A DNA stretch of 64,000 nucleotides from Rhizobium sp. L1K21. GTDB taxonomy: Bacteria; Pseudomonadota; Alphaproteobacteria; Rhizobiales; Rhizobiaceae. Under the pieces are notes generated by a model, which worked only from the letters and a program-made list of their open reading frames with translations, had not been told where the DNA came from and ran no database searches. The stretch lies in the NCBI RefSeq assembly GCF_024055895.1, contig NZ_JAMXLE010000004.1:124001-188000 (forward strand). The letters run 5' to 3'. Below, one piece after another: positions 1 to 64,000 of the stretch (positions are counted from its first letter, which is position 1; each line of letters opens with the position of its first letter). The position numbers and the translations under genes were made by a program.

Positions 1-140
1 CATCCAGTCGAAATGGCTTAATGATCGCTGTGATGATTTTCATATAGTGCCCATTCTTCTGTTGTGACCTGCTTCTTTGCTTTCCGGCATATTATCCGGG
101 TGTGGAAATTATCATCTTATTCAACTGAGCCGACTGGCAA

Positions 141-168
141 TAAAATCCCCGGACCGAAGCCCGGGGGG
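141..168 (-). terminator. Rho-independent terminator of amtB
   Basis: Read on the minus strand, a CCCCGG/CCGGGG stem with an eight-base loop is followed by ATTTTATT. It lies about 50 bp past the amtB stop codon, so it should end the glnK-amtB transcript. I see no gene in the bases before it at the window edge. Confidence 0.75.
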
Positions 169-217
169 TATGAACGGCTCTGCGAGCCGCAGACGGATGC
201 CAAGCAAGCGCTGGGGC

Positions 218-1534
218 TTACTTGAATTCCGGATAGGCTTCGACACCGATTTCCGTCTTGTCGAGGCCCAGCATTTCTTCTTCTTCCGACACGCGAATAC
301 CCAGAATGAGCTTCAGAACAAACCAGATAACCAGCGATACGATGAAGGTGAATGCACCGATGGAAACGATACCGATGATCTGCGTACCGAATGTGCCGGA
401 ACCAGATGCCGGCGTGATGAATGTACCCCAGATACCGGCAACAAGGTGAACCGGGATCGCACCGACAACGTCATCGATTTTCAGCTTGTCGAGAAGCGGA
501 ACAACGACAACAACGATGATACCGCCAACGCCACCGATGAGGATGGCACCGAATGCGCTTGGAGCAAGCGGTTCGGCGGTGATGGATACCAGACCGGCAA
601 GCGCGCCGTTCAAGACCATCGTAACGTCAACCTTCTTGTAGATGATCTGCATGAGGATCATGACGACAACGGCACCGGAAGCCGCGGCAAGGTTGGTGTT
701 GGCAAAGATGCGGGATACGTCGCCTGCATCGGCGATCGAGCCGAGTGCGAGCTGGGAACCGCCGTTGAAGCCGAACCAGCCGAGCCACAGGATGAAGGTA
801 CCGAGAACGGCCAGCGGAATGTTGGAACCCGGCATCGGCGTAACCGAACCATCAGAACCATATTTACCCTTGCGCGAACCGAGAACGATGGCGCCTGCCA
901 GAGCAGCCCAGCCGCCGACGGAGTGAACGAGGGTCGAACCGGCGAAGTCGGAGAAGCCCATTTCAGAGAGCCAGCCGCCGCCCCACTGCCAGGAGCCTGT
1001 GATCGGATAAAGAATGCCGGTCAGGATGACGGTGAAGAACATGAAAGGCCAGAGTTTGATGCGCTCAGCCAGCGTACCCGAAACGATCGAAGCCGTTGTT
1101 GCGCAGAACACCATCTGGAAGAACCAGTCGGAGGCAACGGAATAGCCGGCATCGCCGGTGTCAGCGCCCGGAGCCGGGAAGTTATAGGGGCCGAAGGAGC
1201 CGAAGAAGCCGCCGTCAACGCCCGTATACATGAGGTTATAACCGGTGACCCAGAACATCAGTCCGCCCACGGCATAGATCGCGACGTTCTTGAGGCCCTG
1301 CATGGATACGTTCTTGGAGCGGACGAGGCCCATTTCCAGCATGGCGAAACCAGCTGCCATCCACATCACGAGGAAGCCCATGACGAGGAAGAGAACCGTG
1401 TTGAAAATTTTCACGACTTCTTCGTTGACCGCCGCAGGCGCTGCCGGTGTTGCATCCTGCGCCAAGGCAGGAAGCGCGAGTGCAGCGGCTGCAATCAGAC
1501 CGGTGCCAGCAATAAGTTTGAAATTCTTTATCAT
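218..1534 (-). CDS. amtB: Ammonium transporter AmtB
   Basis: Inner-membrane ammonium channel of the Amt/MEP/Rh family, 438 residues, a normal length. The N-terminus (MIKNFKLIAG...ALPALAQ) looks like a cleaved signal peptide, as in other AmtB proteins, followed by about eleven hydrophobic helices. The pore twin histidines are recognisable in TLVHSVGGW and IPVHLVAGIW, and the periplasmic Asp region in ASDWFFQMVF. A GGGGAGACAA ribosome site precedes the ATG. It sits 18 bp behind glnK, the classic pairing in which GlnK plugs the channel when nitrogen is sufficient. Expression should come from the glnK sigma-54 promoter. Confidence 0.97.
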   Translation of the reverse strand: MIKNFKLIAGTGLIAAAALALPALAQDATPAAPAAVNEEVVKIFNTVLFLVMGFLVMWMAAGFAMLEMGLVRSKNVSMQGLKNVAIYAVGGLMFWVTGYNLMYTGVDGGFFGSFGPYNFPAPGADTGDAGYSVASDWFFQMVFCATTASIVSGTLAERIKLWPFMFFTVILTGILYPITGSWQWGGGWLSEMGFSDFAGSTLVHSVGGWAALAGAIVLGSRKGKYGSDGSVTPMPGSNIPLAVLGTFILWLGWFGFNGGSQLALGSIADAGDVSRIFANTNLAAASGAVVVMILMQIIYKKVDVTMVLNGALAGLVSITAEPLAPSAFGAILIGGVGGIIVVVVVPLLDKLKIDDVVGAIPVHLVAGIWGTFITPASGSGTFGTQIIGIVSIGAFTFIVSLVIWFVLKLILGIRVSEEEEMLGLDKTEIGVEAYPEFK

Positions 1535-1552
1535 TTGTCTCCCCTAATGCCT

Positions 1553-1906
<354 letters not shown>

Positions 1907-1991
1907 TTATGAATGTGTAAGCCCCCCAAACAGAGGACAACGACTCTCCTTGCTGCTGATGTGCGCTGCACTCAGCCGCCGAGCCTCAACA

Positions 1992-2008
1992 TTCAAGTGG
2001 CGTGCCAG
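1992..2008 (-). promoter_or_regulatory. Sigma-54 (-24/-12) promoter of glnK-amtB
   Basis: The minus strand reads CTGGCACGCCACTTGAA, against the RpoN consensus TGGCACG-N4-TTGCA. Only the -12 C is replaced by A. It lies about 100 bp before the glnK start, and an NtrC-like site lies about 110 bp further upstream, the normal arrangement for enhancer-dependent transcription. Confidence 0.75.
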
Positions 2009-2102
2009 ATTCAAAAATGCCGCTTAAAGTATTGAAAAATTAACAGATTATTTATTTGCCTCAATTTTAGGCTAGTGGCGATGCAGTCCAATAGAGGCTT
2101 TT

Positions 2103-2119
2103 TGCACAAAATTTGTGCA
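2103..2119 (-). promoter_or_regulatory. NtrC-like enhancer site
   Basis: TGCAC-N7-GTGCA, the 17-bp NtrC consensus layout, sits at the centre of a longer perfect inverted repeat with 14-bp arms (2097-2125). Its distance upstream of the -24/-12 element fits an activator site for nitrogen-limited expression of glnK-amtB. A terminator for the preceding tesB gene is less likely, since no separated loop is possible. Confidence 0.7.
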
Positions 2120-2138
2120 AAAAGCATAATTTGCATCC

Positions 2139-3026
2139 TTATTGGCCGGGTGAGCGCTGCCGGATCAGGCCTTCCTGCGCTACGGAGGCGACCAATGTGC
2201 CATTCCGGTTGAACAGGCTGCCTCGCGTCATTCCGCGTGAACCGGACGAACTGGGGCTGTCCTGCACATATAGCAGCCAGTCGCTGAAATCGGCGCGGCG
2301 GTGAAACCACATGGCGTGGTCGAGACTTGCCGCCTGCAATTGGCTGCTGAAGACCGATGTACCATGCGCATAAAGTGATGTGTCTAGCAGCGTCATATCG
2401 GAGATATAGGATAGAACGGCTGATTCCAGCTTCCTGTCATCGGGAATGGGGCCGGTTGGACGCACCCACAGAGTCTGCACGGGTTCGCGTTTCTCGCGGG
2501 TGAAATAGTCCTGCAGATTGGCGGGGCTCAACTCGATGGGCCGCGGGCGCGCCCAATATTGCCGCACGGGCTCTGGCGCATGGGCGAGATAATGGTCGCG
2601 GATTTCCGCTTCGCCGGCGAGTTCGTCCGGAGAGGGCACATCAGGCATGGCGATTTGATGGTCAAAACCTTCCTCGTCAAATTGAAAAGACGCGGAAAGC
2701 GAGAAAATGGCATGGCCGTGCTGCAAGGCGACGACCCGGCGTGTGGTAAAACTCTTGCCGTCCCTTATCCTGTCGACTTCGTAGATGATTGGAACCTTCG
2801 GATCGCCGGGGCGCATGAAATAAGCATGCAGCGAATGCACGTGTCGATCGTCTTCGACCGTGCGCTGCGCAGCCACCAACGCCTGGGCAATTACCTGTCC
2901 GCCGAAAACGCGCTGCCATCCCGTCTTCGGGCTGATGCCGCGGAAAAGGTTGACTTCGAGAGTTTCGATGTCGAGCAATCGGATCATATCTTCCACGGCG
3001 TCTGCTTTTGTTTCGGGGCGCGTCAT
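2139..3026 (-). CDS. tesB: Acyl-CoA thioesterase II (TesB)
   Basis: Double-hotdog acyl-CoA thioesterase of 295 residues that hydrolyses medium- and long-chain acyl-CoA to free acid and CoA. The N-terminal hotdog carries GGQVIAQALVAA, and the C-terminal one LDHAMWFHR and VASVAQEGLIR, which hold the catalytic Asp and Gln positions of the E. coli enzyme. A GAGAGA ribosome site precedes the ATG. It is transcribed alone, divergent from the monooxygenase gene, and ends just before the glnK control region. Confidence 0.93.
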   Translation of the reverse strand: MTRPETKADAVEDMIRLLDIETLEVNLFRGISPKTGWQRVFGGQVIAQALVAAQRTVEDDRHVHSLHAYFMRPGDPKVPIIYEVDRIRDGKSFTTRRVVALQHGHAIFSLSASFQFDEEGFDHQIAMPDVPSPDELAGEAEIRDHYLAHAPEPVRQYWARPRPIELSPANLQDYFTREKREPVQTLWVRPTGPIPDDRKLESAVLSYISDMTLLDTSLYAHGTSVFSSQLQAASLDHAMWFHRRADFSDWLLYVQDSPSSSGSRGMTRGSLFNRNGTLVASVAQEGLIRQRSPGQ

Positions 3027-3127
3027 TTTGGATCTCTCTCGAAGGTATTCAGGTCTTGCGCTTTGAGCTAATATGATAAGCCGAAAAGAACAATCCCAGA
3101 AAAGCGTGCAAACGCAGGAAACGAAAA

Positions 3128-4342
3128 ATGATTGATATTCTCATCGGCGGTGGCGGTTATGTTGGGCTTTCGCTTGCCGTTGCCATCAAAAAAGCTGCGC
3201 CACATCTTCAAATCACCGTCGTTGATGCAGCGCCTGCCGGGGTGTGGAAAAAGGATGAGCGGGCTTCGGCCATCGCGGCGGGAGCTGTCAATCTTTTGAA
3301 AACGCTCAATGTCTGGGATGAGATCACGCCGGAAGCGGAACCGATCCGGCGCATGGTTATCACCGATTCGAAGCTTTCAGAGCCGGTTCGCCCGGTATTT
3401 CTCACCTTCGAAGGCAATGTTGCGGGTGATGAACCGTTTGCCTATATGGTGCCCAACCCCGCCATGGTTGGTGCATTGCGCAAGCAGATGGACGCGCTTG
3501 GCATTGAACTTCTGGAGGGGACCCAGGTTCTCGATTTTTCGATAGGCGATACAGCAGCCCATATTACGCTTTCTGATGGAAAGACACTTGATGCGCGGCT
3601 TCTTGTTGCCTGCGACGGCGTGCGCTCCAAGTTGCGGGATATTGCGGGCATCAAGACAGTTCGCTTTGATTACGGCCAATCCGGAATCGTGACGACCATC
3701 GAGCATGAACGCCCGCATGAAGGGGTGGCCGAGGAGCACTTCCTGCCCGCCGGACCGTTTGCGACGCTGCCGCTGAAAAACAACCGTTCCTCCCTTGTCT
3801 GGAACGAGCGCACCGAAGACGCAAACCGCTTGATTGCGGCAGACGATTTTGTTTTTGAAGCTGAACTGGAACGCCGTTTTGGGCATAAGCTCGGCGCGAT
3901 CAAGGTGGTGGGCGGCAAGCGGGCCTTTCCGTTTGCGCTCACATTGGCGCGCGATTTCGTGCGTCCGCGCTTTGCGCTGGCTGGCGATGCGGCACACGGC
4001 ATTCACCCGATTTCCGGGCAGGGCCTCAATCTGGGTTTCAAGGATGTTGCAGCGCTTGCGGAAACCATTGTCGATGCGGATCGGCTTGGTATCGATTTCG
4101 GCCAACTCAATATTCTGGAGCGCTATCAGGAGTGGCGGCGGTTTGACACCTTCCGAATGGGTGTGACCACGGATGTTTTGAACAGGCTCTTTTCAAACGA
4201 CATCACGCCGGTCAGGATCGCGCGTGATTTCGGCCTTGGTCTCGTGGACCGCATGCCGGGCCTGAAGAATTTCTTCATCCGGCAGGCGTCCAATGTCGGC
4301 GGGTCTAACGATCCAAAATTGCTGGCTGGCGAGATGATCTGA
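3128..4342 (+). CDS. UbiH/UbiF/VisC/COQ6-family FAD monooxygenase
   Basis: Flavoprotein hydroxylase of 404 residues, probably acting on an aromatic ring of a ubiquinone precursor at the inner membrane. The N-terminal dinucleotide fold is slightly altered (ILIGGGGYVGLSLA). The second FAD motif (FALAGDAAHGIHPISGQG) and DG motif (LLVACDGVRSKL) are typical. The ribosome site AGGAAACGA is 5 nt before the ATG. Family members differ in which ring carbon they hydroxylate, so I cannot choose between UbiH, UbiF, UbiI or UbiL. It converges on the Trm112-like gene with a 24-bp gap. Confidence 0.88.
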   Translation: MIDILIGGGGYVGLSLAVAIKKAAPHLQITVVDAAPAGVWKKDERASAIAAGAVNLLKTLNVWDEITPEAEPIRRMVITDSKLSEPVRPVFLTFEGNVAGDEPFAYMVPNPAMVGALRKQMDALGIELLEGTQVLDFSIGDTAAHITLSDGKTLDARLLVACDGVRSKLRDIAGIKTVRFDYGQSGIVTTIEHERPHEGVAEEHFLPAGPFATLPLKNNRSSLVWNERTEDANRLIAADDFVFEAELERRFGHKLGAIKVVGGKRAFPFALTLARDFVRPRFALAGDAAHGIHPISGQGLNLGFKDVAALAETIVDADRLGIDFGQLNILERYQEWRRFDTFRMGVTTDVLNRLFSNDITPVRIARDFGLGLVDRMPGLKNFFIRQASNVGGSNDPKLLAGEMI

Positions 4343-4366
4343 CGGGTTCGCGAAATCGGGCGCGCG

Positions 4367-4549
4367 TCAGTCTTCGATTTCGCGCGCTTCTGAGACAAGC
4401 ATGATCGGGATACCGTCTCTGATCGGATAGGCGATCCTGGCCTTTTCGGACACCAGCTCATTGCGCTCTTCGTCATGCCGAAGCCGCCCCTTGGTGAGCG
4501 GGCAGACGAGCAGCTCCAGCATTTTGGGATCCATACCACTGCGGCGCAC
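4367..4549 (-). CDS. Trm112/UPF0434-family small protein
   Basis: Sixty-residue protein of the Trm112/YcaR family, a small fold that in some organisms activates methyltransferases. Its bacterial role is unclear. The core [14 protein letters not shown] and the terminal [12 protein letters not shown] are diagnostic. One zinc-type Cys is visible (LVCP), while others of the eukaryotic cluster are missing, as is common in bacteria. I chose the GTG start because GGAGAAG lies 5 nt before it. The conserved domain itself begins five codons later at MDPKM. It follows the Lon-domain gene by 11 bp and probably shares its transcript. Confidence 0.85.
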
Positions 4550-4560
4550 AGCATCTTCTC

Positions 4561-5226
4561 CTATTGCAGCATCGACGAGCCGCCGTCTGCGTCTCGCGCG
4601 AGAATGATTTCCGTAATGGCAATCAGAGTTTCGGCACGCGTTTTCAAGTCGGGGGCTTCCAGAAGCGCCTGTTTTTCGGCCAGTCCGAATGGTGCCATCA
4701 TTGAGAGCGAATTGACCAATGAGGCATTGCTGGCGCGCGTGACGTTATCCCAATCGGCTTCCAGCTGGTTGGCCTCCAGAAAGTCGCGGAACGTGCTAAG
4801 CAGCGTTTCGCGATCAACCGTACTATCGTCTTCCTCATCGAGGTCGCCGAGGAAGGGCGCAAACTGGATCTGGCGGAAGGGCGTTGTCGTTGTCAGTTCC
4901 TCCGTCACACGGAAGCGGCAGACGCCGGTCAGCGTGATCAAGAGGCGACCGTCTCCCGTTTCCATGAAAGAGGTGATGCGGCCCAGGCAGCCCACCTTCG
5001 CAAGCACCGGCTTTTGTTTCTCAGCTTCTTCTTCGGAAGCGGGCTGGATCATGCCGATCAGCCTGTTTCCGGCGATTGCCGTGTCCATCATGGCGAGATA
5101 GCGCGGCTCAAATATATTCAGGGGAAGCCTGTTGCCGGGAAGCAGCAACGCGCCGGCTAAGGGAAAAACGGCCACTTTTTGCGGTAGGTCGTTTGCAGTC
5201 AGGTATCGGGCGTTTCCAGCGTTCAT
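4561..5226 (-). CDS. Lon N-terminal substrate-binding domain protein
   Basis: Protein of 221 residues consisting only of a Lon (LAN/PUA-like) substrate-recognition domain: [28 protein letters not shown] near residues 17-45 and GCLGRITSF in the middle. It has no AAA ATPase and no Ser-Lys protease domain, so it is not Lon itself. The family is widespread in alphaproteobacteria and its biochemical role is not established. It lies between cnoX and the Trm112-like gene in the same direction, suggesting a small proteostasis-linked unit. Confidence 0.9.
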
Positions 5227-5342
5227 ACCATTCTCTCTGACCTGCGTTCCGCCGTCAGGCAGTCAACAAGCCTTCTCATTTCCATTTCGGCCCCTTCAGC
5301 ATTCTCTCCCAAACACAGTTTCAGGTCAAAAGCGGAAGACAA

Positions 5343-6320
5343 TCAGGAGAAGAGGATCGCAGACATTTTGCGCCGTGCGGCAATCGTTGCCGGGTCAGTC
5401 GGGCCCCAGGCCTCGAAAAACTCGAGAAGCTGCTTGCGGGCAGCATCATCTCCAAACTCGCGGTCCCTCTTCATGATATAAAGAAGGTGCTCGCTGGCCG
5501 AGGTACGATCTCCCCGCACATTGTCGATCTTGGCGAGCTTGATGCGGGCCTCATGATGATCCGGGTTGAGCGAAAGTTCGTGTTCCAACGCTTGGGGATC
5601 GCCTAGCTTAGCAGCCTCCTGGTGCTGCTCTATGGCCTTGAGAACTGCCGCGACCTTCGGGTTTTTTCTCTCCTCGTCGCCGAGTTCGCCCAGCATGTCG
5701 GCTGCGCGTTCAGGCTGACCTGCCAGCACCATGCATTGTGCCATTCCGGCAACGGCTCGAATATTGCCCGGATCTGCCTGCATCGCTGCGGCGAAATAAT
5801 TGGCTGCCCCGGCTGCGTCCTTTTCCGCCAGCAGGGTTTCGCCCTGCTCCAGAATCGCATCAAGCTGTTCTTCCTGCGGGTTCTGCTTGGCCGGTCCTGC
5901 GACCTTTTCGATGAACTGCTTGATCTGGCTTTCCGGTACTGCGCCCATGAAGCCATCGGCCGGCTGGCCGTTGACGAAGGCAACGACGGCTGGAATCGAT
6001 TGAATGCCCATTTGGCCCGCGACTTCCGGGTGGTCGTCAATATTCATCTTCACGAGCTTCACGCGTCCGCCGGCTTCATTGACGGCACGCTCGATCATCG
6101 GACCCAGCTGCTTGCATGGACCGCACCACGGTGCCCAGAAATCAACCAGCACGGGCTGTGTGCTGGATTCCTGGATAACGTCGGTCATGAACTCTGCCGT
6201 TGTCGTGTCCTTGATCAGCGCACCGGCTGCGCCGTTCGCCACAGGTTTACCCGTTGCGCTACCGATTGTCTGGCTGCCATAGCCACCGAAAGAATTGCCG
6301 TAGGGATTGCCGCCGTTCAT
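5343..6320 (-). CDS. cnoX: CnoX/YbbN-type thioredoxin-TPR protein
   Basis: Protein of 325 residues with a thioredoxin domain (about residues 40-150) carrying an intact WCGPC redox centre, followed by a tetratricopeptide-like helical half. This is the layout of CnoX (YbbN), which holds stress-oxidised clients and passes them to GroEL. The E. coli protein has lost the redox cysteines, whereas this one keeps them, as in other alphaproteobacteria. GAGGAG lies 6 nt before the ATG. The Gly/Asn-rich first 30 residues are probably disordered. The symbol is by domain architecture. Confidence 0.88.
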   Translation of the reverse strand: MNGGNPYGNSFGGYGSQTIGSATGKPVANGAAGALIKDTTTAEFMTDVIQESSTQPVLVDFWAPWCGPCKQLGPMIERAVNEAGGRVKLVKMNIDDHPEVAGQMGIQSIPAVVAFVNGQPADGFMGAVPESQIKQFIEKVAGPAKQNPQEEQLDAILEQGETLLAEKDAAGAANYFAAAMQADPGNIRAVAGMAQCMVLAGQPERAADMLGELGDEERKNPKVAAVLKAIEQHQEAAKLGDPQALEHELSLNPDHHEARIKLAKIDNVRGDRTSASEHLLYIMKRDREFGDDAARKQLLEFFEAWGPTDPATIAARRKMSAILFS

Positions 6321-6379
6321 TGAAAACTCCTCATTGCCGCGTTTCGCGCGGCAAAAAAACTCATACCATAGATCGTAAG

Positions 6380-6889
6380 TTATTCCGTCACTTTCAAGAC
6401 CAGCGGTTCATGGCCGGTCGCCTTGACGAAGCGCAAGAGATCGGACGATGACACAGACGTCGTCGCATCATTCTGCAGGGGATGCGAATTGATGATATCG
6501 CATTTCATCAAATCTTCATCCAAAATGAAAGTGACCTGGTTTTCCGTGTCGTTGATTGCCCCAAAAGTGGTCACTGAGCCCGGCACAACACCCAGATATT
6601 CCATGAGCTTGTCGGCAGAACCGAAGCTGACCCGGCCTGATGCGCCAATGATTGTGTGCACCTTTTTCAGATCCACAGTCGCATATTCTTCCACAGTCAG
6701 CAGAAAATAGCGGCCTTTCTTGTCCTTGACGAAGAGATTTTTGGTGTGGCCGCCGGGAATTTGCGCCCGCAAATCATCACCTTCCGCAACGGTGAAGACC
6801 GGTCTGTGCCACATGGTTTTGTGTTCGATGCCCAACGTATCGAGAAAAGCAAAAAGATCATCAGCTTTCTTCAGCGCAACATCTGTCAT
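6380..6889 (-). CDS. proX: Prolyl-tRNA deacylase ProX (YbaK-like editing domain)
   Basis: Free-standing editing enzyme of 169 residues that hydrolyses Ala (or Cys) wrongly attached to tRNA-Pro. Family features include VAEGDDLRAQIPGGHTKNLF, KDKKGRYFLL and GSVTTFGAIND. The reading frame stays open 61 codons further upstream, but that part has no family similarity and runs towards the tRNA-Gly gene, so I place the start at MTDVALKKADD. It is followed by cnoX about 60 bp later. Confidence 0.88.
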   Translation of the reverse strand: MTDVALKKADDLFAFLDTLGIEHKTMWHRPVFTVAEGDDLRAQIPGGHTKNLFVKDKKGRYFLLTVEEYATVDLKKVHTIIGASGRVSFGSADKLMEYLGVVPGSVTTFGAINDTENQVTFILDEDLMKCDIINSHPLQNDATTSVSSSDLLRFVKATGHEPLVLKVTE

Positions 6890-7107
6890 TTCGAAACCTG
6901 TTTTCACCGTCTTTGTCCCGCAATAGCGAGGGTTTGGGGTGAATGCAATGCGCTTTGCCAAATAGGGAAAGTCGCGCGGCATCAAAAAAAATCTGCGAAT
7001 GCCGATTTTCCTGTTGCATTTCAAAATGCCATGCGCCATATAGCGCCCGTCGCAGCCACTGAGGTTGCGCACGGTTCACCACGTACCCCCGAACCGTGAT
7101 CGCGTGA

Positions 7108-7182
7108 GCGGGTGTAGCTCAGGGGTAGAGCACAACCTTGCCAAGGTTGGGGTCGAGGGTTCGAATCCCTTCGCCCGCTCCA
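7108..7182 (+). tRNA. tRNA-Gly (GCC anticodon)
   Basis: A 75-nt cloverleaf with the CCA end encoded. The acceptor arm GCGGGTG pairs with CGCCCGC (one T-G pair), the anticodon loop TTGCCAA gives GCC, and the T-arm has GGTTCGAATCCC. It stands alone between the divergent proX and the LuxR-type gene. About 100 bp follow before the LuxR gene's stop, with no obvious integration scar. Confidence 0.97.
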
Positions 7183-7291
7183 GTTTTCCAATTGTCCAGC
7201 CCGGAGACATAGGTAACACATTCGTGCCGATTGTCGGGCTTGGTCCCGCCCAAACTGGCTATAGAATCGCGGTCCTTTCGCAAGGTGGATC

Positions 7292-8071
7292 TCAAGCTTG
7301 CGGCTGCTTTACAACGGCGGATCGCAAAGCTTCCGGGATAATAAGTTTTCTGCGGATCGCCATCACTGTCGCTGCGGTCTTGTTGTTCACGCCCAACTTC
7401 TGGAAGATATTATTCCAGTGAAAGCGCACAGTGGCCGTGGAAATTGCGGTTATCTCGGCTATTTCCCAATCAGTTTTTCCCGACGCAGACCAGGACAGAA
7501 CATCCTTTTCACGCTCTGTGAGGTGTGGAACGGGCGCGGTCTGATAGAAGCTCAGAAACTTGTCATAAAAAACGGAGGACAGGAGAAAGACTTCCGCCAG
7601 GTGTTCAATATTGCCTTTACCCACAGTTTGCTTTCGCGAAATTCCAAATCCGGCAACCTCGCCTGACGCATTGAAAATCGAGACGGTCAGCCCGTCGGCG
7701 ACGCCGGCGTCCTCTGCCTCGCGCATCAGTTGATGCCAGTCTTCTCGAACGTCCCCCCCAAAGCGGGGGACACGGCTCAATTCATCGATTGCATCCGACC
7801 AGAAGAACGCTCCAGGTTTACTCAATCCAAGTTGATATACCGGGTCGACTTCGTGGCAGTCGTTTTGATGATAATGTTTTATCCAGTCTTCTGGATAATC
7901 CGTCAGAAATCCGTGAAGGCGTTTCAGGCCTATCGAGTCATGATCTGACAACAGTGAAAAAACCGCCGTGTCATATCCAAGATATTCTACGAAATCACAA
8001 TAGATTCTAAAGGTTTCTTCCTGGTTCTGCGCAATCAGGAGGGCTTCGGCAGATGACTGTAGTTTACTCAT
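7292..8071 (-). CDS. LuxR-type quorum-sensing regulator (solo)
   Basis: Transcription factor of 259 residues. The N-terminal autoinducer domain keeps the acyl-homoserine-lactone contacts of TraR/LuxR (W and Y in DWIKHYHQND, the DP pair in HEVDPVYQ, W in AFFWSD). The C-terminal LuxR helix-turn-helix begins HLTEREKDVLSW. AGGATAAGCG precedes the ATG. It resembles the Brucella regulators called BabR/BlxR, but I cannot verify orthology, so no symbol is given. No luxI-type synthase is in the window. Confidence 0.9.
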   Translation of the reverse strand: MSKLQSSAEALLIAQNQEETFRIYCDFVEYLGYDTAVFSLLSDHDSIGLKRLHGFLTDYPEDWIKHYHQNDCHEVDPVYQLGLSKPGAFFWSDAIDELSRVPRFGGDVREDWHQLMREAEDAGVADGLTVSIFNASGEVAGFGISRKQTVGKGNIEHLAEVFLLSSVFYDKFLSFYQTAPVPHLTEREKDVLSWSASGKTDWEIAEITAISTATVRFHWNNIFQKLGVNNKTAATVMAIRRKLIIPEALRSAVVKQPQA

Positions 8072-8296
8072 CGCTTATCCTATCAAATCTGTCAGGTTTA
8101 ATATTTATCTGGTCATTGCTATGCTTTTTATGACTGGTCGGGCAGTGCTGCGATAATAGGGGGAAGGCACGATAAAACGCGTTGTCTATTTGCTGTGAGA
8201 CATTAGTTCACCAGCGAAATCAACATTCGTAAACCAAAATTTCTCCGTGCTGGTAAGCCTCTGTTTATATTGTAAAAATTGAAACGGGATTTTGTT

Positions 8297-8764
8297 ATGA
8301 AAAAATATGCTTTGCTCCTTGTGGCTGTCTTTATGAGCCTTGCACAGGTTTTTCCGGTCCATGCTGCCGGTGAAAGCTCGCTCATTTCCGCTCTTCCCAG
8401 TTTCAGGTCGGACCCTGCCAGTTTGAAAAAGGTGGTCGTCGCCGCCAAATCTGCGGGATGGACTGTGCCGACCCAGCGAACCAACAATGTGCCCATCAAC
8501 GGTACCTGGAAGTTCTCCACTTATAAGGGTGAAACGGGAACGGTGACCTTCAGTAGCGGAAAGATCACCTATGGTTCCGGCAACAGCAAGGGTGCCTTTA
8601 CCGCCTTCTCCTTCATGAGCAACAAGAGCGAGCCCGACACACCGATCCTTGTGGTGTTGAAATCGGGCAGCAAATCGGCTTGGTACATTCCCTTCGTCAA
8701 GGGTGGGCAGAGGACGTTCCTGAATTTCAAAAACAAGCGCCAGTGGATCACGTTATACAAGTGA
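8297..8764 (+). CDS. Small secreted protein of unknown function
   Basis: Protein of 155 residues with a clear Sec signal peptide (MKKYALLLVAVFMSLAQVFPVHA, cleavage likely after AHA-like VHA). The mature part is short, basic and rich in Ser, Gly, Thr and Lys, with alternating pattern suggesting a beta-rich fold (GTWKFSTYKGETGTVTFSSG, WYIPFVKGGQRTFLNF). I recognise no family. An in-frame TTG six codons upstream is rejected because it lacks a ribosome site, while ACGGGA stands before the ATG. Its own terminator follows. It is probably periplasmic or secreted. Confidence 0.75.
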   Translation: MKKYALLLVAVFMSLAQVFPVHAAGESSLISALPSFRSDPASLKKVVVAAKSAGWTVPTQRTNNVPINGTWKFSTYKGETGTVTFSSGKITYGSGNSKGAFTAFSFMSNKSEPDTPILVVLKSGSKSAWYIPFVKGGQRTFLNFKNKRQWITLYK

Positions 8765-8800
8765 TCGTGCGCTATCGCTCTGCTTTTTCAAAGGGCTTTT

Positions 8801-8826
8801 GGCTCCGGCGTTTCCGGGGCCTTTTT
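8801..8826 (+). terminator. Terminator of the small secreted protein gene
   Basis: GGCTCCGG pairs with CCGGGGCC (one G-T pair) over a five-base loop and is followed by TTTTT. It begins 36 bp past the stop codon. Confidence 0.65.
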
Positions 8827-9021
8827 CGTTTCAGGATGCCTTTGGCGGATCGCTAAATTTCCACTTGTGATTTTGCAAAAAGAGCGTATCTCTTCGTTTC
8901 AGCAACATCGCAGAACGACGATCCCCGCACGACGGTTGTTGCATTCTATTGCGGGTCCAATGGACACATTGAAATTGATATGTTTTTCGAGCGCCGCTGA
9001 CGCGTTCGGGAGGGCGTTGCG

Positions 9022-9492
9022 GTGAGCCGTGATGCTGTCGCCGTGGTCGATGAGGCCAGGCCGAGCGATGTTGATGCTTTGATCGAACTGGAAAAGCTGT
9101 TTCCGGAAGAGGATCGTATATCCCGTCGCAGCTGGTTGCGGTTTTTGCGTAAGCCCGGAACTGTTTTCGTGATCCGTGACGACGATCATATTGCGGCGGC
9201 AGCTGTGTTGCTTTTGCGCACAAACAGCCTCACAGCGCGGCTATATTCGATTGCGGTTGCTTCCAGCGCACGTGGGCGCGGATATGCACAGGCGCTGTTA
9301 GCGGCATGCGCACGAAACGCGCAAACGCGTGGCCGTGAAGCTCTCAGCCTGGAAGTGCGGGTTTCAAATGATGCCGCAATCTGGCTTTATCGCAATACCG
9401 GGTTTGAAATAACGGGAACCATCGCATCATATTACGACGATGGAGAGGATGCGCTGAAAATGCGCAAGGTTCTGGGTGAGGAACAAACGTGA
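9022..9492 (+). CDS. GNAT-family N-acetyltransferase
   Basis: GCN5-related acetyltransferase of 156 residues that should transfer acetyl from acetyl-CoA to an amine. The acetyl-CoA loop is present as SSARGRGYAQALL (Q/RxxGxG/A type), followed by VRVSNDAAIWLYRNTGFE, typical of RimI-like members. GGGAGG precedes the GTG start by about 8 nt. Its stop overlaps the GTG of the ATP-grasp gene (GTGA), so the two are translationally coupled. The target is probably the small-molecule or peptide product of that ligase rather than ribosomal S18. The target is inference. Confidence 0.85.
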   Translation: MSRDAVAVVDEARPSDVDALIELEKLFPEEDRISRRSWLRFLRKPGTVFVIRDDDHIAAAAVLLLRTNSLTARLYSIAVASSARGRGYAQALLAACARNAQTRGREALSLEVRVSNDAAIWLYRNTGFEITGTIASYYDDGEDALKMRKVLGEEQT

Positions 9493-10952
9493 CCGATTGG
9501 CTCATACTTGTCGAGAATACTAGTGACATCGATCAGGGCGAGACACCCCATAAGGTGATGCGTATAGCCGACTATCTGGCGCGACCTTCCCTTTTTGCGG
9601 GGCGGCGGCCTTATGTGCTGAATCTTGCAAGATCCTATGGGTATCAGTCGTCCGGCTATTATGCCTCATTGCTGGCCGAAGCGCGTGGCCACCGCATCAG
9701 CCCAAGTGTGCAGACCATTGTGGAACTGTCGCAGAAGGGTCTTTACACGCATGCGATCCCTGACCTGAACGCCCGCCTGCAGGAAGCCCGGCAAAAAGGC
9801 GCTCCGGTGGTGGAAAGCCTCTTCGTTGCCTTTTCGAAGCCCGATGTTTCCGGCTATGGCAAGTTTGCCCGCGAGCTTTCAGACTGGTTTAGAACGCCTG
9901 CTATCGAAGTGGAGTTTCAGCCAAAACCGCCGCACGATATCGCCCGTATCAAGCCGATCCCGCCGCACAAGATGAATGGCGCGCGCCGCCATCATTTTCT
10001 GGAATCGATGGCTGCCTATACAAAGGGCCGGGCCAGCAACCCCAAATCGCGGCCGCAGTTCAAGTGGTCGCTTGCCATTCTGGCTGATCCGACGGAGAAA
10101 ATGCCGCCGTCCAAGCCTGCTGCCTTGAAGCGGCTTTGCGATGTTGCCGAAAAAATGGGTGTCGAAACCGAAATTCTGGAACCGGGCGACCTGACCAGCC
10201 TTGCCGAGTTCGATGCGCTATTCATTCGTGCGACAACATCGATCGACAATTTCACGTACAAATTCGCCCGCCGCGCAGAGCAGGAGGGCATGCCGGTTAT
10301 CGACGATACGATGTCGATGATCCGCTGCACCAACAAGGTTTATCTGAAAGAGATATTGGAAAAGGCCGGTGTGCCGATCCCGAAGACCGAAGTGATCAGC
10401 GAAAAGACGGATCTGGCCGGTGTCATGGAGCGTCTTGGAAGCCCGGTGGTTCTCAAGACGCCTGATGGCTCCTTTGGCGCCAATATGGTCAAGGCAACCA
10501 ATCTTGAGGAACTGAAAGCCAGCTCATCTGCTCTGTTCAAGGATACGGCGCTTTTGATCGCGCAGGGCTTTCTGCCCACCAAATTCGACTGGCGTATCGG
10601 CGTCCTCGATGGCGAGCCGCTGTTTGCCTGCCAGTATCGCATGGCACGCGGTCATTGGCAGATCGTCAAGCGCGGAACGGACGGCAAGATCACCGAAGGC
10701 GGATCGGCGACCATGGCGATTTCCGATGCGCCGGCACTGGTTGTCGAAACCGCCGTGCGCGCAGCAAGGTTGATCGGAGACGGTCTTTACGGTGTTGATC
10801 TGAAGGAGACCGAGGACGGCGTCTTTGTCATTGAGATCAACGACAACCCCAATCTGGAAATCGATATCGAGGCTGCAGTTCTGAAAGACGAACTCTGGCG
10901 CAAGATTATCGCCTGGTTCGCTGCCCGGCTTGAGAGGCGCATGGGCCGGTAA
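9489..10952 (+). CDS. RimK-like ATP-grasp ligase with extra N-terminal domain
   Basis: Protein of 487 residues. The first 200 or so form the N-terminal domain found in a distinct RimK-like group (PYVLNLARSYGYQSSGYYAS). The last 250 are an ATP-grasp fold (KTPDGSFGANMVKA, VDLKETEDGVFVIEINDNPN). ATP-grasp enzymes join a carboxylate to an amine or thiol through an acyl phosphate, so this should build a peptide or amino-acid conjugate. It overlaps the acetyltransferase gene. RimK modifies ribosomal S6 with glutamate, but the larger size and coupling argue for another substrate. Confidence 0.85.
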   Translation: MTDWLILVENTSDIDQGETPHKVMRIADYLARPSLFAGRRPYVLNLARSYGYQSSGYYASLLAEARGHRISPSVQTIVELSQKGLYTHAIPDLNARLQEARQKGAPVVESLFVAFSKPDVSGYGKFARELSDWFRTPAIEVEFQPKPPHDIARIKPIPPHKMNGARRHHFLESMAAYTKGRASNPKSRPQFKWSLAILADPTEKMPPSKPAALKRLCDVAEKMGVETEILEPGDLTSLAEFDALFIRATTSIDNFTYKFARRAEQEGMPVIDDTMSMIRCTNKVYLKEILEKAGVPIPKTEVISEKTDLAGVMERLGSPVVLKTPDGSFGANMVKATNLEELKASSSALFKDTALLIAQGFLPTKFDWRIGVLDGEPLFACQYRMARGHWQIVKRGTDGKITEGGSATMAISDAPALVVETAVRAARLIGDGLYGVDLKETEDGVFVIEINDNPNLEIDIEAAVLKDELWRKIIAWFAARLERRMGR

Positions 10953-10961
10953 AACCGGCCC
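10943..10961. terminator. GC-rich hairpin between convergent genes
   Basis: GGGCCGGT and ACCGGCCC form a perfect 8-bp stem around a 3-base loop that contains the end of the ligase stop codon. No T-run follows on either strand, so it may be only a weak or Rho-assisted terminator between the ligase gene and galM. Confidence 0.35.
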
Positions 10962-10975
10962 CGTCTCTTCCCGTC

Positions 10976-11986
10976 TTAAATACGGCGGAAAATATAGTCT
11001 GTATCCTGAACGAGCACCTCGCCGGGTCGCAGAACGGCTTCGGGGAAGTCAGGGTGATTCACCGCGTCTGGCCATACCTGCGTTTCCAGGCAGAAGCCGC
11101 CGAATGGGCCGATAGCGCGGCCGTCGAGGCCCGGCGGTTTGCCTGCCAGCTTGAAGGCGGCGTAAAACTGCACGCCGGGCTCCGTTGTTGCCACATCCAT
11201 GGCGAGGCCTGATGTCGGGCAACGCACTTCGACCACCTTGCGCTTGTCCACACGCTTGTCGGACAGGCAGAAATTGTGATCGTAGAGAACCTGTTTGCCC
11301 TGATCCATCTGTTTCATGGATTTCAGTTCGCGCAGGTCAAACGGCGTGCCGTCAACCGGTGCGATTTCGCCGGTCGGGATCTGATCGTCATCTGTCGGCA
11401 GGTAATGATCGGCAGCAATCATGATCTCGTGGTCGAGCGTGTCATCATTGTTGCCGATGTTGAAATAGCTGTGCTGGCAGATATTGACCGGGCAGGGCTG
11501 ATCGACGGTTGAGGTGTAAACGACGGAGAGAACGCCGTCATCTTTCAGCGTATAGGTGGCGCGGATCGTGCAATTGCCGGGGTAACCGGCCTGGCCGTCC
11601 GGGTCGACAATTTCCAGCGTGGCACTGTTCTCTGTCGTCTCGACGAATTGCCAAAGCCGTTTGGCAATGCCGTTGGAGCCGCCATGAAGGTGGGTTACGC
11701 CCTTTTCATTGCGTTCCAGCTGATAGGTTTTTCCGTCGATTTCGAATTTGCCCTCGCAGATGCGGTTTGCGCAGCGGCCAGCGGTGGCTCCGAAATAGGA
11801 GGAGTAGTTCAGGTAATCGTCGAAGTCTTCAAAGCCGATGACCAGAGGTTTGTCATGACCTTCGAGCCGCAGATCCTGTATCACTGCGCCCCAGTTGATG
11901 ATATTGGCGGTCAATCCGCCGCCTCTGAGGGTGGCGCGATAGACGTTTTCGCCCTGTTCGGTTGTGCCGAAGAGTTTCAGTTCCAT
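10976..11986 (-). CDS. galM: Aldose 1-epimerase (galactose mutarotase)
   Basis: Mutarotase of 336 residues interconverting alpha and beta anomers of hexoses in the cytoplasm. The catalytic His region is NICQHSYFNIG and the catalytic Glu region is GGFCLETQVWPDAVN. NRICEGKFEIDGKTYQL is the usual N-terminal sugar-binding strand set. No signal peptide is present. It follows the CoxE-like gene by 17 bp and may be co-transcribed, but no galactose pathway genes are nearby. Confidence 0.92.
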   Translation of the reverse strand: MELKLFGTTEQGENVYRATLRGGGLTANIINWGAVIQDLRLEGHDKPLVIGFEDFDDYLNYSSYFGATAGRCANRICEGKFEIDGKTYQLERNEKGVTHLHGGSNGIAKRLWQFVETTENSATLEIVDPDGQAGYPGNCTIRATYTLKDDGVLSVVYTSTVDQPCPVNICQHSYFNIGNNDDTLDHEIMIAADHYLPTDDDQIPTGEIAPVDGTPFDLRELKSMKQMDQGKQVLYDHNFCLSDKRVDKRKVVEVRCPTSGLAMDVATTEPGVQFYAAFKLAGKPPGLDGRAIGPFGGFCLETQVWPDAVNHPDFPEAVLRPGEVLVQDTDYIFRRI

Positions 11987-12003
11987 TTCCCCGTTTCCAA
12001 ATT

Positions 12004-13191
12004 TCAGCGCGTTAGCTCGCGCGTTGCATTTTCGAGCCCGCCAAGTGTCAGCGGATACATGCGCTCATTCATCAGTCGCCGCAAAATAGTGGTTGAGTGT
12101 GTGTAATGCCAGTAGTCTTCCCGCGATGGGTTGAGCCAGACGGCTTTTGGAAAGTGATCCAAGAGCCGTTGAAGCCAGACGGCACCAGCCTCCTTGTTGA
12201 AATGCTCCACTGAGCCACCCGGATGGGTGACCTCATAGGGTGCCATGGATGCATCGCCAACAAAAATCACCTTGTAGTCAGGGCCAAAGGTGCGAATGAC
12301 ATCAAACGTGTCCATACGCTCCGAATAGCGCCGTTTATTGTCCTTCCAGACACCTTCGTAGATGCAATTGTGGAAGTAGAAATATTCCATGTGCTTGAAT
12401 TCGGATCGGGCAGCGGAAAAAAGCTCTTCGGCGACCTTGATGTGGTCGTCCATGGAGCCGCCGATATCGAAAAACATCAAGAGTTTGACAGCGTTTCGGC
12501 GTTCCGGGCGGGTTTTGATATCGAGATAGCCGTGTTCAGCGGTCGATTTGATCGTGCCGCCGAGATCAAGCTCTTCGTCTGCGCCCTGGCGTATCCACTT
12601 GCGCAGCCGTTTCAGCGCGATCTTGATGTTGCGGGTGCCGATTTCGACGGAATCGTCGAGATTCTTGAATTCGCGTTTGTCCCAAACCTTGACCGCGCGG
12701 CGGTTTCGCGATTCGTGCTGGCCAATGCGCACGCCTTCGGGATTGTAGCCATAGGCGCCGAACGGCGAGGTGCCGTTCGTGCCGATCCATTTGCTGCCGC
12801 CCTGGTGGCGCTCCTTTTGTTCGGCAAGACGCTCTTTCAGCGTCTCCATCAGCTTTTCGAGGCCGCCAAGCGCCTTAATCTGCGCCTTTTCTTCTTCTGT
12901 CAGAAAGCGGTCGGCCATACGGCGGAGCCATTCTTCTGGCAGGTCGCGCGGATCGACGCCTTCGGGAATGCCGCTGACGGCTTCCAGACCACGAAACGCA
13001 TGGGCGAACACTTGATCGAAACGGTCGATATGGCGTTCATCCTTTACCAGCGAGGTGCGGGCAAGGTAATAGAACGCTTCGACATCGAAGTCTGCCAGGC
13101 CGTTCTTTGTACCCTCCAGCAACGTCAGATATTCCCGCAGGGAAACGGGAACCTTGGCTGCTTTCAGTTCAAGGAAGAAGGGGATGAACAT
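12004..13191 (-). CDS. CoxE-like VWA-domain protein
   Basis: Protein of 395 residues. The N-terminal part (FFLELKAAKVPVSLREYLTLL) is the CoxE-type helical domain. The C-terminal half is a von Willebrand A domain with an imperfect MIDAS (FFDIGGSMDDH in place of DxSxS). Such proteins act with MoxR AAA ATPases in cofactor insertion or complex assembly. A MoxR gene lies upstream in the same direction but is separated from it by metA. No CO-dehydrogenase genes are visible, so the client is unknown. Confidence 0.88.
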   Translation of the reverse strand: MFIPFFLELKAAKVPVSLREYLTLLEGTKNGLADFDVEAFYYLARTSLVKDERHIDRFDQVFAHAFRGLEAVSGIPEGVDPRDLPEEWLRRMADRFLTEEEKAQIKALGGLEKLMETLKERLAEQKERHQGGSKWIGTNGTSPFGAYGYNPEGVRIGQHESRNRRAVKVWDKREFKNLDDSVEIGTRNIKIALKRLRKWIRQGADEELDLGGTIKSTAEHGYLDIKTRPERRNAVKLLMFFDIGGSMDDHIKVAEELFSAARSEFKHMEYFYFHNCIYEGVWKDNKRRYSERMDTFDVIRTFGPDYKVIFVGDASMAPYEVTHPGGSVEHFNKEAGAVWLQRLLDHFPKAVWLNPSREDYWHYTHSTTILRRLMNERMYPLTLGGLENATRELTR

Positions 13192-13269
13192 CTCGAAATC
13201 TCATTGTCGACGGTGGCCGGGATCGGAACATTTGACCGTCCATTCGTCAACCCCTTCTTCGCCGCAACA

Positions 13270-14208
13270 TCAATAGCCCGGATTGTGCTCCTCGCTTCCA
13301 ATCTTTTCGATTTCAAACGGCGTCGTCTGATAGATGTTATTGATCCAATTGCCGAAAAGCAGGTGGGCATGGCTGCGCCAGCGGTTTAGCGGCGGGCGGG
13401 TCGGATCATTGTTCGGGAAGTAATTATGCGGCAGCTTGATCTCTATTCCGGCCTGTTGGTCGCGGAAATATTCATCCGCGAGAGAGGTCGAATCATATTC
13501 GATATGATTGAACACATAGAGCCGGTTGCCTTTGCGCTCGTGCACGATACAAGGGCCGGTTTCGCTCGACTCCATCAGGATATCAAGACCTTCATGTTCG
13601 ATAATATCCGTTGAGCGGCACTCGGTCCAACGGGATACCGGAATCTGGAAGTCATCGGAAAAGCCATTCATGTAAGGCGAAGCGCGGTTGAGGTTCATAT
13701 GGCGATAGACACCAAATGCCTTTTCCGCGAGCGTATATTTGGGAACCTTATGAAAATGCCAGATTGCGGCCATCGCGCCCCAGCAAATGTTGAGTGTCGA
13801 GTGAACGTTTGTGGTTGTCCAGTCGAGAATGGCCTTCATCTCGTCCCAATAGGTCACGTCCTCAAATTCCAGCTTTTCCACCGGTGCACCGGTAATGATG
13901 AAACCGTCAAACTTCTGGTCCTTGATTTCATCCCAGGTGTTGTAGAAGGCAAGCAGGTGTTCAACCGGTGTGTTCTTGGCCTGATGGCCGCCAATACGCA
14001 CGAGCGACAATTCCACCTGCAGGGGCGAGGCGCCGATGAGGCGGGCAATCTGCACCTCTGTCTTGATCTTGTTCGGCATGAGGTTCAGGAGACCTATTCT
14101 CAGAGGGCGGATATCCTGGCGGATGGCCACTTTTTCGGTCATCACGCGCACACCCTCTTCGATGAGTGTTTCCTGCGCTGGCAAACCATCTGGAATTCTG
14201 ATCGGCAT
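13270..14208 (-). CDS. metAA: Homoserine O-acetyltransferase (MetA family)
   Basis: MetA-type homoserine acyltransferase of 312 residues, first dedicated step of methionine synthesis. The acyl-accepting cysteine is in [11 protein letters not shown] and the catalytic His in FNHIEYD. Residue 111, which sets acyl-CoA choice in this family, is Glu (GAPVEKLEF) rather than the Gly of E. coli, so acetyl-CoA is the expected donor. The start is set by GAGAGACTGAA before the ATG, five codons inside the longest frame. Control is by the SAM-II riboswitch upstream. Confidence 0.93.
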
Positions 14209-14228
14209 TTCAGTCTCTCTCACACAAC

Positions 14229-14260
14229 AAAAAACCGGCGGCGTAAAATCGCAACCGGTT
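14229..14260 (-). terminator. Attenuator-like terminator in the metA leader
   Basis: On the minus strand AACCGG pairs with CCGGTT, with an inner GCG/CGC pair and an ATTTTA loop, and the stem runs into TTTTTTG. It lies between the SAM-II aptamer and the metA ribosome site, about 20 nt before the start codon, so it can cut off metA transcripts. A second small hairpin (AACATT-gag-AATGTT, 14266-14280) sits between aptamer and terminator. Confidence 0.6.
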
Positions 14261-14284
14261 CCTAAAACATTCTCAATGTTCGGG

Positions 14285-14338
14285 CCCCTTTAGCGACTTT
14301 TTTTAAGTGGCTGCAAGCCGGCCGGCAAATCACCACTG
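14285..14338 (-). promoter_or_regulatory. SAM-II riboswitch (metA leader)
   Basis: The minus strand reads AGTGGTGATTTG, a CCGGCCGG segment, CTTGCAGCCACTT and then TCGCTAAAGGGG. This is the compact alphaproteobacterial SAM-II aptamer: P1 from AGTGG with CCACT, and the 3' GCTAAAG segment forming the pseudoknot. It is placed as expected in front of metA and should lower metA expression when S-adenosylmethionine is abundant. Confidence 0.85.
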
Positions 14339-14369
14339 AAAAGCCCTATAATCCCGTTGGCTCAAAAAA

Positions 14370-15209
14370 TCAATTCTGCCGTCGAGACATGAAGGCCAAT
14401 CGCTCGAAAAGATGAATGTCCTGTTCGTTCTTCAAAAGTGCGCCGTGCAGCTTGGGCAGGATAGTCTTGGCGTCTGCCGAAAGGTCCTGCGGATCGATCT
14501 CATCGGCCACCAGAAGGCGAATCCAGTCCAGCGCTTCAGATGTCGAAGGCTTTTTCTTGATGCCCGGCACCTCGCGGATTTCGAAGAAGCGGTTGAGCGC
14601 GGCACTCACCAGGTCCTTGCGGATGCCGGGATAGTGTACCTCGACAATCTTCATCAGCGTGTCGGCTTCCGGGAACTTGATATAGTGGAAGAAGCAGCGG
14701 CGCAGGAACGCGTCAGGCAGTTCCTTTTCGTTGTTTGATGTGATGATGACGATGGGGCGAACCGCTGCCTTCACCGTTTCGCCGGTCTCATAGACGTGGA
14801 ACTCCATACGATCGAGTTCCTGCAGCAGGTCGTTTGGAAATTCGATATCAGCCTTGTCGATTTCGTCGATCAGCAGCACGACCTTTTCGCCCGCCGAGAA
14901 GGCCTCCCAGAGCTTACCCTTGCGGATATAGTTGTTGATGTCGTTGAAACGTTCGTCGCCCAGCTGGCTGTCGCGCAGGCGGGAAACGGCATCATATTCA
15001 TAAAGGCCCTGTTGTGCCTTGGTGGTGGATTTGATGTTCCATTCGATCATCTTCAGGCCAAGGCCTTCGGCGATCTGGCGTGCGAGCTCCGTTTTTCCCG
15101 TGCCCGGCTCACCCTTCACCAGAAGCGGGCGCTCAAGCTGAATGGCGGCATTGACCGCGATCATCAGATCCTTTTCGGCAATATAGCTTTCGGTGCCTTC
15201 AAAACGCAT
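14370..15209 (-). CDS. MoxR-family AAA+ ATPase
   Basis: AAA+ ATPase of 279 residues. Walker A is GEPGTGKTE, Walker B VVLLIDEIDKAD, sensor 1 IITSNNEKELPDAFLRRC. This is the MoxR group that works with VWA proteins as a chaperone for cofactor insertion. GAGGAA stands 9 nt before the chosen ATG (MRFEGTES). An earlier in-frame ATG eight codons upstream has no such site. The likely partner is the CoxE-like VWA gene on the far side of metA. Confidence 0.9.
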   Translation of the reverse strand: MRFEGTESYIAEKDLMIAVNAAIQLERPLLVKGEPGTGKTELARQIAEGLGLKMIEWNIKSTTKAQQGLYEYDAVSRLRDSQLGDERFNDINNYIRKGKLWEAFSAGEKVVLLIDEIDKADIEFPNDLLQELDRMEFHVYETGETVKAAVRPIVIITSNNEKELPDAFLRRCFFHYIKFPEADTLMKIVEVHYPGIRKDLVSAALNRFFEIREVPGIKKKPSTSEALDWIRLLVADEIDPQDLSADAKTILPKLHGALLKNEQDIHLFERLAFMSRRQN

Positions 15210-15339
15210 CGAGTTTTGTTCCTCATTGTTCAAGTTTGACCAAAGCTATGGGTTTGCCCGACTTCGCGCAAGTGAGCTGGGAACATTTCCGCCGAGGGTG
15301 GCGTTGGACTCACACAAACCATAGAGAAGGAGTATCCCC

Positions 15340-15555
15340 ATGCGTACACGCACTTATATCGCGGGCGCTCTTCTGCCCGTCGTCAATTCCGTACTCTTCG
15401 GTGCCGGTGCGATTGCTGTCTTGAGCATTCCCGCACTTGAAGACCTTGCTGCCTATTTCATCCCCGCTGTGGTGGCAGCCAGCTTTGCAATAACACCGCT
15501 GATTGCATGGCGCCTTGCACCGCGGATGCGCCTCAATCGCGCGCACCGTCCTTAA
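15340..15555 (+). CDS. Small two-helix membrane protein
   Basis: Protein of 71 residues with two hydrophobic helices (about residues 7-31 and 38-58) and a basic tail (RLAPRMRLNRAHR). A strong AGAAGGAG ribosome site lies 7 nt before the ATG and a good terminator follows, so it is a real single-gene unit. I do not recognise a characterised family. It is probably an inner-membrane protein. Confidence 0.75.
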   Translation: MRTRTYIAGALLPVVNSVLFGAGAIAVLSIPALEDLAAYFIPAVVAASFAITPLIAWRLAPRMRLNRAHRP

Positions 15556-15566
15556 ACTGGTGAATA

Positions 15567-15599
15567 GCCGGGTGGATTTCGTTCCGCCCGGCTTTTTTT
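15567..15599 (+). terminator. Terminator of the small membrane protein gene
   Basis: GCCGGGTGGA and TCCGCCCGGC form a stem followed by seven T residues, starting 12 bp past the stop codon. Confidence 0.85.
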
Positions 15600-15616
15600 G
15601 CTCTTATAGGTCGCGA

Positions 15617-16570
15617 TCAGGCCCTTATCTCCTGCCTCTGGAACGTTACATAGGCAGCTGTGTAAACCACCACCATCGCCGCCAGCAGGCCGGAAAGCTC
15701 CGGCCAGATCAGAAGCGCGCTCTGTCCAAACGGCAAGGGCATGCCCATGACCGCGCGTTCCATCTGGTAGGCGAATACGAGCCCCAGTGACCGCGTTTGC
15801 GGGTTGAGGATCGCAATCGTCGCCTCGTTGAACAGCGTATTGGGCGAGATGCGGGCAATAGCCTGCCCCACCTCGGCCTGGTGGATAATACTCATCTGGT
15901 TGAACGGGTCTGCGGGCGCAATTCCGCTTGCCGCTAATGGTGCAATCATGCCCCAGAAGAGGGTGAAGACCATCCAGAGCGTCAGCCCGGCCAGCGCTGC
16001 CGTTGCAGGCGACTTGAACACTGTCGAGAAGAACAGCGAAATCGCCAGCCACACGCCTGCATAGGCCAATGACACCAAGAGGAATGTCAGCCCACGCAGG
16101 ATTTCCTCGCCTGACGGCGGAAGACCCAGCATGAGGATACCCATGCCGGTGATCAGCAGCCACAAAGTGACGAGGCAAATGCCGATGACCAGCAGACCAC
16201 CGAGAAACTTGCCGGCCAGCAGTGCATCCCGGTAGATTGGCTGGGACAATATTCGACTCATCGTGCGGCGCGAGTATTCGCCGTTGATGCCGTCAAAGGC
16301 GAGCGCGATGCCGATCAGCGGCAGCAGGAAGCCGAGAAAGGTGACGAATGACGGCAGCGGTTGTTTGGCTGTGGTGAGCAGCCGCAGGAAGATGAATGGA
16401 TCTTCGCTCACCGTGCTCTTGATTTCGCCCAGAGCGCCATAGATCGAACCGAGCGCGGTCAGGAGGATCAGGAGCATGACAAGATGCATGCGCGGGCTTG
16501 TCATGTGGTCGGCGGCTTCCTTCATGGCGACGGAAGCAAGACCTGTGAAGGGGGAACCTTTACGCTGCAT
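15617..16570 (-). CDS. ABC transporter permease (ABC-2 / NosY type)
   Basis: Integral membrane protein of 317 residues with six hydrophobic segments and the conserved cytoplasmic stretch GINGEYSRRTMSRILSQP, which marks ABC-2 / NosY-type permeases. AAAGGATGG precedes the chosen ATG, which overlaps the end of the ATPase gene. It is the third gene of the NEW3-ATPase-permease operon. Direction (export) is inferred from family. The substrate is unknown. Confidence 0.88.
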   Translation of the reverse strand: MQRKGSPFTGLASVAMKEAADHMTSPRMHLVMLLILLTALGSIYGALGEIKSTVSEDPFIFLRLLTTAKQPLPSFVTFLGFLLPLIGIALAFDGINGEYSRRTMSRILSQPIYRDALLAGKFLGGLLVIGICLVTLWLLITGMGILMLGLPPSGEEILRGLTFLLVSLAYAGVWLAISLFFSTVFKSPATAALAGLTLWMVFTLFWGMIAPLAASGIAPADPFNQMSIIHQAEVGQAIARISPNTLFNEATIAILNPQTRSLGLVFAYQMERAVMGMPLPFGQSALLIWPELSGLLAAMVVVYTAAYVTFQRQEIRA

Positions 16571-17501
16571 AGCTATCCATCCTTTCGAAATAACGCGCAT
16601 AGACCTCATCCAGATCGGACCGGTCCATAGACATCTGTTTCAGCATCCCGCCTGCCTCAACGATGGCCTTTGCCACCTCGCCGCGCACGTCGCGGGTCGC
16701 ATCAATACGCACCACCCCGGAATTTGACATGCTGACATTGCCGATGCCGTCTATACCGCGCGTGACGGCGGCAATGTCGCAACCATCGGCGACCGTTTCG
16801 ATGACATAGGAACCGCCCAGCACTTCGCCGGCGAGATCGCTCACCTTGCCGATGAGACCGATCTTGCCCTTGTTGAACAGCGCCACACGGCTGCAGATCG
16901 ATTGCACCATGCTCAACAGGTGCGAGGACAAGACAACCGTCATGCCTTCGGAGGCCAATTTCACGATCAGGTCGAGAAGTTCCTGCGTTGACTGCGGATC
17001 AAGGCCGGATGTTGGCTCGTCCAGAATGGCAAGTTCAGCGCCCTTGACCAGAATATCGGCAATCCCGAGCCTCTGGCGCATGCCGCGCGAGAAGGTGGCC
17101 ACGCGCTTGTCCGCCACATGGGCGAGGCGAACCCGTAACAGCGCCTCGTCTATGCGCATCTGCGCCGTTGACGACGGCATGTCTTGCAGGCGGGCCATGA
17201 AGGCGAGGTTTTCCCGCGCCGTCATGTTGTCGTAAAAACCGACCGCGTCGGGCAGATAACCCACCCGCTGTTTGACAGCGAGTGGTTCGCGAAAGGGATC
17301 GTGTCCCAGAACACGGATTTCGCCTTCGCTTGCCTCGGTCAGACCGAGCATGAGCAGAATGGTCGTCGTCTTGCCTGCGCCGTTGGGACCGAGAAGACCG
17401 AAAATCTCGCCCTTGTTCACGGTCAGGTCGAGGCCGTCGACGGCGGCATTCGGCCCGTACGTTTTCCGGAGGCCTTTTACCTCAATGACGGGCGTACTCA
17501 T
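16560..17501 (-). CDS. ABC transporter ATP-binding protein (NosF/CcmA-like)
   Basis: ABC ATPase of 313 residues. Walker A GPNGAGKTT near residue 40, signature FSRGMRQRLG, Walker B LAILDEPTSGLDP, and a C-terminal extension (about residues 220-313) typical of ABC-2 export ATPases. Its ATG overlaps the stop of the NEW3-domain gene and its own end overlaps the permease start, so the three proteins should be made in step and form one transporter. Confidence 0.93.
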   Translation of the reverse strand: MSTPVIEVKGLRKTYGPNAAVDGLDLTVNKGEIFGLLGPNGAGKTTTILLMLGLTEASEGEIRVLGHDPFREPLAVKQRVGYLPDAVGFYDNMTARENLAFMARLQDMPSSTAQMRIDEALLRVRLAHVADKRVATFSRGMRQRLGIADILVKGAELAILDEPTSGLDPQSTQELLDLIVKLASEGMTVVLSSHLLSMVQSICSRVALFNKGKIGLIGKVSDLAGEVLGGSYVIETVADGCDIAAVTRGIDGIGNVSMSNSGVVRIDATRDVRGEVAKAIVEAGGMLKQMSMDRSDLDEVYARYFERMDSYAA

Positions 17502-18673
17502 CTGCGGCCATACCGGGTGACGGCCAGCGCCAGAACCATCAGCGCGCTGCCGATAATGCCAAGACCGGCAATGCCCCAGAGGGTCGATGTGGTCACAGTG
17601 ACGCGGAAATTGGAGCTGTCGGAAAGTCCGTCGCCGCGGGCGTTCACGGTCACCATGTAATCGCCGGCGATGGCCTTGTCGGTCGGCGTCATATGCACGG
17701 CTACCTGCTGATCGCTGCCGGGAGCCAGTTGGTCAATGGTCTTGGGGTCCATTTCCACCTTCCAGCCGGAGGGGGCGCTGGCGGAAAGCTTGATATCCTG
17801 TGCCGGCGCGCTGCCGGAGTTGGAGACGGTGTAATCGAAAACCTGCTCCTTGCCGGCTTCCGCCTGTCCGGAGAGGCGTCCATCCTTGGTGGAAAGCGCC
17901 AGATTCGGCTGGCCGGTCAACTGCAGCAGAAGCCCGGTCTTGGCGTTCATGTCGGCATTTGCGGCAGCCACCGCCACCTTGTAGTCTCCGGCGGCAACAT
18001 CAGCGGGCGGTTTCACCGAAAGTTTCACCGTCTTCGATTCGCCAGCCTTCAGCGGAAGGCTTGCCAGTTCCTGATTGCCGTATTGCTCCTTGAAGGTGGT
18101 CTGGAAACCATCGGGCGCATTTGCAAGCAGGTTCAGCGTTGTGTCGTTCTCGCTCTCGTTCTTGATGGTCAGGTCGTAGTCGAAGGAAGATTTCGGTGTG
18201 CCGCGCAACGCTGGCAGTTTGGCCTCCAAAGACAGGCTTGCCGGTTTGCCCTCGGCCATGGTCATTTCAATGGGCAAGGTCAGCATCGTTCCGTTTTCGG
18301 TATTGCCCTGCAGGGTGAAGTTATACTGGCCAGGTTTGATATCCTTGGGCGGGGTGACCTTGAGCTGCAGGTGGGCGGTGTCGTCCGGCATGGCGTAAGC
18401 TGCGGAAATCGGCTTTCCGCTGCCCTGCAGTTCCCAGGTCCAACCGGACGGCAGGTCCCTCACTGAGAATTCGACCCGCTGCGGCGGTTCTTCGGAATTC
18501 GCGAGATTGATGGAAAGCGTCGCCTCCTGTCCGATGCTTTCCGTGATGGCGGGATAATCCGTCGTCAACCAAAGGCCCTGCGGCTTCATGTTATCGGCGA
18601 AAGAAGAATTTGCTCCAGCGAGCAGCACACCGGCAGCGGTCGCGGCCAGTGTCATGCGGTGAAAACGAACCAT
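17498..18673 (-). CDS. NEW3-domain, membrane-anchored surface protein
   Basis: Protein of 391 residues with a signal peptide (MVRFHRMTLAATAAGVLLAGANSSFA), several Ig-like NEW3 repeats (VEFSVRDLPSGWTWELQG, LNLLANAPDGFQTTF and LSASAPSGWKVEMDP mark three of them) and one C-terminal helix with a basic stop (ALMVLALAVTRYGRR). It should stand in the periplasm, anchored to the inner membrane. GGAG lies 9 nt before the chosen ATG. Coupling to an ABC exporter suggests it captures or presents the transported substrate. That role is inference. Confidence 0.87.
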   Translation of the reverse strand: MVRFHRMTLAATAAGVLLAGANSSFADNMKPQGLWLTTDYPAITESIGQEATLSINLANSEEPPQRVEFSVRDLPSGWTWELQGSGKPISAAYAMPDDTAHLQLKVTPPKDIKPGQYNFTLQGNTENGTMLTLPIEMTMAEGKPASLSLEAKLPALRGTPKSSFDYDLTIKNESENDTTLNLLANAPDGFQTTFKEQYGNQELASLPLKAGESKTVKLSVKPPADVAAGDYKVAVAAANADMNAKTGLLLQLTGQPNLALSTKDGRLSGQAEAGKEQVFDYTVSNSGSAPAQDIKLSASAPSGWKVEMDPKTIDQLAPGSDQQVAVHMTPTDKAIAGDYMVTVNARGDGLSDSSNFRVTVTTSTLWGIAGLGIIGSALMVLALAVTRYGRR

Positions 18674-18881
18674 CGTATCACTCTCCATTTGATCTTGATG
18701 TGTTTCCGACGGCAAAGGTCAGAAAGGCCTTTGTCACCTCCCGATCCCAGGATAGGCGCGCAAACGCTCAGCTCGAATTTTGACAAAAAGGGGGCAGGAA
18801 AATTACGGTTTGTTCATGTTACAGCCGCATTACCGCCACATCCGCAAAACGGCCTGAGGCGCGTTGTCGCAGCAGCTGGAA

Positions 18882-20699
18882 TCAGCCTTCCAGCTCCTCG
18901 CGCAGCATCTCAAGTTCCAGCCATTCCTCTTCCATTGCGACTATGCTGTCGCGCAGCTTTTGCAGGTCGGCGGCCGCTTTGTTGAAGCCAGCCGGGTCCT
19001 TGTTGAAAAAGGCTGGATCAGCCATCTTTTCCTCCAGCTTGGCCGCCTTGGCTTCTGCTTCTTCCATCTGCCTGGGCAGGTTTTCGAGCGCGAATTTCTG
19101 TTTGTAGGAAAGCTTGCCCTGGCCCTTCGGTTTTTCCGGCTGGCTCGCAGGCGCTTTTGCTTTTTCCTTCTTTGCCTCGGCGCGCTCTTCCTTTTCGGTC
19201 AGCTTGCGCTGGGCGAGCATGTCGGAATAGCCGCCTGCATATTCGATCCAGCGCCCATCGGGATTTTCCGGGTTTGCGGGCGCAATTGTCGAGGTCACGG
19301 TGCGGTCGAGGAAATCGCGGTCGTGCGAAACGAGAAGCACGGTGCCGGGGAAACCGGCCACGATCTCCTGCAACAGATCAAGCGTTTCAATGTCGAGGTC
19401 GTTGGTTGGCTCGTCGAGAATGAGCAGGTTTGCTGGACGTGAGAGAATGCGCGCCAGCATCAGCCGTGCCCGTTCACCACCGGAAAGCTCCCGGATCGGC
19501 GTTCGCGCCTGTTCCGGCTGAAAGAGGAAATCCTTCATATAGCCGGTCACATGGCGCTGTTCGCCGTTAATGACCAGGCTCTCGCCGCGCCCGTCCGTCA
19601 GGTAATGCGCCAGCGTGTCATCCAGATTGAGATCTTCCCGGCGCTGATCGAGTGTTGCAATTTCCAGATTGGTTCCGAGCTTCAGCATGCCTTCGTCGGG
19701 CTCAAGCTGGCCCGTCAGCATTTTCAGAAGCGTTGTCTTGCCGGCACCATTCGGACCGACAAAACCGATCCGGTCGCCGCGGTGCACGCGCATGGAGAAG
19801 GGCGCAACGATGGTTCGTTCGCCAAAGGACTTGGCGATCTTCTCGGCTTCGATCACCAGCTTGCCGGATTCCCTGGCGTCGGCAACCTGCGCCTTGGCCT
19901 GGCCTTGCGGTCCCTGATGTTCGCGGTAAGCCTTGCGCATATCCTGCAGTTCGCCCACACGGCGCATATTGCGTTTGCGCCGCGCCGTCACGCCGTAGCG
20001 CATCCAATGTTCTTCGCGCTCGATGGCCTTGCCGAGTTTGTGCTGGGCTTCGGCTTCTTCTTCCAGAACTTTGTCGCGCCACTCTTCAAAATCGGCAAAG
20101 CCCTTTTCAAGCCGCCGTGCGGTGCCGCGGTCGAGCCACACGGTGGCGGTGGAGACCTTTTCCAGAAAACGGCGGTCGTGCGAGATCAGAACCAGAGCGG
20201 AGCGGGTTTTCTGCAGTTCGCCTTCCAGCCATTCAATGGTTGTCAGATCCAGATGGTTGGTCGGCTCGTCCAGCAATAAAATATCAGGTTCAGGCGCCAG
20301 AACGCGGGCAAGAGCTGCACGGCGCGCCTCACCACCTGAGAGATTTTTCGGGTTCTCAGTGCCTGCAAGCCCCAGATGTTCCAGCAGATATTGAACACGG
20401 TAAGGATCATCGCCGGGACCAAGGCCAGCTTGGGCATAGGCCTCCACCGTTTCAAAAGCGCCGAAATCCGGGGCCTGTTCAAGGTAGCGGATGGTAGCAG
20501 AAGGATGGCGGAAAATTTCGCCACTTTGGGCTTCCGCGAGGCCTGCGGCAATCTTGAGCAGGGTCGATTTGCCGGAACCATTGCGGCCCACAAGGCAAAT
20601 CCGGTCGCCCGGTTCCACCTGCAGTTCAGCGCCCGCCAGCAGCGGCGTGCCGCCAAAGGTGAGATGAATATCGTCGAGTTTCAGAATGGGTGGGGCCAA
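18882..20699 (-). CDS. uup: ABC-F ATPase Uup
   Basis: Soluble tandem ABC ATPase of 605 residues. The first domain has GRNGSGKSTL, SGGEARRAALAR and LLLDEPTNHLDL. The second has GPNGAGKTTL, SGGERARLMLAR and LILDEPTNDLDI. A linker of charged helices joins them, and the last 100 residues form the coiled-coil DNA/ribosome-binding tail typical of Uup. ABC-F proteins act on ribosomes. Uup also affects precise transposon excision in E. coli. The start is TTG, supported by AGGAG 6 nt upstream and overlap with the end of the thiN gene. Confidence 0.93.
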   Translation of the reverse strand: MAPPILKLDDIHLTFGGTPLLAGAELQVEPGDRICLVGRNGSGKSTLLKIAAGLAEAQSGEIFRHPSATIRYLEQAPDFGAFETVEAYAQAGLGPGDDPYRVQYLLEHLGLAGTENPKNLSGGEARRAALARVLAPEPDILLLDEPTNHLDLTTIEWLEGELQKTRSALVLISHDRRFLEKVSTATVWLDRGTARRLEKGFADFEEWRDKVLEEEAEAQHKLGKAIEREEHWMRYGVTARRKRNMRRVGELQDMRKAYREHQGPQGQAKAQVADARESGKLVIEAEKIAKSFGERTIVAPFSMRVHRGDRIGFVGPNGAGKTTLLKMLTGQLEPDEGMLKLGTNLEIATLDQRREDLNLDDTLAHYLTDGRGESLVINGEQRHVTGYMKDFLFQPEQARTPIRELSGGERARLMLARILSRPANLLILDEPTNDLDIETLDLLQEIVAGFPGTVLLVSHDRDFLDRTVTSTIAPANPENPDGRWIEYAGGYSDMLAQRKLTEKEERAEAKKEKAKAPASQPEKPKGQGKLSYKQKFALENLPRQMEEAEAKAAKLEEKMADPAFFNKDPAGFNKAAADLQKLRDSIVAMEEEWLELEMLREELEG

Positions 20700-20700
20700 G

Positions 20701-21345
20701 TCAGGCTCCTGTCAGGTCAAAGGGGCGGGCCAGCAAAATGGCTTTACCGCTGCCGATTGTTATGGTGACCGGGCCGAGCGCAACATTGGAAATCGTGCGC
20801 GATGAGCCCAGCTGCAATTGAATAGCATCCAATGGATAGCGTGCATTGGAAATGGAGAGATCGCTCAGATCGGAAAAGGCGATAATCGAAAAGAGGCTTT
20901 CTTCCGGCAGATTGAAAATCCGTTCGCCTGCTTCCAGCGGCCAAGCCTCCTCTTCGCCGGAGGTCAATGTAACGGATATGCCCTTCTCCTGCAAAGACAA
21001 GCCAAAAAGCAGGTGCATCAAGGCGTGGTCGGTGCGTTCCCCGCCGAGTGCGCCGACAAAAATCAGCGATGTCGCACCGCGGTCCAGCGCTGCCTTGGCG
21101 GCGATTGCCCCATCGGTGTCAGACTTTTTCGGATCAAAAGGACGTTGCGGAACGTTGGGCCATTCTGCGCGCAACTCGGCGGAGGCGGAATCGAAATCGC
21201 CGACCCACAGTTCGGGCGTCAGGCCCAGCACCTTGGCATGGCGCATGCCGCTGTCGGCGGCAACGGATCGCGTGCCGGCCACAAGCGCTGCCGTGCGCTT
21301 ACTCGGTGTGAAATTGCCGCCAAGAAGAATGGTGAAGACCGTCAT
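20701..21345 (-). CDS. thiN: Thiamine pyrophosphokinase
   Basis: Enzyme of 214 residues that converts thiamine to thiamine diphosphate with ATP. Motifs include LLGGNFTPS, AADSGMRHA, VGDFDSAS and KKSDTDGAIAAKAAL with the following GGERTDHALMHL, which bind Mg-ATP. The frame is open 18 codons further upstream, but the family begins at MTVFTILLGG. It is divergent from the thiamine-uptake operon, so uptake and activation of thiamine sit back to back. Confidence 0.92.
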   Translation of the reverse strand: MTVFTILLGGNFTPSKRTAALVAGTRSVAADSGMRHAKVLGLTPELWVGDFDSASAELRAEWPNVPQRPFDPKKSDTDGAIAAKAALDRGATSLIFVGALGGERTDHALMHLLFGLSLQEKGISVTLTSGEEEAWPLEAGERIFNLPEESLFSIIAFSDLSDLSISNARYPLDAIQLQLGSSRTISNVALGPVTITIGSGKAILLARPFDLTGA

Positions 21346-21427
21346 ATCCGCGCCAATAGCGCAAAGCGCCCGGCAAGCAAAGCGTAATCGAACTTGCAAT
21401 GCGCAATAGCCGGCGTTAAAGCTCGTG

Positions 21428-21519
21428 TCGCTCTAACGGGGTGCCCATTTGCTGGGCTGAGAGGCTTTGTGCCAACCCGAGGAACCTGATCCGGCTAGCA
21501 CCGGCGGAGGGATTAGACG
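21428..21519 (+). promoter_or_regulatory. TPP riboswitch (THI element)
   Basis: Contains the hallmark segments GGGGTGCC, GCTGAGA, ACCCGAGGAACCTGATC, CCGGCTAGCACCGG and GGAGGGA, closed by a TCTAA/TTAGA P1 stem. It is the leader of thiBPQ and should reduce uptake-gene expression when thiamine diphosphate is plentiful. The element ends about 55 nt before the thiB start. The ribosome site lies in between, so control of translation is likely. Confidence 0.95.
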
Positions 21520-21573
21520 TCTTGAATGCCCAAGAAGCGCCTATCCCCGAAATCGAAAAGAGAGGAGGCGCTG

Positions 21574-22584
21574 ATGCGCAAGATAACCATTTCACTTCTT
21601 ACGGCTGCGGCCGCATTGACCGTTTCGGCCACGTCCCATGCCGCAGACAAGGTCTTGACCGTCTACACCTATGAAAGCTTCACTGCCGAGTGGGGTCCGG
21701 GCCCCAAGGTCAAGGAGGCCTTTGAAAAGAGCTGCGGCTGCGAGGTCAATTTTGTTGGGGTGGAAGACGGCGTTGCTTTGCTCAACCGTCTGAAGCTTGA
21801 GGGTGAGGAGACCAAAGCTGATATTGTGCTCGGTCTCGACACGGGTCTGATTGCTGACGCCAAAGCAACCGGACTTTTTGCGCCCGCTGATGTCGATACG
21901 TCCGCCGTGTCTGTTCCCGGCGGCTTTTCCGATGAAGTTTTCGTTCCTTACGATTACGGTCATTTCGCCGTGGTCTACGATACCGAGGCGATGCAAAATC
22001 CGCCGAAGAGCATGCAGGAACTGGTCGACGGCGATGCGTCGCAGAAGATCGTGATCGAAGACCCGCGCACCTCGACGCCGGGCCTTGGCCTGCTGCTCTG
22101 GGTGAAGTCCATCTATGGCGACAAGGCGGGCGAGGCATGGTCCAAGCTCAAGGACCGCGTTCTCACCGTTACGCCCGGCTGGTCTGAGGCCTATGGCATG
22201 TTCACCAATGGTGAAGCGCCGATGGTTTTGTCTTATACGACCTCTCCGGCCTATCACATGATTGCCGAGGATACGGACCGTTATCAGGCTGCATCTTTCT
22301 CCGAGGGTCATTATATTCAGATCGAAGTGGCCGGACGCACCAAAACGAGCGAAAATCCGGAGCTTGCCAAGAGATTCCTCTCCTTCATGGTCAGCCCGGC
22401 CTTTCAGGATATCATCCCTGAAACCAACTGGATGTTCCCGGCTGCCAAAACATCTGCGCCACTGGCCGATGCATTCGACAAGCTGGTTCATCCGGAAAAC
22501 ACGTTCCTCATGAGTGCCGAAGAGGTCTCCGCCAACCGTAAGGCGTGGGTGGATGAATGGCTTGCGGCCATGGGCACCCGGTAA
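21574..22584 (+). CDS. thiB: Thiamine ABC transporter substrate-binding protein
   Basis: Periplasmic thiamine/TPP-binding protein of 336 residues with a signal peptide ([20 protein letters not shown]). Family stretches include [32 protein letters not shown] and [23 protein letters not shown] precedes the ATG. A longer frame starts inside the riboswitch and is rejected. It is the first gene of a coupled thiBPQ operon. Confidence 0.95.
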
Positions 22585-24197
22585 TGGCCAAGGCCGCGGG
22601 GCGCAGCTTCAATGCCGATATTGCCGCCGGGACACTTGCTCTCTGCGGCATAGCCGGTTTTGTGCTCGCGGCCATCTTTCCTCTGTTGCGCATCGGCAGT
22701 TCGGGGCTCACGGAGGTCATTTTCTCGGCCAGGACGCTTTATATTCTGCAGTTCACGCTTTGGCAGGCGTTTTTATCGACCGCACTCTCCATCCTCTGTG
22801 CCATTCCCGTGGCAAGTGCGCTTGCCCGGCGGCCGCAGTTTCCCGGCCGTATCTGGATTGTGCGCCTGATGGCGGCACCCATGGGCTTGCCCGCACTTGT
22901 GGGTGCCTTCGGTATTCTTGCTGTCTGGGGCCGACAGGGCATATTGAACGACGGGCTCAACGCGCTCGGATTTGAGCGTCCTATCAGTATCTACGGCCTT
23001 TCCGGCATTCTGGTTGCGCATGTATTTTTCAACTGGCCGCTGGCTGCACGGCTCATTCTGGCCGGACTTGAGCGACTGCCGCCGCAATATTGGCGGCTTT
23101 CCGTCAGCCTCGGCATGGGGTCCTGGCAGATTTTTCGTTTCGTGGAATGGCCGGCCATCCTGCGGCTTCTGCCGGGTATCGCAGGGCTCATCTTCATGCT
23201 GTGCGCGACGTCGTTCACGCTGGTCCTGCTGCTGGGCGGCGGGCCTGCATCCACGACGTTGGAAGTGGCCATTTATCAGGCCCTGAAATTTGACTTTGAT
23301 CCGCCTTTGGCCGTGGCGCTCAGTTTGCTTCAGGTCGGCCTTATGGGCTTGCTGCTGGCGGCTCTCTCCTTGATGCCTTCCGCGCAGGAAGACCGCGCCC
23401 TCACACAGATGGGCTATCGCCGCTATGATGGTGCCGGTCTGTCAATGCGCCTTCTGGATGGCGTCTTCATCCTTGCCCTCGTTGTGTTCTGTGCCTCGCC
23501 GCTTGTTGCTGTTGCCGCCAAAGGAGTCAGCGCATCCATCGTTGATCTGACCGCGCGACCGCTGTTCTGGCGGGCAGCAGGCACCAGCGCGCTGATTGCG
23601 GGCTCAGCGGCTCTTATCTCGGTCTTTCTCGCCTATTGCCTTTCGGTGGCGCGTTTCACGCTGGGTGAAAACAAAGCCGGCTATGCAAGATTGCTTTCGG
23701 CCCTCATGTCAGGTGCCGGGTCGCTTATCCTTGTCGTGCCGCCTGTTGTGTTGGCAACGGGTTGGTTTCTGGTCCTGCGCGGGCGCGGAGAGAGCCTTCC
23801 GATCATTCTGGTCACCATTATCAATGCCTTGATGGCGCTTCCCTTTGCCATACGTGTCCTTGAACCGGCTATCGTCAGCCACCGGTTGCGGGTGGAGCGG
23901 TTGGCGCAGAGCCTGGGTATTCTCGGTCTGGCCCGGCTTCGCATCGTTGACTGGCCGGTGCTGCGAAAGCCGCTTGCCATGGGCTGGGCCTTTGCTGCGG
24001 CGCTTTCGCTGGGTGATCTCGGTGCGGTAGCCCTTTTCGGCGGCAATCAGATCGTTACGCTGCCCTGGCTGATGTATTCGAGCCTCGGCAGTTATCGCAG
24101 CGACGATGCGGCAGCGATTGCGTTTCTTTTGGCGATCATCTGCCTCACACTTGCCATTGCCGGAGCGCCGCGCGGAACGCAGGAGAAGGCGATTTGA
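22584..24197 (+). CDS. thiP: Thiamine ABC transporter permease
   Basis: Permease of 537 residues formed by two fused membrane domains, about twelve helices in all, as in other ThiP proteins. Each half has its EAA loop for contact with the ATPase (around WRLSVSLGMGSWQIFRFVEW and VERLAQSLGILGLARLRIVD). The start codon overlaps the thiB stop by one base (TAATG). Confidence 0.95.
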   Translation: MAKAAGRSFNADIAAGTLALCGIAGFVLAAIFPLLRIGSSGLTEVIFSARTLYILQFTLWQAFLSTALSILCAIPVASALARRPQFPGRIWIVRLMAAPMGLPALVGAFGILAVWGRQGILNDGLNALGFERPISIYGLSGILVAHVFFNWPLAARLILAGLERLPPQYWRLSVSLGMGSWQIFRFVEWPAILRLLPGIAGLIFMLCATSFTLVLLLGGGPASTTLEVAIYQALKFDFDPPLAVALSLLQVGLMGLLLAALSLMPSAQEDRALTQMGYRRYDGAGLSMRLLDGVFILALVVFCASPLVAVAAKGVSASIVDLTARPLFWRAAGTSALIAGSAALISVFLAYCLSVARFTLGENKAGYARLLSALMSGAGSLILVVPPVVLATGWFLVLRGRGESLPIILVTIINALMALPFAIRVLEPAIVSHRLRVERLAQSLGILGLARLRIVDWPVLRKPLAMGWAFAAALSLGDLGAVALFGGNQIVTLPWLMYSSLGSYRSDDAAAIAFLLAIICLTLAIAGAPRGTQEKAI

Positions 24198-24835
24198 CAG
24201 CCGATATCGACCTCGACAATGTTCGTCTGAAACTCGGGAATGCAGAATTTCACTTCCATAGGCATATCGATGCGGGTTCCTTTGTGGCCGTCACCGGCCC
24301 TTCGGGTTCGGGCAAGACGACGCTTTTTAATCTGATTGCCGGGTTTGTGGCACCTGACACGGGTGCGGTCAGGATTGGGCAGGCGATAATGAATGACACG
24401 CCGCCGGCTGCGCGCCCGGTCTCGCTGATTTTCCAGGACCACAACCTGTTTGCTCATCTTAATGTGTTCAAAAATGTTGCACTGGGCATTCATCCGGCCC
24501 TGCGCCTCAAGGGCGAAGATCGCGCACGCATTGACGTCGCGCTGGAGGAGGTGGGACTTGCCGGTTTTGGGGAGCGGATGCCGGGCTCTCTTTCGGGGGG
24601 AGAGCGGCAGCGGGTCGCGTTTGCCCGCGCGCTGGTCCGCAAACGCCCGGTTTTATTGCTGGATGAGCCTTTTGCGTCACTTGATCCGCATCTGCGGGTC
24701 GAAATGGGCGCCTTGCTCACCAAACTCCACCGCCGCGAGGGTGCAACGATCCTGATCATCACCCACGAACCGGCTGAAGCCGAGAGGCTTGCCAATTACA
24801 CCATTCGCATCGAAAACGGCAGAATCGCGGGTTGA
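24194..24835 (+). CDS. thiQ: Thiamine ABC transporter ATP-binding protein
   Basis: ABC ATPase of 213 residues, short as usual for ThiQ. Walker A GPSGSGKTTL, Q-loop LIFQDHNLFAHL, signature LSGGERQRVAFARAL, Walker B VLLLDEPFASLDP, switch His in IITHEPAEAERL. The TTG start overlaps the thiP stop by 4 bp. It drives thiamine import with ThiB and ThiP. Confidence 0.95.
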   Translation: MTADIDLDNVRLKLGNAEFHFHRHIDAGSFVAVTGPSGSGKTTLFNLIAGFVAPDTGAVRIGQAIMNDTPPAARPVSLIFQDHNLFAHLNVFKNVALGIHPALRLKGEDRARIDVALEEVGLAGFGERMPGSLSGGERQRVAFARALVRKRPVLLLDEPFASLDPHLRVEMGALLTKLHRREGATILIITHEPAEAERLANYTIRIENGRIAG

Positions 24836-24871
24836 ATGCGCGTGCGCCACAATTTGGCCGTTGCCCTGTGT

Positions 24872-24889
24872 AACCGGATTTTTCCGGTT
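24872..24889 (+). terminator. Hairpin after thiQ
   Basis: AACCGGA and TCCGGTT form a perfect 7-bp stem with a 4-base loop 36 bp past thiQ. No T-run follows, so it may be a weak terminator or an mRNA end-stabilising structure. Confidence 0.35.
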
Positions 24890-24984
24890 CCGCCTATGCA
24901 AAGGCAATCCAAATCGGATAAGTTGAAAGCGTTCAAGCCTGCCATCCGGGCTTGGCGGCAATCAGGATGGTCTTTGATCGGTCT

Positions 24985-26493
24985 ATGGAAAAGAGAAACG
25001 CGCAATTGAAATCATGCGGCCTGCAAGCGCGCCGCAGGGCGGGGTTTATTGGCGTTTTGCCGGTTCTCTTGACGCTTTCGTCATGCCAGAGCGTGTTCAA
25101 TCTATCGGGCAGCGATGATATTGGCCCTTCGCGCTCGCCGCAGATCGTTTCCGAGGTTCAGAAGAATGATCCGCGTGCCCAGCTTGGTGCGCGTGAGCAT
25201 CCGAATATTCTTGCGAGCTACGGCGGCGAATACAAGGATGAGAAAACCGAGCGGCTGGTGGCGCGCATCGTGGGTGCCTTGACGCAGGCTTCGGACAATC
25301 CGGCCCAATCCTATCGCATCACCATCCTCAATTCCCCTGCGATCAATGCTTTTGCGCTGCCGGGCGGCTATCTGTATGTTACGCGCGGCCTTCTGGCGCT
25401 TGCCAATGATGCTTCGGAAGTCGCAGCCGTTCTGTCTCATGAAATGGCGCATGTGACCGCAAACCATGGCATTCAGCGCCAACAGCGCGAAGAGGCCGAG
25501 GTGATTGCCAGCAAGGTTGCTGCCGAGCTTCTTTCCAGCGATCTGGCGGGGCAGGAGGCTTTGGCGCGCGGCAAGCTTCGGCTGGCTGCTTTCTCGCGTA
25601 ATCAGGAGCTGCAGGCTGATGTCATCGGTGTGCGCACTCTGGGGGAAGCGGGTTATGACCCATATGCGGCGGCACGCTTCCTTGAATCCATGGCCGCCTA
25701 CGCAAAATTCACCGCAGGTGACAACAATACCGATAACAGTCTGGACTTTCTGTCCAGCCACCCGAATGCGCCGCAGCGCGTGGAGCTGGCGCGCCGGCAT
25801 GCGCGTGCTTTCGGCCAGGAAGGGCAAGTTGGCGATGTGGGCCGCGATTATTATCTCGAAGGCATTGATGGCCTGCTTTACGGCGATCGGCCGGAAGAGG
25901 GTTACGTGCGCGGGCGGACATTCCTGCATTCGGGACTTGGTATCCGCTTCGATGTGCCGCCGGGCTTTGACATCGACAACAAGGCAGAGGCTGTTCTTGC
26001 CACTGGCCCCGGCGACACTGCGGTGCGTTTCGACGGTGTGTCTGCCAGCGAGCGCATTTCGCTGCCCGATTATATTCAAAGCGGTTGGGTCACCGGTCTG
26101 AAACCGGAAACCATCAAGTCTATCGATCTCAATGGCCTCGAAGCGGCTACGGCGCGTGCAAGCGCCGACCGGTGGGATTTTGACGTGACCGTCATCCGCA
26201 TCGACAAGCAGATCTATCGGTTCCTGACTGCCGTGCCGAAGGGATCGGCCAACCTGGAACGCGTTGCCTCCTCCATCCGCAACAGCTTCCGCAAGATGAA
26301 CGCGTCTGAAATCGCTTCCCTGAAACCGCTCAGGGTGCGCGTGGTCACGGTGCGGCCCGGCGACACGGTCGCAAGTCTTGCTGGACGCATGCGTGGCACG
26401 GATCGCAAGCTTGAGCTTTTCCGTCTCATTAATGCGCTGCCGGTGGGCGGCTCGGTTTCAGCCGGTCAGAAGGTCAAGATTATCTCCGAATAA
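24985..26493 (+). CDS. M48-family metalloprotease lipoprotein with LysM-like tail
   Basis: Zinc protease of 502 residues. The N-terminus is a lipoprotein signal ending at Cys34 (LTLSSC). HEMAH (residues 152-156) with a downstream Glu in NQELQADVIG supplies the zinc site. The last 55 residues resemble a LysM unit (VTVRPGDTVASLAGRM). Periplasmic BepA/LoiP-type enzymes of this family take part in outer-membrane protein quality control. The start is uncertain: ATG at 24967 or 24985 are both possible and neither has an ideal ribosome site. Confidence 0.87.
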   Translation: MEKRNAQLKSCGLQARRRAGFIGVLPVLLTLSSCQSVFNLSGSDDIGPSRSPQIVSEVQKNDPRAQLGAREHPNILASYGGEYKDEKTERLVARIVGALTQASDNPAQSYRITILNSPAINAFALPGGYLYVTRGLLALANDASEVAAVLSHEMAHVTANHGIQRQQREEAEVIASKVAAELLSSDLAGQEALARGKLRLAAFSRNQELQADVIGVRTLGEAGYDPYAAARFLESMAAYAKFTAGDNNTDNSLDFLSSHPNAPQRVELARRHARAFGQEGQVGDVGRDYYLEGIDGLLYGDRPEEGYVRGRTFLHSGLGIRFDVPPGFDIDNKAEAVLATGPGDTAVRFDGVSASERISLPDYIQSGWVTGLKPETIKSIDLNGLEAATARASADRWDFDVTVIRIDKQIYRFLTAVPKGSANLERVASSIRNSFRKMNASEIASLKPLRVRVVTVRPGDTVASLAGRMRGTDRKLELFRLINALPVGGSVSAGQKVKIISE

Positions 26494-26495
26494 GC

Positions 26496-26523
26496 AAAAA
26501 CCCCGGTTTTGAGGCCGGGGTTC
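26496..26523. terminator. Bidirectional terminator, M48 protease / carD
   Basis: CCCCGG and CCGGGG pair across an 8-base loop. On the minus strand it runs into TTTTTGC, ending carD. On the plus strand it is followed by the weaker TTCT, behind the protease stop codon. Confidence 0.8.
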
Positions 26524-26553
26524 TCGGTATTCTGTTCTAACGAATGGCGATTG

Positions 26554-27123
26554 TTATGCCGCTTCTTCGTCCTGATCTTCTTCGTCGACTGTCTTGCCGC
26601 GCTTCGGACCCTTGTTGAGATTCACCTCAATCAGGCGCACGGCCTCGGTTTCAGACACCTTGTTCACAGCCGCGATTTCGCGTGCCATACGGTCGAGGGC
26701 GGCTTCATAAAGCTGACGCTCGGAATAGGACTGCTCAGGCTGGTTTTCTGCGCGATAAAGGTCACGAACGACTTCAGCGATGGAAATCAGGTCGCCGGAA
26801 TTGATCTTTGCATCATATTCCTGTGCGCGGCGCGACCACATGGTGCGCTTGACGCGGGCCTTGCCCTGAAGAACCTTCAAGGAGCGATCGACGAAATCGG
26901 TCTCGGAAAGTTTGCGCATGCCGATGCTGACGGCTTTCGCTACCGGCACTTTCAGGCGCATTTTGTCTTTTTCAAAGTCAATGACAAAGAGCTCGAGCTT
27001 CATGCCCGCGACTTCCTGCTCTTCGATAGCGGTAATCTGCCCCACGCCATGAGCCGGATACACGATGGATTCACCGGTCTTGAAGTTGTGGCGGTTGGCT
27101 GATTTTTTCTGCTGGGTCGTCAT
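26554..27123 (-). CDS. carD: CarD-family transcription regulator
   Basis: Protein of 189 residues with the N-terminal RNA-polymerase-interaction (Tudor-like) domain (ESIVYPAHGVGQITAIEEQEVAG) and helical C-terminal DNA-binding part (RTMWSRRAQEYDAKINSGD). CarD binds the RNA polymerase beta lobe and stabilises open complexes, often at rRNA promoters. The tail is acidic (EEDQDEE). AGGGAG lies 12 nt before the chosen ATG. A TTG three codons earlier is too close to it. Confidence 0.93.
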   Translation of the reverse strand: MTTQQKKSANRHNFKTGESIVYPAHGVGQITAIEEQEVAGMKLELFVIDFEKDKMRLKVPVAKAVSIGMRKLSETDFVDRSLKVLQGKARVKRTMWSRRAQEYDAKINSGDLISIAEVVRDLYRAENQPEQSYSERQLYEAALDRMAREIAAVNKVSETEAVRLIEVNLNKGPKRGKTVDEEDQDEEAA

Positions 27124-27493
27124 GCGTTTCAAAAACTCCCTGTTACGCTTCCGGCAGTTACCAATGTGCCGGATGAGTCGGGGCCCGCCGCACGGTGGGT
27201 CCTAAGGTGCTGTCCTGACTATAGGCGCAACAGAAGAGAGCAATGCGGTCATAACGTTGCAACGCGGTGTTGCAATATCGAGGGGTTGGCCGCGTGTTCG
27301 GATCGTTTGCTTTCGTGGTGTTATATGCAGGCGCGCTGCACCTAGCCGTGACAGTAAAAAAGACCCTATCACAAAAAAGCGAAGAAATCAATGATTTGGT
27401 TCCGATAGGGCACCGATGCTGCCCTATCGACGTTTTCACCTTGGTGGCGCGGTCGAACCAACGAAACGCCGCTGGCGGATCATCAGGGCGTCT
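27124..27493. other. Intergenic region between fdxA and carD
   Basis: No convincing reading frame. It holds the carD promoter and leader (over 100 bp) and a strong dyad near its fdxA end, listed separately. A further copy of the motif GATAGGG occurs about 35 bp from the dyad (27363-27370, minus strand). Confidence 0.6.
27403..27429. repeat. Perfect inverted repeat downstream of fdxA
   Basis: CGATAGGGCA and TGCCCTATCG are perfect 10-bp arms around a 7-base spacer. No T-run follows on the fdxA side, so an ordinary intrinsic terminator is not obvious. It could be a protein-binding dyad upstream of carD or a Rho-assisted terminator. Confidence 0.6.
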
Positions 27494-27832
27494 TCAATCA
27501 CCTTGTCCGGGGTTGGATGAGAAATATTTCTCGAGCTTTCCTTCTTCCCCGTCATATTTTTCGGCGTCTTCAAGCGGCTCGCGCTTGACCGTGATATTCG
27601 GCCATTCAGCAGCGTATTTCGTGTTGATCTCGAGCCACTTTTCCAGCCCCGGTTCGGTATCGGGCTTGATGGCTTCAGCCGGGCATTCGGGTTCGCAGAC
27701 GCCGCAGTCAATGCATTCGTCAGGATGAATGACAAGAAAGTTTTCGCCCTCGTAGAAGCAATCAACGGGACAGACTTCAACGCAATCGGTGTATTTGCAA
27801 CGAATGCAGTTGTCGGTAACGATATAGGTCAT
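27494..27832 (-). CDS. fdxA: 7Fe ferredoxin FdxA
   Basis: Ferredoxin of 112 residues with a [3Fe-4S] site ([20 protein letters not shown]) and a [4Fe-4S] site ([15 protein letters not shown]), matching Azotobacter-type FdI/FdxA. The C-terminal half ([17 protein letters not shown]) is the usual extension. It is a soluble electron carrier whose partners here are unknown. GGAG precedes the ATG. It lies between the S4-domain gene and carD, with about 140 bp in front. Confidence 0.95.
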
Positions 27833-27976
27833 GCGGCGCTCCAGTAAGTCTCAATCGTCTGGCACGTTCCAATTATCGCCGTGAGGTAAAGGCTTTGCGG
27901 GGGATTGGCAAGGCAAAAGAACGCTCAATTTTGTCGCGTCCGTAGTAGAAGTTTGCGGCAGGGCGTGTGCAATCCG

Positions 27977-28378
27977 CTAACCGCGGCCCAAGAGGCGATT
28001 GAGCGCGCGGCGATCCTTCTTTTCCGGTCTTCCGCTGCCGGCAGCGCGCGTGGCGATCTCGAACGGCGTCAGTTCATTTTTCGGCGGTGGGGGCGGGGAG
28101 TGATCCTCATAGAGCAGGCGTGCCTCCTGGTAAGGACCACGCCGCGAACCGCCACTCACCACTTTCAAAACAAGGTCGCGCCGGTCGAGCGTGACCTCAA
28201 CCGTGTCGCCGGGTTTGACGTTGACCGAAGGCTGCGCGATGCGGCTTCCGTTCACCTTCACGCGCCCCGATGAAATCAGGGTCTGCGCGAGAGAACGGGA
28301 CTTTGCCACGCGGGTAAAGAAGAGCCATTTGTCGATGCGCTGGCGTGCAACGATGTCCGGCCCGTCTTCTGTCGTCAT
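27977..28378 (-). CDS. S4-domain RNA-binding protein (Hsp15-like)
   Basis: Protein of 133 residues with an S4 RNA-binding domain at the N-terminus (RQRIDKWLFFTRVAKSRSLAQTLISSGRVKVNG) as in Hsp15, which rescues stalled 50S-nascent-chain complexes. The C-terminus is basic and Pro-rich (HSPPPPPKNELTPFE). Its ATG overlaps the helicase stop (ATGA), so the two proteins are translationally coupled, which suggests related RNA functions. Confidence 0.9.
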   Translation of the reverse strand: MTTEDGPDIVARQRIDKWLFFTRVAKSRSLAQTLISSGRVKVNGSRIAQPSVNVKPGDTVEVTLDRRDLVLKVVSGGSRRGPYQEARLLYEDHSPPPPPKNELTPFEIATRAAGSGRPEKKDRRALNRLLGRG

Positions 28379-31317
28379 TTCTTCAGCTGGTCCTTCAGGA
28401 TTGCCAATTTTGCGAAGGGCGAATTGGGGTCTATCGGCTTTTCCTTGCGCTGAGGGGCGGGTCTGCCGCCGTCCTTGCGCGGCTGCTGATGTTTGCCGCC
28501 GGGCGCGCCCTTTCCGCCGCCTTTGCCCTTGTGCGGCACTTTGCCACGTCCGCGCTGCTCTCCGGGCTGGCCTTGATGGGCCTGGTTGGCCTGGTGACCA
28601 CCGCGACGGTGGCCCTGCCGCTGATTGTCATTGCGACCTGCTGGCCGCCATAGGAGAACCGGCTTCGGCTCTTCCTCGGCCACAGGCTCCGCCGCATCGG
28701 TTGTGGCAGAGGTTTCTGCTGCCGGTGAAGCCGGCTCCGCGTTTGCTTCGCCTTCAGCTTTTTCTTCGGTCACGGCAGCCTCAGCTTGCGCGCCCTCTTC
28801 AGACTTGTCCGCTTCAGCCGCAGGCTTGGCAAATTTCGCGTCCTGCTCCTGCAGGAATGTCTTCGCCTCTTCAGCTGAAACGCTGTCGGCGCGGTAACCG
28901 AGCCCTTTGAGAATTTCTTCAATATCGTCGGCTGTCGCACCCAGGATCGAGAGCATGGCGGGCGTGGTGGTGAAACGACGACCGTCATAAGCACCTTCAG
29001 GCCGTACACCGCTTTCCGGCTTCCACTGCAGAAGCGGGCGGATCAGATCAGCGAGACGCTCGAGGATGTCAATGCGCACGGCGCGCTTTCCAAGGAAACG
29101 GAAGCCCGCAAGCTTGTAGAATGTTCGTTCGAAGCCCGGTTCGGTGACAATCGAGGTGCGGCCTGCAGCCAGCGCCGGGATCAGGTCGCCGTAGCCGGGT
29201 TTGTCCATCGCATCATTGTTCAGCGCCCAAAGGAGCGTGATCAGTTCTGCGGGCGCGGGCTTGAGAAGAGCCGGCATGAAAACATGGTAAGCACCGAAGC
29301 GAATGCCGAGCTTGCGCATGGCACCGCGCGCATCCTGGTCCAGGCTCTTGACCTCGTCGGCAACGTCGCGACGGAAAAGCACGCCGAGATTTTCCACCAA
29401 CTGGAAGGCCAGGCCCTTGGCAATGCCCTGCAGTTCCTCGTCGCGGGACAGATCGTCCAGCGGTTTCAGCACGGTTGCGATGTGATGGTTCACAAAGCGT
29501 TCGATGCGGGCTGCAACGTGATCGCGGGCCGGACCGGTCAGCTGTTCATCGGCCAGAAGCACAACGCGTGGTCGCAGAATGTGATCGCCGGATGTGATGC
29601 GGGCAACGGGATCACCGACCCAGCGCACGACGCCGTCCGAGCCCAATGCCAGATCACCGTTTCCGGCGGCGTGGATGCGGGCAGCACGCGCCTCGAACTC
29701 CAGCGCCAGCGCCTTTTGAGCCGCCGCAGCCATTGCCTTGCCCTCTGCACTCTCGGTTGCATTGGCCAGGGTAAAGCGGAAGCCCGCCAATTGTCCCACA
29801 TGATGCCCCTCTACAAAGACATCACCATTCACACTGATTTCAGCTTCCAGCATCGCATTCTCTCTCAGGCGCTTCATGAGCACAGATGTCCTGCGATCAA
29901 CAAAGCGTTTCGTCAACCTATCATGTAGCGCGTCAGAGAGGCGATCCTCTATTTCACGCGTTTTTTCCTGCCAGTGTGTCGGATCGGCAAGCCATCCCGG
30001 GCGGTTAGACACATAAGTCCAGGTTCTGATCTGCGCAATACGGGCGGACAAAGTATCGATTTCGCCGTCTGTGCGTCCGGCCCGTTTTACCTGTTCGGCC
30101 ATATAATCTTCATTGATATGACCCTGCCGAATCAAATCGGAATAAAGCGTCAGAATAATATCAGCATGCTGTGCCGGCGTAATACGGCGATAGTCCGGCA
30201 GGGCGCAAGTTTCCCAAAGCTTTTCAATGCGCGCCGGCGTCGTAGCCAAGTCCTTTACCTCAGGCAGTTTGCAGAGGTTTTCAAGCGCCAGCATATCGAC
30301 AGCGGGCAAAGCTCTTGTAAGGCCAGGTAGCACAGGCGTTGCATTCAGGCTTTCATCGAGATCGCGCAGGGACGAAAAGTCGAGCGCCTTCGAACGCCAC
30401 TGCAACACCTTCACAGGGTCGAATTCATGGGCTTCGATTCGCTCCACCAATTCCTCGTCGAAGGGGCTGACATGGCCGGTAACGCCAAAGGTTCCATCAC
30501 GCATATGGCGTCCTGCGCGCCCGGCAATCTGGCCCAGTTCGCCGGGATTGAGGTTTCGGTATTGATAACCGTCGAATTTGCGGTCCTGCGCGAAGGCGAC
30601 GTGGTCGACATCCAGGTTCAGGCCCATGCCGACGGCATCGGTTGCGACGAGATAATCCACGTCGCCGTTCTGATAGAGGCTTACCTGCGCATTGCGCGTG
30701 CGCGGCGACAGTGCGCCCAGAACCACGGCTGCACCACCGCGCTGGCGCCGGATCAGCTCGGCAATGGCGTAAACCTCATCGGCGGAAAAGGCGACGATGG
30801 CCGAGCGGGGCGGCAGGCGGGTGATCTTCTTCTGGCCAGCGTAAAAGAGCTGTGACAGGCGTGGACGTTCCACAACCGTCAGGCCCGGCAGAAGCTGCCG
30901 CAGGATGCCGCTCATTGTTCCAGCACCCAGAAGCAGGGTTTCCTCGCGCCCGCGCAGGTGCAAAATGCGGTCGGTGAAAATATGTCCGCGTTCCAGGTCG
31001 CCCGCGAGTTGCACTTCGTCAATGGCGACGAAAGCGGCATTCGTCTCACGTGGCATGGCCTCGACGGTGCAGATTGTGTAGCGCGCGTTTGGCGGTGAAA
31101 TTTTTTCTTCACCCGTCACCAGCGCGACATTGGCGACACCGACCCTTTCGCAGACTTTCGCATAAACCTCGCGGGCAAGCAGCCTGAGCGGCAGTCCGAT
31201 GACGCCTGAGCCGTGCGCCACCATGCGCTCGATGGCGAAATGGGTCTTGCCCGTATTTGTCGGGCCGAGGACCGCGGTTACCCCGCGACCACTCAGGATC
31301 ATCGGCTGGATCGTCAC
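28375..31317 (-). CDS. SUV3-like DEAD/DExH RNA helicase
   Basis: Large helicase of 980 residues related to mitochondrial SUV3. Walker A is GPTNTGKTHF, the DExx box is AFVAIDEVQLAGD, and motif VI GQIAGRAGRHM. The final 190 residues are low-complexity: an Ala/Glu-rich stretch, then Gly/Arg/Gln/Lys-rich RNA-binding-like sequence ending SPFAKLAILKDQLKK. I take a GTG start (TIQPMILSGRG...) with GGAAG 9 nt upstream. The frame remains open another 104 codons with no family similarity. It is coupled to the S4-domain gene. Confidence 0.88.
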   Translation of the reverse strand: MTIQPMILSGRGVTAVLGPTNTGKTHFAIERMVAHGSGVIGLPLRLLAREVYAKVCERVGVANVALVTGEEKISPPNARYTICTVEAMPRETNAAFVAIDEVQLAGDLERGHIFTDRILHLRGREETLLLGAGTMSGILRQLLPGLTVVERPRLSQLFYAGQKKITRLPPRSAIVAFSADEVYAIAELIRRQRGGAAVVLGALSPRTRNAQVSLYQNGDVDYLVATDAVGMGLNLDVDHVAFAQDRKFDGYQYRNLNPGELGQIAGRAGRHMRDGTFGVTGHVSPFDEELVERIEAHEFDPVKVLQWRSKALDFSSLRDLDESLNATPVLPGLTRALPAVDMLALENLCKLPEVKDLATTPARIEKLWETCALPDYRRITPAQHADIILTLYSDLIRQGHINEDYMAEQVKRAGRTDGEIDTLSARIAQIRTWTYVSNRPGWLADPTHWQEKTREIEDRLSDALHDRLTKRFVDRRTSVLMKRLRENAMLEAEISVNGDVFVEGHHVGQLAGFRFTLANATESAEGKAMAAAAQKALALEFEARAARIHAAGNGDLALGSDGVVRWVGDPVARITSGDHILRPRVVLLADEQLTGPARDHVAARIERFVNHHIATVLKPLDDLSRDEELQGIAKGLAFQLVENLGVLFRRDVADEVKSLDQDARGAMRKLGIRFGAYHVFMPALLKPAPAELITLLWALNNDAMDKPGYGDLIPALAAGRTSIVTEPGFERTFYKLAGFRFLGKRAVRIDILERLADLIRPLLQWKPESGVRPEGAYDGRRFTTTPAMLSILGATADDIEEILKGLGYRADSVSAEEAKTFLQEQDAKFAKPAAEADKSEEGAQAEAAVTEEKAEGEANAEPASPAAETSATTDAAEPVAEEEPKPVLLWRPAGRNDNQRQGHRRGGHQANQAHQGQPGEQRGRGKVPHKGKGGGKGAPGGKHQQPRKDGGRPAPQRKEKPIDPNSPFAKLAILKDQLKK

Positions 31318-31456
31318 GTGTTCACTTCCGGCTGGCGGAGTTGATTGAATTTCGAAGGCGCCAGCACCAATGCATATAGGTCGCATTCGACGCAAGGGAA
31401 GATTGCCTTCCCATTGCGGTTTTTTTCGTCGAAATCGGGCCTGTTGGAACAGCGTG

Positions 31457-31516
31457 GGAACGAATCGGCGACGAATCGCTGACTCTTTACCGTTCGATCT
31501 TTGTTCACGGCTATAT
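31457..31516 (+). promoter_or_regulatory. Promoter module A (CGAATC pair + GTTC + CTATAT)
   Basis: A 27-bp core with two CGAATC boxes one helical turn (11 bp) apart, then 19 bp, GTTC, four bases and CTATAT. CTATAT equals the rhizobial -10 consensus, while the -35 position (TACCGT) is poor. The core would cover about -66 to -40. No protein gene follows. A hairpin with TTTCTT ends 83 bp further on. Confidence 0.6.
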
Positions 31517-31522
31517 ATTGTG

Positions 31523-31599
31523 GATTCTCCGCTCGCCGCCCCAGATCGTGATGAGTCGTTAATTTGCGCTCGCTGGCCAGCTTCCAGGCCGGCTTTCTT
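31523..31599 (+). ncRNA. Candidate small RNA from module A
   Basis: Predicted transcript from the module A -10 box to a GCTGGCC/GGCCGGC hairpin followed by TTTCTT. There is no reading frame with a ribosome site in it. This rests only on promoter and terminator geometry. Confidence 0.25.
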
Positions 31600-31681
31600 C
31601 CCCAAGGGCCATGCAAGTGACAATTCCAATTATGGTTAACAGATTGTAAATTATGCTGATTCTACGCGCCTGCGTTAATAA

Positions 31682-31752
31682 ACCGATCAAAGGCGGAACG
31701 AATCGGCGACGAATCGCCGACCTCGGCCCGTTGCGGCTTTGTTCTCCACTAT
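31682..31752 (+). promoter_or_regulatory. Promoter module B
   Basis: Same 27-bp core as modules A and C except one base, preceded by CGATCAAAG as in C. GTTC begins exactly 20 bp after the core end and CTATAT follows. It points towards the 3' end of the oppositely oriented LytTR gene, so it may give an antisense or short RNA. Confidence 0.6.
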
Positions 31753-31936
31753 ATCTCGTAGCTCCTCCTTTAGGCTGACGCTATTTCGCTGCGCATTAAC
31801 TCCGGGCGGATGTGGTTCTCCCTCGGTTTGTTAACCACTGGATGGCGACATTTCATCTTTTGTTATTATCTGGTGCCGCTATGCAGTCCGATGGAACGGA
31901 GCGCCGATGAGTGATTTGCGAATCAGTGAGGCGCGT

Positions 31937-32746
31937 TCAAGCGAGCAATCCGGCTTCGCGCACCTTTGGCAGGAAGGAGCGGCTGACGGGCAGATGCTGG
32001 CCCGTGACCGTTTCAATCATGACTTTTCCGTTGCGGCGTTCGACTGCCTTGATTGCGACGAGTGCCACCCAATGGGACCGATGGATCTGCAGTCCGGCTG
32101 TGGGCGCGCATTCGCTGATCGCATCGCTCAACCGCATCAGCAGCAGCTGTGTGCCTTTGGTTGTGGTCACCTCCACATAATGGTCGGCGACAGAAAGTGA
32201 AATCAGATCGCCTCGCTTGGCAAAGGCCAGACGCTCCAGCAGCCGACATTTTCCATCTTCCGCCCGAGAGGCCGTTCCTGCAGTGGCTTTCTTGTTCAGC
32301 AGGATCGTCACGATGCCTGCGACAATGATCCCCATGAGCACCGTGTAGCCACTGTTTTTTAGAATAAAGGCAAGATCGAATATATCGCTTCCGAAGGCAA
32401 ACCATTCGACAGAGAGAGCTACCGGCAGGACGGCGACACCTGCAGCCACGCCGGTGATCACAACCCGAAACGGCTGCGGGCAACCGCGTTTGATCAGCGC
32501 TACGCGGCAGTTGGACGCGGTGAAATCGCCCACAGCAAAACCCAAAACGACCATAACAGCCCAAAAGCCGAGCCTCTGGGGCAGCGCCAGCGTGTCCAGG
32601 GTGCCGAAAGGACCGGAGACGGTCAGCACCACGATAAGCGCCAGCAGAACAGCCCATTGCTGGAGCGAACGAAATCCCTTTCGCGTTTCACGAAGCGCGA
32701 ATTGCAGGGGGCTGTCGGCCACGTAGCTTGGCTGCGTTTCGCGCAT
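31937..32746 (-). CDS. Membrane-anchored LytTR-type transcription regulator
   Basis: Protein of 269 residues. Four transmembrane helices (about residues 26-150, including QQWAVLLALIVVLTVSG and LMGIIVAGIVTILLN) precede a C-terminal LytTR DNA-binding domain (LISLSVADHYVEVTTTKG, LQIHRSHWVALVAIKAVERR). There is no receiver domain, so it senses through the membrane part or a partner. The start is MRETQPSYVAD. The longer open frame runs antisense through the divergent membrane-protein gene and is rejected. It lies among four copies of a repeated promoter module and is the obvious candidate regulator. Confidence 0.88.
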   Translation of the reverse strand: MRETQPSYVADSPLQFALRETRKGFRSLQQWAVLLALIVVLTVSGPFGTLDTLALPQRLGFWAVMVVLGFAVGDFTASNCRVALIKRGCPQPFRVVITGVAAGVAVLPVALSVEWFAFGSDIFDLAFILKNSGYTVLMGIIVAGIVTILLNKKATAGTASRAEDGKCRLLERLAFAKRGDLISLSVADHYVEVTTTKGTQLLLMRLSDAISECAPTAGLQIHRSHWVALVAIKAVERRNGKVMIETVTGQHLPVSRSFLPKVREAGLLA

Positions 32747-32833
32747 CTGCCGTTGTGTCCTTTCGCATCTGATGAGAGCTGAACCGCATCCCTTCCGGGA
32801 CATGTTCAAGGCAATAAACAAACGGAGAAGATC

Positions 32834-33346
32834 ATGCAATTTCTTGTCGGCATCGTAACGCATACGCCGATCTGGGTTTGGGCCATTCTGGCGGCTCTCG
32901 TCTACCGCGGATGGACCATGACGCGGGACCGCGTCATTCATCCAATTTCTCTCATGCTGATACCGGCAATCTTCATTTTGCTGGATGCTGTCCAATTGAT
33001 TGCCAGACAGGCCGGCAACGAGACCTTGTTGCTGACGTTGATCGGCATTCTCAGTGGGCTCTGGGCGGTCGTCTTCCTCAAGCCAGCGCGCAACACCCAA
33101 CGCCTGGCCGACGGCAAACTGGCGATCGAGGGCGAGTGGATTTCCATCTGCATATTTCTCGCCGTCTTTTCAGGCAACTATATCGCAGGTGTTCTAGCCG
33201 TCATCAATCCGGCGGTGGCGACGAATGCGCAGCTGGCCGCCGCCCTGTTCAATGGCTTCAGTGTCGGCTTCATGACCAGCCGCGCGATCGCGCATCTGCG
33301 TTCATCAAACACAGGCGAGGTTGTTTCCAGCGCACAGCGTGGGTAA
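32834..33346 (+). CDS. Five-helix membrane protein, possible LytTR partner
   Basis: Protein of 170 residues with five predicted transmembrane helices (THTPIWVWAILAALVYRG, LMLIPAIFILLDAVQL, LTLIGILSGLWAVVFL, ISICIFLAVFSGNYIAGVL, LFNGFSVGFMTSRAIA). CGGAGAAG lies just before the ATG. It resembles an uncharacterised bacterial membrane-protein family whose number I am unsure of. It is divergent from the LytTR gene with only 87 bp between the starts, which suggests shared control and possibly a membrane sensor or inhibitor role. Confidence 0.82.
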   Translation: MQFLVGIVTHTPIWVWAILAALVYRGWTMTRDRVIHPISLMLIPAIFILLDAVQLIARQAGNETLLLTLIGILSGLWAVVFLKPARNTQRLADGKLAIEGEWISICIFLAVFSGNYIAGVLAVINPAVATNAQLAAALFNGFSVGFMTSRAIAHLRSSNTGEVVSSAQRG

Positions 33347-33436
33347 TTTTCCATCGTGATGGCGAAGTGATCGGCGCGCGAAATTTTGGTTAATATATTG
33401 TTAAATAAGCGAAATTCCTCGCCATCTTTTACTTTT

Positions 33437-33507
33437 CGATCAAAGCCGGAACGAATCGGCGACGAATCGCTGACGGGGCTCTGTTTTTGTTTCGTTCTAT
33501 ACTACAT
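33437..33507 (+). promoter_or_regulatory. Promoter module C (alpha/beta hydrolase gene)
   Basis: CGATCAAAG, then the 27-bp core with CGAATC boxes 11 bp apart (identical to module A), a 19-bp gap, GTTC, four bases and CTACAT. It points at the hydrolase gene about 180 bp downstream. Confidence 0.65.
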
Positions 33508-33518
33508 GCTGTGGTTTT

Positions 33519-33559
33519 AGCGGCGGGGGCGACTATTTTGCGCAAGTCGTCTTGCCGCT
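33519..33559 (+). other. Leader hairpin of the hydrolase gene
   Basis: AGCGGC pairs with GCCGCT and GGCGAC with GTCGTC inside it, giving a stable stem-loop close to the predicted transcript start. It could protect the 5' end or act in control. No T-run follows directly. Confidence 0.45.
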
Positions 33560-33685
33560 TGATCGCCCTTTTTCGCCGCTTCTTTAACCTTTTGGGGATC
33601 GCGTTAAGACGCTGTAAAGGAAATAAACCGCCTCTTTCGAGGAACCAAATGTCTGCTTCTGCGTTGGGAAACCAGGAGCAAAACG

Positions 33686-34702
33686 ATGAAACTGAGCGTG
33701 CCGTCAGCAGAGTGGATCAGCAAAGAGCCGGGTCCCCGGTTTGTCCTGCTTCATGGAATGACGATGGCACCGGTTTTCTGGCGAAGCTTCACCCCCGACA
33801 AATTGCTTTCGGGCATGAGTGCTGCCTATCCCCTTCCGGGCCATTATCCGTGGACATTGAGTGACGAGGAGCGCGCCGGTCTTTGCACAGATATGATTGT
33901 TGATGCCTATGCAGAGGTAATCGAACGCGATTTTGGCGGCAACCCTGTGACGCTGGTTGGGCATTCCACCGGTGCGCATCTCTGTCTTCTTGTGGCGGCA
34001 AGGAGACCCGATCTGGTCGATGGTGTTATTCTGGCCGGGGGGTTTGGCTGTGGCCGTTTCGAAGGCCAGGAGAGTATCGCGACACGAATTCTGATGATGC
34101 CATTCCTCGGTCCAGCCATTTTCATGAAGCTCTTTTCGCGGTGGATTTCAACACCGGACAATTTCAGGATGGGCGCGGCCCGTTGCGTGGGCGATCGTGC
34201 CTGCCCGTGGGAAACGGAAGTCACGCTTGAGAGCATGGAAAACGTGCGCCGCCAGCTGTTGCTGTCAAACCCGCTGGACATTGTTGCCATGGCCACCTGG
34301 TTGCGCCACCAGAGCATCATGAAAAGCCTGCCGAAGATCACACGACCGGTGCTGAATGTCATCGGGCTGAAAGACTATGTGGTTCCTGCGGTGCACCAGC
34401 TCAACGTTTCCAGGCAGTTGCCCAATGTGCAAACAGTGCTGCTTCCGAACTCCGGGCATTTGCCGATGGTGGAGCAACACGCCTATTTCAACCGCGTGGT
34501 CAACGCTTTTGTCGAGATGAACGGTTTGAAATCGCTTCCAGGTGCGGCTGCGAGTTTCGCTCTCCCGGCGCAGAATGCGCAGGCACGGGTGGCGCGTGAG
34601 CAGCCAGTTCACGTCCCCGATCTCGACGTGCCGGAGGACTTGCGTGCAATCGCCGGAAGGCTTGTTTCGGGTGATAAAATTAACACCTCGATCAGACCGT
34701 GA
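33686..34702 (+). CDS. Alpha/beta hydrolase
   Basis: Soluble alpha/beta-fold hydrolase of 338 residues. The oxyanion region is FVLLHGMTMAP, the nucleophile elbow GHSTG, the acid in GLKDYVVP and the catalytic His in NSGHLPMVEQ. The substrate is unknown (ester or lactone likely). The last 50 residues are a Pro/Ala-rich extension. CAGGAG lies 7 nt before the ATG. Its stop codon lies at the start of promoter module D. Confidence 0.87.
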   Translation: MKLSVPSAEWISKEPGPRFVLLHGMTMAPVFWRSFTPDKLLSGMSAAYPLPGHYPWTLSDEERAGLCTDMIVDAYAEVIERDFGGNPVTLVGHSTGAHLCLLVAARRPDLVDGVILAGGFGCGRFEGQESIATRILMMPFLGPAIFMKLFSRWISTPDNFRMGAARCVGDRACPWETEVTLESMENVRRQLLLSNPLDIVAMATWLRHQSIMKSLPKITRPVLNVIGLKDYVVPAVHQLNVSRQLPNVQTVLLPNSGHLPMVEQHAYFNRVVNAFVEMNGLKSLPGAAASFALPAQNAQARVAREQPVHVPDLDVPEDLRAIAGRLVSGDKINTSIRP

Positions 34703-34759
34703 ACGAATCACAGACGAATCGCCCACATCGTTGCTTTCCCGGTTTGTTCTCTACAAAAT
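34689..34759 (+). promoter_or_regulatory. Promoter module D (thioesterase gene)
   Basis: The most diverged copy: CGATCAG, a core matching the others at 21 of 27 positions with both CGAATC boxes intact, GTTC exactly 20 bp after the core end, and CAAAAT in the -10 position. It overlaps the hydrolase stop codon and points at the thioesterase gene. Confidence 0.6.
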
Positions 34760-34830
34760 ATTGTGTAATAACAAATTATTAACCATATTTTTCAGCCTGT
34801 AGATGGCATTCTCCACCTCCTCGGTGTTAA

Positions 34831-34849
34831 CCTTTGCCGCTGGCAAAGG
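34831..34849 (+). other. Leader hairpin next to the thioesterase ribosome site
   Basis: CCTTTGCC and GGCAAAGG form a perfect 8-bp stem with a 3-base loop. It ends 8 nt before GAGGAGG, so it could modulate translation initiation. Confidence 0.45.
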
Positions 34850-34869
34850 GGCTATTGAGGAGGGGTTGG

Positions 34870-35274
34870 ATGATCACATACAAAGGCGTTGTTTCGCCGC
34901 AGCAATGCGATGTTATGGGACATATGAACGTGCAGCATTATATCGCTGCGTTCGATCATGCCTCCTGGCACCTTGTGGCGGCGGCCGGTTATCGCTCTGC
35001 CTGGTTGGAAGAGCGCAAACTCGGATGGGCCGATCGCCATTATGACGTGGACTTTTTGGACGAATTGCCTGTCGGTAGCCTGATCGAAGTGCGAAGCAAG
35101 ATTTTGAAGGTGGGACGCACGTCCCTGACATTGCATCATGCGATGTACAACACAGAAACGGGCGGCCTCTGTGCTGAAATCACCATTGCCACCATCCTCT
35201 TCGATCTTGTTGCCCGCAAATCCGCGCCGCTGCCGCAGGAGATGATTGACGGCGCGGCAAAGCTTCTGGCTTGA
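34870..35274 (+). CDS. Hotdog-fold acyl-CoA thioesterase (4HBT family)
   Basis: Protein of 134 residues with the single hotdog domain and the catalytic-type motif QCDVMGHMNVQHYIAAFD, typical of 4-hydroxybenzoyl-CoA / YbgC-like thioesterases. GAGGAGG lies 6 nt before the ATG, which rules out the 12-codon longer frame. It should hydrolyse an acyl-CoA in the cytoplasm. The next gene, a second hydrolase, starts 29 bp later and probably shares its transcript from module D. Confidence 0.87.
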   Translation: MITYKGVVSPQQCDVMGHMNVQHYIAAFDHASWHLVAAAGYRSAWLEERKLGWADRHYDVDFLDELPVGSLIEVRSKILKVGRTSLTLHHAMYNTETGGLCAEITIATILFDLVARKSAPLPQEMIDGAAKLLA

Positions 35275-35303
35275 GGCTCTGAGCCTGGGGGGCGTTCCAA
35301 AAA

Positions 35304-36287
35304 ATGCACATTGTCATTCAGTTCGCGCTGATCAGCGTCGCGATTTTCTTCGTCATTGCCTTTGGCCTCATTCTCAGCCAGCCGGCTTCCGGTCATATAT
35401 CCGGAAAGACCCTGCAGTTTGAGGCAACACGCCTTGGGGGAACTGCCGATATACCCTTGCGCTATTATGAAGCCGGTGACGGGACGACGCTTGGATACCG
35501 CTATCTGCCCGGCAAGAGCGACGATGTCCCGCTTCTGGTCTTTGTTCATGGCTCTGGCTGGCACGGTCAAGGCTATGTGCAGTTTGCCGAAGCGGTCCAT
35601 GGGGAGGGCGACATCGCGGTCGCCCTGCCTGATCTGCGTGGCCACGGGCCCCATCCTCAGCGGCGCGGGGATGTCAATTACATCGGACAGCTGGAAGACG
35701 ATATTGCCGAACTCATCAGCATTTTGCGGCATCCTGGCCAGAAGCTCGTTCTTGGCGGACATTCGAGCGGCGGCGGGTTGGTTATTCGCTATGCCGGCGG
35801 CCGTCATGGGTCCGATCTCGATCAGGCTGTGCTGATCGCTCCGTTCTTGAAATATAACGCGCCAACCATGCGGCCCAATAGCGGCGGCTGGGCGCATGCG
35901 CTGGTGCGCCGCATCGCCGGACTGAAGATGCTGAACATGATCGGAATTAGCCAGCTCAACGGCCTGACGGCTATCGAGTTCAATTTTCCCGACAGCGTTC
36001 TGCAAGGCCCTCTCGGGGCAACCGCAACGCAATCCTATTCCTATCGGCTGAATGAAAGTTATGCGCCGCGGGCAGACTACCTGAAAGACGTCGCAGCGCT
36101 TCCGCCTTTCCTTCTGATCGCCGGGCGCGACGATGAAGCCTTTCAAGCAGAAGCCTATCAGCCGACGCTCTCTGAAGCGACAGAGAAGGGGCGCTACGTG
36201 CTGTTGGACAAAACCGGGCATCTGGACGTCTACAACAAGCCGGAGACGGCTCAGATCATTCGCGATTTCGTGCTGGGGAAGGATTGA
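35304..36287 (+). CDS. Membrane-anchored alpha/beta hydrolase (lysophospholipase-like)
   Basis: Protein of 327 residues with an N-terminal transmembrane or uncleaved signal helix (IVIQFALISVAIFFVIAFGLIL) followed by an alpha/beta hydrolase domain: VFVHGSGWHG, DLRGHGPHP, nucleophile GGHSSGGG, acid in AGRDDEAF, His in TGHLDVYN. The fold and the membrane anchor suggest a lipid or lysophospholipid substrate, facing the periplasm or membrane. A GGGGGG stretch precedes the ATG. A bidirectional terminator shared with acnA closes the unit. Confidence 0.85.
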   Translation: MHIVIQFALISVAIFFVIAFGLILSQPASGHISGKTLQFEATRLGGTADIPLRYYEAGDGTTLGYRYLPGKSDDVPLLVFVHGSGWHGQGYVQFAEAVHGEGDIAVALPDLRGHGPHPQRRGDVNYIGQLEDDIAELISILRHPGQKLVLGGHSSGGGLVIRYAGGRHGSDLDQAVLIAPFLKYNAPTMRPNSGGWAHALVRRIAGLKMLNMIGISQLNGLTAIEFNFPDSVLQGPLGATATQSYSYRLNESYAPRADYLKDVAALPPFLLIAGRDDEAFQAEAYQPTLSEATEKGRYVLLDKTGHLDVYNKPETAQIIRDFVLGKD

Positions 36288-36333
36288 GCCTCTCCATAGG
36301 CCAGCAGCGAAAGGCAGATAGAGGAACGCATGT

Positions 36334-36365
36334 AAAAAAAGGCCGGACAACATGCCCGGCCTTTT
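36334..36365. terminator. Bidirectional terminator, hydrolase / acnA
   Basis: AAGGCCGG pairs with CCGGCCTT. T-runs follow on both strands: TTTT on plus, and CCTTTTTTTAC on minus, where it ends acnA. Confidence 0.85.
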
Positions 36366-36385
36366 CGCTCTTTGTACCTAATCCC

Positions 36386-39076
36386 TTAAGCAGCCAGCTG
36401 CCGAAGCACCGTCTGCAGGATGCCGCCGTTGTTGACGTAGGTGATCTCGTCCAGCGTGTCGATGCGGCAGATGATCGGGACTTCCTTGTTGGAGCCGTCG
36501 CCGAAGGTGATCTTGGCGATCTTCTTTTCGCGCGGCTTGACGCCGGCCAGACCTTCGATGGTGACAATTTCGTCGCCCTTGAGGCCGAGGCTTTCCCAGG
36601 TGGTGCCCTCTTCGAGAACGAAGGGAACGACGCCCATGCCAACCAGGTTCGAACGGTGGATACGTTCAAACGACTGGGCAATCACGGCGCGAACGCCGAG
36701 CAGGTTGGTGCCCTTGGCAGCCCAGTCACGGGACGAGCCGTTGCCGTATTCAACACCGGCGAAGATGACGAGCGGAACGCCCTCTTCCTTGTACTTCATG
36801 GCCGCGTCGTAGATCGACATCTCTTCCTTCGACGGATAGTGGATCGTGTAGCCACCTTCCTTGCCGTTCGGGCCGAGCATGTGGTTGCGGATGCGGATAT
36901 TGGCAAATGTGCCGCGCATCATGACTTCGTGGTTACCGCGGCGCGTGCCGTACTGGTTGAAGTCTGCAACGCCCACGCCGTGTTCGGTGAGATATTCACC
37001 GGCAGGCGAAGCCGCCTTGATCGAACCGGCCGGCGAGATGTGGTCGGTGGTGATCTTGTCGCCGAAGAGACCGAGAACGCGAGCGCCGACAATGTCGGAG
37101 ACCGGCGTCGGCTGTGCGCCCATGCCCACGAAGTAAGGCGGGTTCTGCACGTAGGTCGATTCGTCGTCCCAGGTGTAGGTCTGACCGGACGGGGCCTGAA
37201 CAGCCTGCCAGTTTTCATCACCCTTGAATACATCAGCATATTTGGCCGCGTAAATTTCACGCGTCACATATTTCATGATGTATTCCTGGATTTCCTGCGT
37301 GGAAGGCCAGATGTCCTTCAGGTAAACCGGATTGCCGTTCTGGTCTTCGCCGATCGGATCCTTGGTGAGGTCCTTCTGGACGGAGCCGGCGAGCGCATAA
37401 GCCACAACGAGCGGCGGGGAGGCCAGGTAGTTTGCCTGGACGTCCGGCGACACGCGGCCTTCGAAGTTGCGGTTGCCGGAGAGAACGCCAGCGGCAATCA
37501 GGCCCTTGTCGTTGATGGTCTTGGAGATCGGACCCGGCAGCGGACCAGAGTTACCGATGCAGGTGGTGCAGCCGAAGCCAACGAGGTTGAAGCCGAGCGC
37601 ATCCAGGTCCTTCTGGAGCCCGGAATTGTTCAGATATTCCGCGACCACCTGCGATCCGGGTGCCAGCGAGGTTTTCACCCACGGCTTGGACTTCAGACCC
37701 TTGGCGACAGCGTTGCGGGCAAGCAGGCCGGCAGCAATCAGAACCGATGGGTTCGATGTGTTGGTGCACGACGTGATGGCTGCGATGCAGACATCGCCGT
37801 GACCGAGATCGTAATCCGTGCCTTCAACAGCATAGCGGTTTTCCAGCTGGCCGGGCTTCTTGTACTCGGCCTCAAGCGCGGTTGCGAAGTTCGGTGCAAT
37901 GGTTTCCAGCGCCAGGCGGCCTTCCGGACGCTTGGGACCAGCCATGGAGGGGACAACGTCGCCAAGGTCGAGTTCCAGCGTGTCGGTAAACACGAGATCG
38001 GAGCCGTCGCCTTCGCGCCACATTCCTTGAGCCTTCGAATAGGCTTCAACGAGGGCGATGCGATCGGTGTCGCGACCGGACATGGTGAGGTAGTTGATGG
38101 TTTCGCCGTCAACGGGGAAGAAGCCGCAGGTTGCGCCATATTCCGGACCCATGTTGCCGATGGTGGCGCGGTCGGCAAGCGACATGGCGTCAAGGCCGGG
38201 GCCGAAGAATTCGACAAACTTGGAGACAACGCCCTTCTTGCGCAGCATCTGCACAACGGTCAGCACGAGGTCGGTTGCCGTGCAGCCTTCCTTCAGCTTG
38301 CCGGTGAGCTTGAAGCCAACGACTTCCGGCAGAAGCATGGAAACCGGCTGGCCGAGCATGGCCGCTTCAGCTTCGATACCGCCAACGCCCCAGCCGAGAA
38401 CGCCAAGACCGTTGATCATGGTCGTGTGGCTGTCGGTGCCAACGCAGGTGTCGGGATAAGCGGTGGTTTCGCCGTCTTCTTCCTTGGTCCAGACCGTCTG
38501 GCCCAGATATTCAAGGTTCACCTGGTGACAGATGCCGGTGCCGGGGGGAACAACGCGGAAGTTCTTGAACGCCTGCTGGCCCCATTTCAGGAACTTGTAA
38601 CGCTCTGCGTTGCGCTGATATTCCAGTTCCACGTTGCGCGCGAAGGCGGTGGCAGAACCGAATTCATCGACGATCACGGAGTGGTCGATCACGAGATCGA
38701 CGGGAACGAGCGGGTTGATCTTTTCCGGATCGCCGCCGAGCGCCTGGAGGCCGTCACGCATGGCTGCAAGGTCAACAACGGCTGGAACGCCGGTGAAGTC
38801 CTGCATCAGCACGCGGGCCGGGCGGTAGGCGATTTCAGCTTCGGTCTTGCCCTTGTTGGTCAGCCATGCAGCGCAAGCTTCAATGTCGGCCTTGGTGACC
38901 GAACGGCCATCTTCATTGCGCAGCAGGTTTTCCAAAACCACCTTCATGGAGAAGGGCAGCTTGGAAATGCCGGTGAGGCCGTTTTTTTCAGCCTCGGGAA
39001 GGCTGTAGTAAACAAATTCTTTGCCGTTGACGGTGATCGTCGAACGACAATTGAAGCTGTCGAGTGATTTTGCCAC
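36386..39076 (-). CDS. acnA: Aconitate hydratase A
   Basis: TCA-cycle aconitase of 896 residues converting citrate to isocitrate. The iron-sulfur cysteines are in [12 protein letters not shown] and [36 protein letters not shown] and [15 protein letters not shown] are further signatures. The GTG start gives the conserved N-terminus (AKSLDSFNC). About 50 extra codons upstream are open but unconserved. It is transcribed alone and divergent from the ccm genes. Confidence 0.97.
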
Positions 39077-39330
39077 TGAAAAACCCCGTACGTCTGTTCG
39101 CCAAATCTTGACGCGCGGACGCCCGAACACTTGGGTAAGAAGTGATAGGGTGCGGGTGCAGCCATTTCCGCTGTCCGCCCGTGACAGTCTGAAGACTTTC
39201 AAGTTCGGCGCTAGGATATAAAAGATCACACCGGCTGCTGGCGTGGTTGCGGGCCTTATAGACCTATTCTAAAGATGGTGCCAGACCCTATAAGGGTGAA
39301 AAGAAACATTTTTTTGGCAACGCGGCATTC

Positions 39331-39966
39331 ATGAGCCGCAGAAGTGCGACAGCAATGCGGTTTATGGCGGAAAATCTGGGTGCGCGGCGCGGCGAGGAGC
39401 TGCTGTTTCGCGATATTTCCTTTTCGCTCAGCGATGGTGAAGCGCTTCTGGTGACTGGCCCCAACGGTTCGGGCAAGTCCACGCTACTCAGGGTGGTGGC
39501 CGGTTTGCTCTATGCCGAAACCGGCAGTGTGGCAGCTGAAGGCTATGAGCGCGCCGCCGAAGCCTGCCACTATCTTGGCCATCGCAACGCGATGAAACGT
39601 GAACTGACAGTGGAGGAAAATCTCGATTTCTGGCGGGACTTTATGGGTGGTGGCGAAGGTGCGGTTTCAGCCACCGAAGCCGCAGAGGCCGTCGGTTTGG
39701 GCGGTATCACCCACTTGCCTTTCGGCTACCTCTCGGCGGGGCAACAGCGTCGCATGGCCATGGCCAAGCTTCTCGTGGTGCAACGCCCGGTCTGGCTTCT
39801 CGACGAACCGACGGCGGCACTCGATGCAGCCTCTGATGCAATGTTCGGCAAGCTCTGCCAGGATTTTCAGGCGCGGGGCGGGATCATTGTCGCGGCAACG
39901 CATCAGCCACTCGGGCTGAAAGCGCCGCAGAGCCTCGTGATGAAGGGGTTTGAGTATGTGGATTGA
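39331..39966 (+). CDS. ccmA: Heme exporter ATP-binding protein CcmA
   Basis: ABC ATPase of 211 residues of the cytochrome c maturation system. Walker A GPNGSGKSTL, signature LSAGQQRRMAMAKLL, Walker B VWLLDEPTAALD. With CcmB and CcmC it releases holo-CcmE. The start is uncertain: ATG codons at 39331, 39355 and 39364 are in frame and none has a strong ribosome site. The first of ccmABCDG, but separated from ccmB by a palindromic repeat. Confidence 0.93.
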   Translation: MSRRSATAMRFMAENLGARRGEELLFRDISFSLSDGEALLVTGPNGSGKSTLLRVVAGLLYAETGSVAAEGYERAAEACHYLGHRNAMKRELTVEENLDFWRDFMGGGEGAVSATEAAEAVGLGGITHLPFGYLSAGQQRRMAMAKLLVVQRPVWLLDEPTAALDAASDAMFGKLCQDFQARGGIIVAATHQPLGLKAPQSLVMKGFEYVD

Positions 39967-39989
39967 ATGCGGCAAAGAGGCGCGCGTCA

Positions 39990-40110
39990 CGCTCCCCCTT
40001 CTCCCCTTGGGGAGAAGTGCCGAACGACGTGAGGCGATGAGGGGTTCCCGCCACCTCATGAAAACCCCTCATCCGGCCCTACGGGCCACCTTCTCCCCAA
40101 GGGGAGAAGA
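39990..40110. repeat. Compound palindromic intergenic repeat (RIME-like)
   Basis: Two 20-bp palindromes built on CTTCTCCCC/GGGGAGAAG (39998-40017 and 40090-40109) flank an inner inverted repeat (GATGAGGGGTT with AACCCCTCATC) and a GGCCC/GGGCC hairpin. The type resembles intergenic mosaic elements known from rhizobia. It fills nearly all of the ccmA-ccmB gap. Confidence 0.8.
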
Positions 40111-40122
40111 CAGGAGCGATGC

Positions 40123-40782
40123 ATGACCGCACTCTTCCTCCGCGATATCAAACTGGCCATCCGTGCAGGCGGCGGCGCGTTGATCGGCGTCCTGTTTTTC
40201 ATGACCGTCGTGGCTGTCATTCCTTTCGGCGTTGGTCCCGACCTCAATCTGCTGTCGCGTATCGGTCCTGCCATTCTTTGGATCGGTGCCTTGCTTTCAG
40301 CGCTTCTTGGTCTTGATCGGTTGTTTCAGGCCGAGCGTGAAGATGGTTCGCTCGATCTTCTCCTGATGCAGGAAAACCCGCTGGTGCTGACTGTTTTCGT
40401 GAAATGCCTGGCCCATTGGGTGGCAAACGGCTTGCCGCTGGTGATTGCCTCGCCGGTTCTCGGTCTCTTCATGAATATGAATGAAGTGGCCATCGGTGCC
40501 ACGCTGATCACCCTGCTTGTTGGTTCGCCAGCACTGACATTCATCGGTGCGGCGGGTGCAGCGGTTGCGGTCTCTTTGCCGCGGGGCGGGCTTCTGGTCT
40601 CGATCCTGGTTCTGCCGCTGGCAATTCCGGTGCTGATCTTCGGCGTTTCGGCAACCTATGCCGCTGTGGAAGACCCCGCCCCGTTTTTGCCGCCTTTTAT
40701 GATATTAACGGCTATTACGCTGCTGTTTGCGGTCATCGGGCCTTTTGCCGCGTCCATGGCGCTCAAATCTTCGTCAGATTGA
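40123..40782 (+). CDS. ccmB: Heme exporter permease CcmB
   Basis: Inner-membrane protein of 219 residues with six helices and the family stretch LDRLFQAEREDGSLDLLLMQ in the first cytoplasmic loop. It is the membrane half that couples CcmA to CcmC. ACAGGAG precedes the ATG, just behind the repeat element. Confidence 0.95.
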   Translation: MTALFLRDIKLAIRAGGGALIGVLFFMTVVAVIPFGVGPDLNLLSRIGPAILWIGALLSALLGLDRLFQAEREDGSLDLLLMQENPLVLTVFVKCLAHWVANGLPLVIASPVLGLFMNMNEVAIGATLITLLVGSPALTFIGAAGAAVAVSLPRGGLLVSILVLPLAIPVLIFGVSATYAAVEDPAPFLPPFMILTAITLLFAVIGPFAASMALKSSSD

Positions 40783-40838
40783 AACGGTTTTGATTAAGAT
40801 CAATTGCAGCATCCAGTGTTTGCGGATAGGAAACCGGC

Positions 40839-41606
40839 ATGACTGAGAACACGCTTTCCTTTTCCTGGCTGACTGATCTGGCCAATCCGACGCGGTTTAT
40901 CGCGCTGGTCAATCGCGTGCTGCCATGGCTTGGCGCAATCACCGCGATCCTGTTTGCCGTCGGGCTCTATCTGAGTTTCACGACGGAAGGCGATTATCAG
41001 CAGGGACTGACCGTGCGCATCATGTATATCCATGTGCCAGCGGCGTGGCTCTCAATGATGTGTTATTCGGTGATGGCGATTGCCGCACTTGGAACCTTGG
41101 TCTGGCGTCATCCGCTGGCTGATGTTGCGGCCAAGACCGCTGCTCCGCTCGGGGCTGCTTTCACCTTTCTCGCGCTCGTGACCGGCTCACTCTGGGGCAA
41201 GCCCATGTGGGGCACCTGGTGGGTGTGGGATGCGCGCCTGACCTCGGTTTTCATCCTCTTCCTGATGTATCTCGGCTTGATCGCGTTCAACCGCGCCATG
41301 GATGATCCGCTGCGCGCAGCACGTGTTTCGGCGGTGATGATCCTCATTGGCTTCGTCAACATCCCGATTATCAAGTTTTCGGTGGAGTGGTGGAACACGC
41401 TGCATCAGCCTGCATCTGTGATGCGGCTTGATGGGCCGACCATCGATCCGGAATTCCTGCGGCCCTTGTTTGTGATGGCGCTTGCCTTCACCATGCTGTT
41501 TTTCACACTGCACTTCATGGCCATCCGCACCGAAATCTGGCGCCGCCGTATTGCCAATATGCGCCGCTTGGCTGCCAGAAAGGCGTCGCGCGAGGTTCAA
41601 CGATGA
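40839..41606 (+). CDS. ccmC: Heme-handling protein CcmC
   Basis: Inner-membrane heme-lyase component of 255 residues. The periplasmic tryptophan-rich heme site is present as [14 protein letters not shown], and six helices surround it. CcmC attaches heme to CcmE. ATAGGAAACC precedes the ATG. The stop overlaps the ccmD start (ATGA). Confidence 0.96.
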
Positions 41607-41773
41607 GCCACGCTTTTTATATCTACGCTTCCTACGGCATCGCGGCGCTGACCATCGTTGGTATCGTCGTCTGGACCTGGTTGGACAGCCGAGCTCGCCG
41701 GAAGGAACTGCAAAAGCTGGAAGCGTCGGGCATTCGCCGTCGCTCTGCCGGGTCTGCGGAAGGCGCAAAATGA
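41603..41773 (+). CDS. ccmD: Heme exporter small subunit CcmD
   Basis: Protein of 56 residues with one transmembrane helix ([18 protein letters not shown]) and a basic cytoplasmic tail ([20 protein letters not shown]), the typical CcmD design. It stabilises the CcmABC-CcmE complex. Both ends overlap neighbours by 4 bp (ATGA with ccmC and with ccmG). Confidence 0.92.
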
Positions 41774-42369
41774 CGGACGAACCAGTTCAGCCCGAAAAAA
41801 AGGGTGGTCTCTCCAAGACCGGAATCGTGATTGCGTTCCTGCCCTTTCTGATCTTCATTCTGCTGTCGGGCGTTTTCTGGATGCAGCTTGAAAGCGGCAA
41901 AGATCCCTCCGTCCTGCCCTCAGCCCTGCTCAACAAACCGGCACCATCGCTGAATATGCAGCCTCTTGAAGGCGCCAACACGCCCGCGCTCACCTATGAA
42001 GCCGTCAAGGGCAAGCTGACGCTCGTCAATGTGTGGGCGTCGTGGTGCATACCCTGCCGCGATGAGGCGCCGGAGCTGATGGAACTGGCCAAGGACCCGC
42101 GCATCCAGATCGTGGGCATCAATTACAAGGACAAGAATGCCAATGCCTTGTCCTTCCTGGAAGAGTTCGGCAATCCGTTCGCGGCGATCGGTGTTGATCC
42201 GAACGGCAAGGCGGCGATCGACTGGGGTGTTTACGGTGTGCCGGAAACCTATCTGGTCGATGAAACCGGCAAGATCATCTACAAAAAGGTCGGTCCGTTT
42301 GACCCGGACAGCATTCAAAACGAGTTGATGCCACACATCGAAAAGGCTTCGGGTCAGGCTGGACGCTGA
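41770..42369 (+). CDS. ccmG: Thiol:disulfide interchange protein CcmG (DsbE)
   Basis: Membrane-anchored periplasmic thioredoxin of 199 residues. One N-terminal helix ([20 protein letters not shown]), then a thioredoxin fold with WASWCIPC and the cis-Pro region [10 protein letters not shown]. It reduces apocytochrome c cysteines for heme attachment. The start overlaps the ccmD stop. ccmEFH are not next to it. Confidence 0.94.
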
Positions 42370-42495
42370 GGAACGAAGTTGATTTGACGGCTGGGCGGTT
42401 CGCTGGTTGCAGTCGTTGCGGGCCTCTGCACTGGAAATTCACGTGCAATTCCGCCATATAGGCGTCAGATTAACACTTTGACCGGAAGCGGTGAC

Positions 42496-43395
42496 ATGTC
42501 TGAACGCGCACCATTTGCCAAGATGAACGGGCTCGGGAACAAGATTCTCGTGGTCGATATGCGTGGCCGCAAGGACAAGATCACGCCGAAAGCGGCCATT
42601 GCGCTTGCCGCCGACCCGCAAACCAGTTTTGACCAGATCATGGCCGTCTACGACCCGAAGGCCGAGGGCACGGATGCCTGGATCGACATTCTCAATTGCG
42701 ACGGCACGTTTGCGCAGGCTTGTGGTAACGGTACGCGTTGCGTGGTGCAGGCGCTTGCTGCCGAAACCGGCAAGCAGGTGTTTACCTTCCAGACCATCGC
42801 CGGCATTTTGAATGCGATCGAACATGAAGACGGGCTGATTTCCGTCGATATGGGCAAACCGGTTTTTGAGTGGGACAAGATCCCGCTGGCCGAAGAGTTT
42901 CACGATACAAGCCGCATCGAGCTGCAGATCGGACCGATTGACGATCCGGTTCTGCACTCGCCCTCGGTTATGTCCATGGGCAATCCGCATGCGGTTTTCT
43001 GGGTCAACAAGGACGTCTGGTCTTATGATCTGGAAAAATTCGGGCCGCTTCTGGAAAATCATCCAATGTTTCCCGAACGCGCCAATATCACCATTGCGCA
43101 GGTCACATCGCCGACGTCGATTACCACCCGCACATGGGAACGAGGTGCTGGCCTTACGCTTGCCTGCGGTTCTGCCGCTTGTGCGACAGCTGTCAATGGC
43201 GTTCGCACCGGTCGCACGGAACGCAAGGTTACCATCAATGTCGCCAGCGCACCGGCTCCTTCCAAGCTGGAGCTTGAATGGCGCGACGATGACCATGTGA
43301 TCATGACTGGACCTGCCGAATGGGAATGGTCCGGTGAGCTTGATCCTGAAACCGGCGACTGGCAACGTGATCAGGACGAGGCGAGGGCGATTTGA
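42496..43395 (+). CDS. dapF: Diaminopimelate epimerase
   Basis: Enzyme of 299 residues that interconverts LL- and meso-diaminopimelate for lysine and peptidoglycan. The two catalytic cysteines are in [11 protein letters not shown] and [26 protein letters not shown] is the usual start. Six codons of open frame before the ATG are rejected. The end overlaps the mtaB start by 4 bp, as seen in many alphaproteobacteria. Confidence 0.95.
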
Positions 43396-44666
43396 AGGGC
43401 GTCGAAGTCATAACCTTCGGCTGTCGCCTCAATACCTATGAATCCGAAGTGATGAAGGCTGAGGCTGCCAAAGCCGGGCTCGACAATGCCGTGCTGGTGA
43501 ACACCTGTGCGGTTACCGGCGAGGCCGTGCGTCAGGCGCGGCAGGCCATTCGCCGGGCGCGGCGCGAAAATCCGCAGGCCCGCATCGTGGTCACCGGCTG
43601 TGCGGCCCAAACCACGCCAGACGATTTTGCCAATATGCCGGAAGTGGACGCGGTGATCGGCAATGAAGAGAAGCTGAAAAGCACCTCTTATGCAGCCTTG
43701 CCCGATTTCGGCGTGTCGGCAGAAGAAAAGCTGCGCGTCAACGACATCATGAGCGTCACCGAGACAGCGCCCCAGATGGTGGAGCTGATCGACGGGCATG
43801 TGCGTGCTTTCATTCAGGTGCAAAACGGCTGCGATCATCGCTGCACCTTTTGCATCATCCCCTATGGTCGCGGCAATTCGCGCTCTGTGCCTATGGGTGC
43901 TGTCGTGGATCAGGCGCGAAAGCTGGTTGAAAGCGGCTACAAGGAAATCGTGCTCACCGGGGTCGACGCCACATCCTATGGTGCCGATCTTCCCGGCAGC
44001 CCGAGCCTGGGGCAGCTTGCCAAGACGCTTCTCAAACAGGTGCCGGAGATCCGGCGGCTTAGGCTTTCGTCCATCGATTCAGTGGAGATTGACCGGCATT
44101 TGCTTGATCTGATCGCGGATGAGCCGCGTTTCATGCCGCATCTGCACCTTTCGCTGCAGCATGGCGACAATCTGATCCTCAAGCGCATGAAACGGCGGCA
44201 TTCGCGCGAGGATGCGCTGAACTTCTGCCATGAAGCGCGCCGCTTGCGGCCTGAAATGAGCTTTGGCGCGGATTTCATAGCCGGCTTTCCAACCGAAACC
44301 GAAGAGGCCTTTGCCAATATGGTGGCACTGGCCGAAGAGATCGGCATTGCCAATCTGCACGTCTTTCCCTTCAGCCCGCGCGAAGGTACACCAGCGGCGC
44401 GCATGCCGCAGCTCGACCGTCGTGTCGTGAAGGAAAGAGCGGCAAGGCTTCGGGAAAAGGGCGGTGAATTGCTGGCTATGCATCTCGACCGTTTTGCCGG
44501 CACGCGCCAGATGGTGCTTGCCGAACGCGGCGGGGTGGCGCATACGCAGGACTTCACGATCGTGCGCACGCCCGATCTTGAGCCCGGCACCTTCGTCGAG
44601 GTTGAAATTGCCGGTCACGATGGCAAATATCTGATGATGAGAGACATTGCCGCCAGCGCGGCGTGA
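43392..44666 (+). CDS. mtaB: tRNA t6A methylthiotransferase MtaB
   Basis: Radical-SAM methylthiotransferase of 424 residues converting t6A37 to ms2t6A37 in tRNA. The N-terminal cluster cysteines are in TFGCRLN, VNTCAVT and VTGCAAQ. The radical-SAM motif is CDHRCTFC, and a TRAM-like domain closes the protein. The start is TTG with GCGAGGGCGA upstream, overlapping the dapF stop. Confidence 0.93.
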
Positions 44667-44683
44667 GCGGAAACGGAACGGCC

Positions 44684-46300
44684 ATGGCGCTTGGATTTAT
44701 CAAAAAGGTTTTCACCTTCGGCAAGAAGAGCGAGGAAGCATCCGACAAGCAGGATGCCGTTCCGCACATTGAAGCCGCAGAAGAAACAGCTGCTGAAGCC
44801 GACCGCGCTGCTGGTGATATAAGCCTTGCTGAGGCCGAGGCACTGGCTGATTGGGACGGCGGCTTGCCCGACCCGGAGCCAGAGCCCGGCGTTTCAGACG
44901 AAACGGCGCAAGAATTTGCGGCCGAACATGCTGCCGAACCTGAACCCCCGCATGTTACCGAAATCAGCCTGGATGAGGCCGAAGATCTGGCCGACTGGGA
45001 TGCGGATTTGCCCGAACCAGCGCCTGAGCCTGCCACAGCGGATATACAACATGATAGGCCGGACAGCGATGATCTGAGCGCGGAAGAGGCTGAAAAACTG
45101 GCCGATTGGGATGCCAACACCGCTGATCCCGAACCCTTGGCTGGAGTGTCGGATGAACCAGCGCCTGCGGAAGAGCCCGCCGCGCCTGTTCAGCACCAGG
45201 TCCCCGAAATCAGTGTTGAAGAGGCTGAGGAACTGAGCGAGTGGGATGCCGATCTCGGTTCTCCCATGCCGGAACCTGACGATGCTTCCGATTTGCTAGC
45301 GGTGAAGGAAACCGTGCTGCCTAAGGGGTTTTCGACAGCAAAGGAAACTGCCGCCACGCCGGAGGTTGCCGCGCCAGCCCCGCGTCTTTCGTGGTTTCAG
45401 CGGTTGCGGGCGGGCCTTGCGCGCACCTCGTCCCAGCTGACCGGTCAGATCACCGCGCTCTTTACAAAGCGCAAGCTGGACGAAGATACGCTCGAAGAAT
45501 TGGAAGATCTGCTCATCCAGGCCGATCTCGGCGTGGAAACGGCGCTTCGGGTCACGGATACGCTGTCGTCGGAGCGTTACGGCCGCGACGTGAGCGGCGA
45601 AGAGGTTGTCGCCATCATGGCACGGGAAATCGAGAAAGTTCTCACTCCCGTGGCGAAGCCTCTGGCGCTCGACCTGAACCACAAACCGCATGTGATCCTG
45701 GTGGTGGGCGTCAACGGCACCGGCAAGACGACAACCATCGGCAAGCTTGCCGCCAAGCTCTCCGGTGCCGGGTTGAAGGTGATGCTGGCTGCTGGCGATA
45801 CATTCCGCGCTGCGGCGATTGAACAGCTGAAAATCTGGGCTGATCGCACCGGTTCAGAATTCATCGGCACAACACTCGGTGCGGATGCGGCTGGCCTTGC
45901 TTTTGACGCCTTCAAACAGGCGAAGGAAAAGGGCTCGGACGTTCTCATTATCGATACAGCCGGCCGTCTTCAAAATAAAGCCGAATTGATGGCCGAATTG
46001 GAGAAGATCGTGCGCGTGCTCGGCAAGCTTGATCCCGATGCCCCGCATACGGTTTTGCAAACGCTGGATGCGACGACAGGACAGAACGCGCTGCAACAGG
46101 TGGAAATCTTCCGCAATGTGGCGGGTGTGTCGGGGCTGGTGATGACCAAGCTCGACGGCACGGCCCGCGGCGGCATCCTTGTTGCGATTGCGGCCAAGCA
46201 TAAGCTGCCGGTCTATTTCATCGGCGTCGGCGAAGGTGTCGATGATCTGGAACCCTTTGAGGCGGGTGAATTCGCCAAGGCCGTCGCCGGTCTGCACTGA
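44684..46300 (+). CDS. ftsY: Signal recognition particle receptor FtsY
   Basis: SRP receptor GTPase of 538 residues, at the inner face of the membrane. The basic N-terminal MALGFIKKVFTFGKK is a membrane-targeting helix. Residues 46-200 form an acidic A domain built from four degenerate repeats. The NG domain follows, with GVNGTGKTTTIGKLAA, DTFRAAAIEQL, DTAGRLQNK and TKLDGTARGG. It pairs with Ffh, encoded about 8 kb to the right. A GTG start seven codons earlier is possible. Confidence 0.95.
   Translation: MALGFIKKVFTFGKKSEEASDKQDAVPHIEAAEETAAEADRAAGDISLAEAEALADWDGGLPDPEPEPGVSDETAQEFAAEHAAEPEPPHVTEISLDEAEDLADWDADLPEPAPEPATADIQHDRPDSDDLSAEEAEKLADWDANTADPEPLAGVSDEPAPAEEPAAPVQHQVPEISVEEAEELSEWDADLGSPMPEPDDASDLLAVKETVLPKGFSTAKETAATPEVAAPAPRLSWFQRLRAGLARTSSQLTGQITALFTKRKLDEDTLEELEDLLIQADLGVETALRVTDTLSSERYGRDVSGEEVVAIMAREIEKVLTPVAKPLALDLNHKPHVILVVGVNGTGKTTTIGKLAAKLSGAGLKVMLAAGDTFRAAAIEQLKIWADRTGSEFIGTTLGADAAGLAFDAFKQAKEKGSDVLIIDTAGRLQNKAELMAELEKIVRVLGKLDPDAPHTVLQTLDATTGQNALQQVEIFRNVAGVSGLVMTKLDGTARGGILVAIAAKHKLPVYFIGVGEGVDDLEPFEAGEFAKAVAGLH
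44819..45283 (+). repeat. Four degenerate repeats in the FtsY A domain
   Basis: The pattern ISxxEAExLADWDxxLPxPEPEP recurs at residues 46, 94, 131 and 176 (ALADWDGGLPDPEP, DLADWDADLPEPAP, KLADWDANTADPEP, ELSEWDADLGSPMP), with acidic linkers of uneven length. It looks like internal tandem duplication followed by drift. Confidence 0.8.
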
Positions 46301-46330
46301 ATTCTCCGCAAACACGAGAAAGAAGAAAAG

Positions 46331-46969
46331 ATGGCCGAGGCCAACAACACCGAAGTGAAGCCTAAGGAAAACGGGCTCCTGAAATTCGTACTGGAGCTTG
46401 GCCCCATCATTGTCTTCTTTTTTGCCAATCTGCGCGGCGAGTGGCTCGAGAAGACCTTCCCCCCGCTTTCCGAACTGGGTGGGCCATTGTTCGTGGCCAC
46501 CGCGTTTTTCATGGTTGCCACCGTTCTTTCGCTCGTCGTTTCCAAGATCGTGTTCAAACACCTGCCGCTGATGCCACTGGTATCCTGCGGCATTGTTTTG
46601 GCCTTCGGCGGGCTCGGCATTTATCTGCACAATGAACTCTTCATCAAAATGAAGCCGACGATCATCAATGCGATCTTCGGCACTGTGCTTCTCGGTGGCC
46701 TTTTCTTCGGCAAGTCGCTGCTCGGCTATGTCTTCAATTCCGCGTTCAATCTGGATGACGAAGGTTGGCGCAAGCTTACGTTTCGCTGGGGTATCTTCTT
46801 CTTCTTTTTGGCGATCCTGAACGAAGTGGTTTGGCGCAATTTCTCTGATGAGGCCTGGATCAGCTTCAAGCTTTGGGGAACGATGCCGATCACCATTCTC
46901 TTCACCATGTTGCAGATGCCGATGATCATGCGTCACACGGTGGAAGAGCCCGAAAACGCTGCGGAATAG
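46331..46969 (+). CDS. Intracellular septation protein A (YciB family)
   Basis: Inner-membrane protein of 212 residues with five or six helices. [22 protein letters not shown] and [24 protein letters not shown] are diagnostic for YciB/IspZ, which is linked to cell division and envelope integrity. It has a hydrophilic N-terminal lead ([14 protein letters not shown]). AGAAAGAAGAAA precedes the ATG. It follows ftsY closely and is followed by the UPF0314 gene within 4 bp. Confidence 0.92.
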
Positions 46970-46973
46970 GCGC

Positions 46974-47549
46974 ATGGCGTCCCAGCACAATCATGTGCGC
47001 TTTGCGCTCCTTGCTGTTCTGGGTCTGTTGGTTGCGCAAATCGCAATCCTTTACGCCATGGGCCGGGTTCCCATTTGCACCTGCGGCTATGTCAAACTCT
47101 TCGAACCCGGCGTCAACACGCCGGGCAATTCACAACATCTGATGGATTGGTATACGCCATCCCATATCATCCACGGGTTCATCTTCTACCTGGTTTTCCA
47201 CCTTCTGCTTCGCCGTAAAAGTGTGGCAACGCGGCTGACCTTTGCCATGGTGGTGGAGGTCTTCTGGGAGCTTCTGGAAAATTCACCGCTGATCATTGAT
47301 CGGTATCGCAGCGAAACGGCTGCGGTCGGATACACTGGCGACAGTATCTTGAATTCCGCCTCGGATTCGATCTTTATGATATTGGGTTTCTGGTTTGCCG
47401 CACGCGCGCCGGTTTGGCTGACAATTACCATTGCAATCGTGTTCGAATTGCTCACCGGCTGGATCATACGCGACAATCTCACGCTGAATGTGATCATGCT
47501 GATCTGGCCGATTGAGGCTGTCCGCAATTGGCAGAATGCGCTGGGATAA
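46974..47549 (+). CDS. UPF0314 (DUF2585) membrane protein
   Basis: Protein of 191 residues with about five helices. It contains [20 protein letters not shown] and [20 protein letters not shown], which I recognise as the alphaproteobacterial UPF0314/DUF2585 family of unknown function. The His/Trp-rich stretch and the paired Cys could bind metal, but nothing is known. It is probably co-transcribed with the septation protein gene. Confidence 0.85.
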
Positions 47550-47725
47550 CGCAGATTTGAACCGGGCATGGTTGTTCTTAGGCATTGCGGAACGACACAA
47601 AGCAATGCCATGAAGACGCCTGACAAGCAGATGAAACTCTGGTTAAATCGGCACAGAATTTTACACTCTGGTAGCAGAATTGTTTCATAGTGAATGACAG
47701 TCGAGTGAAAAAGACGGGACCGGGA

Positions 47726-49612
47726 ATGAGTATTGCGTACCGGCGCGCGGCACCTCTGGTGGCTGCCACGGCTTTGGCCGTCTGCCTTTCAGGTTTGCCT
47801 GAACGGGCGATGGCGTTTGAAATCTTCGGCATGAAATTTTTCGAAGGCGACGATACGTCCGATACTCTGCGTGACCCAGTGTCCTATTCCGTCGACCTGA
47901 AAAGCAGTGACCCCGAACTGGATGACTTTCTGGAGGAACAGTCCAATCTGGTGCAGGACGAGGACGAGCCTGTGGAAGGTTCGTTCGGTCTCGCAGTCAA
48001 GGCGCGCGACGACCGCGACCGGCTGGTGGCGGCACTTTATGAGAAGGCCCGTTATGGAGCGATCGTGAATGTGACGGTTGACGGGCGCGATATCGATGCG
48101 CTTCCGCCGTCGCCGCAGTTCGACACGTCGCGCCCGGTGCCTGTGGAAATCAGCGTTGAGCCTGGTCCCGTTTTCAAGCTCGGCACCGTCCATCTGGAGG
48201 GTGATGCTGCACCATTCAATCCCGCGGATTACGGCCTTGAAACCGGCGAGCCTGCGGGTTCAGCAGAGATCATTGATGCGTCCTCCAAGATCGTGACGGC
48301 TTTGAAATCGGAAGGCCGGCCGCTCGCCAAACTGACCAATCGTCAAGTGGTGGCCGATCACCGCACCAATACGGTGGACGTGACAATTGCTGCAGCCGGC
48401 GGCCCTGTGGCGCCCTTTGGTCCGGTGTCGATTGATGGTGCGGACGCGGTCAATCCGGAATTCATCGCCTCATGGTCGCGACTTGAGACGGGCGAGACCT
48501 ATTCGCCGGATGATGTGAAACGCGCGGCAAAACGGCTGCGGGCGCTGCCGATTATATCGTCTGCCACCATCACCAATGCCGAAGAACTGGACGCGAATGG
48601 GGCGATACCGATGACGATTACCGTCAAGGAGGCCAAACCGCGCTATTTCGGTATCGGCGCACAGGTGTCGTCCAACGAGGGCCTTGGCTTGGAAGGCTAT
48701 TGGGGACATCGCAACCTGTTTGGCAATGCTGAGACATTGAAGTTGAGCGGCTCGGTCAGCGGCCTTGGCCGTACGCGGAACTTTCGCGATCTCGACTACG
48801 CGACGTCTTTGTTGTTTTCGAAACCGGGTGCCTTTGGTCCGCGCACCACATTCAGCGCCAGCCTGAAAGCGGCGATGACCACGAATGACAGTTACAAGGA
48901 GAAGACGCTGGGCGGCGGGGCGTCCACCAGCTTCGAACTGACCGATCAGGATACGTTGACGGGGGGGATGAACTTCGCCTGGACGGAAAACACAGATGCC
49001 TATGGCACCAACCATTACCTGACGCTCGTAACGCCGCTTGAATGGGAGCGCGATGCGACCGATGACAAGCTGAACCCGACCGAGGGCTACCGGGTGATGG
49101 CAAAGGCGACGCCCGGCTACGAGTTCAACTCCAAGACCATCTTCACCTCTCTGGAGGCCAGCGCGTCTGCTTATTACGATGTTGGCGGAAGCACGGTGCT
49201 TGCGGGGAAGCTCGGAGCGGGAAGTCTGCTTGGCGTTTCCAACCTGGGTGATATTCCGGCGAACCGGCGATTCTATCTCGGTGGGGGCGGTTCGGTGCGC
49301 GGTTACTCCTATCAGGAAATCTCACCCTACAATGCGGCCGATCAGGCGCTTGGCGGTCGCTCTTATATTGTCGGCTCGGTCGAGGCGCGTATTTCGGTGA
49401 GCGACACGTTTGGCGTGGTTCCCTTCCTCGATTTTGGCACAGTCGGCAGTTCGGCCACACCGACGTTTTCCGATTTTCGTGCCGGTGCCGGTGTCGGCAT
49501 TCGCTATGCAACGCCGTTCGGGCCATTGCGGCTTGATGTAGCTGTTCCGCTGAAACGCTATCCCGGTGGCAGCCGGTTCGGCCTCTACGCGGGTATCGGC
49601 CAGGCGTTTTGA
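47726..49612 (+). CDS. tamA: Translocation and assembly module outer-membrane protein TamA
   Basis: Omp85-family protein of 628 residues. After a signal peptide (AATALAVCLSGLPERAMA) come POTRA domains (for example KLGTVHLEGDAAPFNPADYG) and a C-terminal beta-barrel with the family motif GGGGSVRGYSYQEISP and terminal aromatic residue. With TamB it helps insert autotransporters and other proteins, and may move lipids to the outer membrane. An in-frame GTG lies 12 codons upstream. The ATG fits the signal peptide better. Confidence 0.94.
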   Translation: MSIAYRRAAPLVAATALAVCLSGLPERAMAFEIFGMKFFEGDDTSDTLRDPVSYSVDLKSSDPELDDFLEEQSNLVQDEDEPVEGSFGLAVKARDDRDRLVAALYEKARYGAIVNVTVDGRDIDALPPSPQFDTSRPVPVEISVEPGPVFKLGTVHLEGDAAPFNPADYGLETGEPAGSAEIIDASSKIVTALKSEGRPLAKLTNRQVVADHRTNTVDVTIAAAGGPVAPFGPVSIDGADAVNPEFIASWSRLETGETYSPDDVKRAAKRLRALPIISSATITNAEELDANGAIPMTITVKEAKPRYFGIGAQVSSNEGLGLEGYWGHRNLFGNAETLKLSGSVSGLGRTRNFRDLDYATSLLFSKPGAFGPRTTFSASLKAAMTTNDSYKEKTLGGGASTSFELTDQDTLTGGMNFAWTENTDAYGTNHYLTLVTPLEWERDATDDKLNPTEGYRVMAKATPGYEFNSKTIFTSLEASASAYYDVGGSTVLAGKLGAGSLLGVSNLGDIPANRRFYLGGGGSVRGYSYQEISPYNAADQALGGRSYIVGSVEARISVSDTFGVVPFLDFGTVGSSATPTFSDFRAGAGVGIRYATPFGPLRLDVAVPLKRYPGGSRFGLYAGIGQAF

Positions 49613-49700
49613 ACCAACTTTCCGCACAATCGTTGTTATAGTGCGTTGGGGGTGATTCCCCTTCGGCGCCTGTCATGATCGGAAAGCAGCAAATTACAGA

Positions 49701-52700
49701 ATGAAATATATCAAGACGCTCTTTGTTATCCTGGGCCTCCTGCTGCTTTTGTTTGTCGGCGGGATTGCCTTTGCCGGCTTCACGCAGACAGGAACCCGGC
49801 TGGCCCTGAATATCGCACTGCCGCTGATCAACTCAGATAACCTCAAAATCAGCATCGACGAACCGAGTGCGCTTTTGAGCGGAGACTTGACCGCAAAGCA
49901 TATTGCGATTGCTGATGCCGAAGACACGTGGCTCGAAATCGATAATCTGAAGGCCGACTGGTCGCCAGTCGACCTTTTGTCCGCGACGCTGAAAGTGAAT
50001 GCGCTCAGTGCTGATGCGGTCAACCTTGACCGGCTTCCCGAAAGTGACAGCACGGGCGACACATCCTCCGGCGGCCTGCCGGTTGCGCTCGACATAAACG
50101 GCATATCGCTACCGCAGGTCATCTTGGGCGAGACCTTCTCCGGCAAGACCGAGAAGCTTGCGCTGAACGGCAATTTGGCGCTTGATCAGGACCGGATTGC
50201 GACCGATCTGAAGGCGACCGATCTCAATCGCGGCGATGCGGAGGTGGTTGCCAAGGTCGACTACGACGTCGCAGCAAACAATCTTGCTCTGGATTTGAAC
50301 GTCAATGAAGCCAATGGCGGTTTCGTTTCATCCCTGCTGAAATTGCCCGGCGATCCGGCACTGGCGATCAATGTGGAAGGCAAGGGACCGCTTAACAATT
50401 GGAAGGGTGAGGCGCATGGCGCGCTGGAAGGTGTCGAAGTGGTGCGTTTCGACGCCAATTACCGCCAGCCGGAATCGGGCAAGAACATTATTGCCGTCAG
50501 CGGTGGCGGCGCGCTTGATGCACTGATGCCGCCGGCGGTTTCGCCGCTTTTTGCCGGCACGACAAAGGTCGATGTGGAAGCCGAGATCGGCACGGAAGGC
50601 TCGGTCAGCGTGAACCGTGGTCTGGTGCAGACCGGTGCGCTTTCCGCGAAAGTTTCCGGTCGCTACACGCCCGAGGGTCAAAACGACCTGCAAGCGCAGA
50701 TTACCGCCCTCAACGATGTCGCCGACTTCAACTTTCTCACGGATGATGGTGGCTGGCGCGTTCTGCTCAAAAGCGCGGATATCGCCATTTCCGGTCCGGC
50801 TGAAGCCTCGAACATCACGGTGAATGCGGCACTGGATAAAGTGGAAGTCCAGGCCGGCGAAATTGATGGTGTGAACTTGAGCATTCGTTCAGGTGCGTTC
50901 GACCTTAAAAACCGCGCGGGCGCGATCTCTGCAACATTGAGGGTAGATTCGAGCCGCTTTGATGATGAGAATCTCGATCGGCTTGTTGAGGCGCCGCTGA
51001 CGCTTGGCTTGCCCTTGACGGTCGATGGCGACCAGGTGAGCGTTGAAGGGGCAGAGCTGCAGAGTGCCAGCATTGGTGGCACTTTCGACGCGCAATATGA
51101 TCTTGCAGAGAGCACCGGCAGCGCCGACTTCAAGCTTTTTGCAGCGCCCTCCGTTCTGCCGCCTGATCTCGCTGCCAATGTGACGAAGGCGACCGGGCTT
51201 GAAGGCAGGGCCACATTTTCCGCCGACGGCAATTTTGCCCTGCCGACACTCACGATCGATTCCGAGCTTTTGAGTGCGCAGGGCAGCGCCAGCCTCGACG
51301 ACGGTGCCATCAGCGCTGATCTGACGGGCAAGATTCCCGATCTCAGCCTGTGGCGATCCGATCTTTCCGGTGAAGCGGAATTGGCGGCCAAGGCCTCCGG
51401 AACCCTTGCGCAGCCCAGCGCTTCGTTTGAATTTTCCGTGGCCGAGGCGATGGTTTCGGGTCAGGAATTGCAGGATCTTTCGGCTTCCCTTTCCGGCCAG
51501 GTAAATGAGGTCGGCCCTGCGGCATCGCTTCGGGTGGAAGGTGTGCTGGGCGGCCAGACCGTGCAGGCCGAAGCGGACCTGCAGACGCTGGAAAACGGCG
51601 GTTACAGCATTCCCAATATCAAGGCTGAGGCGGGTGCCAATCAGCTCCAGGGTTCGCTCACCCTCACCAAAGCGCTGGAGCCCAATGGCCGGTTCAGTTT
51701 CGATCTTCCCGAGATCGGACTTCTGGGGGCCATTGCTGGGCAGGAGATGGCCGGTGACCTCAAGGGTACGGCAGAGATCAGCCAGACCGATGGCGAACTG
51801 GCTGCGAAGATCGACGCGACCGGCAGCCGGCTTTCCATCGCATCCGCTGAAATCGTCGAGCCGGTCGTGCATGTCACAACACAAGGCCCTCTGATTTCCG
51901 GGCGCGTGGAAACCGCCTCAATCAGTGCAAGCGGCAATCGCATCGACAACCCCGTTCTCACATTCGACCGCGACGGCAATGCCGTGGCCTTCGACTTTGC
52001 CGCCCGCTATGACAACGCGGATGCCAAGGCAAATGGCACCATTACGACAGGCGATGCAACGACCGTCGCACTCGAAACGCTCAATGTGAAACCGCGTGGT
52101 ATTCCAATCAGCCTGAAAGAGCCGGCGTCCATTGTCGTTGCTAACGGCGGCGCACGTATTGAAAGCGCATCCCTTTCCGTTGGCGGCGGTTCGCTGGACA
52201 TTTCCGGCAGCGTCGGAGACGATCTTGCAATCACCGCCAAGCTTTCTTCCATCCCGGCCTCGCTGGCAAATACCTTTGCACAAGATCTTGGGGCTGCGGG
52301 CAGCATTTCCGGCACGGTGAAGGTGACCGGAACACCATCGGACCCGGATGTTGCCTACGACCTTCGGCTGGATGGCAGCAGCGTTGCGCAGATGCGCTCG
52401 CTTGGCATTGGCAGCATTTCTGCATCCGCCAATGGCCGTTTTCAGCGGAATAATCTTTCCCTCGACCTCGCCGCCAAGAACGCCGCGGGGCTTTCCCTCA
52501 ACGGTGGCGGATCGATCAATCTTTCCTCGAACACGCTTGATCTGCGCTTTAGTGGGCCGCTCTCCACGAGCCTGCTGAACGGTGCCACTGCCGGGCAGGG
52601 CATTTCGTTCACCGGAACAGCCAATGCCGATGTCACCGTTTCAGGCTCCTTTGCCTCGCCCCAGATCAATGGCAGGGTGACGCTCGATAATGTGGGGGCC

Positions 52701-53825
52701 GATCTCGTCCGCCAGAACATTTCCGTTCAAGGCGTTACCGGCGAAGTACAGCTTCAGGGTGACACTGCCACCCTATCGGACGTGAAGGGCAATTTCTCCA
52801 ATGGCGGCTCGTTTACCGCTTCAGGAACCGTCGGCACCAGCGGTGATTTTCCCGCAGACCTGACGATCAACCTGAACGGAGTCCAATATACCGATGGCAA
52901 TCTTGTCAGCGCCACGCTGGGTGGCGAAGTCAAAATCACCGGTGGTTTGACGGGTACGCCCACCATTGCAGGCACAATCAATGTGGCGCAGGCCAATATC
53001 ACCGTGCCCGAGACCCTGCCGACCTCGATTGCGGCCATCAATCTGGAGCACAAAAATGCGCCTGCCGATGTTGCGCGACAGTATGCGGAGATCAAACCAG
53101 CAAACACCGGCGACGGCAACCAGGCAGCTGCCAACCTCGATTTGACCGTGAAAGCGCCGAACCAGATCTTTGTGCGTGGCCGTGGCATGGATGCAGAACT
53201 CGGCGGCACTGTCGGCATCAACGGCACGACATCAAACCCTATCGTGTCGGGCGGTTTCGAGATGATCCGCGGGCGCTTGAGCCTGCTTGGCAAGCGGCTC
53301 GATTTCACATCCGGCAAGATCGGCTTTTCCGGCGGGCTTATTCCCAATCTCGCCCTGAACGCCACAACCAAAGCTGGATCGACAACCGTGACCATCGGTG
53401 TAGATGGCCCCGCCAACGACCCGCAATTCACCTTCTCCTCCTCGCCTTCCCTGCCGGAGGATGAGGTGCTGGCGCAACTCGTCTTCCAGCAGTCCACCTC
53501 CAAGTTATCACCGTTCCAGATTGCGCAGCTAGCCGATGCCGTTGCCCAGCTGACGGGTGCGCGCACCGGCTCTGTCTTTTCCAAGCTCAGGCAGGCTGGC
53601 GGGCTGGACAATCTGGATGTGACCAGCGACGATGCCGGCAATGCGGAGGTGACGGCTGGAAAGTATCTGAATTCCAAGACCTATCTCGAACTCCAGCAGA
53701 ACACCGGCACCGGCTCCGGCAAGGCGATCATCAACCTTGACGTTGGCAGGGGTGTGACGTTGCGCGGTGAGGCCGACAGCGATGGCGCCGGTGCCGCCGG
53801 TATTTTCTACGAGAAGGAATATTGA
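49701..53825 (+). CDS. tamB: Translocation and assembly module protein TamB
   Basis: Envelope-spanning AsmA-like protein of 1374 residues. A single N-terminal helix (YIKTLFVILGLLLLLFVGGI) anchors it in the inner membrane. A long beta-strand-rich periplasmic body follows, ending in the conserved DUF490 domain (GRGMDAELGGTVGINGTTSN, AQLVFQQSTSKLSPFQIAQL). It lies directly downstream of tamA, the standard pair. Current models see it as a lipid-conducting groove. Confidence 0.96.
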   Translation: MKYIKTLFVILGLLLLLFVGGIAFAGFTQTGTRLALNIALPLINSDNLKISIDEPSALLSGDLTAKHIAIADAEDTWLEIDNLKADWSPVDLLSATLKVNALSADAVNLDRLPESDSTGDTSSGGLPVALDINGISLPQVILGETFSGKTEKLALNGNLALDQDRIATDLKATDLNRGDAEVVAKVDYDVAANNLALDLNVNEANGGFVSSLLKLPGDPALAINVEGKGPLNNWKGEAHGALEGVEVVRFDANYRQPESGKNIIAVSGGGALDALMPPAVSPLFAGTTKVDVEAEIGTEGSVSVNRGLVQTGALSAKVSGRYTPEGQNDLQAQITALNDVADFNFLTDDGGWRVLLKSADIAISGPAEASNITVNAALDKVEVQAGEIDGVNLSIRSGAFDLKNRAGAISATLRVDSSRFDDENLDRLVEAPLTLGLPLTVDGDQVSVEGAELQSASIGGTFDAQYDLAESTGSADFKLFAAPSVLPPDLAANVTKATGLEGRATFSADGNFALPTLTIDSELLSAQGSASLDDGAISADLTGKIPDLSLWRSDLSGEAELAAKASGTLAQPSASFEFSVAEAMVSGQELQDLSASLSGQVNEVGPAASLRVEGVLGGQTVQAEADLQTLENGGYSIPNIKAEAGANQLQGSLTLTKALEPNGRFSFDLPEIGLLGAIAGQEMAGDLKGTAEISQTDGELAAKIDATGSRLSIASAEIVEPVVHVTTQGPLISGRVETASISASGNRIDNPVLTFDRDGNAVAFDFAARYDNADAKANGTITTGDATTVALETLNVKPRGIPISLKEPASIVVANGGARIESASLSVGGGSLDISGSVGDDLAITAKLSSIPASLANTFAQDLGAAGSISGTVKVTGTPSDPDVAYDLRLDGSSVAQMRSLGIGSISASANGRFQRNNLSLDLAAKNAAGLSLNGGGSINLSSNTLDLRFSGPLSTSLLNGATAGQGISFTGTANADVTVSGSFASPQINGRVTLDNVGADLVRQNISVQGVTGEVQLQGDTATLSDVKGNFSNGGSFTASGTVGTSGDFPADLTINLNGVQYTDGNLVSATLGGEVKITGGLTGTPTIAGTINVAQANITVPETLPTSIAAINLEHKNAPADVARQYAEIKPANTGDGNQAAANLDLTVKAPNQIFVRGRGMDAELGGTVGINGTTSNPIVSGGFEMIRGRLSLLGKRLDFTSGKIGFSGGLIPNLALNATTKAGSTTVTIGVDGPANDPQFTFSSSPSLPEDEVLAQLVFQQSTSKLSPFQIAQLADAVAQLTGARTGSVFSKLRQAGGLDNLDVTSDDAGNAEVTAGKYLNSKTYLELQQNTGTGSGKAIINLDVGRGVTLRGEADSDGAGAAGIFYEKEY

Positions 53826-53914
53826 GGCCGTCCGTCTCGGAAATGCTGGATTGTCTTTGAAGTCTCGGATTGAGAGGCTTCAATTGATCTTTGCGGCGGC
53901 CACGGCCGCATGCC

Positions 53915-53943
53915 TTGACTTTGCCGTCCTTTTCCTGTTTAAG
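53915..53943 (+). promoter_or_regulatory. Possible ffh promoter
   Basis: TTGACT, 17 bp, TTTAAG in the 290-bp gap between tamB and ffh. The -35 is near consensus, the -10 is weak. The rest of the gap holds a CCGGGA/TCCCGG hairpin near 53985 but no gene that I can see. Confidence 0.35.
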
Positions 53944-54115
53944 CGCGCCAAATCCATCTCAAGGCCAAACTTGAGTCACTGACCGGGACGGCGATCCCGG
54001 AGGTCAACATCCGGCAGCGCGTTGCGCCCCCGGATGTCAATTTGCTTTGGTCTTGCATTCGATGGTTTGAAACGCCACGTTTCGGGGCAAATCCCGAAAC
54101 GAGAAGGAAGAGTTG

Positions 54116-55663
54116 ATGTTTGAGAACCTGCAGGATCGCCTGGGCTCCATCTTGAATGGACTGACCGGACGTGGCGCGCTTTCCGAAAGCGACGTCAAGG
54201 CGGCTTTGCGCGAGGTTCGCCGTGCCCTTCTTGAAGCCGATGTGGCTTTGGAAGTGGTGCGCGACTTCACCGACCGTGTGCGTGAAAAAGCCGTTGGCGC
54301 GGAAGTTTTGAAATCCATCAAGCCCGGCCAGATGGTCGTCAAGATCGTGCATGACGAACTTGTCGAAATGCTCGGCTCCGAAGGCCAGACCATCGAACTC
54401 AACGCAGCGGCTCCCGTCGTCATCATGATGGTGGGTCTGCAGGGTTCGGGTAAGACAACGACCACGGCCAAGATTGCCAAGCGCCTGACCGAGCGGGAGC
54501 GCAAGAGCGTGCTGATGGCCTCGCTCGACACGCGCCGTCCAGCCGCCCAGGAACAGCTTCGCCAGCTCGGCGAGCAGGTCAATGTCAAGACGCTGCCGAT
54601 CATCGAAGGCCAGTCTCCGGTCGATATTTCGGCGCGCGCCGTGCAGGCTGCCAAGCTCGGCGGCCATGACGTGGTGATCCTTGATACTGCAGGCCGTACC
54701 CACATCGACGAACCGTTGATGGTGGAAATGGCCGATATCAAGAAGAAGGCCAATCCGCACGAAATTCTGCTCGTAGCCGATTCACTCACCGGTCAGGACG
54801 CGGTCAATCTGGCCCGCAATTTCGATGAGCGCGTGGGCATTACCGGTCTTGTGCTGACCCGTATGGACGGCGATGGCCGTGGCGGTGCCGCCCTTTCCAT
54901 GCGTGCCGTCACCGGCAAGCCGGTGAAGCTCATCGGTGTCGGCGAGCGCATGGGCGAACTCGAAGAGTTCCATCCCCGCCGTATTGCCGACCGTATTCTC
55001 GGTATGGGCGATATCGTTTCGCTGGTGGAAAAAGCCGCCGAGACGATCGACGCTGAAAAAGCCCAGGCGATGGCCGAGAAGATGGCCAAGGGCAAGTTCG
55101 ACTTGAACGACCTTGCCGATCAGCTTCGCCAGATGGAAAAGCTTGGCGGCATGGGTGGTCTGATGGGCATGATGCCGGGCATGTCCGGCATGAAGGACAA
55201 GGTTGCAGCTGCCGGTATCGACGACAAGATGTTCAAGCGCCAGATCGCCATCATTTCATCGATGACCAAGGCAGAACGCGCCAATCCCGACCTTTTGAAA
55301 CATTCGCGCAAGAAACGCATTGCGGCAGGCTCCGGCACGGATGCCGCGCAGATCAACAAACTCTTGAAGATGCATCGCCAGATGGCCGACATGATGAAAG
55401 CCATGGGTGGCAAAAAGGGCGGCGGCATGATGCGCCAGATGATGGGCGGTCTTGCCGGCAAGATGGGTCTTGGCGGTATGGGCGGTATGGGCGGCATGCC
55501 TGACCTGTCCAAGATGGATCCCAAGCAACTTGAGGCGCTGCAGAAACAGGCCGAAGCCGCTGGCCTTGGCAGGGGTATGCCAGGTCTCGGTGGCGGCGGA
55601 TTGCCGGGCTTGCCTGGTGGCGGATTCCCGGGCCTTCCCGGTCTGCCGGGCAAGAAGAAGTGA
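54116..55663 (+). CDS. ffh: Signal recognition particle protein Ffh
   Basis: SRP GTPase of 515 residues. NG domain motifs are GLQGSGKTTTTAKIA, DTRRPAAQEQL, DTAGRTHID and TRMDGDGRGG. The methionine-rich M domain follows, and the C-terminus is an unusual Gly/Met/Pro-rich tail (repeated GLPGG-type motifs, ending in KKK). GAGAAGGAAGAG precedes the ATG. It binds SRP RNA and signal peptides and docks on FtsY. Confidence 0.97.
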   Translation: MFENLQDRLGSILNGLTGRGALSESDVKAALREVRRALLEADVALEVVRDFTDRVREKAVGAEVLKSIKPGQMVVKIVHDELVEMLGSEGQTIELNAAAPVVIMMVGLQGSGKTTTTAKIAKRLTERERKSVLMASLDTRRPAAQEQLRQLGEQVNVKTLPIIEGQSPVDISARAVQAAKLGGHDVVILDTAGRTHIDEPLMVEMADIKKKANPHEILLVADSLTGQDAVNLARNFDERVGITGLVLTRMDGDGRGGAALSMRAVTGKPVKLIGVGERMGELEEFHPRRIADRILGMGDIVSLVEKAAETIDAEKAQAMAEKMAKGKFDLNDLADQLRQMEKLGGMGGLMGMMPGMSGMKDKVAAAGIDDKMFKRQIAIISSMTKAERANPDLLKHSRKKRIAAGSGTDAAQINKLLKMHRQMADMMKAMGGKKGGGMMRQMMGGLAGKMGLGGMGGMGGMPDLSKMDPKQLEALQKQAEAAGLGRGMPGLGGGGLPGLPGGGFPGLPGLPGKKK

Positions 55664-56082
55664 GTATGCAAATGGATATTTTGCAGCTCTTCACAGTCTT
55701 TTTTTCGGCGATTGCTGCGTTTGTGTCTTTCCAAACCTATCGTCTTCAAGGAAGGAAGCGGAGCGCCGAGCTGCGTCAAGCTTGGCTTAACGATCTACGC
55801 GAAAAGGTAGCTAACGTATTTGCGGAAACGGCCAAGTGGGAAACAAGTAAGATAGACTCAATTCGTCTCCAATACCTAATGGAATATATAGACATGATGC
55901 TTGATATGTCCTGCGAGCATCACTCCAAACTGAAGAATGCTCTCTTTCCAGTCGCCTTGAACGCTGAGTCTGGAAATGAAGCTGGCCTGCGAGAAGCGTA
56001 CAATACTCTGGGGGCTTCGGCACGGAGCTTTTTTAACATTGAGCAGAATGAAATTCGTCGCGGGCTGGAACGTTGGATATGA
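55660..56082 (+). CDS. Atypical small membrane-anchored protein between ffh and chorismate mutase
   Basis: Protein of about 140 residues with one N-terminal helix (ILQLFTVFFSAIAAFVSFQTY) and a charged helical remainder (RSAELRQAWLNDLREKVANVFAE). I recognise no family with confidence. It resembles the many one-helix phage- or island-type hypothetical proteins. Its base composition is clearly more AT-rich than its neighbours, suggesting later insertion, although it overlaps both of them by 4 bp (GTGA with ffh, ATGA with the mutase). ATG codons at 55666 and 55672 are alternative starts. Confidence 0.7.
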   Translation: MSMQMDILQLFTVFFSAIAAFVSFQTYRLQGRKRSAELRQAWLNDLREKVANVFAETAKWETSKIDSIRLQYLMEYIDMMLDMSCEHHSKLKNALFPVALNAESGNEAGLREAYNTLGASARSFFNIEQNEIRRGLERWI

Positions 56083-56381
56083 GCGAAAATGTAAGGGAAC
56101 AGCTCGCGGGCTACCGCCAGTCGATCGACAATATCGACGCCGCGCTCATCCATATGCTGGCTGAACGGTTCCGCTGTACCAAGGCCGTGGGCGTCTTGAA
56201 GGCCACGCACGAATTGCCGCCGTCTGATCCGGCGCGCGAGGAATACCAGATCGAACGCCTTCGCAGGCTTGCAAAGGAAGCCAATCTGGACCCGGATTTT
56301 GCTGAGAAGTTTTTGAACTTCATCATCAAGGAAGTGATCCGGCATCATGAAGCAATCGCTGCCGAACATAACGGCAATTAG
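56079..56381 (+). CDS. Chorismate mutase (AroQ class)
   Basis: All-helical monofunctional chorismate mutase of 100 residues, converting chorismate to prephenate for Phe and Tyr. Catalytic residues are recognisable in QSIDNIDAALIHMLAERF (first Arg of the set is upstream), RCTKAVGVLKA and ERLRRLAKEANLDPDFAEKF. No fused dehydratase or dehydrogenase is present. The ATG overlaps the preceding stop and rpsP follows 59 bp later. Confidence 0.9.
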   Translation: MSENVREQLAGYRQSIDNIDAALIHMLAERFRCTKAVGVLKATHELPPSDPAREEYQIERLRRLAKEANLDPDFAEKFLNFIIKEVIRHHEAIAAEHNGN

Positions 56382-56440
56382 AAATTAATGAGATAAGCCG
56401 GATGGAAGCCCGGCGCGTAAATGCCTGAAGGAGAAACAAA

Positions 56441-56839
56441 ATGGCACTGAAAATTCGTCTCGCCCGTGGCGGTTCCAAGAAGCGTCCTTATTACCACGTT
56501 GTTGTTGCTGACGTGCGCGCACCGCGCGACGGCCGCTTCATCGAGAAGCTCGGTTCCTGGAACCCGATGCTGGCCAAGGACAACGCAGAGCGCATCCAGC
56601 TCAACGAAGAGCGTATCAAGCATTGGATCGAAAACGGCGCACAGCCGACCGACCGCGTCATGCGCTTCCTCGACGAAGCCGGCCTTGCAAAGCGCGACGC
56701 CCGCAACAACCCGAAGAAGGCTCTGCCGGGCAAGAAGGCTCAGGAACGCATCAAGGAAAAGGAAGCCCTTGCTGCTGAAAAGGCTGCCGCTGAAGCTGAA
56801 GCCGCTGCTGCACCGGCTGAAGAAGCTGCTGCTGAATAA
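56441..56839 (+). CDS. rpsP: 30S ribosomal protein S16
   Basis: Ribosomal protein of 132 residues. The S16 core ([31 protein letters not shown]) takes the first 80 or so. The rest is an alphaproteobacterial extension ending in an Ala/Glu run ([21 protein letters not shown]). AAGGAG precedes the ATG. First gene of rpsP-rimM-trmD. Confidence 0.98.
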
Positions 56840-56865
56840 GGCTTTTGCCTTGACGGCATGATATT

Positions 56866-56899
56866 GGGCGGCTTCACTCAAGCCGCCCTTTTCTTTTGG
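56866..56899 (+). terminator. Terminator between rpsP and rimM
   Basis: GGGCGGCT and AGCCGCCC form a perfect 8-bp stem around TCACTCA, followed by TTTTCTTTT. It ends only about 10 bp before the rimM start, so part of the transcription from rpsP is expected to stop here. Confidence 0.8.
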
Positions 56900-56908
56900 A
56901 TTTTATGC

Positions 56909-57472
56909 ATGACCAAACTCAAGAACCCCATCCTCATGGCCACCATTGGCGCAGCGCAGGGTTTGCGTGGCGAGGTGCGGGCCAAGACCTTCACGACCGA
57001 TCCGGAAGGGCTGGGCGACTATGGCAATCTGCACAGCGAAGACGGGCGGGTGTTTGAGGTACTGGAAATCCGCGAGGCCAAGGGCTTGGCGGTGGTGCGT
57101 TTCAAGGGCGTGAATGATCGTAACGCGGCGGAAGCGCTGCGCGGTACGGACCTTTATATCGAACGCGATAACTTGCCCGACGAACTCCTGGAAGATGACG
57201 AGTTCTATTACGCCGATCTTGAAGGGCTGGAAACCTTCGATGCAGACGGCAATAGCTACGGTATCGTTTCGGCCATATTCGATTTTGGCGCGGGCGATCT
57301 CCTGGAGCTGAAGGGGCCGGGCAAACGGCCTGTGCTCATTCCCTTTTCCGAGGCCGCCGTTCTGGAGATCGACCTCGATGCAGGGCGTATTCTGGTTGAT
57401 CCGGTGGCTGCAGGGCTGGTGGACAGCGGCGATGATGACGAACCTTTCCAGTCAAAGGGCAAAGAGGAATGA
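56909..57472 (+). CDS. rimM: Ribosome maturation factor RimM
   Basis: Protein of 187 residues that binds S19 in the assembling 30S subunit. The N-terminal barrel has [19 protein letters not shown], and the PRC-barrel has [21 protein letters not shown] and the motif GDLLELKG. The start is placed at MTKLKNP after the terminator. MATIGAAQG nine codons later is an alternative. The end overlaps trmD (ATGA). Confidence 0.94.
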
Positions 57473-58155
57473 GCTTCCGCGCCACCATCCTGACGCTCTA
57501 CCCGGACATGTTTCCGGGTTTTCTCGGTCAGTCGCTCTCCGGTAAAGCGATGGAGCGCGGCGACTGGTCGCTCGAGACGGTGCAAATTCGCGATTTTGCC
57601 ACCGACAAACACCGCTCGGTGGATGATACCCCCTCTGGCGGCGGTGCCGGCATGGTTCTTCGGCCCGATATTCTGGGCCAGGCAATCGATTCGATAGCAA
57701 GCGATGAAAGGCCGCGCCTGCTGATGAGCCCGCGCGGCAAACCACTCACTCAGGCGCGTGTGCGCGAACTGGCGGATGGGTCGGGCGTGGTGATTGTCTG
57801 CGGCCGTTTTGAGGGGGTGGACCAGCGGGTCATCGACGGACGCAATCTCGAAGAGGTCTCCATAGGCGACTATGTTCTTTCAGGTGGCGAGCCGGCGGCC
57901 ATGATCCTTCTTGATGCCGTTGTGCGGGTACTGCCGGGCGTCATGGGTAATGACCAGTCCGGCGTGCATGAAAGCTTCGAGAGCGGCCTTCTGGAACATC
58001 CGCACTATACCCGTCCTGCCGAATGGGAAGGCCGCACGATCCCCGACGTGTTGACCTCCGGCAATCACGCCAAGATCGAGAAGTGGCGGCACGAAGAGGC
58101 GCTGAAGCTGACGCAGGAACGCCGCCCCGACCTTATTCAAGCCTTGAAGAAATAA
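57469..58155 (+). CDS. trmD: tRNA (guanine-N1)-methyltransferase TrmD
   Basis: SPOUT (knotted) methyltransferase of 228 residues making m1G37 in tRNA to prevent frameshifting. Motifs include DIRDFA-like [30 protein letters not shown] and [22 protein letters not shown]. Its last 19 bp overlap the end of the convergent exporter gene. Confidence 0.97.
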
Positions 58156-58883
58156 TAGCCCGCCAGAAACAGGCCGACAGCAATCACGGCGTAGCGAAGC
58201 CATGTCTGCGGCACGCGTTTGGCGACATAAACACCGAGATAGCCGCCGAGACCCGCGCCCGGCAGCATGATGATGCCGTGCAGCCAGGAAATCGCTCCAC
58301 CTGCCGTGAACACGAAGATCGCAACGAGTGCGATGATGATCGACAGGAAGTTCTTGATCGCATTCAGCCGGTGATAGTCGCCACCGGTGGCCAGGCTGAG
58401 CGACGCGAGCATCATGATGCCCATGCCTGCGCCAAAAAAGCCGCCATAAATCGAGGTGATGAACTGAATGGCGATGCCGAGCGGGCTGCTGGGCGGATGC
58501 TCAACGCTTTGCGCAGGGCGAAGCTTTGGCCCGGCGGCAAAGAGTGCGGTTGCTGCCAGCAGAAGCCAGGGGACCATGCTTTTGAATGACGGGTTGGACA
58601 GCGACAGAAGAAACAGCGCGCCGCCGAGCGAGCCGACAATCGACACGACCGAGAGAATGGCGAGCGCCTTCCACTCCCGCTTGACCGTCTCCTTATAAGC
58701 CAGCGCCGAGGTTATGTAGCCCGGAAATTGCACGATGGAGGAGGTGGCATTCGCCGAAATCGGCGGCAGGCCGGCCAGCGTCATCGCACCGAAGGTGAGA
58801 AAAGTACCCCCGCCGGCAATCGCATTGATGATGCCGGAAACGAGACCTGCGAGAAACAGAAGCAGTGCAGTTATGATTGTCAT
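58137..58883 (-). CDS. TauE/SafE-type membrane exporter (TSUP family)
   Basis: Inner-membrane protein of 248 residues with about eight helices. [18 protein letters not shown] and [16 protein letters not shown] are the twin family motifs. Members export sulfite, sulfoacetate or other small anions, and the substrate here is unknown. GGGGGTGACC precedes the ATG. It faces trmD and overlaps its end, so transcription of the two collides. Confidence 0.9.
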
Positions 58884-59156
58884 GGTCACCCCCGGACATT
58901 GCTTTTAATCAGAAACCCCGATAATCGAAAGCCCACAAACGAAGTCGGCACAAAAATTGCCGGCAAGGGGTGACAAAAGCCCGTGGTTCGTGTAATGACC
59001 CGCGCGGAACCGATGGGCCAGCTTTCAATATGGCCCCAACCGTTACCAAATAAAGAACTGGCGAACCCGCTCTTGCTGATCAGGCGCATCCGGAGGAAAT
59101 CCGAAGGATGAAGGTCGAGCGCTCTGGCTGTTTTAGAAGAACGAAGGTTGAAGACA

Positions 59157-59690
59157 ATGAGCATCATCAAGCAGCTCGAGGCTGAACAGGCCGCAAAGAT
59201 TGAAGAAAAGCGCAAGCTTCCTGAATTTTCGCCGGGCGACACCGTCCGCGTGAACGTACGCGTTGTCGAAGGCAACCGTACCCGTGTGCAGGCCTACGAA
59301 GGCGTTTGCATCGCCCGTTCCGGCGCTGGCCTGAACGAGAGCTTCACGGTTCGCAAGATTTCCTATGGCGAAGGCGTTGAGCGTGTATTCCCGGTTTACT
59401 CTCCGCTGGTCGAAGGCGTTGACGTTGTTCGCCGTGGTAAGGTTCGCCGTGCGAAGCTTTATTACCTGCGCGACCGTCGCGGCAAATCTGCCCGTATCGT
59501 TGAAAACACAGGTACACGTGCACGCAAGCTGAACGAAGCCGAGCGTCAGGCGATTGCCGAAGAAAAGGCACGCATCGAAGCTGAAAAGGTAGCAGCAGCA
59601 CAGGCTCTGGCCGCCGAGAAGGCAGCAGCAGAAGCCGCTGAAAAGGCTGCCGCTGAAGCTGCAGAAAAGGCCGAAGGCGCTTCTGAATAA
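59157..59690 (+). CDS. rplS: 50S ribosomal protein L19
   Basis: Ribosomal protein of 177 residues. The L19 core ([40 protein letters not shown]) is normal, about 120 residues. The last 45 are an extension of near-repeated [10 protein letters not shown] units. GAAGG lies before the ATG. About 270 bp upstream are free of genes, so it has its own promoter and leader apart from trmD, the usual neighbour. Confidence 0.97.
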
Positions 59691-59716
59691 GAGCGACCTC
59701 GGATACTGAATGAAGA

Positions 59717-59743
59717 AACCGCCGTTTGACCGGCGGTTTTTTT
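59717..59743 (+). terminator. Terminator of rplS
   Basis: AACCGCCG and CGGCGGTT form an 8-bp stem, followed by seven T residues, 26 bp past the stop. Confidence 0.9.
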
Positions 59744-59837
59744 ATGCCTTCTTTTTGTGGGCGAAGCCGCCAAGCCTTGTCAATTTCGCATCATCTGTGA
59801 CACTCTGCCCACGCCACAAATTCAGGAGTCATTCCAA

Positions 59838-60635
59838 ATGTTTACCAGACGCACCGTCCTGGGCGGTCTTGCCGCGCTTTCGCTTTTCACCATGCCCGCT
59901 ATTGCTGCCGAACTGCCTGACCTCGGGGGCAAGACGGTGGTCGTGGTCACGGAGAACGCTTATCCGCCGCTGCAATTCATCGATCCCAAGACAGGAAAGC
60001 AGATCGGCTGGGAATATGATGCGGTCGACGAAATCGCCAAGCGGCTCAATTTCAAAGTGGAATATCTCAACACCAGTTGGGATGCGATGATCCAGTCCGT
60101 CTCAGACCATCAATATGATATGGGCATGACCGGCATTACCATTCGCGACGACCGCAAGGAAAAGGTCGATTTCTCAGATCCCTATATGCGCTCTGAACAG
60201 TTCATGCTGGTGCGTGGCGATGAAACCCGCTTTGACGGTGCCAAGAGTTTTGCCGAAAACCCGGACCTGCTTTTTGGCGCGCAACCCGGCACGACGCCGT
60301 TTTACACCGCCGTTTATGAGGTGCTGGACGGCGACGAGGCCAATCCGCGCATCAAGCTTTTCGAAACCTTCGGCGCGACTGTGCAGGCCTTGAAAGCCGG
60401 AGATGTCGACGCGGTGCTGACGGATGGAACGGCAGGCAAGGGTTATGTCGATTCATCAGACGGCGGCCTGAAACTGGTTGGGGGACCGCTCGGTTCGGAA
60501 GATTTTGGTTTCATCTTCCCCAAAGGGTCTGATCTCGTGGCACCGGTCAACGCAGCCATTGCCTCCATGAAGGAAGACGGCACCATGGACGCGCTGAACA
60601 AGAAATGGTTCCTCGACTACAAGATGGGCGAATAG
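59838..60635 (+). CDS. Polar amino-acid ABC transporter binding protein
   Basis: Periplasmic solute-binding protein of 265 residues (family 3, amino acids) with signal peptide ([20 protein letters not shown]). [19 protein letters not shown] at the N-terminus and [22 protein letters not shown] are diagnostic. AGGAG lies 9 nt before the ATG. The ligand cannot be read from sequence. The permease follows 24 bp later, while no ATPase gene is present. Confidence 0.92.
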
Positions 60636-60659
60636 GGCAAGTTGAGACGTTCACGCCAC

Positions 60660-61475
60660 ATGAACGCCAAAACCCAGAACAACAAGAACGAGGACGGCTT
60701 TCCCTGGTGGCTGGCCGTTCTCGTGGCCATTGCGGTGGTCATCGCGATCGTCGTCGCCGCAAACGACATCTATTCCCAGGTGTTCCAGACCGTCTTCCGC
60801 GGCATCGGCATCACCATCGGCGTCACGCTGACTGGCTTTACATTGGCAACGGCGCTTGGGCTTGCCATTGCGCTCATGGGCCTTTCGGAGGCGAAATGGC
60901 TTCGCCAGGTGGCGCGTTTCTACACCGAAGTCATCCGCGGCGTGCCGATCCTGGTTCTGCTTTTCTATATCGCCTTTGTCGGTGCGCCGGCCCTTGTGGC
61001 GATGATCAACTTCCTCTGCGCACCGCTCATTGCCGCCGGCATCATGGAGCCGATGCTGGTGCGTGATATTTCGCTTCTCTGGCGGGCCATTCTGGCGCTC
61101 ATGATCGGCTATTCGGCCTTTATCGGCGAGGTCTTCCGCGCTGGCATCATGGCCGTCGACAAGGGGCAGCTGGAAGCGGCTGATTCCCTTGGCTTGTCGC
61201 GTTTTCAGCGGTTCCGCTTCATTGTCTTTCCGCAGGCTGTCAAGGTGATCCTGCCGCCGCTCGGCAATGATTTTGTGGCGATGGTGAAGGATTCCTCGCT
61301 CGTCTCCGTGCTCGGCGTTGCCGATATCACCCAGATGGGCAAGGTCTACGCCTCGGGCTCGTTTCGCTTTTTCGAGACCTACTCCATCGTCGCCTATATA
61401 TACCTTATCCTGACGATCAGCCTGTCGCTGCTGATCCGTCAATTGGAGAAACGGCTGCGTGAGAAGCAGCGTTGA
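60660..61475 (+). CDS. Polar amino-acid ABC transporter permease
   Basis: HisMQ-type permease of 271 residues with five or six helices. The EAA loop is LEAADSLGLSRFQRFRFIVFPQA, preceding LPPLGNDFVAMVKDSSLVS. A 15-residue polar N-terminus precedes the first helix, and a longer insertion between helices (CAPLIAAGIMEPMLVRD) is unusual. The start could be TTG six codons earlier. It requires an ATPase from elsewhere. Confidence 0.9.
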   Translation: MNAKTQNNKNEDGFPWWLAVLVAIAVVIAIVVAANDIYSQVFQTVFRGIGITIGVTLTGFTLATALGLAIALMGLSEAKWLRQVARFYTEVIRGVPILVLLFYIAFVGAPALVAMINFLCAPLIAAGIMEPMLVRDISLLWRAILALMIGYSAFIGEVFRAGIMAVDKGQLEAADSLGLSRFQRFRFIVFPQAVKVILPPLGNDFVAMVKDSSLVSVLGVADITQMGKVYASGSFRFFETYSIVAYIYLILTISLSLLIRQLEKRLREKQR

Positions 61476-61552
61476 ATGTAGGGTCTTCCAAAACGGCCAC
61501 CGAAAGACGCAGGTTATATTGGTCCACAGAAAGGTGAGAGTAACCCTAAGAC

Positions 61553-62491
61553 TCACACGGAGTGGACTGTTGCGTTTGCAGGGGTGGTCAAGGCAATGTC
61601 TTCTGCCAGCGCTCTGGTTACCCAGTCACGGAAGGCCTTGATCTTCGCCACATTCCGGCGACCGTGCGGGTAGGCAAGCCAGAGTTTGGAATTATCATTG
61701 GTGTAAAGGTCGAAAGGCGCAATCAGCCGGCCCGCAGCCAGCTCTTCGGTAAAATAGATGCGATCCAGCATGGCGACGCCCAGGCTCGCCATTGCGGTAT
61801 TGGCGCAAAGGTCCTGCTCGACATATCTGTAGCGCCATTCGGTCGGCTGGCGCTCTGCGGGAATGCCTGCTGCCGAAAACCAGTTTGACCAGCACGGGTC
61901 GTCCTGGCCCGCGCCGATCAGCGGCAAGCCCAAAAGGTCCTCGGGCTTCGAAATCGTCCCTGCTTTTTTCGCAAAGGACGGGCTGAGCATGGGTGTACAG
62001 TAAAAGGCGCCCAGTTTGTGGCACATCAGGTTTGGCGGCGGGTGATAATCGCGCCAGATCATCACGTCTGCGGTGTCGCGCTCAAAATTCGTGATGTCCC
62101 ATATCCGTTTCATGCGCACCGCAATCGATGGATTTTTCAGTTGAAAATCGCCAAGCTTGCCGGCAAGCCAGTGCGACACGAAGGTCGGCACGGCATGAAC
62201 CTCCAGCACCTCGCTGGATGCCTGGCGAGCAGACGAAACGGCTCCATTCAACAGTTCGAACGCCTTGACCACATCCGGCAGCATGCGCTCGGCAACATCG
62301 GTTTTCACGATCTGTCGCGGCTGGCGCAGGAAAAGCTGTTCGCCAAGGTTCTCTTCCAGAAGCTTGATCTGATAGCTCACCGCGGTTTGCGTCATGCCAA
62401 GCTCATCGGCTGCACGCGTGAAGCTGCCGTGACGCGCAACAGCCTCGAAGACGCGCATGGCATTGAGCGGAAATTGCTTTGAGAGCTTCAT
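61553..62491 (-). CDS. LysR-family regulator (GcvA-like)
   Basis: Transcription factor of 312 residues. The N-terminal winged helix (NAMRVFEAVARHGSFTRAADELGMTQTAVSYQI) is followed by a LysR substrate domain of the GcvA/AmpR group (GVAMLDRIYFTEELAAGRLI). The start MKLSKQFPLNAM has AAAGAGAAC ahead. A 17-codon longer frame is rejected. It converges on the ABC permease gene and may control it, though LysR targets are usually divergent. Confidence 0.9.
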   Translation of the reverse strand: MKLSKQFPLNAMRVFEAVARHGSFTRAADELGMTQTAVSYQIKLLEENLGEQLFLRQPRQIVKTDVAERMLPDVVKAFELLNGAVSSARQASSEVLEVHAVPTFVSHWLAGKLGDFQLKNPSIAVRMKRIWDITNFERDTADVMIWRDYHPPPNLMCHKLGAFYCTPMLSPSFAKKAGTISKPEDLLGLPLIGAGQDDPCWSNWFSAAGIPAERQPTEWRYRYVEQDLCANTAMASLGVAMLDRIYFTEELAAGRLIAPFDLYTNDNSKLWLAYPHGRRNVAKIKAFRDWVTRALAEDIALTTPANATVHSV

Positions 62492-62882
62492 GGATAAGTT
62501 CTCTTTATGGATGCAGCCGGTATTTTCGTTGGCAGAACGCACGAATTCTCCTCAAAACACAAGCGATAACTGCTTGAGGATCGGCTCGTGTCGAATAATT
62601 TTGCTTTTTCCAAAAATACGTTGGCATCGATCTTCTTGATGCTCAGGTCACCGCTGCGGTTGCGATTCCATCGCCCGATTGACATCGCCGGCAAGGCAGA
62701 TTTGCCCGCTGCCGCATCAGAAGATGACCTTGGATTGGATCGCCAACGAACCCCGAAATATTCAGAGGCCAAAGAACAGCATTATCGCGACAGCCTCAAG
62801 CGCGGCTGGCCGCTTCTCTGAGCGAGGCTCTTCCTGCCGTTGGCGCTTTTTATTCGAACCGGCTTCTGCTATTGACCGCGCC
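62492..62882. other. Region between the LysR gene and the glycosyltransferase gene
   Basis: About 390 bp. It contains the LysR upstream region, an inverted repeat TCCTCAA/TTGAGGA with an 18-bp spacer (62549-62580) and a possible small frame listed separately. Confidence 0.5.
62588..62821 (+). CDS. Possible small protein (77 residues)
   Basis: GTG start with an excellent GAGGA ribosome site 7 nt before it. The product is basic at first (MLRSPLRLRFHRPIDIAGK) and polar at the end (SEAKEQHYRDSLKRGWPLL). I recognise no family. The third-position base bias is weaker than in neighbouring genes, so this may be chance. It ends about 60 bp before the glycosyltransferase start. Confidence 0.35.
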   Translation: MSNNFAFSKNTLASIFLMLRSPLRLRFHRPIDIAGKADLPAAASEDDLGLDRQRTPKYSEAKEQHYRDSLKRGWPLL

Positions 62883-63875
62883 ATGAAGCCTTATTCAAAC
62901 GATCTTGAACGGACCCTGAGCCGCTTTGGCTATTATGGACGCGGCGCGGTGCTGGGCGCTTTGCCGCGCAAGCCTTTCATCAAGGCACGCGAAAAGCTGT
63001 TTGCGACGTTGAAGGACAGCGAACTCGACGCGCTGATGGCGCGCGTGAACTATTACAACAAGCTCACCCGCGATGGGCACAGGTCCAAGCCTGAAACCCC
63101 GCTCGACAAGGTAGATCGTTCGCGAAGCCGCTATTATCTCGATCTGTCGGAATATCTGCGGTACTTCCCGGCAGATTTGAATGTCGACTATCTTTTTGGC
63201 GATATCACGGAAATCCCGCACCGCCCGAGCCTGCTGAAGAGCAGGCCCATTGCGGGCGACAATGCCAATTCCGTGGTGATGAACCTCGACAAGTTTCGCC
63301 ACTACACGCTCTATCGCGACACCAGGAGCTGGGACCAGAAAAAGCCGGTTGCGGTCTGGCGCGGACATATGAACAATCCCATGCGCCGGGCGCTGCTGGA
63401 TGCGCATTTCGATAGCCCCTTTGCCGATGTCGGTCATTCCGGCTCGGTCGAAAAACACGGGCCGGGCGCAAAGCCGAAAGTGCCGCAGCTTGCGCAATTC
63501 GATTATCGCTACATTCTCTCCGTCGAGGGTGTTGATGTGGCAACCAACCTGAAATGGGCGATGGCATCGAACAGCATCTGCCTGGCGCCAAAACCGCGTT
63601 TCGAGACCTGGTATGCCGAAGGCCAATTGATCCCCGACCATCATTTTGTTCTGCTGCGCGACGATTTTTCCGACCTGGAAGAAAAGATCGACATGCTGGA
63701 AAGCAACCCGGTGCTGGCGCAAGAGATCATCCAAAACGCGAATGCCTATATCAGAGGCTTTCTCGACCCCGAGACCGAGCGGCGCGTTTCATTGCTCGTG
63801 CTGCAGAAATATTTCGAGGCGACGGGCCAGGTTTCGCCTTCTGCCTTTTCCGACGCCTTCTTCGGGGGCGCTTAA
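62883..63875 (+). CDS. Glycosyltransferase family 90 (CAP10-like) protein
   Basis: Protein of 330 residues related to CAP10/LPS-modifying glycosyltransferases. Signatures are PVAVWRGHMNNPMRRALLD, LAQFDYRYILSVEGVDVATNLKWAMASNS and LIPDHHFVLLRDDFSDL, which form the nucleotide-sugar site. No signal peptide, so it should act at the cytoplasmic face, probably on lipopolysaccharide or another surface glycan. The start is the ATG giving MKPYSNDLERT. The open frame upstream is unconserved. Confidence 0.85.
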   Translation: MKPYSNDLERTLSRFGYYGRGAVLGALPRKPFIKAREKLFATLKDSELDALMARVNYYNKLTRDGHRSKPETPLDKVDRSRSRYYLDLSEYLRYFPADLNVDYLFGDITEIPHRPSLLKSRPIAGDNANSVVMNLDKFRHYTLYRDTRSWDQKKPVAVWRGHMNNPMRRALLDAHFDSPFADVGHSGSVEKHGPGAKPKVPQLAQFDYRYILSVEGVDVATNLKWAMASNSICLAPKPRFETWYAEGQLIPDHHFVLLRDDFSDLEEKIDMLESNPVLAQEIIQNANAYIRGFLDPETERRVSLLVLQKYFEATGQVSPSAFSDAFFGGA

Positions 63876-63950
63876 GTCCGATCCGGTCGAAAAATCGTGC
63901 AAGCGAATTCAATTGCCCGCTTGTGCAAAAATTGATATGAGCCAGCCATC

Positions 63951-64000
63951 ATGAGGATTGTTGCGAAAACCGGCTGCCCTATCGAGCGCGCTTTTGTCCT
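63951..64000 (+). CDS. Possible start of a gene running off the window
   Basis: An ATG opens a frame (MRIVAKTGCPIERAFV) that continues to the window end. There is no clear ribosome site and the fragment is too short to identify. Confidence 0.25.
   Translation, partial: MRIVAKTGCPIERAFV

Follow-up and report, generated by a model that had tools for sequence, protein, structure and literature searches.

Intergenic DNA beside a Suv3-like helicase gene in Rhizobium sp. L1K21 carries four copies of one regulatory module, and the same module recurs across the Alphaproteobacteria. Sequence comparison establishes the copies, their spacing, their conservation, their location divergent from the helicase gene, and their match both to boxes at ribonucleotide reductase (RNR) genes and to the recA upstream box pattern in the same genomes. 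Its likely role is to switch transcription close by when replication is in difficulty. Our favored reading, which we hold to be moderately likely, is a composite of LexA-type and NrdR-box sites that would act as a repressor-gated promoter answering replication stress and the dNTP level. Rather than having arisen locally, the module is old and class-wide.

Copies in the window and across the class

The window, by which we mean the whole 64-kb stretch of DNA analyzed, contains the four 27-bp cores that a preliminary description had placed on the plus strand. Its starting positions hold for copies A, C and D, whereas copy B, put at 31693, begins at 31695.

31447 to 31550, plus strand: copy A, whole module (match to profile R1 in the own genome, 67.6 bits)
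31457 to 31483, plus strand: copy A core, 27 bp, with two CGAATC boxes 11 bp apart
31695 to 31721, plus strand: copy B core, 27 bp
33448 to 33474, plus strand: copy C core, 27 bp, identical to A
34700 to 34726, plus strand: copy D core, 27 bp

The 98 rows behind profile R1 are 94 representatives plus the four window copies. The reported differences from copy A (one mismatch in B, none in C, six in D) were reproduced, as were the GTTC starting at position 20 past the core end in all four copies, the CTATAT-like hexamers (CTATAT in A and B, CTACAT in C, CAAAAT in D) and the CGATCA directly 5′ of cores B, C and D; copy A has an additional GTTC starting at position 9 past the core. A scan of the whole own genome (4,336,913 bases, at most two mismatches) yielded four matches, exactly copies A to D, and none for the reversed pattern. 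In a looser scan of the window with three mismatches allowed, four matches were found, every one with no mismatch, where 0.95 were expected and one of 100 shuffles reached four. The four-copy pattern is not due to chance, and the description of one repeated intergenic module with fixed internal spacing is supported. The module is non-coding and about 80-105 bp long.

Among sampled genomes, the module was found in 282 of 394 for the family, 221 of 297 for the order and 31 of 289 for the class (own genome counted in each), as a rule at one locus. The proposal of a local regulon is thus not borne out, since the module is class-wide and usually lacks a co-directional gene. For the module set, a module was called when a core with at most three mismatches was joined by a TTTGTTC-like string with at most two and by enough flank. 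The set comprises 285 modules at 143 loci, window included, some loci deriving from the same genome, and collapsing duplicate sequences leaves 276-278 distinct modules; four loci that duplicate the window (L001-L004) and a coding-sequence match (L026) were excluded from module counts. Significance values are inflated because the sequences are related. Modules within one array share one direction at all but one of the 143 loci; that exception, L027, has calls on both strands, and its reverse-strand call looks spurious. Tandem units are mostly 196-300 bp apart, and conservation is 0.77 and 0.80 within the sites against 0.35-0.42 between modules. Copy spacings peak at 271-273 and 281-284 bp, but this periodicity is weak (P ~0.03, distinct spacings) and we therefore put no weight on helical phasing. 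In one family, further copies stand at another site next to different genes from the old neighborhood, which looks like a rearrangement.

LexA-type repeats and NrdR-like boxes

Each module contains two opposed direct repeats, GAAC-N7-GAAC and xTTC-N7-GTTC, with centers 45 bp apart. The hexamer that follows them forms the left half of a palindrome, CNANATNTNG, whose letters are conserved across modules.

31447 to 31461, plus strand: copy A upstream LexA-type repeat, GAAC-N7-GAAC, 8 of 8 letters
31492 to 31506, plus strand: copy A downstream LexA-type repeat, GTTC-N7-GTTC, 8 of 8
31511 to 31520, plus strand: copy A NrdR-like box 1, CTATATATTG, previously taken for a -10
31541 to 31550, plus strand: copy A NrdR-like box 2, CCAGATCGTG, 5 of 6 letters, 30 bp past box 1
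31685 to 31699, plus strand: copy B degenerate upstream LexA-type repeat, GATC-N7-GAAC, 7 of 8
31730 to 31744, plus strand: copy B downstream LexA-type repeat, GTTG-N7-GTTC, 7 of 8
31749 to 31758, plus strand: copy B NrdR-like box 1, CTATATCTCG
31779 to 31788, plus strand: copy B weak NrdR-like box 2, 5 of 6, 30 bp past box 1
33438 to 33452, plus strand: copy C degenerate upstream LexA-type repeat, 7 of 8
33483 to 33497, plus strand: copy C downstream LexA-type repeat, 7 of 8
33502 to 33511, plus strand: copy C NrdR-like box 1, CTACATGCTG, 5 of 6; partner at 31 bp has 4 of 6
34690 to 34704, plus strand: copy D degenerate upstream LexA-type repeat, 7 of 8
34735 to 34749, plus strand: copy D downstream LexA-type repeat, TTTC-N7-GTTC, 7 of 8
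34754 to 34763, plus strand: copy D NrdR-like box 1, CAAAATATTG; no clear partner (3 of 6)

The direct repeats have exactly the 7-bp gap of GTTC-N7-GTTC, the alphaproteobacterial LexA motif (excerpts of PMC3323433 and PMC6237742), and this spacing, typical of a repressor box, makes the single activator of the preliminary description doubtful. Both repeats of copy A are exact and are two of the five exact LexA-type cases in the 64 kb. Of 138 first copies, 129 have an exact upstream repeat; across all 276 modules the number is 146. The downstream repeat, read on the reverse strand as GAAC-N7-GAAN, is found in 243 of 276; its half-site is usually NTTC, and that it is an exact LexA box in just 34 of 276 counts against a LexA-NrdR site. 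Upstream of recA in the same genomes (28 loci, of which L288, having no readable frame, was left out), 12 of 27 regions have the exact GTTC-N7-GTTC, and the remaining 15 have seven of eight letters, a score that by our estimate chance gives in about one quarter of such scans. Unlike a typical SOS box, the module has its two opposed boxes embedded in a larger conserved unit. RNAalifold predicted no base pairs in two module alignments, and we therefore read the complementarity of GAACGAA and TTTGTTC as opposed protein sites.

The hexamer had been interpreted as a -10 element. However, its conserved letters form the palindrome and match the boxes of RNR loci, and its last base is not conserved. 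Pairs of CNANATNTNG spaced by 31 or 32 bp, with 11 or more of their 12 letters kept, are present at 19 of 31 RNR loci. None of 28 recA loci and none of 8 hemE loci has such a pair, and among 77 array-free segments of 4.5 kb there is one; these segments replaced 465 random regions that included the arrays and of which 35 had a pair at 31 bp. With a matrix from 38 RNR boxes, module box 1 has a median score of 12.9 (RNR boxes 14.1, background -18.2) and 95.9% of boxes exceed the 99.9% background quantile, scores that are partly circular because box 1 was selected on five of six palindrome letters. At positions free of this selection the score is 0.88 versus -5.57 for background (n = 221 versus 4983), a test that is not circular. 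By these scores box 1 matches the 16-bp palindrome of nrd-gene boxes. Among modules in which box 1 keeps at least five of six letters, 81% of 134 first copies (background 0.2-0.4%) and 54% of 28 middle copies have a second box at a distance of exactly 31 bp; the 107 last copies lack it.

Box 1 and its partner in leading copies are thus a candidate NrdR box pair. Published NrdR sites are two 16-bp palindromes separated by 15-16 bp (excerpts of PMC12051234 and PMC12176259), and losing one box in E. coli lowers NrdR affinity 530- to 1000-fold (excerpt of PMC12051234). The missing second box in last copies, with none worthwhile in C or D, speaks against the LexA-NrdR reading. The module palindrome and its flanks are close to the boxes at RNR genes of the same genomes, and the partner distance is 31 bp (30 bp in A and B). 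Nevertheless, the module differs from a familiar NrdR site in that it is not upstream of an RNR gene or operon and adds LexA-type repeats and CGAATC boxes. The own-genome RNR matches are on another contig than the array, and the named right-hand neighbors across loci include no ribonucleotide reductase. The nrdR gene is present in the own genome; it gives no contrast with module presence, being found in 19 of 20 tested genomes without a module match, in one of them as a partial match.

Neighboring genes and rival explanations

28375 to 31318, minus strand: Suv3-like helicase gene, divergent from the array (start predicted near 31318; frame open to 31629)
31635 to 31640, unstranded: GTTAAC, one of three in the 64-kb window (others at 31830 and 34826; all three inside module units)
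31937 to 32746, minus strand: LytTR-domain protein gene, between copies B and C
33686 to 34702, plus strand: alpha/beta hydrolase gene, 3′ of copy C
34870 to 35274, plus strand: 4HBT thioesterase gene, 3′ of copy D

A divergent Suv3-like helicase gene lies to the left of the array at 100 of 110 loci (loci of at least 5 kb), and 37 of 40 loci from other families or orders have a helicase-family gene. Copies C and D do precede the hydrolase and thioesterase genes, as first described. Copy D and the thioesterase gene stay linked in the four same-genus relatives compared; outside the genus the right-hand gene is usually convergent. No classical SOS gene was recognized to the right of modules. The adjoining LytTR regulator was rejected as the module's factor: we found it neither in the stretches from four relatives of this genus nor in any neighbor-protein cluster of at least four.

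The preliminary description envisaged sigma-70 promoters without a -35, one activator on the CGAATC repeat and a local hydrolase/thioesterase regulon, a model we consider unlikely. It accommodates the CGAATC pair, near-invariant in 278 distinct modules (a set collected by the same pattern, at most three mismatches), the common direction of modules within an array (L027 apart), the genes behind C and D and the persistence of D with the thioesterase; however, it leaves the GAAC/GTTC repeats without explanation, its -10 letters form a palindrome that fits NrdR boxes, A and B stand before no protein gene (next to the right is the LytTR gene, on the opposite strand), and at 80 of 110 loci the right-hand gene is a convergent SDR/PhaB-like gene. 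No sigma-70 -35 hexamer occurs in the modules (the best base at positions 28-32 reaches 0.37-0.44) and a promoter scan found no promoter at modules; with the unconserved last base of the -10, promoter activity is therefore something we infer. The failed -35/-10 comparison makes a canonical promoter less likely, not a promoter. The strongly conserved CGAATC..CTGAC element between the LexA-type repeats remains a difficulty for the LexA-NrdR reading, as neither protein accounts for the two CGAATC, the best conserved letters of the module, and the CGAATC part alone is possibly a site for a further factor. Regulators of the OmpR/PhoB family bind direct repeats of 11-bp period, and the module has two such 7-bp repeats (ACGAATC-N4-ACGAATC). 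Its sequence, however, is presumably unlike the PHO box, it occupies a single own-genome locus, and no cognate regulator was found. An array of small-RNA genes with the module as promoter would suit the tandem units, mostly without a protein gene, and a terminator-like hairpin at 31572-31593, 3′ of copy A, but seems improbable to us: Rfam 15 gave no match at gathering score in 18 loci and only four weak ones in 28000-38000 of the window, none at a module (best E 0.12, far below cut-off), DNA between modules is poorly conserved, the modules have no RNAalifold structure, and terminator-like sites number 5 versus 4.5 in shuffled sequence. Several near-identical copies close by might also recall a mobile or selfish sequence of the MITE or REP type, an idea with hardly any credibility left, as a single own-genome locus, a recurrent neighbor, a common strand and conservation across orders in the main refute it.

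We find it as improbable as the small-RNA array that the locus is a chromosome-maintenance or replication-timing site on which DnaA, CcrM and possibly CtrA act, with NrdR and LexA sites reporting and transcription incidental. Array DNA outside modules (110 loci) is rich in GANTC (8.59 per kb versus 1.33 in flanks), GTTAAC (5.23 versus 0.02) and DnaA-type boxes (0.46 versus 0.01). In the 15 of 16 genomes where the distance could be measured, the array keeps to the same side of hemE, 74-792 kb away (in the sixteenth, G270, the two are on different contigs). Against this, both orientations relative to hemE occur, the window's own array has no DnaA-type boxes, and only 4 of 236 GTTAAC have the full CtrA spacing (TTAA-N7-TTAA or TAA-N7-TTAAC), on which ground we rejected GTTAAC as CtrA boxes. 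TTAA-N7-TTAA shows a small excess in arrays (8 versus 1.0 in shuffles), and three of five loci from this genus have it between modules 1 and 2. Nor is the array oriC: it is not adjacent to hemE, and parS-like sites lie with hemE, away from the array (G156 has none). The hemE-side origin shares GANTC clusters and DnaA-type boxes with the array, but is elsewhere and almost devoid of GTTAAC (2 in 8 loci).

Proposed control and its implications

Under the LexA-NrdR reading, LexA and dATP/ATP-loaded NrdR would occupy their sites and hold down initiation to the right, close to the NrdR box. A drop in dNTPs or damage to DNA would then let the array fire, with GANTC methylation perhaps setting the time. 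The resulting transcript would be non-coding in most genomes; the last copy would be the promoter of the thioesterase gene in this genus, and in the window a further copy precedes the hydrolase gene. A partial literature search found no published description of the module. For annotators, the apparent rhizobial -10 here is likely a mistake, being half of a repressor-type palindrome, and CGAATC-N5-CGAATC is a well-defined site ready as bait for pull-down of a further factor.

For a near-invariant non-coding site to stay at a single place in different orders, selection must be strong. The literature describes NrdR as specific to RNR (excerpt of PMC9110341); if LexA and NrdR both bind, the module would be a direct link between SOS and dNTP sensing away from RNR genes. 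A more ambitious and rather unlikely possibility is a class-wide hub where LexA (damage), NrdR (dNTP supply), CcrM methylation of GANTC and perhaps DnaA meet and which acts as DNA, for instance through timed firing or through titration of both repressors off other targets when the origin-side locus duplicates. The chromosomal origin of Sinorhizobium is described as lacking CtrA motifs (excerpt of PMC4433202). Such a hub, if it exists, would tie dNTP synthesis and the SOS response to the alphaproteobacterial replication cycle, and could bear on replication control in Sinorhizobium.

Copies in the window and across genomes

The module cores of the window, found by pattern match, are listed here with two genes that lie among them.

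31457, plus strand: core of copy A
31695, plus strand: core of copy B
31937-33346: LytTR-domain gene and DUF6622 gene, between copies B and C
33448, plus strand: core of copy C
34700, plus strand: core of copy D

The preliminary description had located A, C and D correctly and B at 31693 in place of 31695; its mismatch counts relative to copy A (one in B, none in C, six in D) were reproduced, as was the GTTC at position 20 past the core in all four copies. When the organism's whole genome was searched with the pattern ACGAATCnnnGACGAATC at up to two mismatches, solely these four sites were returned, and the reversed control of the pattern matched nowhere in it.

The module had been regarded as the mark of a local regulon, a view that does not agree with its recurrence in other genomes. 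Allowing one mismatch, ACGAATCnnnGACGAATC is present in 282 of the 394 family genomes that were sampled, our own included, and its reversed control has matches in nine rows as we read them off the family table. A sequence-only profile made from 98 modules (R1) extends the search to the order, with matches in 221 of 297 genomes, and to the class, with matches in 31 of 289, of which 28 belong to other orders. Relatedness among the sampled sequences inflates significance. At the same threshold no match to R1 was found in most of the sampled class genomes (258 of 289). Twelve of those 28 have E-values at or below 1e-6 and in most cases cover almost the full 80-position profile; the others are weaker and several span only part of it. 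Carriers among the matches listed include Mesorhizobium, Rhizobium, Sinorhizobium/Ensifer, Hoeflea, Martelella, Bartonella and former Ochrobactrum species. Sinorhizobium sp. A49 and 6-70 are two such carriers. Where modules were called in fetched loci (143), there was one copy in 30, two in 92, three in 13 and four in eight.

NrdR-like boxes and LexA-type repeats

The CTATAT in the right half of the module had been taken for a -10 element. Across 278 distinct modules, however, the conserved letters at this putative -10 are C-n-A-n-A-T-n-T-n-G, which is a perfect palindrome (C 0.91, A 0.85, A 0.83, T 0.86, T 0.88, G 0.86), whereas for a TATAAT-type hexamer the first base is A or T about equally often and the last is not conserved, which argues against a -10 at this position. 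The NrdR consensus is acaCwAtATaTwGwgt. In excerpts of two reports, the NrdR site consists of two 16-bp palindromes with 15-16 bp between them, 14-17 bp being tolerated (PMC12051234, PMC12176259).

Upstream of nrdJ in the organism's own genome are CTATATTTAG and CAAGATACAG, 32 bp apart. Two such boxes spaced by 31 or 32 bp and matching 11 or more of the 12 letters were found in 19 of 31 ribonucleotide reductase (RNR) loci, all 19 of them in flanks, compared with none of 28 recA loci, none of 8 hemE loci and one of 77 array-free 4.5-kb segments, and this control strengthens the NrdR part of our reading. A narrower scan just upstream of the RNR reading frame, with a looser score, detected the pair in 12 of 31. 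Under a matrix of 38 RNR boxes, median scores are 12.9 for module box 1, 14.1 for the RNR boxes themselves and -18.2 for background; at matrix positions that were unused for candidate choice, box 1 has a mean of 0.88, and the 4983 other sites that agree in five or more palindrome letters out of six average -5.57. Among 134 first copies, 81% have a box 2 that begins exactly 31 bp after the start of box 1; among 28 middle copies the figure is 54%, and elsewhere such pairs are found at 0.2-0.4%. This partner is absent from 107 last copies. Within the window, a partner at 30 bp accompanies A and B, and C and D have no good one. The nrdR gene is present in 41 of 42 genomes tested, among them 19 of the 20 in which no module was found, one of these through a partial match.

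In the left half, GAAC at -13 and -2 forms GAAC-N7-GAAC. Of 138 first copies, 129 carry this repeat in exact form, as do 146 of the 276 modules overall. The first half-site is GATC in window copies B, C and D, a variant that accounts for the shared CGATCA previously remarked upstream of these three. A second, opposed repeat is formed by TTC at 33 together with GTTC at 43: in 243 of 276 modules its reverse strand reads GAAC-N7-GAAN, and in 34 it is exact as a LexA-type repeat. Both repeats are exact in copy A, and the 64-kb window holds only five exact cases in total. Between them lies a strongly conserved segment, CGAATC twice, 11 bp apart, followed by CTGAC, for which neither LexA nor NrdR accounts. 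The alphaproteobacterial LexA motif is given as GTTC-N7-GTTC in excerpts of PMC3323433 and PMC6237742. The regions preceding recA were scanned in 27 of these genomes: in 12 the best GAAC-N7-GAAC site matches all 8 letters, and in the other 15 it matches 7; because we estimate the chance per scan as about 1% for 8 of 8 and about a quarter for at least 7, only the 12 exact sites carry weight and the LexA comparison is weakened. In a recA locus of another order (L300), a LexA-type box some 237 bp ahead of the RecA match reads GAACATGCCGGGAACGAATG; it resembles GAAC-N7-GAACGAATC in the module's left half, and its CGAAT part may extend a LexA site.

Neighbouring genes and history of the array

Of 110 loci spanning 5 kb or more, 100 have a divergent Suv3-like helicase gene (Pfam DEXQc_Suv3) to the left of the modules, and its cluster is represented in 37 of 40 loci of other families and orders. 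In S. meliloti the helicase is SMc03877 (named mgpS in PMC4941405), and this gene and phbB may be the pair that borders an array there. The right-hand neighbour is not constant. In 80 of 110 loci it is a convergent short-chain dehydrogenase gene, which we name PhaB-like; among loci of other families and orders it can be a convergent DUF3108 gene (cluster present in 12 of 40) or a co-directional acyl-CoA dehydrogenase gene (cluster present in 10 of 40). In one family, modules also occur apart from the helicase, adjoining genes that elsewhere border the array, one of which we take to encode an L28-like ribosomal protein. This arrangement and the variable right side imply that the modules can exist without the helicase and are not tied to any one target gene. 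L242 and L243, which come from a single family within the order, carry three modules at a second locus that is separate from the helicase and adjoins further genes of the former neighbourhood; the array there seems to have been split by rearrangement. Between the helicase start and copy A, a partly conserved stretch (31364-31410) may hold the helicase's own minus-strand promoter.

Four same-genus relatives (L248-L251) were fetched as 4.5-kb stretches, of five seen in the family scan. Each has three modules, the first two 248 bp and the second and third 213 bp apart, with the third preceding the thioesterase gene. By tblastn, thioesterase and helicase are present in all four stretches, and LytTR, DUF6622 and the two hydrolases were not found in them. 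The LytTR and DUF6622 genes between B and C are thus apparently an insertion. We infer, as the simplest history, that A, B and D represent the original set and that the LytTR, DUF6622 and hydrolase genes, as well as copy C, were later additions between B and D. Alpha/beta hydrolases follow a module in other genera as well (right of the module in L046; L027:1520-2695), and module and hydrolase may travel together.

Conserved DNA and a proposed model of control

In 49 aligned two-module units, mean pairwise identity is 0.77 for module 1, 0.80 for box 2, 0.70 for module 2 and 0.69 for the GTTAAC block, falling to 0.52 toward the helicase and to 0.35-0.42 in the spacers and farther out. RNAalifold predicted no pair on the module alignments, and Rfam gave no match at its cut-offs; the conserved feature is DNA, not RNA.

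Outside the modules, array DNA of 110 loci contains 8.59 GANTC per kb (3.84 in Markov shuffles, 1.33 in flanks), 5.23 GTTAAC (0.16 and 0.02) and 0.46 DnaA-type boxes (0.07 and 0.01). Three of four control words show no excess over both shuffles and flanks in these loci. The fourth, AAGCTT, was chosen purely as a control, yet it is 1.7- to 2-fold commoner in arrays (0.44 versus 0.26 and 0.22). The window has three GTTAAC in total, all within module units. At three nrd loci (L267, L271, L241), GTTAAC or GTTAAT directly abuts the upstream side of NrdR-like box 1, GTTAAC being the hexamer enriched in the array.

The sites themselves are established by sequence comparison, and it is from them that binding by NrdR and LexA, repression, the start site and its direction are proposed. 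NrdR and LexA together would keep the module closed, and the two GAATC boxes, with nearby GANTC sites, could contribute a methylation signal. A fall in dATP or DNA damage would open the module, whereupon RNA polymerase would initiate rightward near box 1.
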